Assembly (NCBI GenBank): GCA_030614785.1
Contig: JAUWTJ010000033.1
Location: 1-39,040 of the forward strand
Direction of reading: 5' to 3'
Origin: Alphaproteobacteria bacterium
GTDB lineage: Bacteria; Pseudomonadota; Alphaproteobacteria; M2410
Length of the DNA stretch: 39,040 nucleotides
This document shows positions 1 through 39,040 of the stretch, one piece after another. The position numbers and the translations under genes were made by a program. Under the pieces are notes generated by a model, which saw nothing but the letters and a program-made list of their open reading frames with translations, was not told the DNA's origin and searched no databases. Position 1 is the stretch's first letter, and each line of letters opens with the position of its first letter.

Positions 1-311
1 ATGCCAAAAACGGCGCGACGGTGGGCATTGGCGCGGGCCAGATGAGCCGCATTGATTCAGCCCGCATCGCCGCCCGCAAGGCCGAGGATGCCGCCAAAGC
101 CGGGGGCTGGGACACGCCCAAAACCGTCGGCTCAGCCGTTGCCTCGGACGCCTTCTTCCCCTTCGCCGACGGGCTCCTGGCCGCCGTAGAAGCCGGTGCC
201 ACAAGCGTTATCCAGCCCGGCGGCTCCATGCGCGACGACGAGGTTATCGCCGCCGCCGATGAAGCAGGGCTTGCCATGGTCATGACCGGCATGCGCCATT
301 TCCGGCACTAA
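1..311 (+). CDS. purH: PurH C-terminal end (bifunctional AICAR formyltransferase / IMP cyclohydrolase), partial
   Basis: Catalyses the last two steps of cytosolic IMP synthesis. Only the last 102 residues are present; the frame is open from base 3 and ends at a TAA at 309-311. The segment [15 protein letters not shown] and the acidic [10 protein letters not shown] stretch are hallmark PurH motifs of the formyltransferase domain, and the terminal HFRH is typical of the family. The ATG at base 42 lies inside the conserved motif and is not a start. No terminator is obvious after the stop; an approximately 110-base imperfect palindrome follows and may act as transcript-end structure. The identification is sure; the N-terminal 80% of the gene lies outside the window. 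Confidence 0.94.
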
Positions 312-342
312 TCTCCGTCCAGGCAACCTGTACGCCACTCAC

Positions 343-451
343 TCTCCTCATCCTGAGGAGGATGCGTAACATCCGTCTCGAAGGATCGAGGCCCGGCGCC
401 CACCATGGCTCCTTCGAGACGCTGCCGCTGGCAGCTCCTCAGGAGGAGGGC
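343..451. repeat. Dispersed imperfect palindrome, copy 1
   Basis: The outer arms read tcctcatcctgaggag and ctcctcaggaggaggg, and the inner part has ctcgaaggatcgagg facing ggctccttcgagac. The same arms and spacing recur at 25154-25268 and 37061-37168. All three copies lie between genes and form a long cruciform or hairpin in either transcript. Repeats of this type (cctcatcctgagg ... ctcgaaggatg) are widespread in alphaproteobacterial intergenic DNA, probably as non-autonomous elements or mRNA-end structures. No coding capacity. Confidence 0.8.
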
Positions 452-480
452 GGTGAGTGGGTTTGATATCTCAAAGCTGG

Positions 481-1914
481 CTAATGCAAAGCCTCAGCTC
501 TTTCTTCCTTCACCGGATGCAGGAGCCAGGTGCCGACGCACAGCATGGCAATAATGACCAGCATACTGACCCGCGCATTGCCCGTCAGTGCTGTGGCAAT
601 GCCGATCAGGAGCGGCGCCATAAAGGCGGTCGCCTTGCCCGAGAGCGCATAGAGTCCGAAGAATTCCGTGATCATACCCTCCGGCGCCAGCCGGGCCATC
701 AGGGTCCGACTGGCGGACTGAGCCGGACCGATACCGAGCCCCAGAATGACCGCAAAGAAAAGATAGGTGCGCTCCGGCACGCTGACAAAAAGTCCCGCTG
801 ACAGATCCACCGGCACGGTCTCGATAACAAAGAAGATGTGCCCCGGGCCAATCGAGGCAATCCCGAACGAGCCGAAAATAAGCAATGCGAGCGAGGCTGT
901 TATGGTGTGCTTTGAACCAAGACGGTCGTCAAGCCTGCCACCGGCCATGGCACCGGCACCGGCAAACACCAGCATGATCAGCCCGGCGACGCCAAGCTGA
1001 AGAGAGCCCCAGCCAAACACCACTGCCGCATAAATCCCGCCAAAGGTAAAGATCGCTCCAAGACCATCGTTATAGATCATCCGTGCGATGAGAAAACGAA
1101 TGACATTGCTGTAGGACCGGATCTTGCGCAGGGTTTCACCGAGCGCCTGGATCCCTTGTTTGACCGCACGGCCCAGCGGCACATCAGACCGCTTGCCATC
1201 GGGCGTAAAGACAAACAGCGGGATAACAAAGATTATGTACCACACGGCAGAGAGCGGCCCGGTCAGACGCTCCGCCTCACCCATAGCCGGATCAAGTCCG
1301 AACAGCGGCGCCGCGGCAACTCCCGGCAGGTCGATCATTCCGGGATAGACCAGAAACCACAGCATCGCGAGCAGCGCGACGATCCCGCCAAAATAGCCAA
1401 GCCCCCAGGCAAAACCCGAGAGCCGCCCCATATGCTTTTCTGGCGCCACCCCGGGCAACATCGAGTGGTTAAACACCACAGCCGTTTCCATCGCCATGGA
1501 TGCCAGCACAAGTCCAAGCATCACCGTCCAGGCACCACTGGTCCCCGCCGCGCCGGCGCCTGGCACCGCGCCCCAAAGCAGCATACTGGCCAGCACAAAG
1601 ACAATTGAAAGTCCGAAGATCCAGGGTTTGCGTCGCCCTGCCACGTCGGAGATCGCCCCGAGAACAGGTGCGAGAAGAGCAATCCCAAGGCCCGCGATGG
1701 CCACAGAATAGGAATACATCTCCTGACCGCGCACCGCATCGCCAACAAACCGCTGCACAAAATAAGGCGCAAAGATTACCGTCGTGACGATCGTAAAATA
1801 AGGCTGGTTGGCCCAGTCAAACATCGCCCAGGAGAACTGGCCAAGCTTTGAGGCCGGTTTGCCGCCCAAAGCATTGAGGGCAATTTGACTGCCGGCGTCG
1901 CTCGGTCCGCTCAT
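481..1914 (-). CDS. MFS transporter, UMF1/Atg22-like family
   Basis: Inner-membrane transporter of 477 residues with about twelve hydrophobic segments. The N-terminal motif SWAMFDWANQPYF at about residues 28-40 and the following FAPYFVQ are diagnostic of the UMF1/Atg22 branch of the major facilitator superfamily, as is the RKPWI sequence after the second helix. Bacterial members have no firmly known substrate; yeast Atg22 exports amino acids from the vacuole. The start codon overlaps the stop of the upstream glutamate dehydrogenase gene by four bases (ATGA), so the two are co-transcribed and probably translationally coupled. That context suggests, by inference only, export or uptake linked to amino-acid catabolism. 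Confidence 0.88.
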   Translation of the reverse strand: MSGPSDAGSQIALNALGGKPASKLGQFSWAMFDWANQPYFTIVTTVIFAPYFVQRFVGDAVRGQEMYSYSVAIAGLGIALLAPVLGAISDVAGRRKPWIFGLSIVFVLASMLLWGAVPGAGAAGTSGAWTVMLGLVLASMAMETAVVFNHSMLPGVAPEKHMGRLSGFAWGLGYFGGIVALLAMLWFLVYPGMIDLPGVAAAPLFGLDPAMGEAERLTGPLSAVWYIIFVIPLFVFTPDGKRSDVPLGRAVKQGIQALGETLRKIRSYSNVIRFLIARMIYNDGLGAIFTFGGIYAAVVFGWGSLQLGVAGLIMLVFAGAGAMAGGRLDDRLGSKHTITASLALLIFGSFGIASIGPGHIFFVIETVPVDLSAGLFVSVPERTYLFFAVILGLGIGPAQSASRTLMARLAPEGMITEFFGLYALSGKATAFMAPLLIGIATALTGNARVSMLVIIAMLCVGTWLLHPVKEERAEALH

Positions 1915-4900
1915 TGGCCCTCAAGCGACGAGACCAGATCTCGCATTTGACTGGACAACAAAGACAGCTTGGAAATGTTCATGCCTGCCGTGGCCTCAAG
2001 CTCACCGAAAAGCTGTTTGAAGCGCGCGATCGGTTCGTCGTTTTCAGACAGCCATGCCGCCACGCAAGCCATCGCGCCGTCATCCCGCGCTTCATGGCTG
2101 AGAGCAAATTCGACCAGCATCCGATGATACCAGGCCATATCGGTCCCGATGCGCCGTATCGCCAGACGGTCCCAATGCTCCCCGGCGGAAAGGTCCCGCA
2201 CGTCCTGACGCAGCCGGTCCAGCCGCATCTTCGCGCCAACCAGGAAATACGCCTCCGTCACATCGTCCACACTAAATCCTGTGCGCCGCGCCACATCGAC
2301 AACATCGCAGGCCGCCGCCATCGGCGCCAGAATAGCGACTTCCGCAGCCAGGTCCGCATCAACACCTTTTTGAACATAGCCTTCAATTCCGGCTTCGATC
2401 CTCGACACCTCCGCCCCGGAAACCACCGAGCGCGGCACGTCGTGCACCGCCTTGATCCCGTCGCGATACCGTTCAATGGTCTCACTAATGGAGCGCATCC
2501 GCCCACCGGACAGAAACCAGACCGATTGCGTGTAAAGCAGATCCTTGATCGCTCGGTGCATGACGGTCTGAACATCTGCCTCGACCTTGTTGTCGAGCGC
2601 ATTGACACGGGTCCGCAGCGGCCCAAGCGAGTAGAGCGCCCGGACAATGACAAAAGCCCTGGCAATATCGGCGGGTGCGGCTCCCGTCATTTCTTGCAAG
2701 CGGTGGACAAAGGTGACACCGCCCACATTGATGATCCGGTTGGCAAGCTCTGTCGCAATAATTTCCCGGCGCAACCGATGGCGATCAATCTCCTCGCCGA
2801 ATTCCTCCCGCAGAACCCGGGGGAAATAGTCATAAAGCATTTTGCTGAGCCAGGGATCGTCCGGCACATCGCTGTCAAGCAGCGCCTCGGACAGGGCGAT
2901 CTTCATATAGGACACGAGGATCGCAAGTTCCGGTCTGGCCAGACCAAGACCCTTTTCCGCCAGATCCGAGAGCCGGTCGTCGCCCGGCAGAAACTCCAGA
3001 TCCCGGTCAAGCCGCCCGGCTCGCTCAAGCGCCCGCATCACACGGCCATCAGCATCACGGTCCTCATGGCTCGAGCTTTCCACCAGCGTGATCGCCAGGG
3101 TCTGATCATAATTATTGCGCAGAACAAGGTCTGAAACCGCCGCGGTCATATCCACCAGCAAGGTGTTGCGCCGCGCTTCATCGAGCTTGCCTGCCGCCAT
3201 CGCGGAATCAAGCAGGATCTTGATATTAACTTCGTGGTCGGAGCAATCAACACCGGCTGCATTATCGACTGCATCCATATTGATCCGCCCGCCGCGCCGG
3301 CCAAAGGCAATACGGCCAAGCTGCGTGCAGCCCAGATTGGCCCCTTCACCGATGACCTTGACGCGCAACTCATCGACATCGATCCGGACCTCGTCACTGG
3401 CCCGGTCACCGACATCCAGATGGCTTTCGCTCGTCGCCTTGAGATAGGTCCCAATCCCGCCAAACCACATAAGATCGGCCTGCGCCCTGAGGATTGCCTT
3501 GATCAGATCATTCGGTGTCAGTGTGTCTTCTTCAATATCCAGCAGCTGACGAATTTCCGCCGACAGCGGTATGGATTTGAGCGACCGGCTGAAAATGCCG
3601 CCGCCCTCGGAGATCAACGCCCGATTAAAATCATCCCAGGATGAGCGCGGCAGGTCAAACAGACGCTTGCGTTCCACCCAGGTTTTGGCCGCATCCGGCG
3701 CCGGATCAATAAAGATATCACGGTGATCAAACGCCGCCACCAGACGGATTTTCTTCGACAGCAACATCCCGTTGCCAAACACATCCCCCGACATGTCGCC
3801 GCAGCCGACCACCGTAAAGGGCGTCGTCTGGATGTCGTGGCCCATTTCCCGGAAATGCCGTTTCACCGCCTCCCAGGCACCGCGCGCCGTAATACCCATG
3901 ACCTTGTGGTCATAACCCTGGCTGCCGCCCGAAGCGAAAGCATCCCCGAGCCAGAACCCGTGGTCTTTTGCCAGTCCGTTGGCGATGTCAGAAAACGTCG
4001 CCGTGCCCTTGTCCGCAGCAACAACCAGATAAGGGTCCGGCCCATCGAAACACACCACCCGCTGTGGCGGAATAATCTCTTGCTCGAGACTGGCCAGATC
4101 AAGATTGTCTGTCAAGTCAAGCAAGCCGCAGATAAATGTCTTGTAGGCCAATATCGCTGCGGCCTGGATGTCCTCGCGACTTCCCCCTTGCGGCAATTGC
4201 TTGGGAAAGAACCCGCCTTTGGCGCCGGACGGAACAATAACCGAGTTCTTGACCTGTTGTGCCTTGACCAGACCCAAGACCTCCGTACGGAAATCTTCTC
4301 GCCGATCCGACCAGCGTATTCCGCCCCGGGCGATCCGCGCCCCGCGCAAATGCACCCCTTCGACCTGCGGTGAATAGACAAAGATTTCCGCAAACGGTCT
4401 CGGGTTTGGTAACTCCTCGATCTTCGCCGCATCCATCTTGAAGGAGATATAGGACTTGTTTTTGCCCTCGGCGGTCTCCTGGAAGTAATTGGTCCGCGTC
4501 ATCGACAAGATGAGATTGAGCAGCCGCCGCATAATCCTGTCCTGATCAAGGCTCGGCACCTGAGCAAGCGAGCGCGTGATCGATTGCAGGATTGACTCCG
4601 ACGCGGCCTCGCGGGCTTGCGGCCCTCCCGGCAGGAGCGGGTCATGGCGTAATTGAAACAGGTCCACAAGCTGCAGCGCAATCGCCGGATTATCGGCCAG
4701 CGCGTCCTGCATATAAGCCTGACTAAAAGAAATCCCGGTCTGCAGCCGATATTTGGCGCAGGCGCGTAACACCGCCACGTCGCGCCACGCGATACCCGGT
4801 GAGACAACCAGCCGGTTAAACCCGTCGTTCTCGGCTTCGCCTTTCCAGATCGCGACAAAAGCCGGAGCAAAAACCTCTTGCAGAATTTCAAGGCTCAGCG

Positions 4901-6839
4901 CATCGCACGTCCCCAACTCCGTGATGAAGTCATAGACATAACGGCGCGGCTCGCGCGTCCCGTCATCGGTATTGGGAGCCGCCTTATAGGAAAATTCGGA
5001 AAGAACCCGCAGGCCCATATTCTCAAGGATCGGCATGGAGCGGGTCAGCGGGATCGAGACACCGTAATGGTAGACCTTGAGCCGAAGAATAAAATCCTCA
5101 TCCCCCTCCAGTTTGAAACAGCGAACGGCGACCGGATTTTCTTCCGTCAGCCGCTCAACAACATCAATGTCGCGAACCGCTTCATCGGCGTCAAAGACTT
5201 CCTTGTAGGCGGCCGAGAACGCGCCGCGATAGCGTCGGAAAAGTCCCTTGGCCTCAGTGTAGCTTCGGTTTCCCTCCAGGGCATCGCCAAGTTTGTCGGT
5301 CCATGAGCGCACCGCTTCAACAATGCGCTGCTCCGCTTCGTTGTCGCTCGCTCCCTGGGGGTCGCCCGGGGTGCGGCCAATAATATAATGAACCCGTGCC
5401 AGAGTACTGTCGCCCATCTGGGTATAAAAAGCCGACGAGCGTCCGTTAAAGGCAGACGCCAGCTCATGGCCCACCTTGCGGCGCAGTTCGGTCGAAAAAT
5501 GATCGCGCGGAAAATACACCAGCGCCGAAACAAAGCGATCAAACGGATCATGGCGAATAAAGACTTTGGAGCGCGGCCGCTCCATCAGGCGCATAATGCC
5601 AACACAGGTTTTTGCCAATTGATCCACATCAATTTGAAACAATTCATCGCGCGGAAAGGTCTCGATCACATTGAGAAAAGCCTTGGCATCATGCCGGTCA
5701 GCAGCAAACCCCGTCTTGTCGAGGGCCAGCTGCACCTTGCGCCGCACATAGGGGATGGCGCTGGCTGATCGGTTATAGGCCGACGAGGTAAACAGCCCGA
5801 TGAACCGCCACTCACCGGTTAACACGCCGCTATCGGAATAGGTCTTGACGCCAATGTAATCCATATAGGCACGGCGATGAACGTGCGAACGCGTATTTGA
5901 TTTTGCGATGACAATCGGCGCCGGTTGATTGAGAAAGTCGCGCACGAAGGGGGTGAGCCCTTCACTTGTTTCCGACTGACGCCTCAGCACCATGACCTCG
6001 GGATCCTTCAGCACGCCAAGGCTTGAGCCTTTCCTGGCCACCAGACGGCCGGTTTCGGCATCGCCGTCAATCACGTAGTCGCGAGCGCCAAGCAACAGGA
6101 AATGATCCCCCGCCAGCCATTTCAAAAATTCAGCTGCTTCACCCACTTCGGCTTCCGGCAAAAAGGACGTCAGTCCCTCCAGCTGCGTTGTCGCCGAGTG
6201 CAAACGTGCCGTCATCTCCTGCCAGTCACCAGTGGCGAGGACGATGTGGCAAAGGATGTCGACCAGCCCCACCTTGAGGTCCTGGCGCTCTGCCTCGCTG
6301 GCAATCAGCGCAACCTCGATATGGATCATGGACTCCCGACCGGCCCAGGGGGCCTCTGCCCCCTTGATGAGGCGCACACCTGCCGTGTCGCGGACCACAT
6401 CAACAACCGGGTGGGCCAGAAAGGAAATAGCCAGCTCACGTTCATTGATCTCGGCCAACACCGAGGCCACCAGAAACGGCATGTCATTAGAAACAATTTC
6501 AATAACCGTACACGGATGAGCGGCGTCCTCTTCATAGTCAGGATTGACAACCCGGACCAGCGGCACCGTCTCGCTTGGCATGCCATGCCGATCAGAGGAA
6601 AAATCCCAGAATGACCGGGCCACGGAGCGCAGGCGCTCAATCGGCATGGCATAAAGCTCTTCTACCGATGTGTTTTTATAGAATGTACAGAAGAAATCCT
6701 TAAGCGCCGCTGCGCCGCCCGCTGACAATCCTTCCGGCGTCCAGTCGTTGAGGAGACCCTGTAAACTCGCGCCTCCGGTAACGCCCTCATTGTCATCCGT
6801 GTTGTCATCCGTCATCGCCGTTTCCGAACGCGCTGCCAT
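1911..6839 (-). CDS. gdhZ: NAD-specific glutamate dehydrogenase, 180-kDa class
   Basis: Oxidatively deaminates glutamate to 2-oxoglutarate and ammonium with NAD+, feeding amino-acid carbon into the TCA cycle. The length of 1642 residues matches the large bacterial GDH class (Bac_GDH), known as GdhZ in Caulobacter. The first half (about 1-650) is the regulatory part with ACT-like segments. The catalytic core follows: PSGAKGGFFPKQLP near residue 870 holds the substrate-binding lysines, GCGDMSGDVFGNG near 1016 is the nucleotide-binding region, and GEGANLGCTQLGR lies near 1166. A helical C-terminal region of about 400 residues completes the protein. The start at 6839 has AGAGG about ten bases upstream; an in-frame ATG eight codons later is less well placed. 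The 3' end overlaps the transporter gene by four bases. Confidence 0.96.
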   Translation of the reverse strand: MAARSETAMTDDNTDDNEGVTGGASLQGLLNDWTPEGLSAGGAAALKDFFCTFYKNTSVEELYAMPIERLRSVARSFWDFSSDRHGMPSETVPLVRVVNPDYEEDAAHPCTVIEIVSNDMPFLVASVLAEINERELAISFLAHPVVDVVRDTAGVRLIKGAEAPWAGRESMIHIEVALIASEAERQDLKVGLVDILCHIVLATGDWQEMTARLHSATTQLEGLTSFLPEAEVGEAAEFLKWLAGDHFLLLGARDYVIDGDAETGRLVARKGSSLGVLKDPEVMVLRRQSETSEGLTPFVRDFLNQPAPIVIAKSNTRSHVHRRAYMDYIGVKTYSDSGVLTGEWRFIGLFTSSAYNRSASAIPYVRRKVQLALDKTGFAADRHDAKAFLNVIETFPRDELFQIDVDQLAKTCVGIMRLMERPRSKVFIRHDPFDRFVSALVYFPRDHFSTELRRKVGHELASAFNGRSSAFYTQMGDSTLARVHYIIGRTPGDPQGASDNEAEQRIVEAVRSWTDKLGDALEGNRSYTEAKGLFRRYRGAFSAAYKEVFDADEAVRDIDVVERLTEENPVAVRCFKLEGDEDFILRLKVYHYGVSIPLTRSMPILENMGLRVLSEFSYKAAPNTDDGTREPRRYVYDFITELGTCDALSLEILQEVFAPAFVAIWKGEAENDGFNRLVVSPGIAWRDVAVLRACAKYRLQTGISFSQAYMQDALADNPAIALQLVDLFQLRHDPLLPGGPQAREAASESILQSITRSLAQVPSLDQDRIMRRLLNLILSMTRTNYFQETAEGKNKSYISFKMDAAKIEELPNPRPFAEIFVYSPQVEGVHLRGARIARGGIRWSDRREDFRTEVLGLVKAQQVKNSVIVPSGAKGGFFPKQLPQGGSREDIQAAAILAYKTFICGLLDLTDNLDLASLEQEIIPPQRVVCFDGPDPYLVVAADKGTATFSDIANGLAKDHGFWLGDAFASGGSQGYDHKVMGITARGAWEAVKRHFREMGHDIQTTPFTVVGCGDMSGDVFGNGMLLSKKIRLVAAFDHRDIFIDPAPDAAKTWVERKRLFDLPRSSWDDFNRALISEGGGIFSRSLKSIPLSAEIRQLLDIEEDTLTPNDLIKAILRAQADLMWFGGIGTYLKATSESHLDVGDRASDEVRIDVDELRVKVIGEGANLGCTQLGRIAFGRRGGRINMDAVDNAAGVDCSDHEVNIKILLDSAMAAGKLDEARRNTLLVDMTAAVSDLVLRNNYDQTLAITLVESSSHEDRDADGRVMRALERAGRLDRDLEFLPGDDRLSDLAEKGLGLARPELAILVSYMKIALSEALLDSDVPDDPWLSKMLYDYFPRVLREEFGEEIDRHRLRREIIATELANRIINVGGVTFVHRLQEMTGAAPADIARAFVIVRALYSLGPLRTRVNALDNKVEADVQTVMHRAIKDLLYTQSVWFLSGGRMRSISETIERYRDGIKAVHDVPRSVVSGAEVSRIEAGIEGYVQKGVDADLAAEVAILAPMAAACDVVDVARRTGFSVDDVTEAYFLVGAKMRLDRLRQDVRDLSAGEHWDRLAIRRIGTDMAWYHRMLVEFALSHEARDDGAMACVAAWLSENDEPIARFKQLFGELEATAGMNISKLSLLSSQMRDLVSSLEGQ

Positions 6840-6914
6840 TTGGCAATCCTCTCAAACCGGGGTCTCTCTACCGACCACACAAGCTCACAAAGTTAAAGGC
6901 TTCTCTTTATAACG

Positions 6915-6946
6915 GTTTACCCTAATACCATGAGGACTTGGTAAAC
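6915..6946. promoter_or_regulatory. Inverted repeat upstream of the glutamate dehydrogenase gene
   Basis: Seven-base arms gtttacc (6915-6921) and ggtaaac (6940-6946) with an 18-base spacer, about 80-110 bases upstream of the glutamate dehydrogenase start. A TATAAA on the minus strand (6906-6911 region) lies between this repeat and the gene and could be its -10 element, although no good -35 is visible. The position suits an operator, but no particular regulator is indicated. Confidence 0.25.
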
Positions 6947-6972
6947 TGCAGTACAAATTCGCGCGAGGAGCA

Positions 6973-7515
6973 TCAACCTTGATCTGCAGTTGCGCCGCCC
7001 AATTCACCAAGCAAGGCACATAACTTCTCGCGGTCCAGGCGCCCCCCGTCGGCGCCAAAGAGCTTTTCAAGGCGGTCCTTGAGAATATGGAAAATTGCCT
7101 CGAACGCCGCCCGCTTGTCACTGTGATCCCCCTCAAAGGCGGCCGGGTCCGGCAGCCCCCAATGAGCCGCCGCCGGATGGCCCGGCCAGACCGGACAGGT
7201 CTCACCTGCGGCGTTATCACAGACAGTTATAATAATATCCATGGCGGGCGCACCCGGCCTGGCAAACTCGTCCCAGGATTTCGACCGCAAGCCTTCTGTT
7301 GCCAGCCCGCGCGCGCCAAGCACTTCGAAGGCCACAGGATTGACCGCCCCCGTCGGCGTACTGCCGGCACTGAACCCGCGAACAGTCCGCCCGCCACCCG
7401 GGCCATCATCCCGACTTTGGCCAATGTGATTGACCAGCGCTTCGCCGAGAATGCTTCTGGCTGAATTGCCGGTACAAAGAAAGAGAATATTCAGCGGTTG
7501 CTCTGTCATCATCAT
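6973..7515 (-). CDS. arsC: Arsenate reductase ArsC, low-molecular-weight phosphatase fold
   Basis: Reduces arsenate to arsenite in the cytoplasm using a cysteine relay. The 180 residues begin with the P-loop CTGNSAR (Cys14 to Arg20, the Cx5R signature). The second cysteine pair, Cys99 and Cys107 in TVCDNAAGETCPVWPG, is that of the multi-cysteine arsenate reductases rather than plain tyrosine phosphatases. HWGLPDPAA follows as expected. Three consecutive ATG codons stand at the start (7515, 7512, 7509); the ribosome site is weak, so the exact start is open. No arsR, arsB or acr3 gene is adjacent, so this is an orphan ars gene in the window. The next gene on this strand is glutamate dehydrogenase, about 130 bases on. 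Confidence 0.88.
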   Translation of the reverse strand: MMMTEQPLNILFLCTGNSARSILGEALVNHIGQSRDDGPGGGRTVRGFSAGSTPTGAVNPVAFEVLGARGLATEGLRSKSWDEFARPGAPAMDIIITVCDNAAGETCPVWPGHPAAAHWGLPDPAAFEGDHSDKRAAFEAIFHILKDRLEKLFGADGGRLDREKLCALLGELGGATADQG

Positions 7516-7652
7516 GTCTCATCAGGAAAGGACTTGCACGGCGCGAACGAACCGCAGGGATAGCGCTTCATTATCAGCATTTTTGCGGCAGGAAAATGAA
7601 ATCCACGCATTCTGACCGCGCTTTGTTATAGTGGGGAAAAAGGGAGGAACTC

Positions 7653-8423
7653 ATGACCATCACACTGAGACAGATCTGCCTCGTGGCAGAAGGTCTCGCC
7701 GGACGGATCAGCGATTTTGAAGCGGTTTTTGGCTTGCAGGTGTGTTTCGTCGATGACGGCGTTGCAGCCTTCGGGCTTGAAAACGCCCTCATGCCGATCG
7801 GCACCAATCTGCTCGAGATCGTCTCCCCGACGAGGGAAGACACCGCAGGCGGGCGCTATCTGAGCCGCCGCGGCGGTGATGGCGGCTATATGGTGATCAC
7901 CCAGGCCGGAAGTCCGGCCGTTCAGGACGCCGCAAAGGCGCGCGCCGAGGGTCTGGGGGTCCGCATCGCCTGGCAGCGCGACAACAAGACCGGCAACTTT
8001 CTGCAATTCCATCCAGCCGACACCGGTGGCGCCTTCTTCGAGCTTGATTGGGACACCGTCAACGACCCCACCGGTCACTGGCCTCCGGCAGACGGCGACG
8101 GCTGGCAGGACAAGATCAACCGCGATATTATCGGCGACCTCGTCGGCGTCGAACTGCAGGGAGATGACCCGGCGGCACTCGCGGACAAGTGGAGCGCCCT
8201 GACAGGCCTCGCGCTTGAAACCCGCGCCGGCATACCGACCCTTGCCTTTGCCAATGCAAGCCTTCGCTTTGTCAAAGCCGCCGACGGGCGCGGTGACGGC
8301 CTTGGCGGTCTTGATGTGACCTGCGCCGATCCGTCAGCAGCCATCGCCGCTGCCAAAGATCGCGGCCTGACAACAGCAGGCAATCAAATTATCATCTGCG
8401 GCACACGGTTCAATCTGGTGTGA
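7653..8423 (+). CDS. VOC-superfamily (glyoxalase-like) protein
   Basis: A 256-residue protein with two vicinal-oxygen-chelate halves: the first (about 4-135) starts LRQICLVAEGL and contains GTNLLEIVSP, and the second (about 140-256) is shorter and more degenerate. The pattern resembles the Glyoxalase_3-type subgroup, whose members act on diverse small molecules or bind them without catalysis. No substrate can be assigned. The start is secure: AGGGAGGA lies seven bases before the ATG. It is transcribed divergently from arsC, and a TTATAGT at 7627-7633 could be its -10 box. Confidence 0.75.
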   Translation: MTITLRQICLVAEGLAGRISDFEAVFGLQVCFVDDGVAAFGLENALMPIGTNLLEIVSPTREDTAGGRYLSRRGGDGGYMVITQAGSPAVQDAAKARAEGLGVRIAWQRDNKTGNFLQFHPADTGGAFFELDWDTVNDPTGHWPPADGDGWQDKINRDIIGDLVGVELQGDDPAALADKWSALTGLALETRAGIPTLAFANASLRFVKAADGRGDGLGGLDVTCADPSAAIAAAKDRGLTTAGNQIIICGTRFNLV

Positions 8424-8437
8424 GATCTGCTGTTTCT

Positions 8438-8537
8438 GTCGTCCTCGGGCGACCGTAGGTCGAACCGGGGACCTTCTGACAGCTCGCACCCCTACCGACA
8501 GAAGGTCCCCGATCTCGCTTCGCTCGTCGAGGACGAC
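8438..8537. repeat. Intergenic palindrome, unlike the three-copy family
   Basis: Outer arms gtcgtcctcg (8438-8447) and cgaggacgac (8528-8537) are perfect complements, and inner arms ggggaccttctg (8467-8478) and cagaaggtcccc (8499-8510) are also perfect. The element fills most of the gap between the VOC gene and the thioesterase gene and would fold into a long hairpin in their transcript. It looks like a dispersed intergenic repeat, but no second copy is in this window. Confidence 0.7.
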
Positions 8538-8609
8538 AACAATATCGAGTATGTGATTTCTTCGCCGATCTGATCGGCGTTTACAGACAGGAAAGAGGAC
8601 ACAAAACCC

Positions 8610-9074
8610 ATGGCGCGCGCCAAAATCGATACCACCTACGACAAGGAAAACCCCAACGATTATCCGCCCAACATTCAGGCCATCCTGAAGCGCCCGTCCG
8701 GCGCCTCGGCGATCCTCGGGCTTGAACTCCTGGAAATGGATCTGGAGGCCGGCCGCATCAAGGCCGCGTTCCACGCCACCGAGGACATCTGCAACAAATG
8801 GGGCGGCATCCACGGCGGCATGGTCGCCGCCATGCTCGACGATCTCAACTCCATCGCCGTCGGCCTCACGCTTGTCTGGGGCCAGATCTCGCCAACCCTT
8901 GAGATGAAGACAAGCTATATCGCGGCAGCGCGCCCCGGCACCCTCATCGGCGAAGGCTGGATCGTCAAACGCGGCAAATCCGTCGCCTTCACCGAGGCAG
9001 AGCTGAGGGACGGGGAAGGCACGCTGCTGGCAACGTCAAGCTCAACGGCGAGCTTTGTGACGCTGAAGAAGTAG
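8610..9074 (+). CDS. PaaI-family hotdog-fold thioesterase
   Basis: A 154-residue single-domain hotdog protein that probably hydrolyses an acyl-CoA thioester in the cytoplasm. The family signature WGGIHGGMVAAMLDD lies at residues 64-78, where the HGG turn and the following acidic residue form the active site. A beta-sheet half with TSYIAAARPG and GWIVKRGKSVAF follows, the usual PaaI layout at the usual length. The start is supported by GAGGAC about ten bases upstream. The substrate is unknown; the nearby genes (VOC protein, amidohydrolase) do not make a recognisable pathway. Confidence 0.87.
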   Translation: MARAKIDTTYDKENPNDYPPNIQAILKRPSGASAILGLELLEMDLEAGRIKAAFHATEDICNKWGGIHGGMVAAMLDDLNSIAVGLTLVWGQISPTLEMKTSYIAAARPGTLIGEGWIVKRGKSVAFTEAELRDGEGTLLATSSSTASFVTLKK

Positions 9075-9138
9075 CCTGCCAACGTATTGACCCGATCACG
9101 AAAATGAAACCAACTGTACCGGTTTACTTGCTATCGCC

Positions 9139-10329
9139 TCATACTCTGGCCAGGTGTTCAGGCCGCCGCAACTCCTTCGCCAGCCCCTCTCCCATCAGAT
9201 CAATAAAATTATCCGCATAGAAACCATTGATCGCCGATTGCGGCAATCCTTCAAGGCTCTGGTCAAACCGCTTGAGCGGATTGCGCCCACCTTCCACATG
9301 GGGGTAGTCGGTGGAAAAGAGACACATCTCTTCGCCGGAATTGGCGATAATCCAGCCGGCATCTTCATGCGGATAGGGCGCGACCCTGAGCTGGCGCATC
9401 GCGATCTCCGACGGTTTGGCCGACAGCTTCTGCAGCCGCTCCTCATTGCGCATGAAGGCGTGCGCCGCTGAATCCATAGCCCGCATCCAGCCGGGCAGCC
9501 AGGCAGCCCCAAGCTCGACCACGCCCCATTTCAGCTGCGGGACCCGGTCAAACACGCCGTCGAAGATCAGCGTGGCCAGGGTCTGCATCACTGAAGTCGG
9601 GATCGGCATGTAGCTGACGGATGTGAAATTATCGTCGCCGCCATGGAAATCCGGCACCGGAGGCAACCCGTTTTCCTTATAGGTCTTGTTCAGCTTGTCC
9701 TCGCCGCCCACATGGAAGAGGACCGGGATGCCCGCTTCCTGCGCCATCTCCCAGACCGGGAAGAGACCAATGTGGCTCGGCCCGTGGTTCTGCGGACACG
9801 AGGAGGGGACCATCAGCGCCTTGGCGCCAAGCTCGATCGCCTCTTTTGTTACTTGCGCCGCGCGGTCAAAATCTTCCAGCGGCACATAGGCGGTCGCAAG
9901 CAGGCGTTTGTCGACGCTGCAAAAGTCGGTCATCATCCGGTTATGCGCCGTGGCCGCGCCGTAGCACAGCTCCATGTCGCTCCCCCGGTCGAGACCAAAA
10001 TTGCCGAGGCAATAAGTGGTGAAGACAAGCTGGCTCGCCACCCCGATGAGATCCAGCGTCTTGGGGCGATCCTCGCGAAGAAAGGCGCCGTGCGCCTCAT
10101 AATTCTTCCGTAGCATGATGTTTTCGTCGATGCCGCCGCGAAATTCCGGATCGCCCTGAACCGTGCGGGCCTTCTCCTCCCACCGGCCATTGCCCACTTT
10201 CACGCCCACAGCATCAAGTGCGTGGTAGCGATCAAGCAGCTTTTTCTCAAAATAAGGGTCAAGACAATCCGACAATTCCATCAAGTGACTGTCGGCATCA
10301 TGCACCAGACGCCCTTCAATATAAGCCAT
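9139..10329 (-). CDS. Amidohydrolase_2-family metal-dependent hydrolase
   Basis: A 396-residue TIM-barrel hydrolase of the amidohydrolase/ACMS-decarboxylase group. The metal-binding start motif appears as DADSH near residue 11, a histidine ligand as LFHVGG near the middle, and the late aspartate as FSTDYPHVEGG near residue 345. Members hydrolyse or decarboxylate cyclic and aromatic carboxylates; the substrate here cannot be told. The start has a strong GGAGGAAAG seven bases upstream. It stands alone between the thioesterase gene (convergent) and the AT-richer patch at 10.4-11.05 kb. Confidence 0.85.
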   Translation of the reverse strand: MAYIEGRLVHDADSHLMELSDCLDPYFEKKLLDRYHALDAVGVKVGNGRWEEKARTVQGDPEFRGGIDENIMLRKNYEAHGAFLREDRPKTLDLIGVASQLVFTTYCLGNFGLDRGSDMELCYGAATAHNRMMTDFCSVDKRLLATAYVPLEDFDRAAQVTKEAIELGAKALMVPSSCPQNHGPSHIGLFPVWEMAQEAGIPVLFHVGGEDKLNKTYKENGLPPVPDFHGGDDNFTSVSYMPIPTSVMQTLATLIFDGVFDRVPQLKWGVVELGAAWLPGWMRAMDSAAHAFMRNEERLQKLSAKPSEIAMRQLRVAPYPHEDAGWIIANSGEEMCLFSTDYPHVEGGRNPLKRFDQSLEGLPQSAINGFYADNFIDLMGEGLAKELRRPEHLARV

Positions 10330-10417
10330 ACTTTCCTCCCCGGGTGGTCTTTTGATTGCTTGATTGGAACTCTAACAATTCAAAAGACGCCTTGTCCATG
10401 GGGAGCCGCAGACAGTC

Positions 10418-10448
10418 ACTCCGCCGCTTCCGGCTCGGCCGGCAGCGC
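10418..10448 (-). repeat. Duplicated gene 3' end, copy 1 (encodes ...AEPEAAE stop)
   Basis: These 31 bases match 11053-11083, the last codons of yghU, at 28 positions. On the minus strand both read through AEPEAAE to TGA. Further upstream in the same minus-strand frame, residues NAHIRVAKGPLALP can be read without a stop, but no intact gene contains them. This is either the remnant of a lost gene or a duplicated 3' end left by insertion of the DNA between the two copies. Confidence 0.55.
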
Positions 10449-10481
10449 CAAAGGCCCTTTGGCCACGCGAATGTGAGCGTT

Positions 10482-10525
10482 ACTGTACAGTTTACAATTG
10501 CACTCTCTCCGGCTGCTCATATAGC
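10482..10525 (+). promoter_or_regulatory. Candidate promoter and operator for the small membrane protein
   Basis: TTGCAC (10498-10503) and TATAGC (10520-10525) are separated by 16 bases, a plausible sigma-70 promoter about 50 bases before the start codon. A perfect ten-base palindrome, actgtacagt, at 10482-10491 lies just upstream of the -35 element, where an activator or repressor could bind. Confidence 0.4.
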
Positions 10526-10575
10526 TTCAAGTTCTGAGCCGAAAAGCCGATTCACAGTTGGCGGGGGGAGCCGAG

Positions 10576-10881
10576 ATGAGAAGAACAAGGGTATTTGCAA
10601 ATTTCATTTACTTGCTCGCATTCGTCCTTCCGTTTGTGGGCATGGCAAGCTGCTCGTGGCCAAATCAAGCATTTGCTGCTGCTGTTAGCTGCACGATTGA
10701 CAGCCCATTCATGCACGACTACGCGAACTTTTATTCATTCCTGATATACGGCACAGTCTGGTTGCTGTGGATTCCTTTGATCTTGTACACAATTGGCATT
10801 GTGTTCATTACTGAAGTTACAATTCGATTATTGAGGGTTGGCGGCGTTGTCGCCCAAAGGCGATCTTCAAAACGCGACTGA
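10576..10881 (+). CDS. Small membrane protein, unknown function
   Basis: A 101-residue protein I do not recognise. An N-terminal hydrophobic stretch (about residues 8-24) ends near Cys and Ala-rich sequence and could be a cleaved signal peptide (cleavage near QAFA) or a first helix. A second, long hydrophobic run (about 52-85, FLIYGTVWLLWIPLILYTIG and on) is a clear membrane helix, and the tail is basic (RRSSKRD). The ATG at 10576 follows GGGGGGAG by about five bases and is preferred to the TTG at 10558. Local base composition is AT-richer than the neighbours, and the gene lies between two copies of a short gene-end repeat, which suggests acquired DNA. Confidence 0.55.
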   Translation: MRRTRVFANFIYLLAFVLPFVGMASCSWPNQAFAAAVSCTIDSPFMHDYANFYSFLIYGTVWLLWIPLILYTIGIVFITEVTIRLLRVGGVVAQRRSSKRD

Positions 10882-10912
10882 ACATTTATAGATAAACGTC
10901 TCAGGCATTTAT

Positions 10913-10992
10913 TTTGGATGTGTGATACTTCTGCTTTGCTCAGGATAATATTTTAGCTTTGCTGGTACATCCAAATGGCGCACAAAGTATCA
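10913..10992. other. Interleaved inverted pairs (possible RNA pseudoknot)
   Basis: tttggatgt (10913-10921) is complementary to acatccaaa (10967-10975), and tgatactt (10923-10930) is complementary to aagtatca (10985-10992). The order A-B-A'-B' is that of a pseudoknot rather than nested stems. It lies 30 bases after the small membrane protein gene, so it could end or protect that transcript. Confidence 0.3.
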
Positions 10993-11050
10993 TGTAGAAA
11001 ATGATCTGTGACCAGATCAAAATTCATCACCTCCACAACACCCTGAGTTC

Positions 11051-11938
11051 TTACTCCGCCGCTTCGGGCTCGGCCGCCAGGGCTGCATCAATTTCGCTGG
11101 CATCGTGGCGCTCGGCGAGATTTTTCTCACCCCAGGTCCGATTGACGATGCGCCCGCGCTGGGCCGCTTCACGCGCTGCGATGGCGTCCGCCCAGCGATT
11201 CACATTCTTGTAGGTGTGGCACTCGATAAACTCGGCGGAGCCATAAAGCTGGCCCTTGGCGAGCGCGCCATACCATGGCCAGATGGCGATATCGGCTATG
11301 CTATACTCATCGCCGCACATGTAGGTGTTCTCGGCCAGATGGCGGTCGAGCACATCAAGCTGGCGTTTGATCTCCATGGTGTAACGATCAATCGCGTATT
11401 CAATGGCAATCGGCGCATAGGCATAAAAATGCCCGAAGCCGCCCCCCAGAAACGGAGCGCTGGCCATCTGCCAGAACACCCATGAAAGGCACTCGGCCTT
11501 CCCGGTCGGGTCTTGCGGGTAAAGCGCGCCGAATTTTTCGGCCAGATAGACCAGCATCGCGCCTGATTCAAAAATCCGAATGGGTTCCGCGCCGGAGTGA
11601 TCCATCAGCGCCGGGATCTTGGAATTCGGATTGGCCGCAACAAAGCCCGAGCTGAACTGATCGCCATCGCCGATGTTGATCAGCCAGGCGTCGTAGTCCG
11701 CGCCCTTGTGCCCAAGCGCCAGCAGCTCTTCCAGCATGACGGTAATCTTGACCCCGTTGGGTGTCCCGAGCGAATAAAGCTGAAACGGATGCTTGCCGAC
11801 GGGCAAGTCCTTTTCATGGGTCGCCCCGGCGATGGGCCGGTTAATCTTGGCAAAGCGGCCACCGCTTTCGGTCTCCCATTTCCAGACTTTGGCGGGTTCA
11901 TAGCCTTCGGGCAGGCCTGGACGCTTCTCCTCACTCAT
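11051..11938 (-). CDS. yghU: YghU-type glutathione S-transferase (disulfide-bond reductase)
   Basis: A 295-residue cytosolic protein of the nu-class GST group, which reduces disulfides using glutathione and protects against peroxides. A long N-terminal extension with GLPEGYEPAKVWKW precedes the thioredoxin-fold domain (LYSLGTPNGVKITVMLEE at about 53-70). NPNSKIPALMD and IFESGAMLVYLAEKFG are the glutathione-site loop and the ESGA motif, and a helical C-terminal domain follows with IADIAIWPW. Length and motifs match E. coli YghU. GGAG stands about eleven bases before the ATG. The Ala/Glu-rich tail AALAAEPEAAE is the segment repeated at 10418. Confidence 0.93.
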   Translation of the reverse strand: MSEEKRPGLPEGYEPAKVWKWETESGGRFAKINRPIAGATHEKDLPVGKHPFQLYSLGTPNGVKITVMLEELLALGHKGADYDAWLINIGDGDQFSSGFVAANPNSKIPALMDHSGAEPIRIFESGAMLVYLAEKFGALYPQDPTGKAECLSWVFWQMASAPFLGGGFGHFYAYAPIAIEYAIDRYTMEIKRQLDVLDRHLAENTYMCGDEYSIADIAIWPWYGALAKGQLYGSAEFIECHTYKNVNRWADAIAAREAAQRGRIVNRTWGEKNLAERHDASEIDAALAAEPEAAE

Positions 11939-12050
11939 GGGGTCACTCCGTTTCTTCAGGATTTAGAACCAATTTAGGGAACCTGGCGCAGCAAACAAGA
12001 GCCGTCACACTGGAACGTAAGCGCCGTCACTCTGACAAAGAATAAGCATG

Positions 12051-12854
12051 CTAAACCCTCAGCGTTGTCATCACAGGTGCGTGATCCGAGGGCCGCTCCC
12101 AGCCACGAGCGTCGCGAACAACCTCAACCGGCCCGACATTGTCTTTCAGCGCCGGTGAGACCCAGATGTGATCAAGACGGCGACCCTTGTTGGCGACGTC
12201 CCAGTCCTTGGCCCGGTAGCTCCACCAGGTGTATATTTTCTCCGGCTCCGGGCGCTGATCCCGGATCGGATCGTAAAAGTCGTGCGACTTCAGCCACGCC
12301 TCCATGGCCGCCACCTCGATCGGCGTGTGCGACACGACCTTGAGAAGTTTTTTGTGGTCCCAGACATCATGTTCCAGCGGGGCGATGTTAAGGTCTCCAA
12401 CAACAACGATTTTATTTTTCTTCTTGTTGCGCCGCTTGCCGTACCAGGCCGTCACTTCGTCCAGAAAATCAAGCTTGTGCTGAAACTTGTCATTTTGCTC
12501 CGGGTCCGGAATATCGCCGCCAGCGGGCACGTAAAAATTGTGCACCTCGATGTTGTCGCCGACACGTACCGAGACATGGCGCGAGTCGCCCTTGCCGCAA
12601 AATTCCTTCTGCTCGATCTCTTGCATCGGAATACGTGAGACTGTGGCCACCCCGTGATAGCCCTTCTGGCCATTCACCGCCATATGCGGGTAGCCCATCG
12701 CCTCAAAAGCCTCAAAGGGAAAGTCACTGTTCTGCGCCTTGATCTCCTGCAGACACAGGACATCGAGCTTGTGAGTTTTGAGAAAATCTTCCACCAGTCC
12801 AATGCGCAGCCGCACCGAGTTGATATTCCATGTAGCAAGCCTGATTTTGGTCAC
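12051..12854 (-). CDS. xthA: Exodeoxyribonuclease III
   Basis: Cleaves DNA at abasic sites and removes 3' blocking groups in base-excision repair. The 267 residues show the full set of exonuclease III motifs: TWNINSV at 8-14, LQEIKA with metal ligand Glu37, GDLNIAP in the middle, GRRLDHIWVS late, and the catalytic SDHAPV at 256-261. The start is a GTG (12852-12854), preceded by GGGAGG about ten bases upstream. It lies 35 bases after the acidic hypothetical gene on the same strand and is likely co-transcribed with it. Location downstream of ftsK-lolA is a common alphaproteobacterial order. Confidence 0.95.
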   Translation of the reverse strand: MTKIRLATWNINSVRLRIGLVEDFLKTHKLDVLCLQEIKAQNSDFPFEAFEAMGYPHMAVNGQKGYHGVATVSRIPMQEIEQKEFCGKGDSRHVSVRVGDNIEVHNFYVPAGGDIPDPEQNDKFQHKLDFLDEVTAWYGKRRNKKKNKIVVVGDLNIAPLEHDVWDHKKLLKVVSHTPIEVAAMEAWLKSHDFYDPIRDQRPEPEKIYTWWSYRAKDWDVANKGRRLDHIWVSPALKDNVGPVEVVRDARGWERPSDHAPVMTTLRV

Positions 12855-12889
12855 GCTGGCGCACCTCCCGTATTTTTGTTCTGACTGAA

Positions 12890-13582
12890 TTAAAAAAGAT
12901 TGAGCGAGCGGCCATGCACGCCGATGGGCCAGCGGCCCAGCTCGAAGAGCCTGTATTTGAGCGCAAAGGGGTGAGTTTCCTCGCCGCCCGCCGCCAGCAG
13001 CAGCGCAGCATTATAGACCGTCTGCACCACGGCGCCTGTGGCTGCTGTAATCAGGGTTTCGTCCTCGACATCCCACAGGGCAGCAAGGTTTTCCATGGCG
13101 TCCTGAAGGCCCTCGGAGGTGGTTGAGGTAATATGCGCCAGCGCCACCTGCAGGCCTTCCTCATCGATGAGCGCCAGGGCGTCGACCACAAGACCGGCGC
13201 GCAGCTGTTCCTCGACTTCCCAGGCGGCGCTGTCCCAGTCGAGAGTCTCGGCCGCATCGCTCGCCTCTTCAAAGGATGTAATGGCCGCAAGGTCCGCATC
13301 AGGAAATCCGAGACCGTCGAGGTAATCACGCGCGATAGCTGCGATCTCGGGCGTCATGCGTTCGCCAATCGTCGAGAACCAGGAAACCCGGTCGACCACC
13401 ATGGCAAACCGTTTCAGATTGATCAGCGCCGGAATTTCGCTCAGGAGCTGCTCAAGTGCCGCGCCTTCAAGCCCCGGGCTTGAACCCTCCGCCTCCTCGC
13501 CATCTTCAAAATCGTCTTCGCCCAAATCATCCTCGCTATCTTGACTCTGCCCTCGCAGCCCTTCACCCCGCTGTTGTGTCAA
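12890..13582 (-). CDS. Acidic protein of unknown function upstream of xthA
   Basis: A 230-residue protein I do not recognise. Residues 14-40 are strongly acidic (runs of Asp and Glu), followed by a mostly helical body (about 42-230) with alternating Leu/Ala and Asp/Glu and no membrane segment or catalytic motif. The only start within the open frame near the 5' end is a TTG at 13580-13582, with no good ribosome site; an in-frame TGA lies about 30 bases upstream. Translation could begin later, so the N-terminus is uncertain. It is followed at 35 bases by xthA, which implies one transcript. The long open frame with sensible amino-acid composition makes it a real gene. Confidence 0.65.
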   Translation of the reverse strand: MTQQRGEGLRGQSQDSEDDLGEDDFEDGEEAEGSSPGLEGAALEQLLSEIPALINLKRFAMVVDRVSWFSTIGERMTPEIAAIARDYLDGLGFPDADLAAITSFEEASDAAETLDWDSAAWEVEEQLRAGLVVDALALIDEEGLQVALAHITSTTSEGLQDAMENLAALWDVEDETLITAATGAVVQTVYNAALLLAAGGEETHPFALKYRLFELGRWPIGVHGRSLNLF

Positions 13583-13661
13583 ACTTTGTTCGCGCCAGCA
13601 ACACCCGCGTCAGCGCCGCACAAACACGAGGCCGGTCCCGGTAGGGCCAAGGCCCTGCCGC

Positions 13662-13710
13662 CCCCTGCAATCCCGGCTGGCCCCTGCAATCCCGGCTGGC
13701 CCCTGCAATC
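13662..13710. repeat. Tandem repeat, 19-base unit, 2.6 copies
   Basis: The unit cccctgcaatcccggctgg occurs exactly at 13662-13680 and 13681-13699, with a partial third copy of 11 bases at 13700-13710. It is outside genes. No spacer is present, so it is not a CRISPR. Confidence 0.9.
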
Positions 13711-13842
13711 ATAGAGCGCGGGCAGGGCGCTTGATTAAGAACTCGAGTCCCGGGTCACTTTCTTGACTGTTGCAGAAATACACAAGGACCCTTTCAAGGC
13801 CATAGGGTAAATGCCTTGATCTGGATAGATCCGGAGCTGAAA

Positions 13843-13878
13843 TAAAAGGCGCCCGGCCGTGTGCGGGGGGCCGGGCGC
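13843..13878 (-). terminator. Rho-independent terminator, minus strand
   Basis: Perfect ten-base arms gcgcccggcc (13849-13858) and ggccgggcgc (13869-13878) with a ten-base loop. On the minus strand the stem is followed by CTTTTATTTC. The nearest minus-strand gene upstream is lolA, about 500 bases away, so it ends either a long lolA transcript or an unannotated small RNA. Confidence 0.75.
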
Positions 13879-14379
13879 TTATAGCGCATCTAGGACGCGC
13901 ACGCCGGAAGGGGATTATCCGACGTCGTCGAATGAGGGTCGCTCCAGCAAGCGGGGGGGGCAACGCCAGACCAACCGTATTCTCATCCGGTTACCTATAA
14001 AACTAGGGAATCCTGCGGAATATTCAATCCTTTTCTTTCCCGGAGCGGTGCGAAGAGGTGTCGCAAGCCGGATCGAGGCAAAATCCATTCGCTGCAGGGC
14101 GCTGAATTCTGCGATTCACCCGGGCGACTCAAGAGTCCTAAAATATTGTTAATGTTAAGGCCTCTGCAGGGTCTGCCGACTGGAGATTCGCGCTCGCGCA
14201 GACAGAAATGAGGAATATGGAAAATCCGGATGTCAAAGAAAAAAACTGCCCATATTCCATAATTATCGCGCCCGGAACTCTACCTGGAGTCGAGACTCTC
14301 GAGCCATTCCAGAACGCCCTGCACAACGGATCAATCTTCTAATCTTGCTCAGGCGGCCCTACTTTGCCAGATTACCAGA

Positions 14380-15072
14380 TCAATCATCTTCGAGGCCGTA
14401 ATCATATTCCTCGGCAATAAACAACTCCGGTGACAGGCTCATGCCCTGCTCCATTTGGCGCAGGGAAACGACGGTGCGATTGCCCTGCACGTCCTCGACG
14501 ATCCAGTGGCGCAGATCCAGACGCGGCCCGGCGAAGACCAGCGTCAGAACGCCGCCCGCCGCGCCTTCTTCCTCGCGAACCGTGACCCCGATGAGATCCC
14601 CTTGCCGCTCGACGCGCAAAATGTCGGCATCAGCCGCCAGATCCACGTGTTTTTTCAGGATCAGCCACAGCGGCGTTTCACGCAGCGGATAACGATCGAC
14701 ACTTTCCAGCTCCCGATCATCCAGCATCACCCAAAATCCGTCAGACAGAAGGGTCAGTTTTTGCGGCTCGGCATATTCGAACCGCATCCGCCCGGGCCGC
14801 CTGAGATAAAACGCGCCGCCGACCAGGGTGCCATCCTGGTTCTGTTGATCAAACGCCCCTTTCAGGGTCACGACCTTGTTAAACCACGCACTGACCTCAT
14901 CGACCAGCACGCGATCCTCAACGGTGAGATGGGCGTTGCGGCCTGATGCCTCAATCTCTACCGGCTGCGTCTCTGCCGCATCAGTCACAGCCGTCTCGGC
15001 AAAACCCATAAGCCCGCCAAACAGAAAAACCCCGATGGCAAAGCGCAAAAATCTGGAAAGTGAGTATTTCAT
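14380..15072 (-). CDS. lolA: Outer-membrane lipoprotein carrier protein LolA
   Basis: Periplasmic chaperone that takes lipoproteins from LolCDE and hands them to the outer membrane. The 230 residues start with a signal peptide (about 1-25, hydrophobic core FAIGVFLFGGLMGFA). The LolA barrel follows: FNKVVTLKGAFDQ at about 64-76, then FYLRRPGRMRFEY at about 88-100, the most conserved motif of the family, and LLSDGFWVMLDD. The C-terminal hook region contains LTLVFAGPRLDLRHWIVED. It follows the PEP-mutase-family gene by about 60 bases. The ribosome site is poor, and a promoter-like sequence sits almost directly at the ATG. Confidence 0.93.
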   Translation of the reverse strand: MKYSLSRFLRFAIGVFLFGGLMGFAETAVTDAAETQPVEIEASGRNAHLTVEDRVLVDEVSAWFNKVVTLKGAFDQQNQDGTLVGGAFYLRRPGRMRFEYAEPQKLTLLSDGFWVMLDDRELESVDRYPLRETPLWLILKKHVDLAADADILRVERQGDLIGVTVREEEGAAGGVLTLVFAGPRLDLRHWIVEDVQGNRTVVSLRQMEQGMSLSPELFIAEEYDYGLEDD

Positions 15073-15079
15073 GCGCCCT

Positions 15080-15107
15080 ATACTAACTGTGACTATGGCG
15101 AAAACAA
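15080..15107 (-). promoter_or_regulatory. Candidate lolA promoter giving a nearly leaderless mRNA
   Basis: On the minus strand TTGTTT (15107-15102) and TAGTAT (15085-15080) are separated by 16 bases. The -10 element ends seven bases before the lolA ATG, so transcription would begin at or next to the start codon, consistent with the lack of a clear ribosome site. Confidence 0.35.
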
Positions 15108-15133
15108 GGATGCTGCCTGAAGCCTTTAGCCGG

Positions 15134-15913
15134 CTAGCTCCAGCCGAAGCTGCCCTCGTCCATCATCTGGCTTGCGGCAGCAAGGGCAGCCTTTGAGGCA
15201 TAGCTGCCAAGGGCATTGCCGACACTGATCCGCGCCACGCCCAGTTCCTCGTATTGCTCAAGTGAAACCTCGGGCATGAAGACCGCCAGCACATTGACCG
15301 GCTTCGACACCGCATCAATCACCGCCTTAACCTCATCAAGGGTCCGCAGGCGCGGCGCGTAGAGCACGTCAGCCCCGGCTGCCTCAAAAGCTTGCAGGCG
15401 CCTGATAATCTCGTCAAGGTCGCCGACGCCGCGAAACAGGCCTTCGGCGCGGGCGGTCAGTGTGAAGGGAAACGCCAGTGTCGCGGCGGCCTCTGCGCAG
15501 GCCGCAATCCGCGCGACCGCAAAATCGAGATCATAAATTTCCGAGCCGGACCAATCTTCAATGGAGCCGCCGACCAGGCCCGTTTCGGCCAGTTTCAACA
15601 GGTTTTCGGCCGCCGCCTCAGGCGCGTCGGCAAAGCCGTTTTCAAAATCCGCACTGATCGGGATGCTGGTCACCGCAGCCAGCGCACGGCAATGCTCCAG
15701 TTTTTCTTCCAGCGACACCTGTCCATCAGTCTTGCCAATCGTTCTGGCAAACCCGGCGCTGGTTGTCGCCAAAGCCTTGAAGCCAAGCGCCTCCAGCATC
15801 AGCGCGGAGCCTGCATCCCACGGATTGGGAATGATAAAGGCCTCGCCCGCTTCGTGCAGCGCCTTGAAGGCCTGAGCCTTGTCCAATTGGGCTTTTTCCA
15901 GCTGGCTGGTCAT
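15134..15913 (-). CDS. Isocitrate lyase / PEP mutase-family protein
   Basis: A 259-residue TIM-barrel protein of the PEP mutase/isocitrate lyase superfamily (the COG2513-like group), which breaks or forms C-C or P-C bonds next to a carboxylate. PNPWDAGSA lies at 29-37, TTSAGFA at 50-56, and the metal-site motif ADFENGF at 88-94. The lyase catalytic loop KKCGH is absent, so isocitrate or methylisocitrate cleavage is unlikely; the true substrate is unknown. The start has GAGGAC ten bases upstream. It lies 28 bases after ftsK and before lolA, a metabolic gene inside a cell-division/envelope gene order. Confidence 0.83.
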   Translation of the reverse strand: MTSQLEKAQLDKAQAFKALHEAGEAFIIPNPWDAGSALMLEALGFKALATTSAGFARTIGKTDGQVSLEEKLEHCRALAAVTSIPISADFENGFADAPEAAAENLLKLAETGLVGGSIEDWSGSEIYDLDFAVARIAACAEAAATLAFPFTLTARAEGLFRGVGDLDEIIRRLQAFEAAGADVLYAPRLRTLDEVKAVIDAVSKPVNVLAVFMPEVSLEQYEELGVARISVGNALGSYASKAALAAASQMMDEGSFGWS

Positions 15914-15941
15914 GGATCGTCCTCACGTGAAACTGCCGGGC

Positions 15942-18458
15942 CTAGTACTCCGAATGATCCCCGACCAGCACTTCGCGCTTGCCGGCATGGCTTGCCTGGG
16001 AGACGACGCCCTCGTCTTCCATCCGCTCGATGATCCGTGCGGCCCGGTTGTAGCCGATCTGCAATTTGCGCTGAACATAGGAGGTTGACGCCTTGCCGTC
16101 AGCCGCAACAATGGCAACCGCGCGATCATAAAGCTCGTCGCCGGCGTCCTTGCCCTCATTGAAAAGGCCCAGCATGTCGGTGCCACCCTCGGGTTCCTCG
16201 GTAATCGCATCAAGATAGGCCGGTCGGCCCTGTTTCTTCAGATGGCGCACCACCTTTTCAACTTCCAGATCAGACACGAACGGCCCGTGCACCCGGTTGA
16301 TGCGGCCGCCACCGGCCATGAAGAGCATGTCGCCCTGGCCCAGCAGTTGTTCGCCGCCCTGCTCGCCCAGAATGGTGCGACTGTCGATCTTGGAGGTCAC
16401 CTGGAACGAGATCCGGGTCGGGAAATTGGCCTTGATGGTCCCGGTGATCACATCAACACTGGGACGCTGGGTCGCCATGATGACGTGAATGCCGGCGGCC
16501 CGCGCCATCTGCGCCAGACGCTGCACGGCATTTTCAATTTCCTTGCCGGCGACCATCATGAGGTCGGCCATCTCGTCAATCACCACGACAATATAGGGCA
16601 TGGCCTCAAGCGGAATGTCTTCCGTTTCAATAATCGGCTCGCCGGTATCGCGGTTAAAGCCGGTTTGAACGGTCCGCGTCAGCGCTTCGCCGTCGGCGAT
16701 GGCATCACTGACCCGGTTGTTGAACCCGGATAAATTCCGCACCCCAAGCTTTGACATATTGCGGTAGCGATCTTCCATCTCGCGCACGACCCATTTGAGC
16801 GCAACGATCGCCTTTCTGGGATCGGTCACCACAGGGGCGAGCAGATGCGGAATACCGTCATAGACCGACAGCTCAAGCATCTTGGGGTCGATCATGATCA
16901 GTTTCACCTGGGCAGGTGAGAAGCGGTAGAGCAGCGACAGGATCATCGTATTGATGGCCACCGACTTGCCCGAGCCGGTGGTCCCGGCGACCAGCAGGTG
17001 GGGCATGCTCGTGATATCCCCGATCACGGCATCGCCGCCGATGTCCTTGCCGAGCGCCAGCGGCAGATTCAGGGACGTGCCTTCAAATTCCCGCGACGAA
17101 AGCAAGTCCCGCAGATAGACCATTTCGCGGCGCTGGTTGGGCAACTCGATACCAATGACATTGCGGCCAGGAACCACGGCCACACGGGCCGAGATCGCGC
17201 TCATCGAGCGGGCAATGTCGTCCGCCAGACCGATAACCCGGGAGGACTTGATCCCCGGCGCCGGCTGCAATTCATAGAGCGTCACCACGGGGCCCGGGCG
17301 CACTTCGATAATCTCGCCGCGCACACCAAAGTCCTGCAACACGTCCTCAAGCAGGCGCGCGTTTTGTTCAAGGCCTTCCTCTGACAGGAGGTCTCCCTGA
17401 GACGGCGCTTTGGATTTTGCCAACAGTCCGAGCGGCGGCAACTTATAGGTATCGCCCTCAAGATCGAACGTGGTCTGAGCTTCCGAGCCCTCGCGCTTGC
17501 CTCGCAAGACATCCTGCCGCAGCCGGACACGCTCTGACGTAACAATGCGGGGCGCTTCCGGCTCGACACGTTCATGTCCCCCGGCACGCGCACTGGCCCG
17601 CGCCTTGCGGCGTTGACTTCTGGCCTCGCCTGACCGGTCGGAAGCCTTGTTTCTGAAAAACCCGTGGCCTTTCATCAGGGCTTCGGCTGACGGGAAATCA
17701 GCGTCATCGGCGTCGCCGTGACGCCGGGTCCTCTCGCGGGTGCCAAACCGACTGTCGATCAGATCTTCGAGCGTACCGCGCAGCCAATAGACCGCATCGA
17801 TAGTCCAGTAAAAACTGTCCGTGGCCGCCTCGCGTGCCAGCACGACGTCGCGCCACCGCAACCCCCCGATGACCGCAATGGCCGTCAGCGAGGCCCCCGC
17901 CGACATGAGCCCGATAACAAAAAAGGCCGCCGGGGCGCCGGTTTTGGCCAGCGGCAGCGCCGTCAGCGCGAGAAGACCGTCACCGGCCAACCCGCCCAGC
18001 CCGGTCATCAGAGACCAGCTCGCAGGAACCGGCAGGCAGGCAGCGGCGAGGCACGCCCCCAGAATGGCCACCGTCCAGGCCGCCATATGCAGCCACAAAG
18101 GGCGCTGTGGCGCCGCATCAGCGCGAAAAACAATCAGCCACCAACCCCAGACAACCAGCGGCAGAACCAGAAACACGGCACCGGCCCCGAACAACTGCAA
18201 GGCCAGGTCAGCAAAAATAGCGCCCGGCATACCAACGAGATTTGTCACCTCTTCGCCGGTTGCAGAATTAAAGCTCGGGTCTGTGACAGAAAAGCTGGCC
18301 AGCGACAGCGCAATGGCCAGACCAAGACCTGCGAGAGTAATCCCGACACCGGTCCAGAACACCTGAGCGATGGCGCGCTGCATGGGCTGCGGCAAGACAT
18401 TCCAGATCGTGCGTTTTTCACCAAGGATGTCTCGCGCACCGCGCCGTGTTGTGTACAT
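15942..18458 (-). CDS. ftsK: DNA translocase FtsK
   Basis: Septum-located DNA pump that clears chromosome dimers and activates XerCD at dif. The 838 residues carry four N-terminal membrane helices (within about 30-205), a charged linker (about 240-340), then the motor: the alpha/beta domain with GTTGSGKS (Walker A, about residue 490), VVVIDEMADLMM (Walker B, about 628) and ATQRPSVDVITG. The C-terminal gamma winged helix (about 765-838, TSYVQRKLQIGYNRAARI) recognises KOPS. The length is typical for alphaproteobacteria, which have a short linker. GAGAGG lies about eight bases before the ATG. It heads a minus-strand run with the PEP-mutase-family gene and lolA. Confidence 0.97.
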   Translation of the reverse strand: MYTTRRGARDILGEKRTIWNVLPQPMQRAIAQVFWTGVGITLAGLGLAIALSLASFSVTDPSFNSATGEEVTNLVGMPGAIFADLALQLFGAGAVFLVLPLVVWGWWLIVFRADAAPQRPLWLHMAAWTVAILGACLAAACLPVPASWSLMTGLGGLAGDGLLALTALPLAKTGAPAAFFVIGLMSAGASLTAIAVIGGLRWRDVVLAREAATDSFYWTIDAVYWLRGTLEDLIDSRFGTRERTRRHGDADDADFPSAEALMKGHGFFRNKASDRSGEARSQRRKARASARAGGHERVEPEAPRIVTSERVRLRQDVLRGKREGSEAQTTFDLEGDTYKLPPLGLLAKSKAPSQGDLLSEEGLEQNARLLEDVLQDFGVRGEIIEVRPGPVVTLYELQPAPGIKSSRVIGLADDIARSMSAISARVAVVPGRNVIGIELPNQRREMVYLRDLLSSREFEGTSLNLPLALGKDIGGDAVIGDITSMPHLLVAGTTGSGKSVAINTMILSLLYRFSPAQVKLIMIDPKMLELSVYDGIPHLLAPVVTDPRKAIVALKWVVREMEDRYRNMSKLGVRNLSGFNNRVSDAIADGEALTRTVQTGFNRDTGEPIIETEDIPLEAMPYIVVVIDEMADLMMVAGKEIENAVQRLAQMARAAGIHVIMATQRPSVDVITGTIKANFPTRISFQVTSKIDSRTILGEQGGEQLLGQGDMLFMAGGGRINRVHGPFVSDLEVEKVVRHLKKQGRPAYLDAITEEPEGGTDMLGLFNEGKDAGDELYDRAVAIVAADGKASTSYVQRKLQIGYNRAARIIERMEDEGVVSQASHAGKREVLVGDHSEY

Positions 18459-18574
18459 GTCTCACGCCTCTCCCACACAGGTAGATTTTCAAGTCTCCCA
18501 CTATAAGGTATTCGCGAACGCAACTGGTTAACGGAAATTAACTTTTACCCGCTTGTTACGGAAACTCCGGACCA

Positions 18575-18607
18575 ACAAAAAAGACCCGGTACACGACGTA
18601 CCGGGTC
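18575..18607 (-). terminator. Rho-independent terminator of glnK-amtB
   Basis: Perfect ten-base arms gacccggtac (18583-18592) and gtaccgggtc (18598-18607) with a five-base loop, followed on the minus strand by TTTTTTGTT. It lies about 50 bases after the amtB stop and isolates amtB from ftsK. Confidence 0.93.
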
Positions 18608-18657
18608 AAGTTGAGGAGGAGAGCACAGGTCTCCTTCAGGAAGCTCGTGCGAGGCCG

Positions 18658-19995
18658 TTAGCCAACGGCAAACTCGGGCCAGGCTTCGAGGCCAAGCTCG
18701 GACTTGTCGAGGCCCTGCAATTCTTCTTCTGGCGTGACGCGGATGCCCATTGTGGCCTTGAGGCCAAACCAGATCACCGCGCTGATGCCGCAGACAAAGG
18801 CGCCGATCGCGACAATACCCAGGAGCTGAATACCGGCCTGTTTCACCATGTCGTCGGCAGAAAGAGCAACCGCAAGCGTGCCCCATATGCCGCACACCAG
18901 ATGCGCCGGGATCGCACCAACAACATCATCGATCTTCAGTTTGTCGAGCAGCGGAACCGCATGGACAATCAGAACACCGCCAATGGCACCGATCACAATG
19001 GCGAGGCCGCCAACCGGCGCGAGAGGCTCGGCTGTTATCGAAACAAGGCCGCCGATGGCACCGTTGAGCGCCATGGTCAGATCAACCTTTTTGTACAACA
19101 ATTGAGTCAGGATGATGGCTGCAACACAGCCGCCTGCGGCAGCCAGGTTGGTGTTGATGAAGATCTGCGAAATATCCACCACATTGGCAGCAGAACCAAG
19201 CGCCAGCTGCGACCCACCATTGAAGCCGAACCAGCCAAGCCACAGAACAAACACACCAAGCGTCGCCAGCGGCAACGAGGACCCGGGAAAGATGCCCAGC
19301 TGTCCGTCTTTGGTAAACTTTCCGATCCGCGGCCCAAGAATAAGCGCTCCGACCAGAGCGGCCCAGCCACCGGCCGAATGCACCAGAGTTGAACCGGCAA
19401 AATCCTTAAAGCCCAATTCAGTCAGCCAGCCGCCACCCCAGACCCAGGAGCCCTGGATCGGATAGATGATACCGGTCAGAAGCGCCGAAAAGATCAGGAA
19501 CGGCCATAGTTTGATGCGTTCCGCCAGAGTTCCCGAGACAATCGAGGCCGCCGTGGCGCAGAACACCATCTGGAAGAACCAGTCGGAGCCCGCAGCATAG
19601 CCGCCTTTTTCAAAGCTCCCGGCAAGGGCCGTCGTGTCATCCGGTGCCCAGATACCAAACCCGCCAAAGAACGCATTGGCACCGCCGTACATCAGCTTGT
19701 AGCCGACCAGATAAAACATCAGCCCGGCTATTGAATAAAGTGCAATATTCTTGACACAGATTGTCGCTGCATTCTTGGACCGCACCATGCCAACCTCCAG
19801 CATGCAAAAGCCCGCCGCCATAAACATGACAACCATACCGGAGATCAGAAACAGGAATGAATTGAAGATAAAGTCGACTTCACCGGAAACACCAACTGGA
19901 ACGACGGCTTCAATCTGGGCCGAGGCGACCGGCGCGAGACTAAGCCCCGCAGCTGCGGCAAAACCAGCCGCGATAAGTTTTTTATTGAATTTCAT
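18658..19995 (-). CDS. amtB: Ammonium transporter AmtB
   Basis: Inner-membrane channel for ammonium uptake. The 445 residues begin with a cleavable signal peptide (1-26, ending ASA) and then eleven hydrophobic segments. Family motifs are FLFLISGMVVMFMAAGFCMLE near the first helix, DFAGSTLVHSAGGWAAL (with the first twin-histidine position) in the middle, and WLGWFGFNGGSQLA. AHLVCGIWGTLAVAL carries the second pore histidine. The cytosolic tail GLDKSELGLEAWPEF is the GlnK-facing end. TTAGGAGGATAT lies directly before the ATG, and the gene starts nine bases after the glnK stop. Confidence 0.96.
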   Translation of the reverse strand: MKFNKKLIAAGFAAAAGLSLAPVASAQIEAVVPVGVSGEVDFIFNSFLFLISGMVVMFMAAGFCMLEVGMVRSKNAATICVKNIALYSIAGLMFYLVGYKLMYGGANAFFGGFGIWAPDDTTALAGSFEKGGYAAGSDWFFQMVFCATAASIVSGTLAERIKLWPFLIFSALLTGIIYPIQGSWVWGGGWLTELGFKDFAGSTLVHSAGGWAALVGALILGPRIGKFTKDGQLGIFPGSSLPLATLGVFVLWLGWFGFNGGSQLALGSAANVVDISQIFINTNLAAAGGCVAAIILTQLLYKKVDLTMALNGAIGGLVSITAEPLAPVGGLAIVIGAIGGVLIVHAVPLLDKLKIDDVVGAIPAHLVCGIWGTLAVALSADDMVKQAGIQLLGIVAIGAFVCGISAVIWFGLKATMGIRVTPEEELQGLDKSELGLEAWPEFAVG

Positions 19996-20004
19996 GATAT
20001 CCTC

Positions 20005-20394
<390 letters not shown>

Positions 20395-20408
20395 TCACCC
20401 CCTGTCAT

Positions 20409-20424
20409 TCCAGGACCCGTGCCA
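20409..20424 (-). promoter_or_regulatory. Candidate sigma-54 promoter of glnK-amtB
   Basis: The minus strand reads TGGCACGGGTCCTGGA (20424 down to 20409). The -24 element TGGCACG is perfect; the -12 element is CTGGA instead of TTGCA at the correct spacing, so GC has become GG. NtrC-controlled sigma-54 promoters are usual for glnK. I see no clear NtrC palindrome upstream. Confidence 0.4.
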
Positions 20425-20615
20425 GATCGGCAATATTTCGTTAACCTGTTGATTCAACGGGATCTTTAGCCGCACGAGCAGACTCGTCGCCGGCCGGAAA
20501 CTGCAAAATCATTGGGCAGTTGAGGCGGCGCTCCGGAGAATCTGCCCATGGATTGGGCATGTGATTTGTGCAAAATACGCTCCGTCGAAGGAGCCTGCCA
20601 GAAAGGAAATATCGA

Positions 20616-21233
20616 GTGAAAAAACCGCAATCAGTCCGCAGTCTGGAAACCCTGGGGCGGGTTCCGCTGTCAAAGAGCTTCTTCATGCGCGACATGCTCT
20701 ACAGCGAGATCGCCGCCATCAGTGGTTTGCAAAATATTCCCGAGGACACAGACCTTGCCATCGAGGCCGGGCGTCATCTGTGCGAGGAGCTGCTCGAACC
20801 CTTGCAGGATATTTTCGGGCGCATCGCGGTGCGCTCTGCCTATCGCACGCCTGAAATCAACACCTGGGGCAATAACCGCAATCTGAGTTGCGCCAAAGCC
20901 GAGAGCAATTATGCCGACCACACCTGGGACCGGCGCGACGCCGATGGCCATATCGGCGCTGTTGCATCAATTGTCGTGCCCTGGTTCGTTCCGCATTACA
21001 AGGCGGGGGCCGACTGGCGCGCGCTGGCGTGGTGGATCCACGATCATCTGCCCTATTCAACGCTTTATTTCTTTCCCAAACTCGCCGCCTTCAATATCGG
21101 CTGGCACGAAAAGCCGAAGCAGACCATCAACAGCTACATCGCGCCGCGCGGCACGCTGACCAAACCGGGTATGGAAAATTTCGGGGGCAGTCATAAGAAT
21201 GAGTGGGCCTGGATGACAGACGCGCTGCGATAA
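20616..21233 (+). CDS. Peptidase M15-like (D-Ala-D-Ala carboxypeptidase-type) protein
   Basis: A 205-residue protein resembling M15-type zinc peptidases that trim peptidoglycan peptides. SAYRTPE (residues 74-80) is the family's substrate-side motif; the following AESNYADHTWD (95-105) occupies the position of the zinc-binding SxHxxGxAxD segment but diverges, and GWHEKP late in the protein offers a third ligand. No signal peptide is visible, so the location and the activity on cell wall are uncertain. GTG at 20616, with AAGGA about nine bases upstream, is preferred to the ATG sixteen codons earlier. It diverges from glnK. The enzymatic role is inferred from the motif pattern only. Confidence 0.6.
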   Translation: MKKPQSVRSLETLGRVPLSKSFFMRDMLYSEIAAISGLQNIPEDTDLAIEAGRHLCEELLEPLQDIFGRIAVRSAYRTPEINTWGNNRNLSCAKAESNYADHTWDRRDADGHIGAVASIVVPWFVPHYKAGADWRALAWWIHDHLPYSTLYFFPKLAAFNIGWHEKPKQTINSYIAPRGTLTKPGMENFGGSHKNEWAWMTDALR

Positions 21234-21257
21234 GTCTTCAGAACAATACGTCCGCCC

Positions 21258-21758
21258 TCAGGATTGCCTGGTTCGATCCGCCCACAAAGCATTTACAATA
21301 AGGATACGGTCCACATGCCCTTCCGTGAGGGTCATCGGAACATACAGCCCCTCAAGAACGAGATGTTCAAATCCGGGAAACGTCGCCGGCGCGGGACCAT
21401 TGACAAGAACCCGTCTGGTCGCGATGACCGCGCGGCAGATTCTAATTGTTCGGTCCAGCCACAGGCCCGGCGACACTACATCCCCGAGCGCTTTGCCGGT
21501 TCCGTCCGGATAACGGGTCGCCAGCTTGTTACCCAAAAACCGAACCCAAAGGTCCTCGCCCGCGTTCACAACATCAAGGATGGTCGCCTCAGGCAAGAGC
21601 GCCGGATAATTCTCCAGTTCAAAGGAGCTCGCCTTGATCAGCCCGTCTTCGTTGCGGTTCTCCTGCCAGCAGGCGTAGAGCCCCTTCACCGCCGCGCTGA
21701 CGAACTCATTCGCGTCATCGGCAAATCGAGCGCTGTCCACCAGTTCATAATCCGGCAT
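21258..21758 (-). CDS. PAS_5-family protein
   Basis: A 166-residue stand-alone PAS domain of the alphaproteobacterial PAS_5 (formerly DUF1488-like) type. The family pattern is seen in LPEATILDVVNAGEDLWVRFLG (split here into ILDVV and DLWVRFLG) and in the final IVNALWADR strand. No output domain is attached. Proteins of this family are thought to sense small ligands; the partner is unknown. It converges on the M15-like gene, with 24 bases between stops. The ribosome site is weak. Confidence 0.7.
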   Translation of the reverse strand: MPDYELVDSARFADDANEFVSAAVKGLYACWQENRNEDGLIKASSFELENYPALLPEATILDVVNAGEDLWVRFLGNKLATRYPDGTGKALGDVVSPGLWLDRTIRICRAVIATRRVLVNGPAPATFPGFEHLVLEGLYVPMTLTEGHVDRILIVNALWADRTRQS

Positions 21759-21930
21759 TGATCAGCCCGCCCCTTCTGTTTCACTGCAAAGCCCTGGGCC
21801 CAATGTAATACGCCCGATTTCAACCTGTTTCAACCCGGCCAGGCGTCCTTTGTTTGCAGCCTTTTCAGAGCAGCGCGCGAAGTGCTAGAGTGTGCGCGAG
21901 ACAACAATTCGGCAAGCACAGGACGCAGGC

Positions 21931-22773
21931 ATGACCACCACATACGAAACACTTGATGCAAAACCCCTCACGCCGCACATCGGTGCCGAGATCAGCGGGA
22001 TTGACCTGTCCAGCCCCCTGAGCAATGCGCAGGCCCGCGATGTGCGCCAGGCCTGGCTCGATCACATGGTGCTGGTGTTCCGCGATCAGACCCTCACTCG
22101 GGAAGATCACAAGAATTTCGGGCGCCAGTTCGGGCGTCTCCACATTCACCCGCTCAACCACTCGCGTTCGGGCGACGAGGAAATCCTCATGGTCAAGACC
22201 ACGGCGAACTCGCCCTATACGGCGGGCAATGGTTGGCACACGGATGTAACCTGCGAGGCGATCCCGCCGATGGGCTCGATGCTCTACATCACCGAGATGC
22301 CCGAAGCTGGCTGCGGCGGCGACACTCTCTTCGCCGACATGTATCTGGCCTATGACCTTTTGTCCGACCCGATGAAGGCCTTCCTTGAGACCCTCACCAC
22401 CGTGCATGACGGCGCGCTGCCTTACATCGGCAACTACAATGTCGCCGCCCCCGAAGGGCAAAGCTATCCAAAGAACGAACACCCGGTCGTCGTGACCCAC
22501 CCCGAAACCGGCCGCAAACTGCTCTATGTCAATTCCGGCTTCACCACGCGGATAAAAGGCCTCGCCCCCGCAGAAAGCCGCGCTCTGCTTGCCATGTTGT
22601 TCCGCCACATCGCCGAAACCCCGCGCCTGACTTGCCGCGTCCCCTGGGCCGAAAACACCCTGACGTTCTGGGACAACCGCTGCACCCAGCACCACGCGGT
22701 GTGGGATTATCAGCCCCAGTCAAGGTATGGCGAGCGGGTTTCAATTCTGGGAGATGAGCGGCCCGTTTCGTAA
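21931..22773 (+). CDS. TauD/TfdA-family 2-oxoglutarate-dependent dioxygenase
   Basis: An iron(II)/2-oxoglutarate oxygenase of 280 residues. The HxD ligands are His103 and Asp105 in GWHTDVTC; the third ligand is His254 or His255 in WDNRCTQHHAVWDY, and Arg269 in RYGERVSI binds 2-oxoglutarate. VFRDQ at about 49-53 is also typical. Known members attack taurine, alkyl sulfates or 2,4-D; the substrate cannot be chosen here, and no sulfonate transporter is adjacent. The ATG at 21931, with AGGACGCAGG before it, replaces the GTG thirteen codons upstream. The ion-channel gene follows 41 bases later on the same strand. Confidence 0.9.
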   Translation: MTTTYETLDAKPLTPHIGAEISGIDLSSPLSNAQARDVRQAWLDHMVLVFRDQTLTREDHKNFGRQFGRLHIHPLNHSRSGDEEILMVKTTANSPYTAGNGWHTDVTCEAIPPMGSMLYITEMPEAGCGGDTLFADMYLAYDLLSDPMKAFLETLTTVHDGALPYIGNYNVAAPEGQSYPKNEHPVVVTHPETGRKLLYVNSGFTTRIKGLAPAESRALLAMLFRHIAETPRLTCRVPWAENTLTFWDNRCTQHHAVWDYQPQSRYGERVSILGDERPVS

Positions 22774-22814
22774 GTCGCCCAAATCCCTCCCGACAATCAG
22801 CCAGGCCCCTTGCC

Positions 22815-23591
22815 ATGACCCCCCTTGAGCGTCTGCACACACGGATCAACTTTCTCTACAATGGCAGCGAACGCCCGGCGATTATTTTTCGCTACGTGCT
22901 GCTCTTTGTCGATCTGTCCATCGTCCTGTTCTTTGTGCTGATCTCCTTCACCGGTGGCGGCGCGGCGGTTCTCGTCATCGACTGGCTGATTGCGGCCTGG
23001 ATTTTTATCGATCTGTCGGCCCGTCTTTTCATTGTCCGCAATCGCTGGCGCTTTTTGTTTCAGCTTGTCACTATCGCCGACATTATCGTGATGGCCAGCC
23101 TCATCGCCGCCGTCTTCGTCGAGAGCTTCGCCTTCTTGCGCATCGTGCGCACCTTGCGGCTGCTCAGATCCTTCCATGTCCTGAAAGATCTGAGGGCCCG
23201 CTACAGGTTCTTTGCCCGCAATGAGGAAATCGTCCAATCGATCCTTAATCTGACAGTCTTTATCTTCATTGTGACCGCGCTGGTGTTTGTCTTTCAGGTG
23301 CGCAGCAACGGCGCCGTCAACAATTACATCGACGCGCTCTACTTCACCGTGACAACGCTGACCACCACCGGTTTCGGCGACATCACTCTCGAAGGCACCT
23401 CGGGCCGCCTCTTGTCAGTCGTCATCATGATAGTCGGCGTCGGCCTCTTCCTGCGTCTCATCCAGACCATCTTCCGCCCCGCCAAGGCCCACTACACCTG
23501 CCCCGACTGCGGCCTCAATCGCCACGACCACGACGCCGTGCACTGCAAACACTGTGGGCGAACGGTAAGGATCGAAACCGAGGGGCTGTAA
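22815..23591 (+). CDS. Voltage-sensor-type K+ channel with C-terminal zinc ribbon
   Basis: A 258-residue six-helix ion channel. Helices S1-S3 lie at about 25-100. S4 has arginines at every third position (Arg109, 112, 115, 118), the classic voltage sensor. The pore has the selectivity filter TTTGFGD (183-189), as in K+ channels, and S6 follows (about 199-220). Instead of an RCK or cyclic-nucleotide domain, the C-terminus is a zinc ribbon with Cys229, Cys232, Cys244 and Cys247 (CPDC and CKHC). I know of no defined role for this tail; it could sense metal or redox state, or hold a partner. The ATG is 41 bases after the dioxygenase stop. Confidence 0.88.
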   Translation: MTPLERLHTRINFLYNGSERPAIIFRYVLLFVDLSIVLFFVLISFTGGGAAVLVIDWLIAAWIFIDLSARLFIVRNRWRFLFQLVTIADIIVMASLIAAVFVESFAFLRIVRTLRLLRSFHVLKDLRARYRFFARNEEIVQSILNLTVFIFIVTALVFVFQVRSNGAVNNYIDALYFTVTTLTTTGFGDITLEGTSGRLLSVVIMIVGVGLFLRLIQTIFRPAKAHYTCPDCGLNRHDHDAVHCKHCGRTVRIETEGL

Positions 23592-23603
23592 GCTCGAGGC
23601 GGG

Positions 23604-24530
23604 CTATTTTTCCTGCAGATCCGTCGGAACAGTTGTTGCGACAGCAGAATCTGATGCAACCGCAATATCCTCGCCGCGCGTGCCCGTCCGTCCGGTCTTC
23701 AGACGAAAGACAATTCCGTGCGCCGCACCGATGACAGCGATACCATAAAAATAGATCAAAATTTCAATGGTACCGGCAACCCACTCCAACACCATCACTC
23801 CGGCAAACGGAAGGAGCAGCAGTTTTGCCAACTCGCCGGCAAGATAGACGCCAGCCAGTATGATCGAGAAACGCAAGGCTCCGCCGGAAATCTGATCCCT
23901 TGGCAGACTTGAACTCACATAGTTTTCCCCCAGGGCACCCTCCACAATATTCAGGGAGAAGATGGCATAGAGATAACACGCCAACCAGGTGGTCGGGATA
24001 GCGATCATCAAAAGTACAAGGGCAACCCAGAATGTGGCCGTTGAGGCCTGAGCAGAAATGGCAGCCACAATAGCCTGCGGCATCAGGGCCACAAGGGTGC
24101 CGCCAAAAACCACCGTGAATACAAACATGATGAGCATCACCGCCAGCCCAACAAGGATTCCGATCCAGATGAAATTGCCAAAATTACCAAGAATCTGGCG
24201 CGCCCAGCTCCCGCGCGGCTGAGCCCACGCACGCGCGTCACCCATAACGCCCAAACGAACCCATAGATTGAAAATCCCGACGAGCACGGCCAAAAAACTC
24301 AACCCGAATGTCAAAACGAAAGCCCACATCAAGACTGGCTGGTTCACAAGGCTTGTGGTGGAAAGCCCCTCGCCTCCGACAAGCCACAGTGCGGCAGCCA
24401 GGGTGGCTAACCCTCCAATCGCCAGTCCGGCAGAAACCAGAAAGGGCCGGACGTGCCGCAGCGGCAGGAGGCAAGACTCAACAACAACGTTCAAAACAGG
24501 AATCTGGTTTGATTTAATCGGCTCAGGCAT
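23604..24530 (-). CDS. Polytopic membrane protein, unknown function
   Basis: A 308-residue inner-membrane protein with about six hydrophobic helices (near residues 29-50, 66-88, 117-145, 160-185, 215-238 and 245-270). It has no motif I can name. A short polar N-terminus and a Thr/Ala/Asp-rich tail of about 35 residues flank the membrane part. GGAG lies seven bases before the ATG. It converges on the channel gene with about 12 bases between stops. It resembles in general layout the many alphaproteobacterial multi-pass hypothetical proteins. Confidence 0.72.
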   Translation of the reverse strand: MPEPIKSNQIPVLNVVVESCLLPLRHVRPFLVSAGLAIGGLATLAAALWLVGGEGLSTTSLVNQPVLMWAFVLTFGLSFLAVLVGIFNLWVRLGVMGDARAWAQPRGSWARQILGNFGNFIWIGILVGLAVMLIMFVFTVVFGGTLVALMPQAIVAAISAQASTATFWVALVLLMIAIPTTWLACYLYAIFSLNIVEGALGENYVSSSLPRDQISGGALRFSIILAGVYLAGELAKLLLLPFAGVMVLEWVAGTIEILIYFYGIAVIGAAHGIVFRLKTGRTGTRGEDIAVASDSAVATTVPTDLQEK

Positions 24531-24605
24531 GGGGTCTCCGCTTCAAGATGCACTCATCAAAGTAGTACTACCTGATGAGTCACAACAAGAACAGAGTCTT
24601 GCCTC

Positions 24606-25070
24606 TCAAGCCTCCGGCAGGTCCACGACCTGGACCTTGTCGCCCGTACCGACCTTGCGTTTGCCAAGCTTCGGGAAGTCGGCGATCTCCACGTCATGAG
24701 CCTCGCCGCCCATCAGGAGAACGAGCGGGATCTCGCCATCATTGCGCATGTGATGGGCAACAGATGGCGCCGGAAACCCGGCAAAGTCGCCCGGGCCCAT
24801 TTCAAACTCGCCGCCGTCGATTTCCATGGTGCAAGTGCCCGAGAGCACATAGAGCCACTCTTCATCGCGGATGTGAGAATGATAGACAAAACCCTCCTTG
24901 CCCGGAGGAATAACCGCATGCTTGACGATAGCGCGGCTCATGCCGGTGCGCCGCGCCAGCTCGTTCATGGTGATGTCTGATTTGTCATTCCACGGATGCT
25001 GTGCGCGGTGCACGCCCCCGCTCGTATCACCGGCGCGGATGAGGAAGGGGGAGGATTTTGAAGATGTCAT
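24606..25070 (-). CDS. Cupin-domain protein
   Basis: A 154-residue single-domain cupin. The first cupin motif is in FVYHSHIRDEEWLYVLSG, with His64, His66 and Glu70 or Glu71 as metal ligands; the second is GDFAGFPAPSVAHHM, with His106 as the fourth ligand. This is the ordinary mononuclear-metal cupin set; the substrate is unknown. The ATG at 25070, with GAGGAA about seven bases upstream, is preferred to one 26 codons earlier, whose extra residues look non-conserved and run toward the palindromic repeat. Confidence 0.82.
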   Translation of the reverse strand: MTSSKSSPFLIRAGDTSGGVHRAQHPWNDKSDITMNELARRTGMSRAIVKHAVIPPGKEGFVYHSHIRDEEWLYVLSGTCTMEIDGGEFEMGPGDFAGFPAPSVAHHMRNDGEIPLVLLMGGEAHDVEIADFPKLGKRKVGTGDKVQVVDLPEA

Positions 25071-25153
25071 GACTGTTCCTCGCTGAGTGAAGGGGCCTTT
25101 TCGAAGCGGCGGGCCCATCGTGCTCGTTTTGTTCTCATGACACAACAAGAACT

Positions 25154-25268
25154 ACCCTCATCCTGAGGAAGGCGCGAAGCGACTGTCTCGAAGGATGAAG
25201 GCCGGGCACCGGGATCACATCCGCCAGGCCTCCTTCGAGGCTCGCTGTGCTCGCACCTCAGGATGAGG
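25154..25268. repeat. Dispersed imperfect palindrome, copy 2
   Basis: Outer arms accctcatcctgagg (25154-25168) and cctcaggatgagg (25256-25268) are nearly perfect complements; the interior has gtctcgaaggatgaag facing cctccttcgaggctcgc. It belongs to the same family as 343-451 and 37061-37168 and fills the gap between the cupin gene and the luciferase-like gene. Confidence 0.85.
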
Positions 25269-25280
25269 CAGGATATTGCA

Positions 25281-26306
25281 TCACGCCCCCAGCACCAGAT
25301 CGGCAATGACCTCCAGATCATCCATTCCGCGCGCACCGACAATAAGCCCGGTCACCGGGCTTTCCTCCCACGCCTGAAGCCGCTGGCGAATGCGCTCTTT
25401 GGGACCGACCAGCGAGATCTCGTCGGCCAGATCATCGGGCACCGCCATGGCGGCTTCCATCTTTTTACCGGCCAGATAAAGCTCCTGGATTTGCGCCGCT
25501 TCCTTTTCAAACCCGAACCGGCCGACAAGTTCGTTGTGGAAATTGCGGTCCTTTGCGCCCATACCGCCCACATAGAGCGCCAGCATGTGTTTGACCCCCA
25601 TGAGACCGGCTTCCACATCGTCGGTGATATTGACTACGGCGGAATAGAGCACTTCAAAATCGTCTTTCATATTGGCCAGCGGCGCCTCGTAGACCTCCTG
25701 ACGGAACGGCGAATAGTAAAGCGGGAACCAGCCGTCACAAATCTCCGTCGCCAACGCCACGTTCTTGGGACCCTCCGCACCCAGATAAATCGGAATGTCC
25801 GCCCGGAGCGGATGGGTGATCGGCTTGAGCGGTTTGCCCAGACCCCAGGAGCCTTCGCCGTCCACCGGGTAAGGTAGCGGATAGTGCGGCCCGGCGCTCG
25901 TCACCGGCTCTTCGCGCGCCAGCACCTGGCGGATGATGTCGATATATTCGCGGGTCCGCGCCAGCGGCTTTGAAAACGGCTGGCCGTACCAGCCCTCGAC
26001 CACCTGCGGCCCCGACACCCCGAGCCCGAGGATCACCCGGCCCTCGCTCAGATGATCCAGCGTCAGGGCATGCATCGCGGTTGCCGTCGGCGTGCGCGCC
26101 GACATCTGGACAATGCCGGTGCCCAGCTTGATTTTTTTGGTATGCGCCCCGACCCAAGCCAGCGGCGTCAGAGCATCCGAGCCATAGGCCTCGGCGGTGA
26201 AAAACCCGAAATAGCCAAGCTCCTCGGCCCGCTGCGCCAGCGCGATCATGTCGCGCGGCGGCTGTGCGCCCCAGTAACCCACCGATACACCAAGCTTGAG
26301 CGCCAT
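25281..26306 (-). CDS. Luciferase-like (LLM) flavin/F420-type oxidoreductase
   Basis: A 341-residue TIM-barrel oxidoreductase of the bacterial-luciferase superfamily. The N-terminal block (LGVSVGYWGAQPPRDMIALA), LGTGIVQMSARTP and LGLGVSGPQVVEGWYG match the F420-dependent LLM subgroup best known from actinobacteria and also found in alphaproteobacteria. No F420 genes are visible here, so FMN or F420 use is open. GAGGAGGA stands about nine bases before the ATG. It is separated from the cupin gene only by the palindromic repeat. Confidence 0.87.
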   Translation of the reverse strand: MALKLGVSVGYWGAQPPRDMIALAQRAEELGYFGFFTAEAYGSDALTPLAWVGAHTKKIKLGTGIVQMSARTPTATAMHALTLDHLSEGRVILGLGVSGPQVVEGWYGQPFSKPLARTREYIDIIRQVLAREEPVTSAGPHYPLPYPVDGEGSWGLGKPLKPITHPLRADIPIYLGAEGPKNVALATEICDGWFPLYYSPFRQEVYEAPLANMKDDFEVLYSAVVNITDDVEAGLMGVKHMLALYVGGMGAKDRNFHNELVGRFGFEKEAAQIQELYLAGKKMEAAMAVPDDLADEISLVGPKERIRQRLQAWEESPVTGLIVGARGMDDLEVIADLVLGA

Positions 26307-26405
26307 GGCCTGTCCTCCTCATTGTGACGTTTGAGGCAAACTATGGCGCAGACGCAAGGAGCCTTCAAGAGGGGCTGACATCAGGAACACCGCAGAGGGG
26401 GAGAT

Positions 26406-28133
26406 CTAGTTGGCCAGCCGCTGAAGGTGCTCGTTCAGAGCGGCGTTTTTAGCCAGCAACTTGAAGCGCTCCATCGGCTCCATGTCCTGCTCGCACGGAT
26501 CCCCGTTGACGGGGAATTTTACGGCGCCAAGCGCTTCGGTGAAATCAGCCGCCCGCATAAAGCTGGCGACATGCCGCGCGGCCCCGGAGGCACAATTTCC
26601 CTGGGTCAACACTCCGGCCTCGAGCAGACGCAAGAGCGTTACGGCCTTCTCAGCCGAAGACACTTTTCGTTCCGCAATTGACTGGAACAGCTTTCCCTTG
26701 ATCTCGACCCTTGCAGAAAGACTGTCAAAGTCGTCCATCACCTTGTGCTTTTCTTCATCCGGAAACCCGGATTCCAGAACCCGAACCTGAAGCGAGGCCA
26801 GGCGCCCGAGGCGGCGCAACAGCGGCTCCTCTGAATTCATGAACTGCGGCTCCATTTTTGGACCCGTCAGTATGGGAACAATATAGTCGACAAGGCGCGC
26901 CTTGTTGGCGTCGCCAATGATATTTTCCTCCAGATCAAGCAGCAAATCAATTCGCTCGTCCGGGGTCATCGCCTCGGCCATATATTCTTCGGCCATCTCC
27001 GGCATGGTCAGCCGCGTCGAGCGCCTTTCAAAGGCCGAAATAATATCGCCGATCGAGGCCATCGGCCCCTGACACAGAACCATGCGCTTGGCGAGGCGGC
27101 GCGTCACATCAACCTCGCGGTGAATGTCGTCGGGGCTGAGGCGTTTGATGCCGTTCAGCTCGCCAAGAACGCGCCGCAGCACCGAGCTACGCGAATGCTG
27201 CAACTGATCCTTGCCAAAACACTTCGCCAGACGGGTCAGGCCCTGGTTTTTGGCAATCTCCGGATTGTCGGTTTTGCCGAGGAAGAGATCGACCAGCAAC
27301 AGGAGCGATTCCCCGAGATCCGGTTGCTCGCCAATCAGGTCGCCCAGCGCCGAGCGCCCGCTCACGATTTCGGAAACAAAGTCATCAACCGAGCTCAGGC
27401 ACATGGTCTGACCCACCTCGTTTGAGGGCAGGTGGTCCATATATTCAAGCAGCACCGAAAGCTTCTCACCCCAGCTATCAGTCTCTTTCAAGGCGTCGGC
27501 AATGGCCCCGCCAAGGATATAGCTCGGCTCCGAGGAGCGCTCCGCCATGTCCCAGGCCCCGGCAAGGTTGTTGCCCTTGATCTTCGGGAAAATTTTAGCG
27601 CGCGCGTCCTTGAAGCATTTTTCCATGCCCTTGGACACAAGCTCGTTGAGCTGTTTCATAACCTCGACAACGGGAAGGTTTGCCGACGTAGACTGAGTAA
27701 TCGCCCATTTCTGCAGCGCATGTTGCAACACGGTGCCGTTGGCCTGCAGTTCCTCGAGCATATCGGCCCGGTGCAGCAGCTCCATCGTGGTCAGGCCCCA
27801 GCGGTTGAGAGCATCTTCCAGAACCCGTGCGATCAGAATGCGCGCGTGAGCAGAATAAAGATCGCGCGGCGTCAGGCAGGGCAGCTGGACCTCTTCTTTG
27901 CCGCGTTTGATGACTTCAAACCCGCCTTCTTCAAAGACGGTAATCGGCAAATATTCTCCGGTCTCCAGATTATGGGTTTCCTTGACCACTCGGGCCCCGG
28001 AGAACGCCTTCTGCAGCAGCGCATATTTGGCAGAGTTCATCGCCGCAGCGCGCTCGTCATACGCCTCGTGCAAGACCCAGGTCTTCTGACCTGCCTTGAT
28101 AATAAAAACTTCGTAGTGAATCTTCTTCGCCAT
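26406..28133 (-). CDS. Large protein of unknown function next to the tRNA-Gly island
   Basis: A 575-residue soluble protein I do not recognise. Residues 1-80 look like a small beta-rich domain (KKIHYEVFIIKAGQKTWVL) with an Ala-rich helix. The remainder (about 95-575) is almost wholly helical, with many Leu, Glu and Lys residues, arranged like a helical-repeat scaffold; there are no catalytic motifs and no membrane segment. The start has only a weak ribosome site. The full-length, high-quality reading frame and GC-rich codons mark it as resident chromosome, and it ends the resident block just before the left island boundary at about 28.3 kb. Confidence 0.7.
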   Translation of the reverse strand: MAKKIHYEVFIIKAGQKTWVLHEAYDERAAAMNSAKYALLQKAFSGARVVKETHNLETGEYLPITVFEEGGFEVIKRGKEEVQLPCLTPRDLYSAHARILIARVLEDALNRWGLTTMELLHRADMLEELQANGTVLQHALQKWAITQSTSANLPVVEVMKQLNELVSKGMEKCFKDARAKIFPKIKGNNLAGAWDMAERSSEPSYILGGAIADALKETDSWGEKLSVLLEYMDHLPSNEVGQTMCLSSVDDFVSEIVSGRSALGDLIGEQPDLGESLLLLVDLFLGKTDNPEIAKNQGLTRLAKCFGKDQLQHSRSSVLRRVLGELNGIKRLSPDDIHREVDVTRRLAKRMVLCQGPMASIGDIISAFERRSTRLTMPEMAEEYMAEAMTPDERIDLLLDLEENIIGDANKARLVDYIVPILTGPKMEPQFMNSEEPLLRRLGRLASLQVRVLESGFPDEEKHKVMDDFDSLSARVEIKGKLFQSIAERKVSSAEKAVTLLRLLEAGVLTQGNCASGAARHVASFMRAADFTEALGAVKFPVNGDPCEQDMEPMERFKLLAKNAALNEHLQRLAN

Positions 28134-28290
28134 AGGGGCAGGTTCGCCTCAAACACCAGGACACGCTTCGCCGCCGACCCTAAAGAAATCTGCTTAAGAC
28201 CGCGTAAACCACAAGCAAACCGTGCCAGCCCGGCAAGGGACCACCGGCAAAGCCGGTTAACCACCGATCAGTGCGTCTATAGGTAATATA

Positions 28291-28367
28291 TCATTAAGAG
28301 TTTCTGGAGCGGGCGATGAGGGGCGAACTCCGGGAGCTAACTTGGGCAAGGCTCCCCTGGCTCTTGA
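28291..28367 (-). repeat. Left attachment-type repeat: degraded tRNA-Gly 3' copy
   Basis: Bases 28291-28320 match 31043-31072 at 28 of 30 positions, with a 20-base identical core at 28301-28320 that contains the 3' CCA end and acceptor stem of tRNA-Gly. Weaker similarity continues through the anticodon arm (taacttgggcaagg here against taaccttggcaagg in the tRNA) to about 28367. It cannot fold as a working tRNA: the T-arm and D-arm are altered. This is the expected scar of integration into a tRNA 3' end. Confidence 0.75.
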
Positions 28368-29108
28368 TGGATTAAGGGCGCGAGATTGTTTCGCACATCC
28401 AAGGGCTACCCTTTAACAAAATGTTAGAGCATAGACCCGCAGCGCTGGATCTGTGGTGGACTTCGGCTAGCAATGCCAAATTGGGTTCAGTGGGCGTTCG
28501 AATTTCGAACACCGAGCTGTAAGACCCTTCACGACTAAGGGTTGCTTATAGCTATAGCCTTCTGCCCAAGTAGCTCTACTCCTGCCACAGAATGATTTCG
28601 ACGGCCAAGTAGTGACCAAACTTAATGTCCTCGGTGCCTTCATTGAACTGAAAGGTATGGAGTTCGACGGGGAGACGATGCATTGAGGGTCGGCGCTATC
28701 TGGTAAGCCAGGGGCTTGTGGTCTTTTCACACAGCCAAGGGCAACCCTTTAAGAAATTCCTTACGTCAATACCTTGGAAGCCCAATTCGAAACCAGCCGC
28801 TCTCAGGGGGCTCCGACAGACTTGGGCGGCGAGACGTTGCATTGACGGAGCACGCGTATCCAGTGTCCGTCGACCGAGAGCAAGGAGCCACCAACCGGAC
28901 ATCGAGGCAATAACACCTTGGCGCGCCCAAGACGAAAGAGTAGCCTTGCGGTCTAATCCATAACTCGACACAGAGCCACTGCGCCTCGCAATTTTTCTGT
29001 TAACTACTTTCCGAGTGCGCGAAGGAAATTTGAATCTGATATCAAGGGCTTAGTTCGAAACGTGGTTAATGCAACGATGGCGGCACTACGAAACGGAAGA
29101 AACAATGC
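28321..29108. other. Gene-free, repeat-bearing left half of the island
   Basis: No supportable intact gene. Two pairs of decayed repeats are present: 28394-28420 and 28730-28756 (24 of 27 identical), and 28672-28689 and 28831-28848 (16 of 18). The second pair reads in frame as GETMH-stop and GETLH-stop, so these may be 3' ends of decayed related genes; about 40 codons are open before the first. gttcgaatttcgaac at about 28496 is a short palindrome. The stretch could instead encode a structured RNA for the abi gene downstream. Confidence 0.4.
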
Positions 29109-29137
29109 TTGACGTGGGACTCAGCTTATCCAATAAC
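29109..29137 (+). promoter_or_regulatory. Candidate promoter of the abi operon
   Basis: TTGACG (29109-29114) and AATAAC (29132-29137) at 17 bases, matching the sigma-70 consensus at five and four of six positions. Transcription would start near 29144, just before the hairpin at 29150-29190. Confidence 0.45.
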
Positions 29138-29149
29138 GGATACAACAAC

Positions 29150-29199
29150 ACCCCCCACGCCTCTCGTAAGATCGGCGCACCTTGGGGGGTTACTTTTTT
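29150..29199 (+). terminator. Terminator/attenuator hairpin directly before the abi start codon
   Basis: Arms accccccA (29150-29157) and TGGGGGGT (29183-29190) pair perfectly and enclose a second stem CGCC/GGCG (29158-29161 and 29174-29177). Six T follow at 29194-29199, and the abi ATG is at 29214. This is the shape of an intrinsic terminator placed in the leader, so most transcripts from the promoter at 29109 would end after about 55 bases. Confidence 0.6.
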
Positions 29200-29213
29200 C
29201 TGGGGCGGCCATC

Positions 29214-30131
29214 ATGGTCAAATTTGACAAACCCCAGACCACTGTTTCCGATCATGTTGAGCGTCTAAAAGGCCGAGGGATGACCTTTGCCGATGAAGCC
29301 TTTGCAAAGCATTGCTTGGCCCATATCGGGTATTACAGGCTTACGTCCTACTGGCTGCCATATGAAGCAGACCACGGCACGCACACTTTTCACGCAGGGA
29401 CGTCATTTGAAACTGTCCTAGGCCACTATGCCTTTGATCGAGAACTTCGGTTGCTAGTGATGGACGCAATCGAACGTATTGAAATTTCCATGCGAACGCG
29501 GTGGGCCTTCGAACTGGCGAATGCACATGGACCACATGCACACCTCCTGCCGGCCCTGTTCATGTCCAAATTCGGTCAAGGAGGAAGGACTGTCTGGGAC
29601 CATCAGAGGGGCATTGAGGACCTGGAAAAGGAGCAGAGCCGAAGTCGAGAAACATGGGTGAAACACTTTCAGTCCAAATATGACGAGCCCCTGCCTCCAC
29701 TATGGGCAACTTGTGAACTCATGACGCTCGGTGCTTTTTCCAAATGGTACAGCAACACAGCAAGCGATCGTTTGCGCAAAAATGTCGCAAGATCATATGG
29801 CCTGGACATGCAAATTCTGACGTCATTCCTTCATCACATTGCGGTGGCTAGAAACATCTGCGCTCACCACTCGCGTCTTTGGAACAGGAGCTTCACCTTT
29901 GTGTTGAAACTTGCGCGCCACCCAAGAGACCTCAACTCCAGCCTCAACGCTACTGAAACCCGTAAGATCTACAACACTCTGACGATGCTGGCTTATTTGA
30001 TGGAACAGATTAGCCCTGATACCGCTTGGAAGAAAAAGGTACTTGAAAGCATAGATCGGCGCAGTATTGACGTGATGCAGATGGGCTTTCCAGCCAATTT
30101 CAAGACAACGCCAGTCTGGCAAGGTATCTGA
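29214..30131 (+). CDS. AbiD/AbiF (Abi_2) family HEPN-type protein
   Basis: A 305-residue protein of the Abi_2 (AbiD/AbiF) abortive-infection family, presumed RNases that stop host growth after phage entry. The N-terminus VKFDKPQTTVSDHVERL followed by IGYYRLTSYWLP (about 38-49) is the family opening; RELRLLVMDAIERIEISMRT is the central helix. RNICAHHSRLWNR, with Arg213 and His218, fits the HEPN RX4-6H catalytic signature. The ATG at 29214 matches family starts; a TTG at 29109 would read through the hairpin and add 35 poor residues. Base composition differs from the flanking chromosome. A membrane-anchored protein gene follows at 37 bases. Confidence 0.85.
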   Translation: MVKFDKPQTTVSDHVERLKGRGMTFADEAFAKHCLAHIGYYRLTSYWLPYEADHGTHTFHAGTSFETVLGHYAFDRELRLLVMDAIERIEISMRTRWAFELANAHGPHAHLLPALFMSKFGQGGRTVWDHQRGIEDLEKEQSRSRETWVKHFQSKYDEPLPPLWATCELMTLGAFSKWYSNTASDRLRKNVARSYGLDMQILTSFLHHIAVARNICAHHSRLWNRSFTFVLKLARHPRDLNSSLNATETRKIYNTLTMLAYLMEQISPDTAWKKKVLESIDRRSIDVMQMGFPANFKTTPVWQGI

Positions 30132-30168
30132 CCTACCGGCAACCACTGGCAAATAGTGGGAATCCAAA

Positions 30169-30849
30169 ATGAATGAGATACTTACGTTCGCGCAGCAGTC
30201 CCTCGTGGAGCCCACTATGGCATTTCTGGCCTGGCTCCCTCAGGCTGTGTTAGCCGTCACTGCTATCTTCGCTGCCAACGTTTGGCGGAAACAGGTCCGA
30301 GAGCCGCACCGTCTTGATGTTGCACGGAAAACAATTATTGTTGCCAGCAAGATTCAGGATCAACTGACGGAAGCGCGCCGCTCAAATGCTGTTCGCAGGA
30401 CACAAGTCAAATCATACCTCGATCTGTTGGAAGGTGATGAAAAGAACACGGAAGCCACTTATGACACGTTGAAGCATTGTCTCCCAATCGATGGGGGAGA
30501 AGGCTTGCAGCAACTGAATTGGGAAGCTTTGGAACAAGTCTATGAGCTGCGGGCGCAGGGTTTAGAAGACACCTCAAAGGCGATGGAACGCCTCCGGTCA
30601 AAGGTTCAACACTTTCGTTTTATGGCGCAATTCGCTGCAAGCGCCATTACCCTTCCACATAGGAGGTTATTGCCAATCGAAAATTGGGACCCCTCCGTTT
30701 GTCTTGAGCTCCAAAGCGAAAATAAAATCGAAGGTGGTGGAGTTATAGCCATCATAAGGAACTATGAAGACCCATTCGCAAAGAGCATTACAGCTTTGCT
30801 GTCAGATATTACCGACCAAATGATGGTCATTATCGACCCCAAAAAATAA
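30169..30849 (+). CDS. Membrane-anchored protein of unknown function, abi partner
   Basis: A 226-residue protein I do not recognise. One membrane helix (about 16-38, MAFLAWLPQAVLAVTAIFAA) is followed by a basic stretch and then a cytosolic, mostly helical region (about 45-170) with coiled-coil-like heptads, ending in a small mixed domain with IIRNYEDPF and MMVIIDPKK. It begins 37 bases after the abi stop, with GGGA before the ATG, so the pair is probably one operon. Its position suggests it senses membrane damage or localises the Abi protein; that is inference. An inverted repeat at 31005 may end the transcript. Confidence 0.65.
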   Translation: MNEILTFAQQSLVEPTMAFLAWLPQAVLAVTAIFAANVWRKQVREPHRLDVARKTIIVASKIQDQLTEARRSNAVRRTQVKSYLDLLEGDEKNTEATYDTLKHCLPIDGGEGLQQLNWEALEQVYELRAQGLEDTSKAMERLRSKVQHFRFMAQFAASAITLPHRRLLPIENWDPSVCLELQSENKIEGGGVIAIIRNYEDPFAKSITALLSDITDQMMVIIDPKK

Positions 30850-30948
30850 ACCCGCCAGAAACCTTGTAGCTGGGCGCCAACGTGAGATGTTTGCAGAAGG
30901 AGGGCGCTCTCACAAAGAGGAGCTAAATCAGGTCGAAAAATCTCAAAG

Positions 30949-31026
30949 TGGCACCAGGCTGGCACTAGGCTGGCACCAGAGGCCAAATGACAGGGCAACC
31001 ACGAGTGTGCCACCTCTATGGCACAC
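30949..31026. repeat. Cluster of TGGCAC repeats beside the tRNA-Gly attachment site
   Basis: Three tandem 11-base units (tggcaccaggc and variants) at 30949, 30960 and 30971, then a perfect 8-base inverted repeat gtgtgcca/tggcacac at 31005-31026 with a 6-base loop. TGGCAC therefore occurs five times in 78 bases, four in one direction and one reversed. The arrangement resembles arm-type integrase sites next to a tRNA crossover point. The inverted repeat, with TTGTTTT 12 bases later, could also terminate the island operon. Confidence 0.5.
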
Positions 31027-31042
31027 CAATAACATATTGTTT

Positions 31043-31072
31043 TCATTGAGAATTTCTGGAGCGGGCGATGAG
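31043..31072. repeat. Right attachment-type repeat, overlapping the tRNA-Gly 3' end
   Basis: Matches 28291-28320 at 28 of 30 positions; the identical 20-base core is 31053-31072. It contains the encoded CCA, the discriminator base and the 3' acceptor strand of the intact tRNA-Gly. Confidence 0.75.
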
Positions 31073-31131
31073 ATTCGAACTCACGACCCTAACCTTGGCA
31101 AGGTTATGCTCTACCCCTGAGCTACGCCCGC
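31057..31131 (-). tRNA. tRNA-Gly (GCC anticodon)
   Basis: The minus strand folds as a complete tRNA: acceptor arm GCGGGCG/CGCCCGC with discriminator T and encoded CCA (31057-31059), D-arm GCTCAGGGGTAGAGC, anticodon stem-loop AACCTTGCCAAGGTT with GCC centred, and T-arm GTGAGTTCGAATCTCAT. It reads glycine GGC/GGU codons. Its 3' end is duplicated at 28305, marking the island boundary. Confidence 0.97.
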
Positions 31132-31306
31132 ATATTCCAGATCCTGCGGCGCTGAAGCCCCCTGCCATCAAGGCCTTCCGCGCGAGGGCCACCTTATTGC
31201 GCATCGGACTTTCAAAAGCAACAGGGAAATGCAATACGGGGCGGCAGGCGCGGGCCCTTGAAGCCATAAGGGCTCCGGACGCCCCGTTTGACAACAGGAG
31301 GCAGAT

Positions 31307-31825
31307 GTGGCCGCAACCCGGCAGGAACTCATGGTTTTTCTGGATCGCCTCGGCCTTGCCGTGGTGACCCATGAGCATACGGCAGTCTTTACCGTCGCCG
31401 AAAGTGAGGGGATCAAGACCGCAATGCCCGGCGGGCACACCAAGAACCTGTTCCTCAAGGACAAGAAGGGCGCGCTCATCCTGATATCGGCGCTGGCCGA
31501 AACGACAATCGCGCTGAAAGACCTGCACCGGCGGCTGGGCTGCGGGCGGCTTTCTTTTGGCAAGCCGGAGCTGCTCGAGGAGGTGCTCGGCGTCACCCCC
31601 GGCTCGGTCACCGGTTTTGCGCTCATCAATGACCAACCCGCCAGCGATATCGCCGACCACACAGGTCCGCGCGTGCGCTTCCTGATCGACGCCGCGCTCA
31701 TGGCCCACGATCCGATCAACTTTCATCCACTGGAAAAGACCGCCACCACCGCCATCAGCCCGGATGATTTCCTGACCTTCGCCCGCGCCTGCGGCCATGA
31801 GCCGGAGATCATCGCGTTCGAGTGA
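31307..31825 (+). CDS. Prolyl-tRNA synthetase-associated (YbaK/ProX-type) editing deacylase
   Basis: A 172-residue free-standing editing domain that hydrolyses misacylated tRNA, probably Ala-tRNA(Pro). The family pattern is seen in [14 protein letters not shown] (early), the [14 protein letters not shown] motif (about 42-55) that carries the tRNA-binding lysines, and [11 protein letters not shown] (about 98-108). Length and layout fit ProXp-ala/PrdX rather than YbaK. Start: GTG at 31307 after AGGAGG with a five-base gap. An ATG two bases upstream is in another frame. It begins about 175 bases from the tRNA-Gly gene, transcribed away from it. Confidence 0.87.
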
Positions 31826-31864
31826 GGGCTGTGCGGATTTCGGCTGAGGCCCGAGGGAACTTGA

Positions 31865-32713
31865 TCACTCGGGCGGCGCCAACGCCTCTGCCGGAAACTG
31901 AAAATCCTTCAGGATCCCGGTGCGTCCCCACTGCTCGATCAGATGCGGCAGGCGTGCCGGCCCGGCATCAAGGTCTGCCGAGAGCACGGCGGCTCCCCTG
32001 GCAACAAATCCCTGTGACTGCAACGGCGACCGGACGTGTGACAGGGCGTTTTCGCCGCCCCCACTGCTACCACCGCTGTCGGCGATACTGGCCGCAATCC
32101 GGAACTGCGACAGGTATTGCGCGTAATTGTAGACGGCCGAGCGGAATGTTGTCAGCTCAACACCGAGATTGCCGCGCGTCGTACCATAGTCGCTGAGGAT
32201 GAGCCGCGACAGGATCGCCATCTCCTCCCCCGCGCCCTGCCGCACGACATGCCCGCGGCCATAAAACTGAAGATCATTGAACCGGTTGACCTGATTGACC
32301 GAGATCCCCGGAAAGTTCAGGCGCCCCTGCAAGGCAACCACCAGCAGGAGGCCGTGGCACGCATCATCGGGATCATTGCCATCACAGACCATGGGCTGCA
32401 GGGCAAAACCCGCCCCCCTCTCGTCGCGCACCAGGATCAGGGGATAGTCGCCCTCGATCGCGGCCACGCTGGCCGTGAAACCAAGTTCGATAACCACGTC
32501 AGTGATACTGGCGACGGTAAAGGCTTTGACAAGCTCGGTGTGGCGGGTCAGGCGGTCGAGCGAAACCGGGGCGCGCCGTTCAGTGGCGGGCGCTTCGCCC
32601 CCTTGTGCCGCAGCGTCCACCTGTGCAGTCGCGGCCTGTGCGGTCGTGGCCATTGACGGCGCCGCACAAAGCATAGCCAGACCGGCGATGATGGTCCGTT
32701 TAACCCTCAGCAT
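31865..32713 (-). CDS. YbjN-domain protein with signal peptide
   Basis: A 282-residue exported protein. A signal peptide (1-27, hydrophobic core IIAGLAMLCAAPSMA, cleavage after AQA) is followed by an Ala-rich linker. A YbjN-type domain follows (about 55-185), a chaperone-secretion-like fold; typical elements are FTVASITDVVIELGF, the two-strand hairpin GDYPLILVRD, and RFNDLQFYGRGHV. The remainder is Gly/Ser-rich and then unstructured. YbjN domains are linked to motility or envelope stress, with no fixed activity. The ATG at 32713 has GGGGGA about seven bases upstream and replaces a start 28 codons earlier. It converges on the deacylase gene. Confidence 0.72.
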   Translation of the reverse strand: MLRVKRTIIAGLAMLCAAPSMATTAQAATAQVDAAAQGGEAPATERRAPVSLDRLTRHTELVKAFTVASITDVVIELGFTASVAAIEGDYPLILVRDERGAGFALQPMVCDGNDPDDACHGLLLVVALQGRLNFPGISVNQVNRFNDLQFYGRGHVVRQGAGEEMAILSRLILSDYGTTRGNLGVELTTFRSAVYNYAQYLSQFRIAASIADSGGSSGGGENALSHVRSPLQSQGFVARGAAVLSADLDAGPARLPHLIEQWGRTGILKDFQFPAEALAPPE

Positions 32714-32814
32714 GTTTCCCCCTGCCCCTCTTCGCAATCCCACCTTTAAAGGATACATCACATACCGCTGGCTCGCCATATTTTTCCGGCAACACAAACT
32801 GACCGTGAACCCCT

Positions 32815-32842
32815 TTGCATACCCCGCAATTGCGCCTATATG
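32815..32842 (+). promoter_or_regulatory. Candidate promoter of the cnoX operon
   Basis: TTGCAT (32815-32820) and TATATG (32837-32842) at 16 bases, about 75 bases before the cnoX ATG, in the divergent gap between the YbjN gene and cnoX. Confidence 0.4.
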
Positions 32843-32912
32843 TCTGGAGAGACGCTGGCACCGCTTGTAGCCAGGCGGGCTTGTAACAGGGTATTAGAGT
32901 GAAAGGCGCACG

Positions 32913-33848
32913 ATGACAGGCGAATTGACAGGGATCGAAACCGGAGCCAACTCCGAAACCGGTGGCGGAGCCGATAGTGCCATGATTGTCGATGCATCGC
33001 TGGAAACCTTTGCTGCCGAGGTTATCGAGGCCTCCATGCAAATACCGGTCATTGTCGATTTCTGGGCCCCCTGGTGCGGCCCGTGCAAGCAACTGACCCC
33101 CATGCTGGAAAAGCTTACGCAAGCCGCCGGCGGCAAGGTCAAGCTGGTCAAGGTCAACATCGACGACAACCCGGACCTCGCGACGCAATTGCGTATCCAG
33201 TCAGTGCCAACGGTTTTCGCCTTCAAGGATGGCCGCGGCATCGATGGCTTCCAGGGCGCGGTGCCGGAAAGCCAGCTGCGGGAGTTTTTTGAAAAACATA
33301 GCGGCGAACTGGGGGCGACCCCGGCCGAGACCATTATTGAGAACGCCGAAGGCCTCTTCGCCTCAGGTGATATTCAAGCCGCCGCGCAGGGCTTTGCCGC
33401 AGCGATTGAAGCAGAGCCTGGCAATCTTGCCGCCATTTGCGGGCTGGCAAAAAGCTATGGTGCAGCGGGTGACTTTGAAGCCGCCGCCAGGACGCTCGAG
33501 CTTGTCCCGCCTGCCGGTGCCAGCGACCCGGCTGTTGCAGCCGTGCGCGCCGCCATCGAGCTTGGCGCAGATGCTGCAAAAAACACCGTCGACACTGGCC
33601 CCCTCCTTGAGCGCATTGAAAAAAATCCCGGGGATATGGCTGCCCGGTTTGAACTGGCCGAGGCGCAAATCGCCGCGCAGGCCAATGAGGACGCCATTGA
33701 GACGCTCCTTGAGAGCATCCGGATCGACCGCACGTGGGACGACGAGGCCGCGCGCAAGAAATTACTGACGCTGTTTGATATGCTGGGGCCAACCCATGAA
33801 CTAACCCTTGCCGCGCGTCGGCAATTGTCGTCCATTCTGTTTTCCTGA
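32913..33848 (+). CDS. cnoX: CnoX (YbbN) thioredoxin-TPR co-chaperone
   Basis: A redox co-chaperone that protects substrates from oxidation and passes them to GroEL or DnaK. The 311 residues have a 25-residue Gly/Thr-rich N-terminal tail, a thioredoxin domain (about 26-130) with FWAPWCGPC (Cys55 and Cys58) and SVPTVFAF, then a TPR region (about 140-310) of helix pairs such as GLFASGDIQAAAQGFAAAI. Unlike E. coli CnoX, which has SxxC, both cysteines are present, so the thioredoxin activity should be intact, as in Caulobacter. It heads a plus-strand operon with the LON-domain and Trm112-type genes. Confidence 0.92.
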   Translation: MTGELTGIETGANSETGGGADSAMIVDASLETFAAEVIEASMQIPVIVDFWAPWCGPCKQLTPMLEKLTQAAGGKVKLVKVNIDDNPDLATQLRIQSVPTVFAFKDGRGIDGFQGAVPESQLREFFEKHSGELGATPAETIIENAEGLFASGDIQAAAQGFAAAIEAEPGNLAAICGLAKSYGAAGDFEAAARTLELVPPAGASDPAVAAVRAAIELGADAAKNTVDTGPLLERIEKNPGDMAARFELAEAQIAAQANEDAIETLLESIRIDRTWDDEAARKKLLTLFDMLGPTHELTLAARRQLSSILFS

Positions 33849-33921
33849 GCTGTTTCCCGATTTGGCCGGTGGATTTGGCCCGTCGATTTGGTAGCCCGAT
33901 CTAGCAAGGGAGTGTTCAATA

Positions 33922-34647
33922 ATGAAGGATGAGATCCAGGTGAGCGAACAAGCAGACCAGAGCCCCGCAACCGCCGAACCCTTGGATCCGGGGCACTACG
34001 AGACCACAGCGCAGCTGCCGGCAAGCCTGCCGCTGTTCCCGCTGCCCGGCGCCCTTGTGTTCGCCCGGGAGGTCCTGCCGCTCAACATTTTCGAACCGCG
34101 TTACCTTGCCATGGTCGATGAGGTGCTGGCCCACAACCGGGTGATCGGCATCATCCAGCCGCTTGAAAGTGACGCCGAGACCGATGAGCCGCAGCTCCAG
34201 AGCGTTGGCTGCGCGGCGCGCCTGGTCTCGTTTCAGGAAACCACCGACAATCGCTATCTGCTTTCACTCAGAGGTGTGTGCCGGTTTGATCTGCTGGAAG
34301 AACTGCCGCCTGGCAAGGGCGGCTTTCGCGCCGCAAGAGTGGACTACAGCCGATTTGCCTTTGACCTGAAGCCCTCCGAAGACGCGGGCCGGATCAACCG
34401 CAAGGAATTGCTGGCGGTCGTAAAAAAATATCTTGACCGCAATCACATGGATGCCAATTGGGACATGATCCGTCAGACGCCGGATGAAAGCCTGATTAAC
34501 TATCTGTGCATGGTCTCACCGTTTGGCGTGCGCGAACGCCAGGCACTTCTGGAGGCCGAGACCCTTGCCAATCGCACAGACATGATGATTGCACTTGCTG
34601 AAATGCTTCTGGCCCAGGACCAGGACGACCAGACACCTGTTCATTAA
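33922..34647 (+). CDS. LON-substrate-binding-domain protein
   Basis: A 241-residue protein consisting of the N-terminal domain of Lon protease without the ATPase or protease. SLPLFPLPGALVFAREVLPL at about 34-53, the domain's opening, is followed by NIFEPRYLAMVDEVL and GVCRFDLLEELPP. It has no catalytic residues, so it probably binds unfolded proteins or peptides. The start is placed by GGGAG ten bases upstream; an acidic N-terminal tail of about 30 residues precedes the domain. It follows cnoX by 73 bases. That pairing is conserved in alphaproteobacteria and suggests joint protein quality control. Confidence 0.88.
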   Translation: MKDEIQVSEQADQSPATAEPLDPGHYETTAQLPASLPLFPLPGALVFAREVLPLNIFEPRYLAMVDEVLAHNRVIGIIQPLESDAETDEPQLQSVGCAARLVSFQETTDNRYLLSLRGVCRFDLLEELPPGKGGFRAARVDYSRFAFDLKPSEDAGRINRKELLAVVKKYLDRNHMDANWDMIRQTPDESLINYLCMVSPFGVRERQALLEAETLANRTDMMIALAEMLLAQDQDDQTPVH

Positions 34648-34668
34648 ACGACATCTCGAGGAAAAAAC

Positions 34669-34866
34669 ATGGCTGATATTGAAACGGATATTGATCCCAA
34701 ACTGCTTGAAATTCTGGTCTGCCCGGTGACCAAAACGGCGCTGGTCTTTGATCGGGAGGCCGGGGAGTTGATCTCAAAGGCGGCAGGCCTTGCCTATCCG
34801 ATCCGCGACGGCATCCCGATTATGTTGCCCGAGGAAGCGCGCGAGCTGTCTGCCGAGGAAAAGTAG
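34669..34866 (+). CDS. Trm112-family (UPF0434/YcaR-type) small protein
   Basis: A 65-residue single-domain protein. [14 protein letters not shown] (14-27) and [18 protein letters not shown] (45-62) are the two conserved blocks; the bacterial YcaR-type group keeps only the first of the zinc cysteines seen in eukaryotic Trm112. Archaeal and eukaryotic homologues activate methyltransferases; the bacterial role is not settled. GAGGA lies eight bases before the ATG, and it begins 21 bases after the LON-domain gene. A bidirectional terminator follows at 34906. Confidence 0.88.
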
Positions 34867-34905
34867 ATTTGTCTCAGACACAAAAAGACCCGAACCCAAA
34901 AAGAA

Positions 34906-34928
34906 ATGGCGGCCTTTATGGCCGCCAT
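34906..34928. terminator. Bidirectional terminator
   Basis: Perfect nine-base arms atggcggcc (34906-34914) and ggccgccat (34920-34928) with a five-base loop. On the plus strand CCTCTTTTGTT follows; on the minus strand TTCTTTTTGGG follows. It ends both the cnoX operon and, from the other side, the small gene at 34958-35035. Confidence 0.85.
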
Positions 34929-34957
34929 CCTCTTTTGTTCAGAGTTGAAGGGACTGG

Positions 34958-35035
34958 TTAGACGAGTTGAAAAACAGAACCGAAAACCAGAAGGCCGGAT
35001 GCAACTGCGATAGCGAGGTTTGCAAAAGTGGTCAT
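34958..35035 (-). CDS. 25-residue membrane peptide, unit 1 of a tandem pair
   Basis: ATG at 35033-35035 through TAA at 34958-34960. Residues 6-24 are nearly all hydrophobic, with one turn-like S-G and one G-S, forming one membrane helix. GGAG stands nine bases before the start. A sigma-70-like promoter (35097-35125) lies upstream and a terminator directly downstream, so it is a complete one-gene unit. Its neighbour at 35340 encodes a peptide of exactly the same length with 11 of 25 residues identical without gaps. Function unknown; type I toxins and regulatory membrane peptides have this size. Confidence 0.65.
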   Translation of the reverse strand: MTTFANLAIAVASGLLVFGSVFQLV

Positions 35036-35096
35036 TTTATTTCTCCAGTGTTTAAATTTTGAATTCGTGTGAAGGACTATCTCCTTCGTTGATGAG

Positions 35097-35125
35097 TATT
35101 TAGGTATCCCCTGAACGACCTTCAA
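35097..35125 (-). promoter_or_regulatory. Candidate promoter of the unit 1 membrane peptide
   Basis: On the minus strand TTGAAG (35125-35120) and TAAATA (35102-35097) stand 17 bases apart. Transcription would start near 35090, giving a leader of about 55 bases. Confidence 0.5.
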
Positions 35126-35281
35126 GACACATGAGTGCCGATTGTGACGGCTGTACGGCGGTTGTGATCTCTGAACATTTTCGGCTCCCCTAAGCGTTTT
35201 GAGAGACGCTCCGAACTGCCCCTAAATCGGCAGTGTGGTCCTCATCACAAAAAATTCGCAGATAAGAAACCGTCCACAAAC

Positions 35282-35314
35282 GAGAAATGGCGACCTTGCG
35301 GGGCCGCCATTCTC
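35282..35314 (-). terminator. Hairpin after unit 2, related to the terminator of unit 1
   Basis: Stem gagaaatggcg.cc pairing with gg..ccgccattctc, one mismatch, with the same aaatggcg core as 34906-34928 but with a weak T-tract. It lies about 103 bases downstream of the unit 2 start, as 34906-34928 does for unit 1 (107 bases). Confidence 0.5.
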
Positions 35315-35339
35315 ATACTCGTTGATTGTTTATTGCGCT

Positions 35340-35417
35340 CTAGATCAGCTGCATGATGGATCCGAGAACCAGGCCGCTTGAAATTACAACAACACAAAAA
35401 TTGGTGATCATGGTCAT
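35340..35417 (-). CDS. 25-residue membrane peptide, unit 2 of a tandem pair
   Basis: ATG at 35415-35417 through TAG at 35340-35342; a second ATG two codons later is also in frame. The peptide starts MTMITN, has one hydrophobic helix (about 7-23) and ends MQLI, against FQLV in unit 1. Shared positions include Met1, Thr2, Asn6, Ser13, Leu16-Val17, Gly19-Ser20 and Gln23-Leu24. GAGGAG lies about seven bases before the start. Similar flanks on both sides (gtgatc..tgaacatt at about 35164 and 35569, and related hairpins after the stops) show that the whole transcription unit was duplicated. Confidence 0.65.
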   Translation of the reverse strand: MTMITNFCVVVISSGLVLGSIMQLI

Positions 35418-35633
35418 AGTCGTTCTCCTCTGTTTAACTTTGGCCTGAGCACCTTGCCCCTTGGCCGCCTTTGTTAGAGGAGAGATGGGAGCCGAACCCG
35501 CCTTTCAATGCAAAGCCATTTACACAAGGGAAGTTTCTCTGGAAAACTCTCAAAGCCCCGCGCAAACTGTGATCAGTGAACATTGGGGGGCCTCGCAACA
35601 CTGCAGCCCCGCCACACCTCGGGAGGAGAACTG

Positions 35634-36935
35634 ATGCGTCAGGCCCTTGTCCTGCTCCTGCTCTTGGCGACAGCGACCCTCGCACACGCCAAAGACCCCG
35701 GCACATCAGCCGGGGCTTGGGCTACAGCCCGTGTCCTCACGCAGGACGGCTACAAGGCTGATGAGGAGGGCCGCCATCAGGAGGCAACCTCAAAACTGGA
35801 GCAGGCGCTGGCGCTGCGTCCGAACCATCCGGGGCTGATCTTTGCGCTGGCCCAAACCACAGCGGCCTCAGGCGATGCCGAAGCCGCCTTTGGCTGGCTT
35901 GAGCGCTACGCGTCTCTCGGCCTGACGACAGACCTTGCCCGCGCCGACGCGTTAGCCCCGCTTCACACTGACCCGCGCTTTGCCGCCCTCGCCGCCCGGG
36001 TCACCGCCAACGCAGAACAACAAGGCAAAGCCGCCAAAACCTTCACCGCATCAGAAACACTTTTGCTTGTCGAAGGCATCGCTTATGACGCCGCGCGAGA
36101 TCGCTTTTTTCTCTCCAGCATTTACGAGCGCAAGGTCGTCAGCGCCGCACGGGACGGTACCCTCACCGCCTTCGCCGATCAGAGCCACGGCCTGTGGAGC
36201 CCGACCGGTATGAAAGTCGATGAGACGCGCGGCCATCTCGTCGTCGCCTCTGCCGCCACCCCGCAAACCGCCGGGATTACTGAGGCCGACCAGGGCAAAA
36301 GCGCCGTGCATATCTTTGATCTTGAGACCGGGGCAATTGTCAAAAAATGGCAGTTCGATGGGAATCAGCGCTGGTTTGGCGATGTCGCGCCCGGCTCTGA
36401 TGGCACCCTCTATATCTCCGACAGCCTGCAAAACGAGCTCGACACAATTCCGCAAGGATCGGGCGAGCCCGAAACTCTGGTTTCGCATATAGATTGGCCC
36501 TCGCCGCAAGGCATCTCTTTATCCGAGGACGGAGCATTTCTCTATCTCGCCGACTACGCCATGGGCCTGTTCCGCATCGACCTGAAATCAAAAGCCATCA
36601 AGCCGCTCGCTCCCTCGGCGGATCTTGCGCCTTACGGTATCGACGGGCTTTACTTTCACAAAGGCGCTCTCATCGCCGTCCAGAACGGCGTCAATCCGCA
36701 ACGGGTCCTGCGCATCAATTTGAACGTGGCAGGCGATGAAATTCTCAGCACCGATGTGCTCGCCGCAAATCACCCGGATTTCCTCGAGCCAACCCTGGGC
36801 GTCATCACCGGCGACACGTTCCACTTCATCGCCAACTCCGGCTGGCCACATTTTGGCAAGCAGCCCGAGGACGCCGAAGCCCTGCGCGCGGAGCTATCGC
36901 CAACCGTCGTGCTGGAAATCGAATTACGAGAATGA
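35634..36935 (+). CDS. Exported TPR and beta-propeller protein (SMP-30/NHL-like)
   Basis: A 433-residue exported protein. Signal peptide 1-19 (LVLLLLLATATLAHA), then two or three TPR-like helix pairs (about 28-110, with LEQALALRPNHPGLIFALAQ), then a propeller (about 130-433) with repeated DG/ED turns such as FYLADYAMGLFRIDL-type blades and SPTGMKVDETRGHLVVAS. Propellers of the SMP-30/gluconolactonase group bind Ca2+ and hydrolyse lactones, but the acidic ligands are not clear here. A role in periplasmic binding is equally possible. The ATG at 35634 follows GGGAGGAGAA by three bases and replaces a start 17 codons upstream. Confidence 0.78.
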   Translation: MRQALVLLLLLATATLAHAKDPGTSAGAWATARVLTQDGYKADEEGRHQEATSKLEQALALRPNHPGLIFALAQTTAASGDAEAAFGWLERYASLGLTTDLARADALAPLHTDPRFAALAARVTANAEQQGKAAKTFTASETLLLVEGIAYDAARDRFFLSSIYERKVVSAARDGTLTAFADQSHGLWSPTGMKVDETRGHLVVASAATPQTAGITEADQGKSAVHIFDLETGAIVKKWQFDGNQRWFGDVAPGSDGTLYISDSLQNELDTIPQGSGEPETLVSHIDWPSPQGISLSEDGAFLYLADYAMGLFRIDLKSKAIKPLAPSADLAPYGIDGLYFHKGALIAVQNGVNPQRVLRINLNVAGDEILSTDVLAANHPDFLEPTLGVITGDTFHFIANSGWPHFGKQPEDAEALRAELSPTVVLEIELRE

Positions 36936-37060
36936 GGAGGCATTCATATTCAAGTCTGCGATAATAAGCCGCTCAATTATAATACTTGTTATCGAAATCG
37001 CCTAATTTCTATAATACCTGATCGGCTTCCATATTAGTTGACTTGTGGACACAAACTCAG

Positions 37061-37168
37061 CCCTCATCCTGAGGTGCGAGCGACAGCGAGCCTCGAAGGA
37101 GGCTGGTAGACTCCGGGGTTTTCATCCTTCGAGGCAGATGCTGCGCATCCTCCTCCTCAGAGTGAGGG
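37061..37168. repeat. Dispersed imperfect palindrome, copy 3
   Basis: Outer arms ccctcatcctgagg (37061-37074) and ctcctcagagtgaggga (37152-37168); the interior has gcctcgaaggaggctgg facing ttttcatccttcgaggca. It belongs to the same family as 343-451 and 25154-25268 and lies between two convergent genes. Confidence 0.8.
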
Positions 37169-37216
37169 AGATCCCTGGAGCGTAAATCAAGCCGGAAAGG
37201 AGTCAGAGTTCTGACC

Positions 37217-38467
37217 CTAAAGCCCCTCGCCCTTCAGCAGCCTTGGCAGATCGCCGACATCGCCGCCCGCCTGACGCATGAAGAAGCGCCGCGCCGGGCC
37301 GAACCTGTTGACCAACCCGAGGCCAAGGTCGCGGGCCAGGCGCACCGGGGCGATATCGTTGGAAAACAGCCGATTAAGGCCGTCCATGGCCAGTGAATTG
37401 AAGGTGTTGTCAAAGCGCCGGGCGAGCTGATAGCGCTCCAGAACGAGGGCGCTGCCGATGTCCTCGCCAAGCCGCGCCGCATCGGTGAGGACCTGCGCCA
37501 TCATCGCCACATCGCGCAGCCCCATGTTGAGCCCCTGGCCCGCTATGGGGTGAATGCCGTGCGCCGCATCACCGATCAGCGCCAGGCGCGGCGCGATGTA
37601 GTCTCGCGCAAGCTTCAGATCGAGCGGATAGGACCACACAGGTCCTGCGGTCTTGATGGCCCCGAGGTAATCGCCGAACCGGGCGCGCAGCTCTTCCATG
37701 AACCGCTCCGGCGACAGCGCCAGAATGGCTTTGGCCGCCCTGGTCTTTTCCGTCCACACCAGCGAGGCGCGCCGCCCGGTCATCGGCAGGATGGCGAAAG
37801 GCCCTGAGGGCAAAAAGAATTCCTGGGCGATGCCCTCATGATCGTCTTCATGTTCAACCGTCGTCACAATGCCGATCTGGTCATAGGACCAGCCGACGGT
37901 CTTGATCCCGGCCCATTTGCGCAAGCGGCTCCCACGCCCGTCCGAGGCCAGCGCCACCGGCGCGCGGATTGTCGCCCCGTCTTCAAGCGTAACCGTAAAG
38001 CCGTAGGCGTCGCTGGCCTGATCGACGACCTTTGCCGGGGCGCGAAAATCGATGTTCGGCGCAGCCATCACAGCCTTTGTCAGCACACGGCGCATATGGC
38101 CGCTCTCCATCAGGTGGCCGAGCGGCTCGTCGCCGATCTCGCGGTGATCAAAATGCAGGAACAGCGGCGAGGCCCCGCCGCGCACCGTCCCGTCAGTCAC
38201 CATAATATCGTTGATCGGCTGGGCGTCTGCCTTGAGCGCGTCCCACAGCCCGAGTGCCTCGAACATCCGGCACGAGGCAAAGGCAATGGCGAAAACCCGG
38301 CCGTCAATCCCCGCCGCCAGGGCCTCTTGCGGGTCCAGCGCATCGACCAGCGCAACCTTGAAATCCGCCGAGGCCAGAGCCAGCGCCATCGACAGCCCGT
38401 TAAGCCCGCCGCCGACAATCGTGACATCTGTATCAAACCCGCCGTAAACACTCTCAGCTGAAGACAT
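37217..38467 (-). CDS. UbiH/UbiF/Coq6-type FAD-dependent hydroxylase
   Basis: A class A flavoprotein monooxygenase of 416 residues that hydroxylates the aromatic ring of a ubiquinone precursor. The FAD-binding GGGLNG (19-24) with the following Ala/Leu helix, the middle DGRGSRLRKWAGI segment, and GDAAHGIHPIAGQGLNMGLRD (late, read as GDAAH and PIAGQGLNMG) are the three signatures of this family. UbiH, UbiF, UbiI and UbiL share them, so the ring position cannot be told from sequence alone. It probably acts on the inner-membrane face with the Ubi complex. It diverges from the ATP-grasp gene, and a promoter is visible upstream. Confidence 0.9.
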   Translation of the reverse strand: MSSAESVYGGFDTDVTIVGGGLNGLSMALALASADFKVALVDALDPQEALAAGIDGRVFAIAFASCRMFEALGLWDALKADAQPINDIMVTDGTVRGGASPLFLHFDHREIGDEPLGHLMESGHMRRVLTKAVMAAPNIDFRAPAKVVDQASDAYGFTVTLEDGATIRAPVALASDGRGSRLRKWAGIKTVGWSYDQIGIVTTVEHEDDHEGIAQEFFLPSGPFAILPMTGRRASLVWTEKTRAAKAILALSPERFMEELRARFGDYLGAIKTAGPVWSYPLDLKLARDYIAPRLALIGDAAHGIHPIAGQGLNMGLRDVAMMAQVLTDAARLGEDIGSALVLERYQLARRFDNTFNSLAMDGLNRLFSNDIAPVRLARDLGLGLVNRFGPARRFFMRQAGGDVGDLPRLLKGEGL

Positions 38468-38548
38468 GACCAGCTTTAACCCTTTTGTTAGCGCTGCTGC
38501 CCACTATGGGCGCACGCCGCGAACCCCTCGCCCTTGCAGGGCCGCTCC

Positions 38549-38576
38549 TGTATAACCTGTCCTGTATACCCTTCAA
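38549..38576 (-). promoter_or_regulatory. Candidate promoter of the UbiH-type gene
   Basis: On the minus strand TTGAAG (38576-38571) and TATACA (38554-38549) stand 16 bases apart, about 80 bases before the ATG. The segment also has a direct repeat, cctgtata, on the plus strand. Confidence 0.45.
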
Positions 38577-38625
38577 TGCGCGGTTTGACACGCCTGAAAA
38601 GGAAAGCGCCCGTGAGAAAAACATC

Positions 38626-39040
38626 GTGACGAAAAAGACGCTCCTCGCCCAAAAAACACTCCTCATCATCTGCGGCGGCATCGAGGCCACCCACGGCATC
38701 ACCCTGGCAAAGTCCATGGGCCACCATGTCGTCGTCTCGGACATGAACGCCGACGCGCCGGGCATGAAAATCGCTGACGACATCCTCATCGCCTCGACCT
38801 ACGACGTTGCCGGGACCGTGGCCGCAGCAAAGCACTATCACGAGAGCGTCCGCCCGCTGGACGGGGTCATGTGTATCGGCGCGGACGTCCCGCTCACCGT
38901 GGCAAAAGTGGCAGAAACGCTCGGTCTTCCGGGGATTTCCATGGCGTCGGCAGAGCTCGCCGCCAACAAGCTGGCGATGAAGGATTGCTTCGCCGCCGCC
39001 GGGGTCCCGATCCCGTTTTATGCCCCCGTTGCCTCCGCCG
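38626..39040 (+). CDS. ATP-grasp-type protein, N-terminal part (partial)
   Basis: An open frame of 138 codons that leaves the window. The start is probably the GTG at 38626; AAGGAAAG lies some 20 bases upstream, too far to be a good ribosome site, so the start is uncertain. The sequence opens with a Rossmann-like preATP-grasp domain: LLIICGGIEATHGITLA, then HHVVVSDMNADAPG (about 33-46), then GVMCIGADVPL and AETLGLPGIS, and runs into NKLAMKDCFAAAGVPIP, the start of the ATP-grasp fold, as in carbamoyl-phosphate synthase-like ligases. Substrate unknown. It is divergent from the UbiH-type gene. Confidence 0.72.
   Translation, partial: MTKKTLLAQKTLLIICGGIEATHGITLAKSMGHHVVVSDMNADAPGMKIADDILIASTYDVAGTVAAAKHYHESVRPLDGVMCIGADVPLTVAKVAETLGLPGISMASAELAANKLAMKDCFAAAGVPIPFYAPVASA

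Follow-up and report, generated by a model that had tools for sequence, protein, structure and literature searches.

Two copies of a tRNA-Gly 3' end enclose a putative RNA antitoxin, a predicted RNase gene and a gene for a membrane-anchored protein in the window, by which we mean the whole stretch of 39,040 nucleotides analyzed here. The features of the locus are as follows.

28291-28351, minus strand: displaced and decayed 3' half of tRNA-Gly with its downstream flank (far att copy), 80% identical to 31043-31103; its extent, from the 3' end to the anticodon arm, is as in the perfect 50-nt half on contig C205 of the relative G002
28352-29108, no strand: non-coding DNA, at the position of the integrase and arm sites in comparable elements, as judged from L085, L119 and L120
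29109-29137, plus strand: candidate promoter of the abiF RNA, TTGACG-17-AATAAC, weak, read by eye and unreported by the consensus scanner
29143-29194, plus strand: abiF RNA (putative RNA antitoxin), a terminator-like hairpin and then a T run, with the Rfam core at 29151-29190
29214-30131, plus strand: predicted AbiF/AbiD HEPN RNase toxin, 305 aa, R213-x4-H218 intact (PF07751, PADLOC AbiD, PDB 8VZ6)
30169-30849, plus strand: orphan protein of 226 aa with a single N-terminal transmembrane helix, encoded 37 nt downstream of abiF
30948-31024, no strand: arm-like GGCAC repeats at 30950, 30961, 30972, 31007 and 31020, the first three at 11 bp spacing
31030-31042, no strand: IHF-like site TAACATATTGTTT, a 12/13 match to YAANNNNTTGATW
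31043-31103, minus strand: tRNA-side att copy, the 3' half of the intact tRNA with its flank, from the repeat alignment
31057-31131, minus strand: intact tRNA-Gly(GCC), the integration target (ARAGORN; Rfam 68.7 bits)

The sequence-only reading of this DNA had described an island that held only an AbiD/F protein, a membrane-anchored protein and non-coding DNA. These three are present; however, that reading overlooked the abiF RNA (29151-29190) as well as the arm-like repeats and the IHF-like site (30948-31042). The cargo had been assigned by family to phage defense or toxin-antitoxin systems, which still holds, and the RNA antitoxin makes the assignment more specific, to abiF RNA plus AbiF.

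The longer reading frame of AbiF, from 29109, matched PF07751 with 191 bits (2.6e-56) and PADLOC AbiD with an E-value of 4.2e-69. An alignment to PDB 8VZ6 spanned the entire protein (E 1.2e-47) and placed R213 and H218 opposite R210 and H215, the residues of PbAbiF that are required for activity (PMC12373285). Upstream, the RF03085 match at 29151-29190 scored 35.4 bits (E 6e-5), which is 1.6 bits below the gathering score of 37. In a nine-sequence alignment of the abiF RNA, all ten pairs were standard pairs (100%), four of them had changed on both sides, and the pairing exceeded that of all 500 shuffles. The element is likewise found upstream of AbiF in the closest relatives. Therefore, both features of an AbiF type III module, a HEPN protein with R-x4-H and an abiF RNA upstream on the same strand, are present. 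In C. difficile, abiF RNA binds and neutralizes AbiF and reduces its transcription (PMC12373285). By analogy with these experiments on relatives, the AbiF studied here would be toxic and would be neutralized directly by its abiF RNA.

The 226-aa reading frame that follows abiF has a gene-like codon pattern, and the hydropathy maximum of its product lies at residues 17-35. Searches of GTDB, IMG/VR, plasmids, phages, Pfam, PADLOC, PHROGs and NCBIfam returned no convincing relatives; a lone weak match was obtained in G232 (32% over 100 residues), and the AlphaFold model (pLDDT 40) was unusable. The position of this gene so close behind abiF on the same strand, its codons and its single transmembrane helix may suggest that the module has three parts, with the membrane protein acting as a functional partner to anchor or gate the RNase. 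We consider this improbable because an evident relative of the protein was present at none of the AbiF loci examined and because abiF RNA plus AbiF are sufficient in C. difficile (PMC12373285).

The 20-mer TTTCTGGAGCGGGCGATGAG occurs in two exact copies, at 28301-28320 and 31053-31072. The sequence-only reading regarded this direct repeat as the 3' end of tRNA-Gly and its left copy as a degraded tRNA. The former was confirmed, and the 20-mer belongs to a longer, ungapped repeat of 61 nt with 80% identity (28291-28351 versus 31043-31103) that reaches the anticodon arm. The two copies differ at 12 of 61 positions, one of which lies within the 7-nt anticodon loop. On the tRNA-body side beyond the 20-mer, 21 of 31 positions are identical (binomial P ~7e-7), and on the outer side the likeness runs 14 nt past the tRNA 3' end. 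The latter claim stood in part: the left copy is decayed, but it extends no further than the anticodon arm and thus represents a 3' half that was displaced, as opposed to an entire tRNA that degraded. The intact tRNA-Gly(GCC) at 31057-31131 on the minus strand is the sole tRNA gene of the window.

Next to this tRNA, GGCAC occurs five times within 80 bp, and the next densest spot of the window holds three. The IHF-like site lies 14 nt from the tRNA and differs at one position from the IHF consensus YAANNNNTTGATW. The end beside the tRNA preserves features of the integrase type, namely the five arm-like repeats and the IHF-like site. The repeat GGCACCANNNNGGCACCA alone proves nothing because an integrase was nearby at only 4 of 30 loci that carry it. 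Similarly, the pattern TAACNTANTGNTTT beside tRNA-Gly was found in 16 stretches from GTDB, of which many had no evident integrase in the vicinity, and thus supports an att end only in combination with the repeats.

The likeness that continues 14 nt outside the tRNA is also what an old duplication of the tRNA-Gly end would give, in which case no integrase island existed and unrelated foreign genes were brought between the copies by other means. A short second copy of the tRNA 3' end, accompanied by a terminator, does occur in the relative G003. However, the left copy in the window reaches only as far as the anticodon arm, as do the displaced halves of G002, G086 and G118, and signals of the integrase type are located exactly at the tRNA-side end. 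This origin is, in our view, very unlikely.

The family relative G002 provides an integrase-bearing parallel. Its contig C205 begins with a perfect 50-nt tRNA-Gly half, followed by GGGCACCAGAC repeats with an 11-bp period and then by an intact P4-type integrase with Arm-DNA-bind_3 and Phage_integrase domains. Its contig C194 (JAJFIN010000273.1, Alphaproteobacteria bacterium OFTM322) carries the C-terminus of a type I restriction subunit (HsdR), GGGCACC repeats, a perfect IHF-type site and an intact tRNA-Gly, and the IHF-type site is 14 nt from the tRNA, the same distance as in the window. The two contigs are not joined, and we infer that they are the two ends of one island. With these contigs as a template, the window retains the tRNA-side arm and has no integrase-side arm.

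Three further loci from the same class as the window (Alphaproteobacteria) combine AbiF, a tRNA and an integrase. In G118 (L120), a tRNA-Lys has a displaced perfect 49-nt half; the integrase adjoins this half, AbiF adjoins the tRNA, and a perfect IHF-type site lies beside the tRNA. In G147 (L118), AbiF adjoins a tRNA-Ser, and the integrase is approximately 7 kb off. In G086 (L119), a tRNA-Arg has a displaced perfect 50-nt half; the integrase adjoins this half, and AbiF in turn adjoins the integrase. In two of these three examples, AbiF thus lies next to the tRNA and the integrase at the other end. A general enrichment of AbiF beside tRNAs was also considered and is not claimed: the counts were 3 of 11 loci in the class (ARAGORN, 1.5 kb), 1 of 27 in the phylum and 1 of 30 for the ParE control. 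In the wider phylum sample of 27 AbiF loci, one had a tRNA in its vicinity and one an integrase. Since AbiF is seldom beside a tRNA in that sample, tRNA islands are one of several homes of AbiF, and we describe the association as recurrent, not general.

No integrase gene lies within the repeat-bounded interval, as had been noted from the sequence, and the host genome (148 contigs, 99% complete) encodes no integrase other than XerC/XerD; a resident helper integrase was rejected on this ground. A search for an integrase remnant in the island by tblastn, with the G002 integrase and the long ORFs of two pattern-matched loci (some integrase-like) as queries, returned hits at chance level. The stretch 28352-29108 does not have a gene-like codon pattern, DNA relatives of it were absent from plasmids, and we counted this long non-coding stretch against the explanation as a tRNA island. 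It contains imperfect direct repeats (78-80%) in the pairs 28376-28420/28712-28756 and 28660-28689/28819-28848. No cluster of arm-like repeats was detected on the left side of the island. Islander, which reported anticodon-centered attachment sites in 2083 islands, requires an integrase gene (PMC4383910). The locus has the intact tRNA and a correctly oriented displaced cognate fragment, albeit decayed; however, it has no integrase inside, and we therefore file it as a remnant and not as an active member.

The sequence-only reading left two options for such an element, decay or a passenger that borrows the integrase of another element. A passenger of the cis-mobilizable type would be moved by a foreign integrase through common arm sites, and the preserved repeats and IHF-like site on the tRNA side, together with the integrase and matching repeats of G002, are consistent with this. 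However, the genome has no integrase beyond XerC/XerD, and the left side has no arm-like repeat cluster. Tyrosine integrases normally require identity where strands exchange, and one of the 12 differences between the 61-nt copies lies in the 7-nt anticodon loop, the expected exchange site. The one-base difference in the loop and the loss of the left arm repeats make borrowing less likely, and we regard this option as doubtful at best. The decayed element is the well-supported one of the two, given that the integrase side and any integrase remnant are missing, only Xer proteins are encoded in the genome, and the displaced half has decayed.

The island also stands out by its composition. Its GC content is 0.507 against 0.582 (sd 0.016) across 104 equal-size blocks, and its tetranucleotide distance of 0.37 makes it the top outlier of the window (highest other block, 0.246). 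These values bear out the sequence-only claim that the intervening DNA is unlike the chromosome, and the repeat, the displaced half and the composition together support a tRNA-Gly island. The presence of the same 28.3-31.1 kb DNA in place in relatives, with chromosomal composition, had been named as grounds for rejecting an island; none of the relatives examined shares this DNA. The island interior was unmatched in 59 relatives, AbiF was not found in the same-family genomes searched, and the left flank is common to none of the relatives examined. No true empty site was seen among the genomes examined, of which none was found to be of the same genus, and the family relatives carry other islands or scars at the tRNA site. 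Outside the island, low-GC stretches occur at 10251-11250 and 34751-35500 (GC down to 0.45 and 0.48, respectively).

The surroundings of the island yielded further observations. In G003 (L037, G003:C84 9116-10509), the same tRNA-Gly is adjoined by genes for HTH and Fic-domain proteins that resemble the mobile mystery A/B pair, and 173 bp off, 22 nt of the tRNA 3' end are duplicated together with a separate terminator. From G003, the tRNA-Gly site looks like a recurrent integration spot. The 575-aa gene to the left of the island (26406-28133) has no Pfam match; a paralogue with 68% identity is located elsewhere in the genome (G000:C20:10644-12116), and a homologue in G002 adjoins a gene that looks like PEP carboxykinase.

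We conclude, with a probability of roughly 0.8, that the locus is the remnant of a tRNA-Gly integrase island that carries an RNA-controlled AbiF and has lost its integrase side. Recombination at the anticodon arm would have brought the island into tRNA-Gly(GCC), with a P4-type (Arm-DNA-bind_3) tyrosine integrase as the most likely catalyst. The 3' half carried by the island would have restored the tRNA, and the half originally present would have been displaced to 28291-28351. The end beside the displaced half, including the integrase and arm sites, was presumably lost later; the displaced half decayed, and the island may have become fixed in place. The abiF RNA, transcribed from immediately upstream, would hold the AbiF HEPN RNase in an inactive state, and the terminator-like hairpin of this RNA may also restrict abiF transcription. 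Phage infection or loss of the locus, among other events, could upset this balance; the RNase would then be freed and growth would stop. In this reading, the RNA-held RNase would act in phage defense and possibly as an addiction module.

The locus illustrates that the decay of a mobile element can leave its defense gene behind as a fixed trait of the chromosome. It also points to one alphaproteobacterial home of RNA-regulated AbiF toxins, tRNA islands moved by P4-type integrases. These toxins are relatives of proposed Cas13 ancestors, and in a review AbiF is described as being ancestral to Cas13 (PMC12737573). Potential novelty is limited to the orphan membrane protein and the proposed preservation of island stumps by AbiF. 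AbiF modules near the tRNA end may preserve that end by addiction after integrase loss, giving fixed "AbiF stumps", with the orphan membrane protein as a possible new third component; this proposal is speculative and rather unlikely.

The locus joins two known kinds, the AbiF type III module and the tRNA-island remnant, and is a well-preserved example. As in Islander-type tRNA islands with a P4-type Arm-DNA-bind_3 integrase, the tRNA is regenerated, the displaced 3' fragment ends at the anticodon arm, and arm-like repeats and an IHF-type site are present; in contrast to them, it has no integrase, its displaced fragment is decayed, and it spans only 2.7 kb. The islands of G118, G086 and G147 similarly carry AbiF on an element between the tRNA and the integrase end, with AbiF beside the tRNA in G118 and G147, whereas theirs have an intact integrase, a length of 8-10 kb and, in G118 and G086, perfect displaced halves. 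With AbiF-RCd22 (C. difficile phi027) and PbAbiF-AbiFr (PDB 8VZ6), the locus shares an abiF RNA hairpin directly upstream of an R-x4-H AbiF, a terminator-like RNA and a mobile-element setting. However, the AbiF described here is only distantly related to theirs, and RCd22 has two Rfam-detectable abiF motifs, whereas one is present here. The module of the present study is located on a chromosomal tRNA-island remnant and not in a prophage lysis module.

Follow-up and report, generated by a model that had tools for sequence, protein, structure and literature searches.

Among the closest described systems is RCd22-AbiFCd of C. difficile, in which promoter, RNA, terminator and abiF follow one another in that order (PMC12373285). 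Deletion of RCd22 raises abiF 17-fold, RCd22 neutralises the toxin both in cis and in trans, and the RNA and AbiFCd bind each other directly (PMC12373285). For PbAbiF of Prevotellaceae, the partner of the RNA AbiFr (PDB 8VZ6), the same paper reports that an R210/H215 double mutant is inactive (PMC12373285), and a review gives one RNA per protein monomer (PMC12737573). More distant are the ToxIN, AbiQ, TenpIN and CptIN systems and CRISPR-Cas13, of which AbiF has been reported to be an ancestor-like relative.

In this study, we analysed a locus in the window (the whole stretch of DNA under analysis, 39,040 nt) that is very probably an AbiF/abiF-RNA toxin-antitoxin module of a type III-like kind. 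Judged by its sequence, the RNA has its own promoter in front of it and a terminator-like element between it and abi, the latter, a hairpin with a U-run, having already been recognised in the original prediction. The locus shares with RCd22-AbiFCd the order of promoter, abiF motif RNA, terminator and Abi_2 HEPN gene, as well as the RNxxxH motif of the protein. However, RCd22 has two abiF motifs and the window one, the terminator of RCd22 is marked separately whereas the motif hairpin of the window itself bears the U-run, and RCd22-AbiFCd lies in a prophage lysis module whereas the window module lies on a tRNA-flanked insertion. The window protein is homologous to PbAbiF over its full length with the catalytic pair aligned, and its binding of RNA is proposed by analogy; the single-hairpin RNA found here would fit the one RNA per PbAbiF monomer.

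The original prediction had described the arrangement as being exactly that of ToxIN and AbiQ, which proved too strong. The window has in common with ToxIN, AbiQ, TenpIN and CptIN the layout of RNA antitoxin gene, terminator and toxin gene, and presumably inhibition of the protein by the RNA. In contrast, the RNA units of those systems are tandem repeats processed into pseudoknots and their toxins belong to the ToxN family, whereas the window has a single hairpin, with no repeat of it within 28130-29230, and a toxin of the HEPN Abi_2 family. Membership of ToxIN/AbiQ was thus rejected on both the tandem repeats and the ToxN/AbiQ-type endoribonuclease. With CRISPR-Cas13 the locus shares the HEPN RNase domain, but Cas13 systems have an array, spacers and a two-HEPN effector, whereas the window protein has a single Abi_2 domain with a single HEPN and no CRISPR array-like repeats were found near abi.

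Elements of the locus and its predicted toxin gene

The features of the locus are as follows.

29109..29137 (+), RNA promoter: -35 TTGACG at 29109-29114, 17-nt spacer, weak -10 AATAAC at 29132-29137
29144..29199 (+), predicted abiF-type RNA of ~56 nt: 5' AACAACA leader, hairpin, U-run
29150-29157 and 29183-29190 (+), 5' arm ACCCCCCA and 3' arm TGGGGGGT of a perfect 8-bp outer stem
29158-29161 and 29174-29177 (+), inner stem CGCC/GGCG
29150..29190 (+), conserved hairpin: outer stem 29150-29156/29184-29190, inner stem 29158-29160/29175-29177
29194-29199 (+), T6 run, with the hairpin an intrinsic-terminator-like element by sequence
29214..30131 (+), abi, ATG at 29214: predicted Abi_2/AbiD-F family toxin of 305 aa with HEPN RNase motif RNICAH (R213, H218)
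28301..31072 (no strand), insertion bearing the module, 2.77 kb, bounded by 20-bp exact direct repeats
30169..30849 (+), 226-aa ORF in the same insertion

The promoter, 8-bp stem, internal stem, T6 run and abi ATG were each found by direct reading of the sequence where the original prediction had placed them. The promoter was not listed by a strict sigma-70 scan because the sixth base of its weak -10 element is C, and the call therefore rests on the conserved position of the promoter in relatives, discussed below. The conserved part of the hairpin comprises 7 bp of the outer stem and 3 bp of the inner stem, with CUCUC on the loop side and CACCUU on the bulge side; the eighth, innermost A-U pair of the outer stem is not conserved, being possible in 24 of 79 RNAs. 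The T6 run begins 3 nt past the stem, and the intervening TAC may weaken termination; 14 nt separate the run from the abi ATG. Folded as 29144-29200, the predicted RNA reaches -22.7 kcal/mol, whereas its shuffles average -12.9 (z -3.9) and none of 200 was as stable. A first-order Markov model predicts ~0.07 instances per window of perfect 8-bp arms with T6 behind them, and two were seen over both strands.

The 305-aa product matches PF07751 (Abi_2; E 1.9e-56), which is its only Pfam match, and is assigned to AbiD by PADLOC (2.8e-69). Its only sequence match in the PDB is the AbiF structure 8VZ6, with which it aligns over its whole length (E 1.2e-47), and R213 and H218 align with R210 and H215 of that structure; the fold is settled by this match. 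Most of the closest abi proteins, at ~48-50% identity, come from Betaproteobacteria and Gammaproteobacteria (Nitrosomonas, Halomonas and relatives), a distribution that fits horizontal transfer.

Identity and conservation of the abiF RNA

The hairpin at 29151-29190 matches the full length of the Rfam family RF03085 (abiF RNA) with 35.4 bits (E 3.6e-4), the only such match reported genome-wide. This score is 1.6 bits under the gathering cut-off of 37 bits, and an Rfam scan at that threshold missed the RNA; therefore, we built a covariance model, R1, from 39 relatives whose proteins are all <40% identical to the window Abi, the window itself being excluded. R1 matched the window at 29145-29199 with 50.5 bits (E 1.8e-9), and each of the two models has one match in the window. 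When aligned, the window RNA fits the conserved columns and base pairs. R1 also finds the RNA in relatives outside its training set, and this broader, independent model appears to place the window RNA well within the abiF family. The inner CGC/GCG of the window stands for AGC/GCU in the Rfam consensus, a compensatory difference. When 289 genomes of the same class were surveyed, only three matches scored above 36 bits, the window being one of them; those of 29-36 bits, which in some cases lie on both strands, resemble ordinary terminators. The link that the original prediction drew to AbiF RNA and the ancestry of Cas13 is upheld.

The original prediction had named loss of the hairpin from relatives that keep abi as an outcome that would speak against it. 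Among 80 loci retrieved via the protein, 77 had sufficient upstream sequence, and R1 found the RNA directly before abi in 75 of these, the opposite of that outcome. RNA control of a HEPN toxin, as had been proposed, is supported. Even in the two exceptions a hairpin is present, as seen by pattern search and by eye in L031 and as a variant identified by eye in L086. Going by their record titles, the loci come from Proteobacteria, Bacteroidetes, Verrucomicrobia, Planctomycetes, Cyanobacteria and further groups. Of the distant loci from the same class, L003 carries the RNA according to R1, L004 and L005 have other hairpins with U-runs before abi, and L006 has no evident hairpin there. In L004 (1428-1475) and upstream of abi in L086, a CAAC leader, CCCCUCUG and then a U-run precede more distant abi genes, and these variant hairpins are possibly another subtype of abiF RNA.

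The structure itself is supported by covariation: among 81 distinct rows, 9 of the 10 pairs have changes on both sides, a level reached by none of 500 shuffles, and covariation exceeded all shuffles in the training, mostly held-out and joint alignments alike. The 100% pairing among the 39 training loci is partly built in, because the script by which they were chosen demanded the stems. In the alignment of held-out loci, whose fitting to R1 is a bias towards the structure, 98.8% of cells pair, and neither any of 500 shuffles nor any of the slid controls matched the covariation. The features kept best across the RNAs are the inner G-C pairs, the U that follows CC, the bulge CA and the outer stem.

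Both ends of the RNA are also marked in the relatives. Of 77 loci, 60 have their best -35/-10 pair ending 3-10 nt upstream of where the model begins, compared to 17.5% in shuffles, hence the RNA is likely to start at about the conserved AACAACA; in the window, this motif and the position of the -10 element would put the 5' end near A29144. At least five of the nine bases past the stem are T in each of the 79 plus-strand RNAs, so that the terminator in this branch looks to be the abiF hairpin itself. For the window, these analyses establish the RNA family, its structural conservation, the position of the promoter, the U-run, the toxin family and the catalytic motif.

Hairpin, U-run and promoter would, on their own, suffice for an attenuator acting only in cis, with the hairpin a terminator that limits abi and the RNA devoid of antitoxin activity. 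We consider this unlikely, however, as features for which a terminator has no need (the inner G-C pairs, the loop-side U, the bulge CA and the 5' A residues) are kept across phyla, homologous RNAs act in trans (PMC12373285), and in Halomonas sp. McH1-25 an abiF RNA persists where the abi gene of its operon is gone. The short leader RNA is the better candidate for the antitoxin, as had been proposed. The original prediction had also offered a longer RNA from 28.3-29.1 kb, of which the hairpin would merely be the terminator. That stretch seems non-coding and holds two diverged repeat pairs, but the part common to the relatives is the promoter and hairpin only, with no longer upstream RNA conserved, and the stretch has no Rfam match and begins with a tRNA-derived attachment-like repeat; apart from this tRNA-like end it had no convincing match elsewhere in the genome. 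A longer antitoxin RNA is therefore highly improbable. A reading of the element as a chance hairpin or as the unrelated intrinsic terminator of some upstream transcript, which has nothing but the hairpin and U-run in its favour, can hardly be credited given the R1 E-value, the covariation and the fixed position before abi.

A second hairpin in the read-through mRNA, hiding the ribosome site (UCUGGGG/CCCCAGA), was considered separately, similar pairing being possible in some relatives. Downstream segments swapped among 64 loci pair equally well and 116 of 300 permutations were as good, so this hairpin is unsupported.

A tRNA-Gly insertion and other settings of the module

The window module arrived in its genome beside a tRNA gene. 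The 20-bp exact repeat (28301-28320 and 31053-31072) that bounds the insertion is the 3' end of a tRNA-Gly(GCC) gene, with likeness extending to 61 bp at 80% (28291-28351 versus 31043-31103), and the G+C content of the insertion is 0.49-0.53 compared to 0.57-0.60 in its flanks. It contains the RNA, abi and one ORF without a family; no integrase or phage genes were found among the insertion ORFs checked. That ORF, of 226 aa, matched nothing significantly in Pfam, PHROG, NCBIfam or PADLOC, is absent from the abi loci of relatives, and is probably cargo rather than a member of the toxin-antitoxin pair. The left, non-coding part of the insertion carries diverged direct repeats at 28376-28420/28712-28756 (78%) and 28660-28689/28819-28848 (80%).

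Other genomes of the class have this tRNA-Gly next to a thioredoxin-TPR gene. In a family relative (G003, locus L162, contig C84), the tRNA-Gly site holds a mobile mystery A/B pair (HTH and Fic; TIGR02612, TIGR02613) at ~185-1251, with copies of the tRNA end near 1329 and 1501. Small toxin-antitoxin-like modules thus seem to land repeatedly at the tRNA-Gly gene.

Other settings were seen among the relatives. Among the Halomonadaceae, in Chromohalobacter and Modicisalibacter (L146, L147), two complete RNA-abi modules lie within one type I restriction-modification (R-M) operon, in the order hsdM, RNA-abi, hsdS, a DUF4357/GIY-YIG gene, RNA-abi and hsdR. Halomonas sp. McH1-25 (L148:6993-7044, the same as L010:395-446) has the same operon with the first abi missing and its RNA and promoter kept; loss of the toxin with the antitoxin RNA retained is a tolerable loss for a toxin-antitoxin pair. 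In L063, near-identical abiF RNAs (1025-1076 and 2155-2206) flank one abi gene, the second lying just before tgt.

A proposed mode of action and its significance

As an AbiF/abiF-RNA module, the locus would be expected to work as follows, where we infer from C. difficile RCd22 and PbAbiF how efficiently transcripts terminate, that RNA and protein bind, and that the protein is toxic and neutralised. The promoter would start a short RNA near A29144, and the abiF hairpin with its U-run would end most transcripts near 29199, giving a surplus of antitoxin RNA, while occasional read-through would yield abi mRNA. The hairpin RNA may then bind the AbiF HEPN dimer and block its RNase. Were the RNA lost or out of balance, for instance when phages attack, the toxin would be released and growth would stop, although an anti-phage trigger is a guess.

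The pairing of AbiF with abiF RNA is already known, and the locus is ordinary in kind and well supported: since its hairpin belongs to the known abiF RNA family, it represents a usual and well-preserved example of such an RNA antitoxin and protein toxin pair. The central guess of the original prediction was a good one, and its main reading is largely but not wholly borne out. What the locus adds is a clean single-hairpin AbiF module that the Rfam cut-off narrowly misses, and the alignment of 79 RNAs represents a set on which to test how an RNA as small as ~50 nt can act as both terminator and antitoxin. This is of wider relevance as Cas13 and its guide RNAs have been proposed to originate from the AbiF family. 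In addition, the tRNA-flanked insertion and the modules embedded in R-M operons show how such pairs travel. The dual use of the hairpin and the R-M embedding are the points that deserve follow-up. As one hairpin would be both antitoxin and terminator, binding of AbiF to the nascent hairpin could alter termination and so make the supply of toxin self-adjusting in the large single-motif branch. We put this forward only tentatively, as an idea with a rather low chance of being right; if true, the very RNA that neutralises the toxin would let it gauge how much of it is free.
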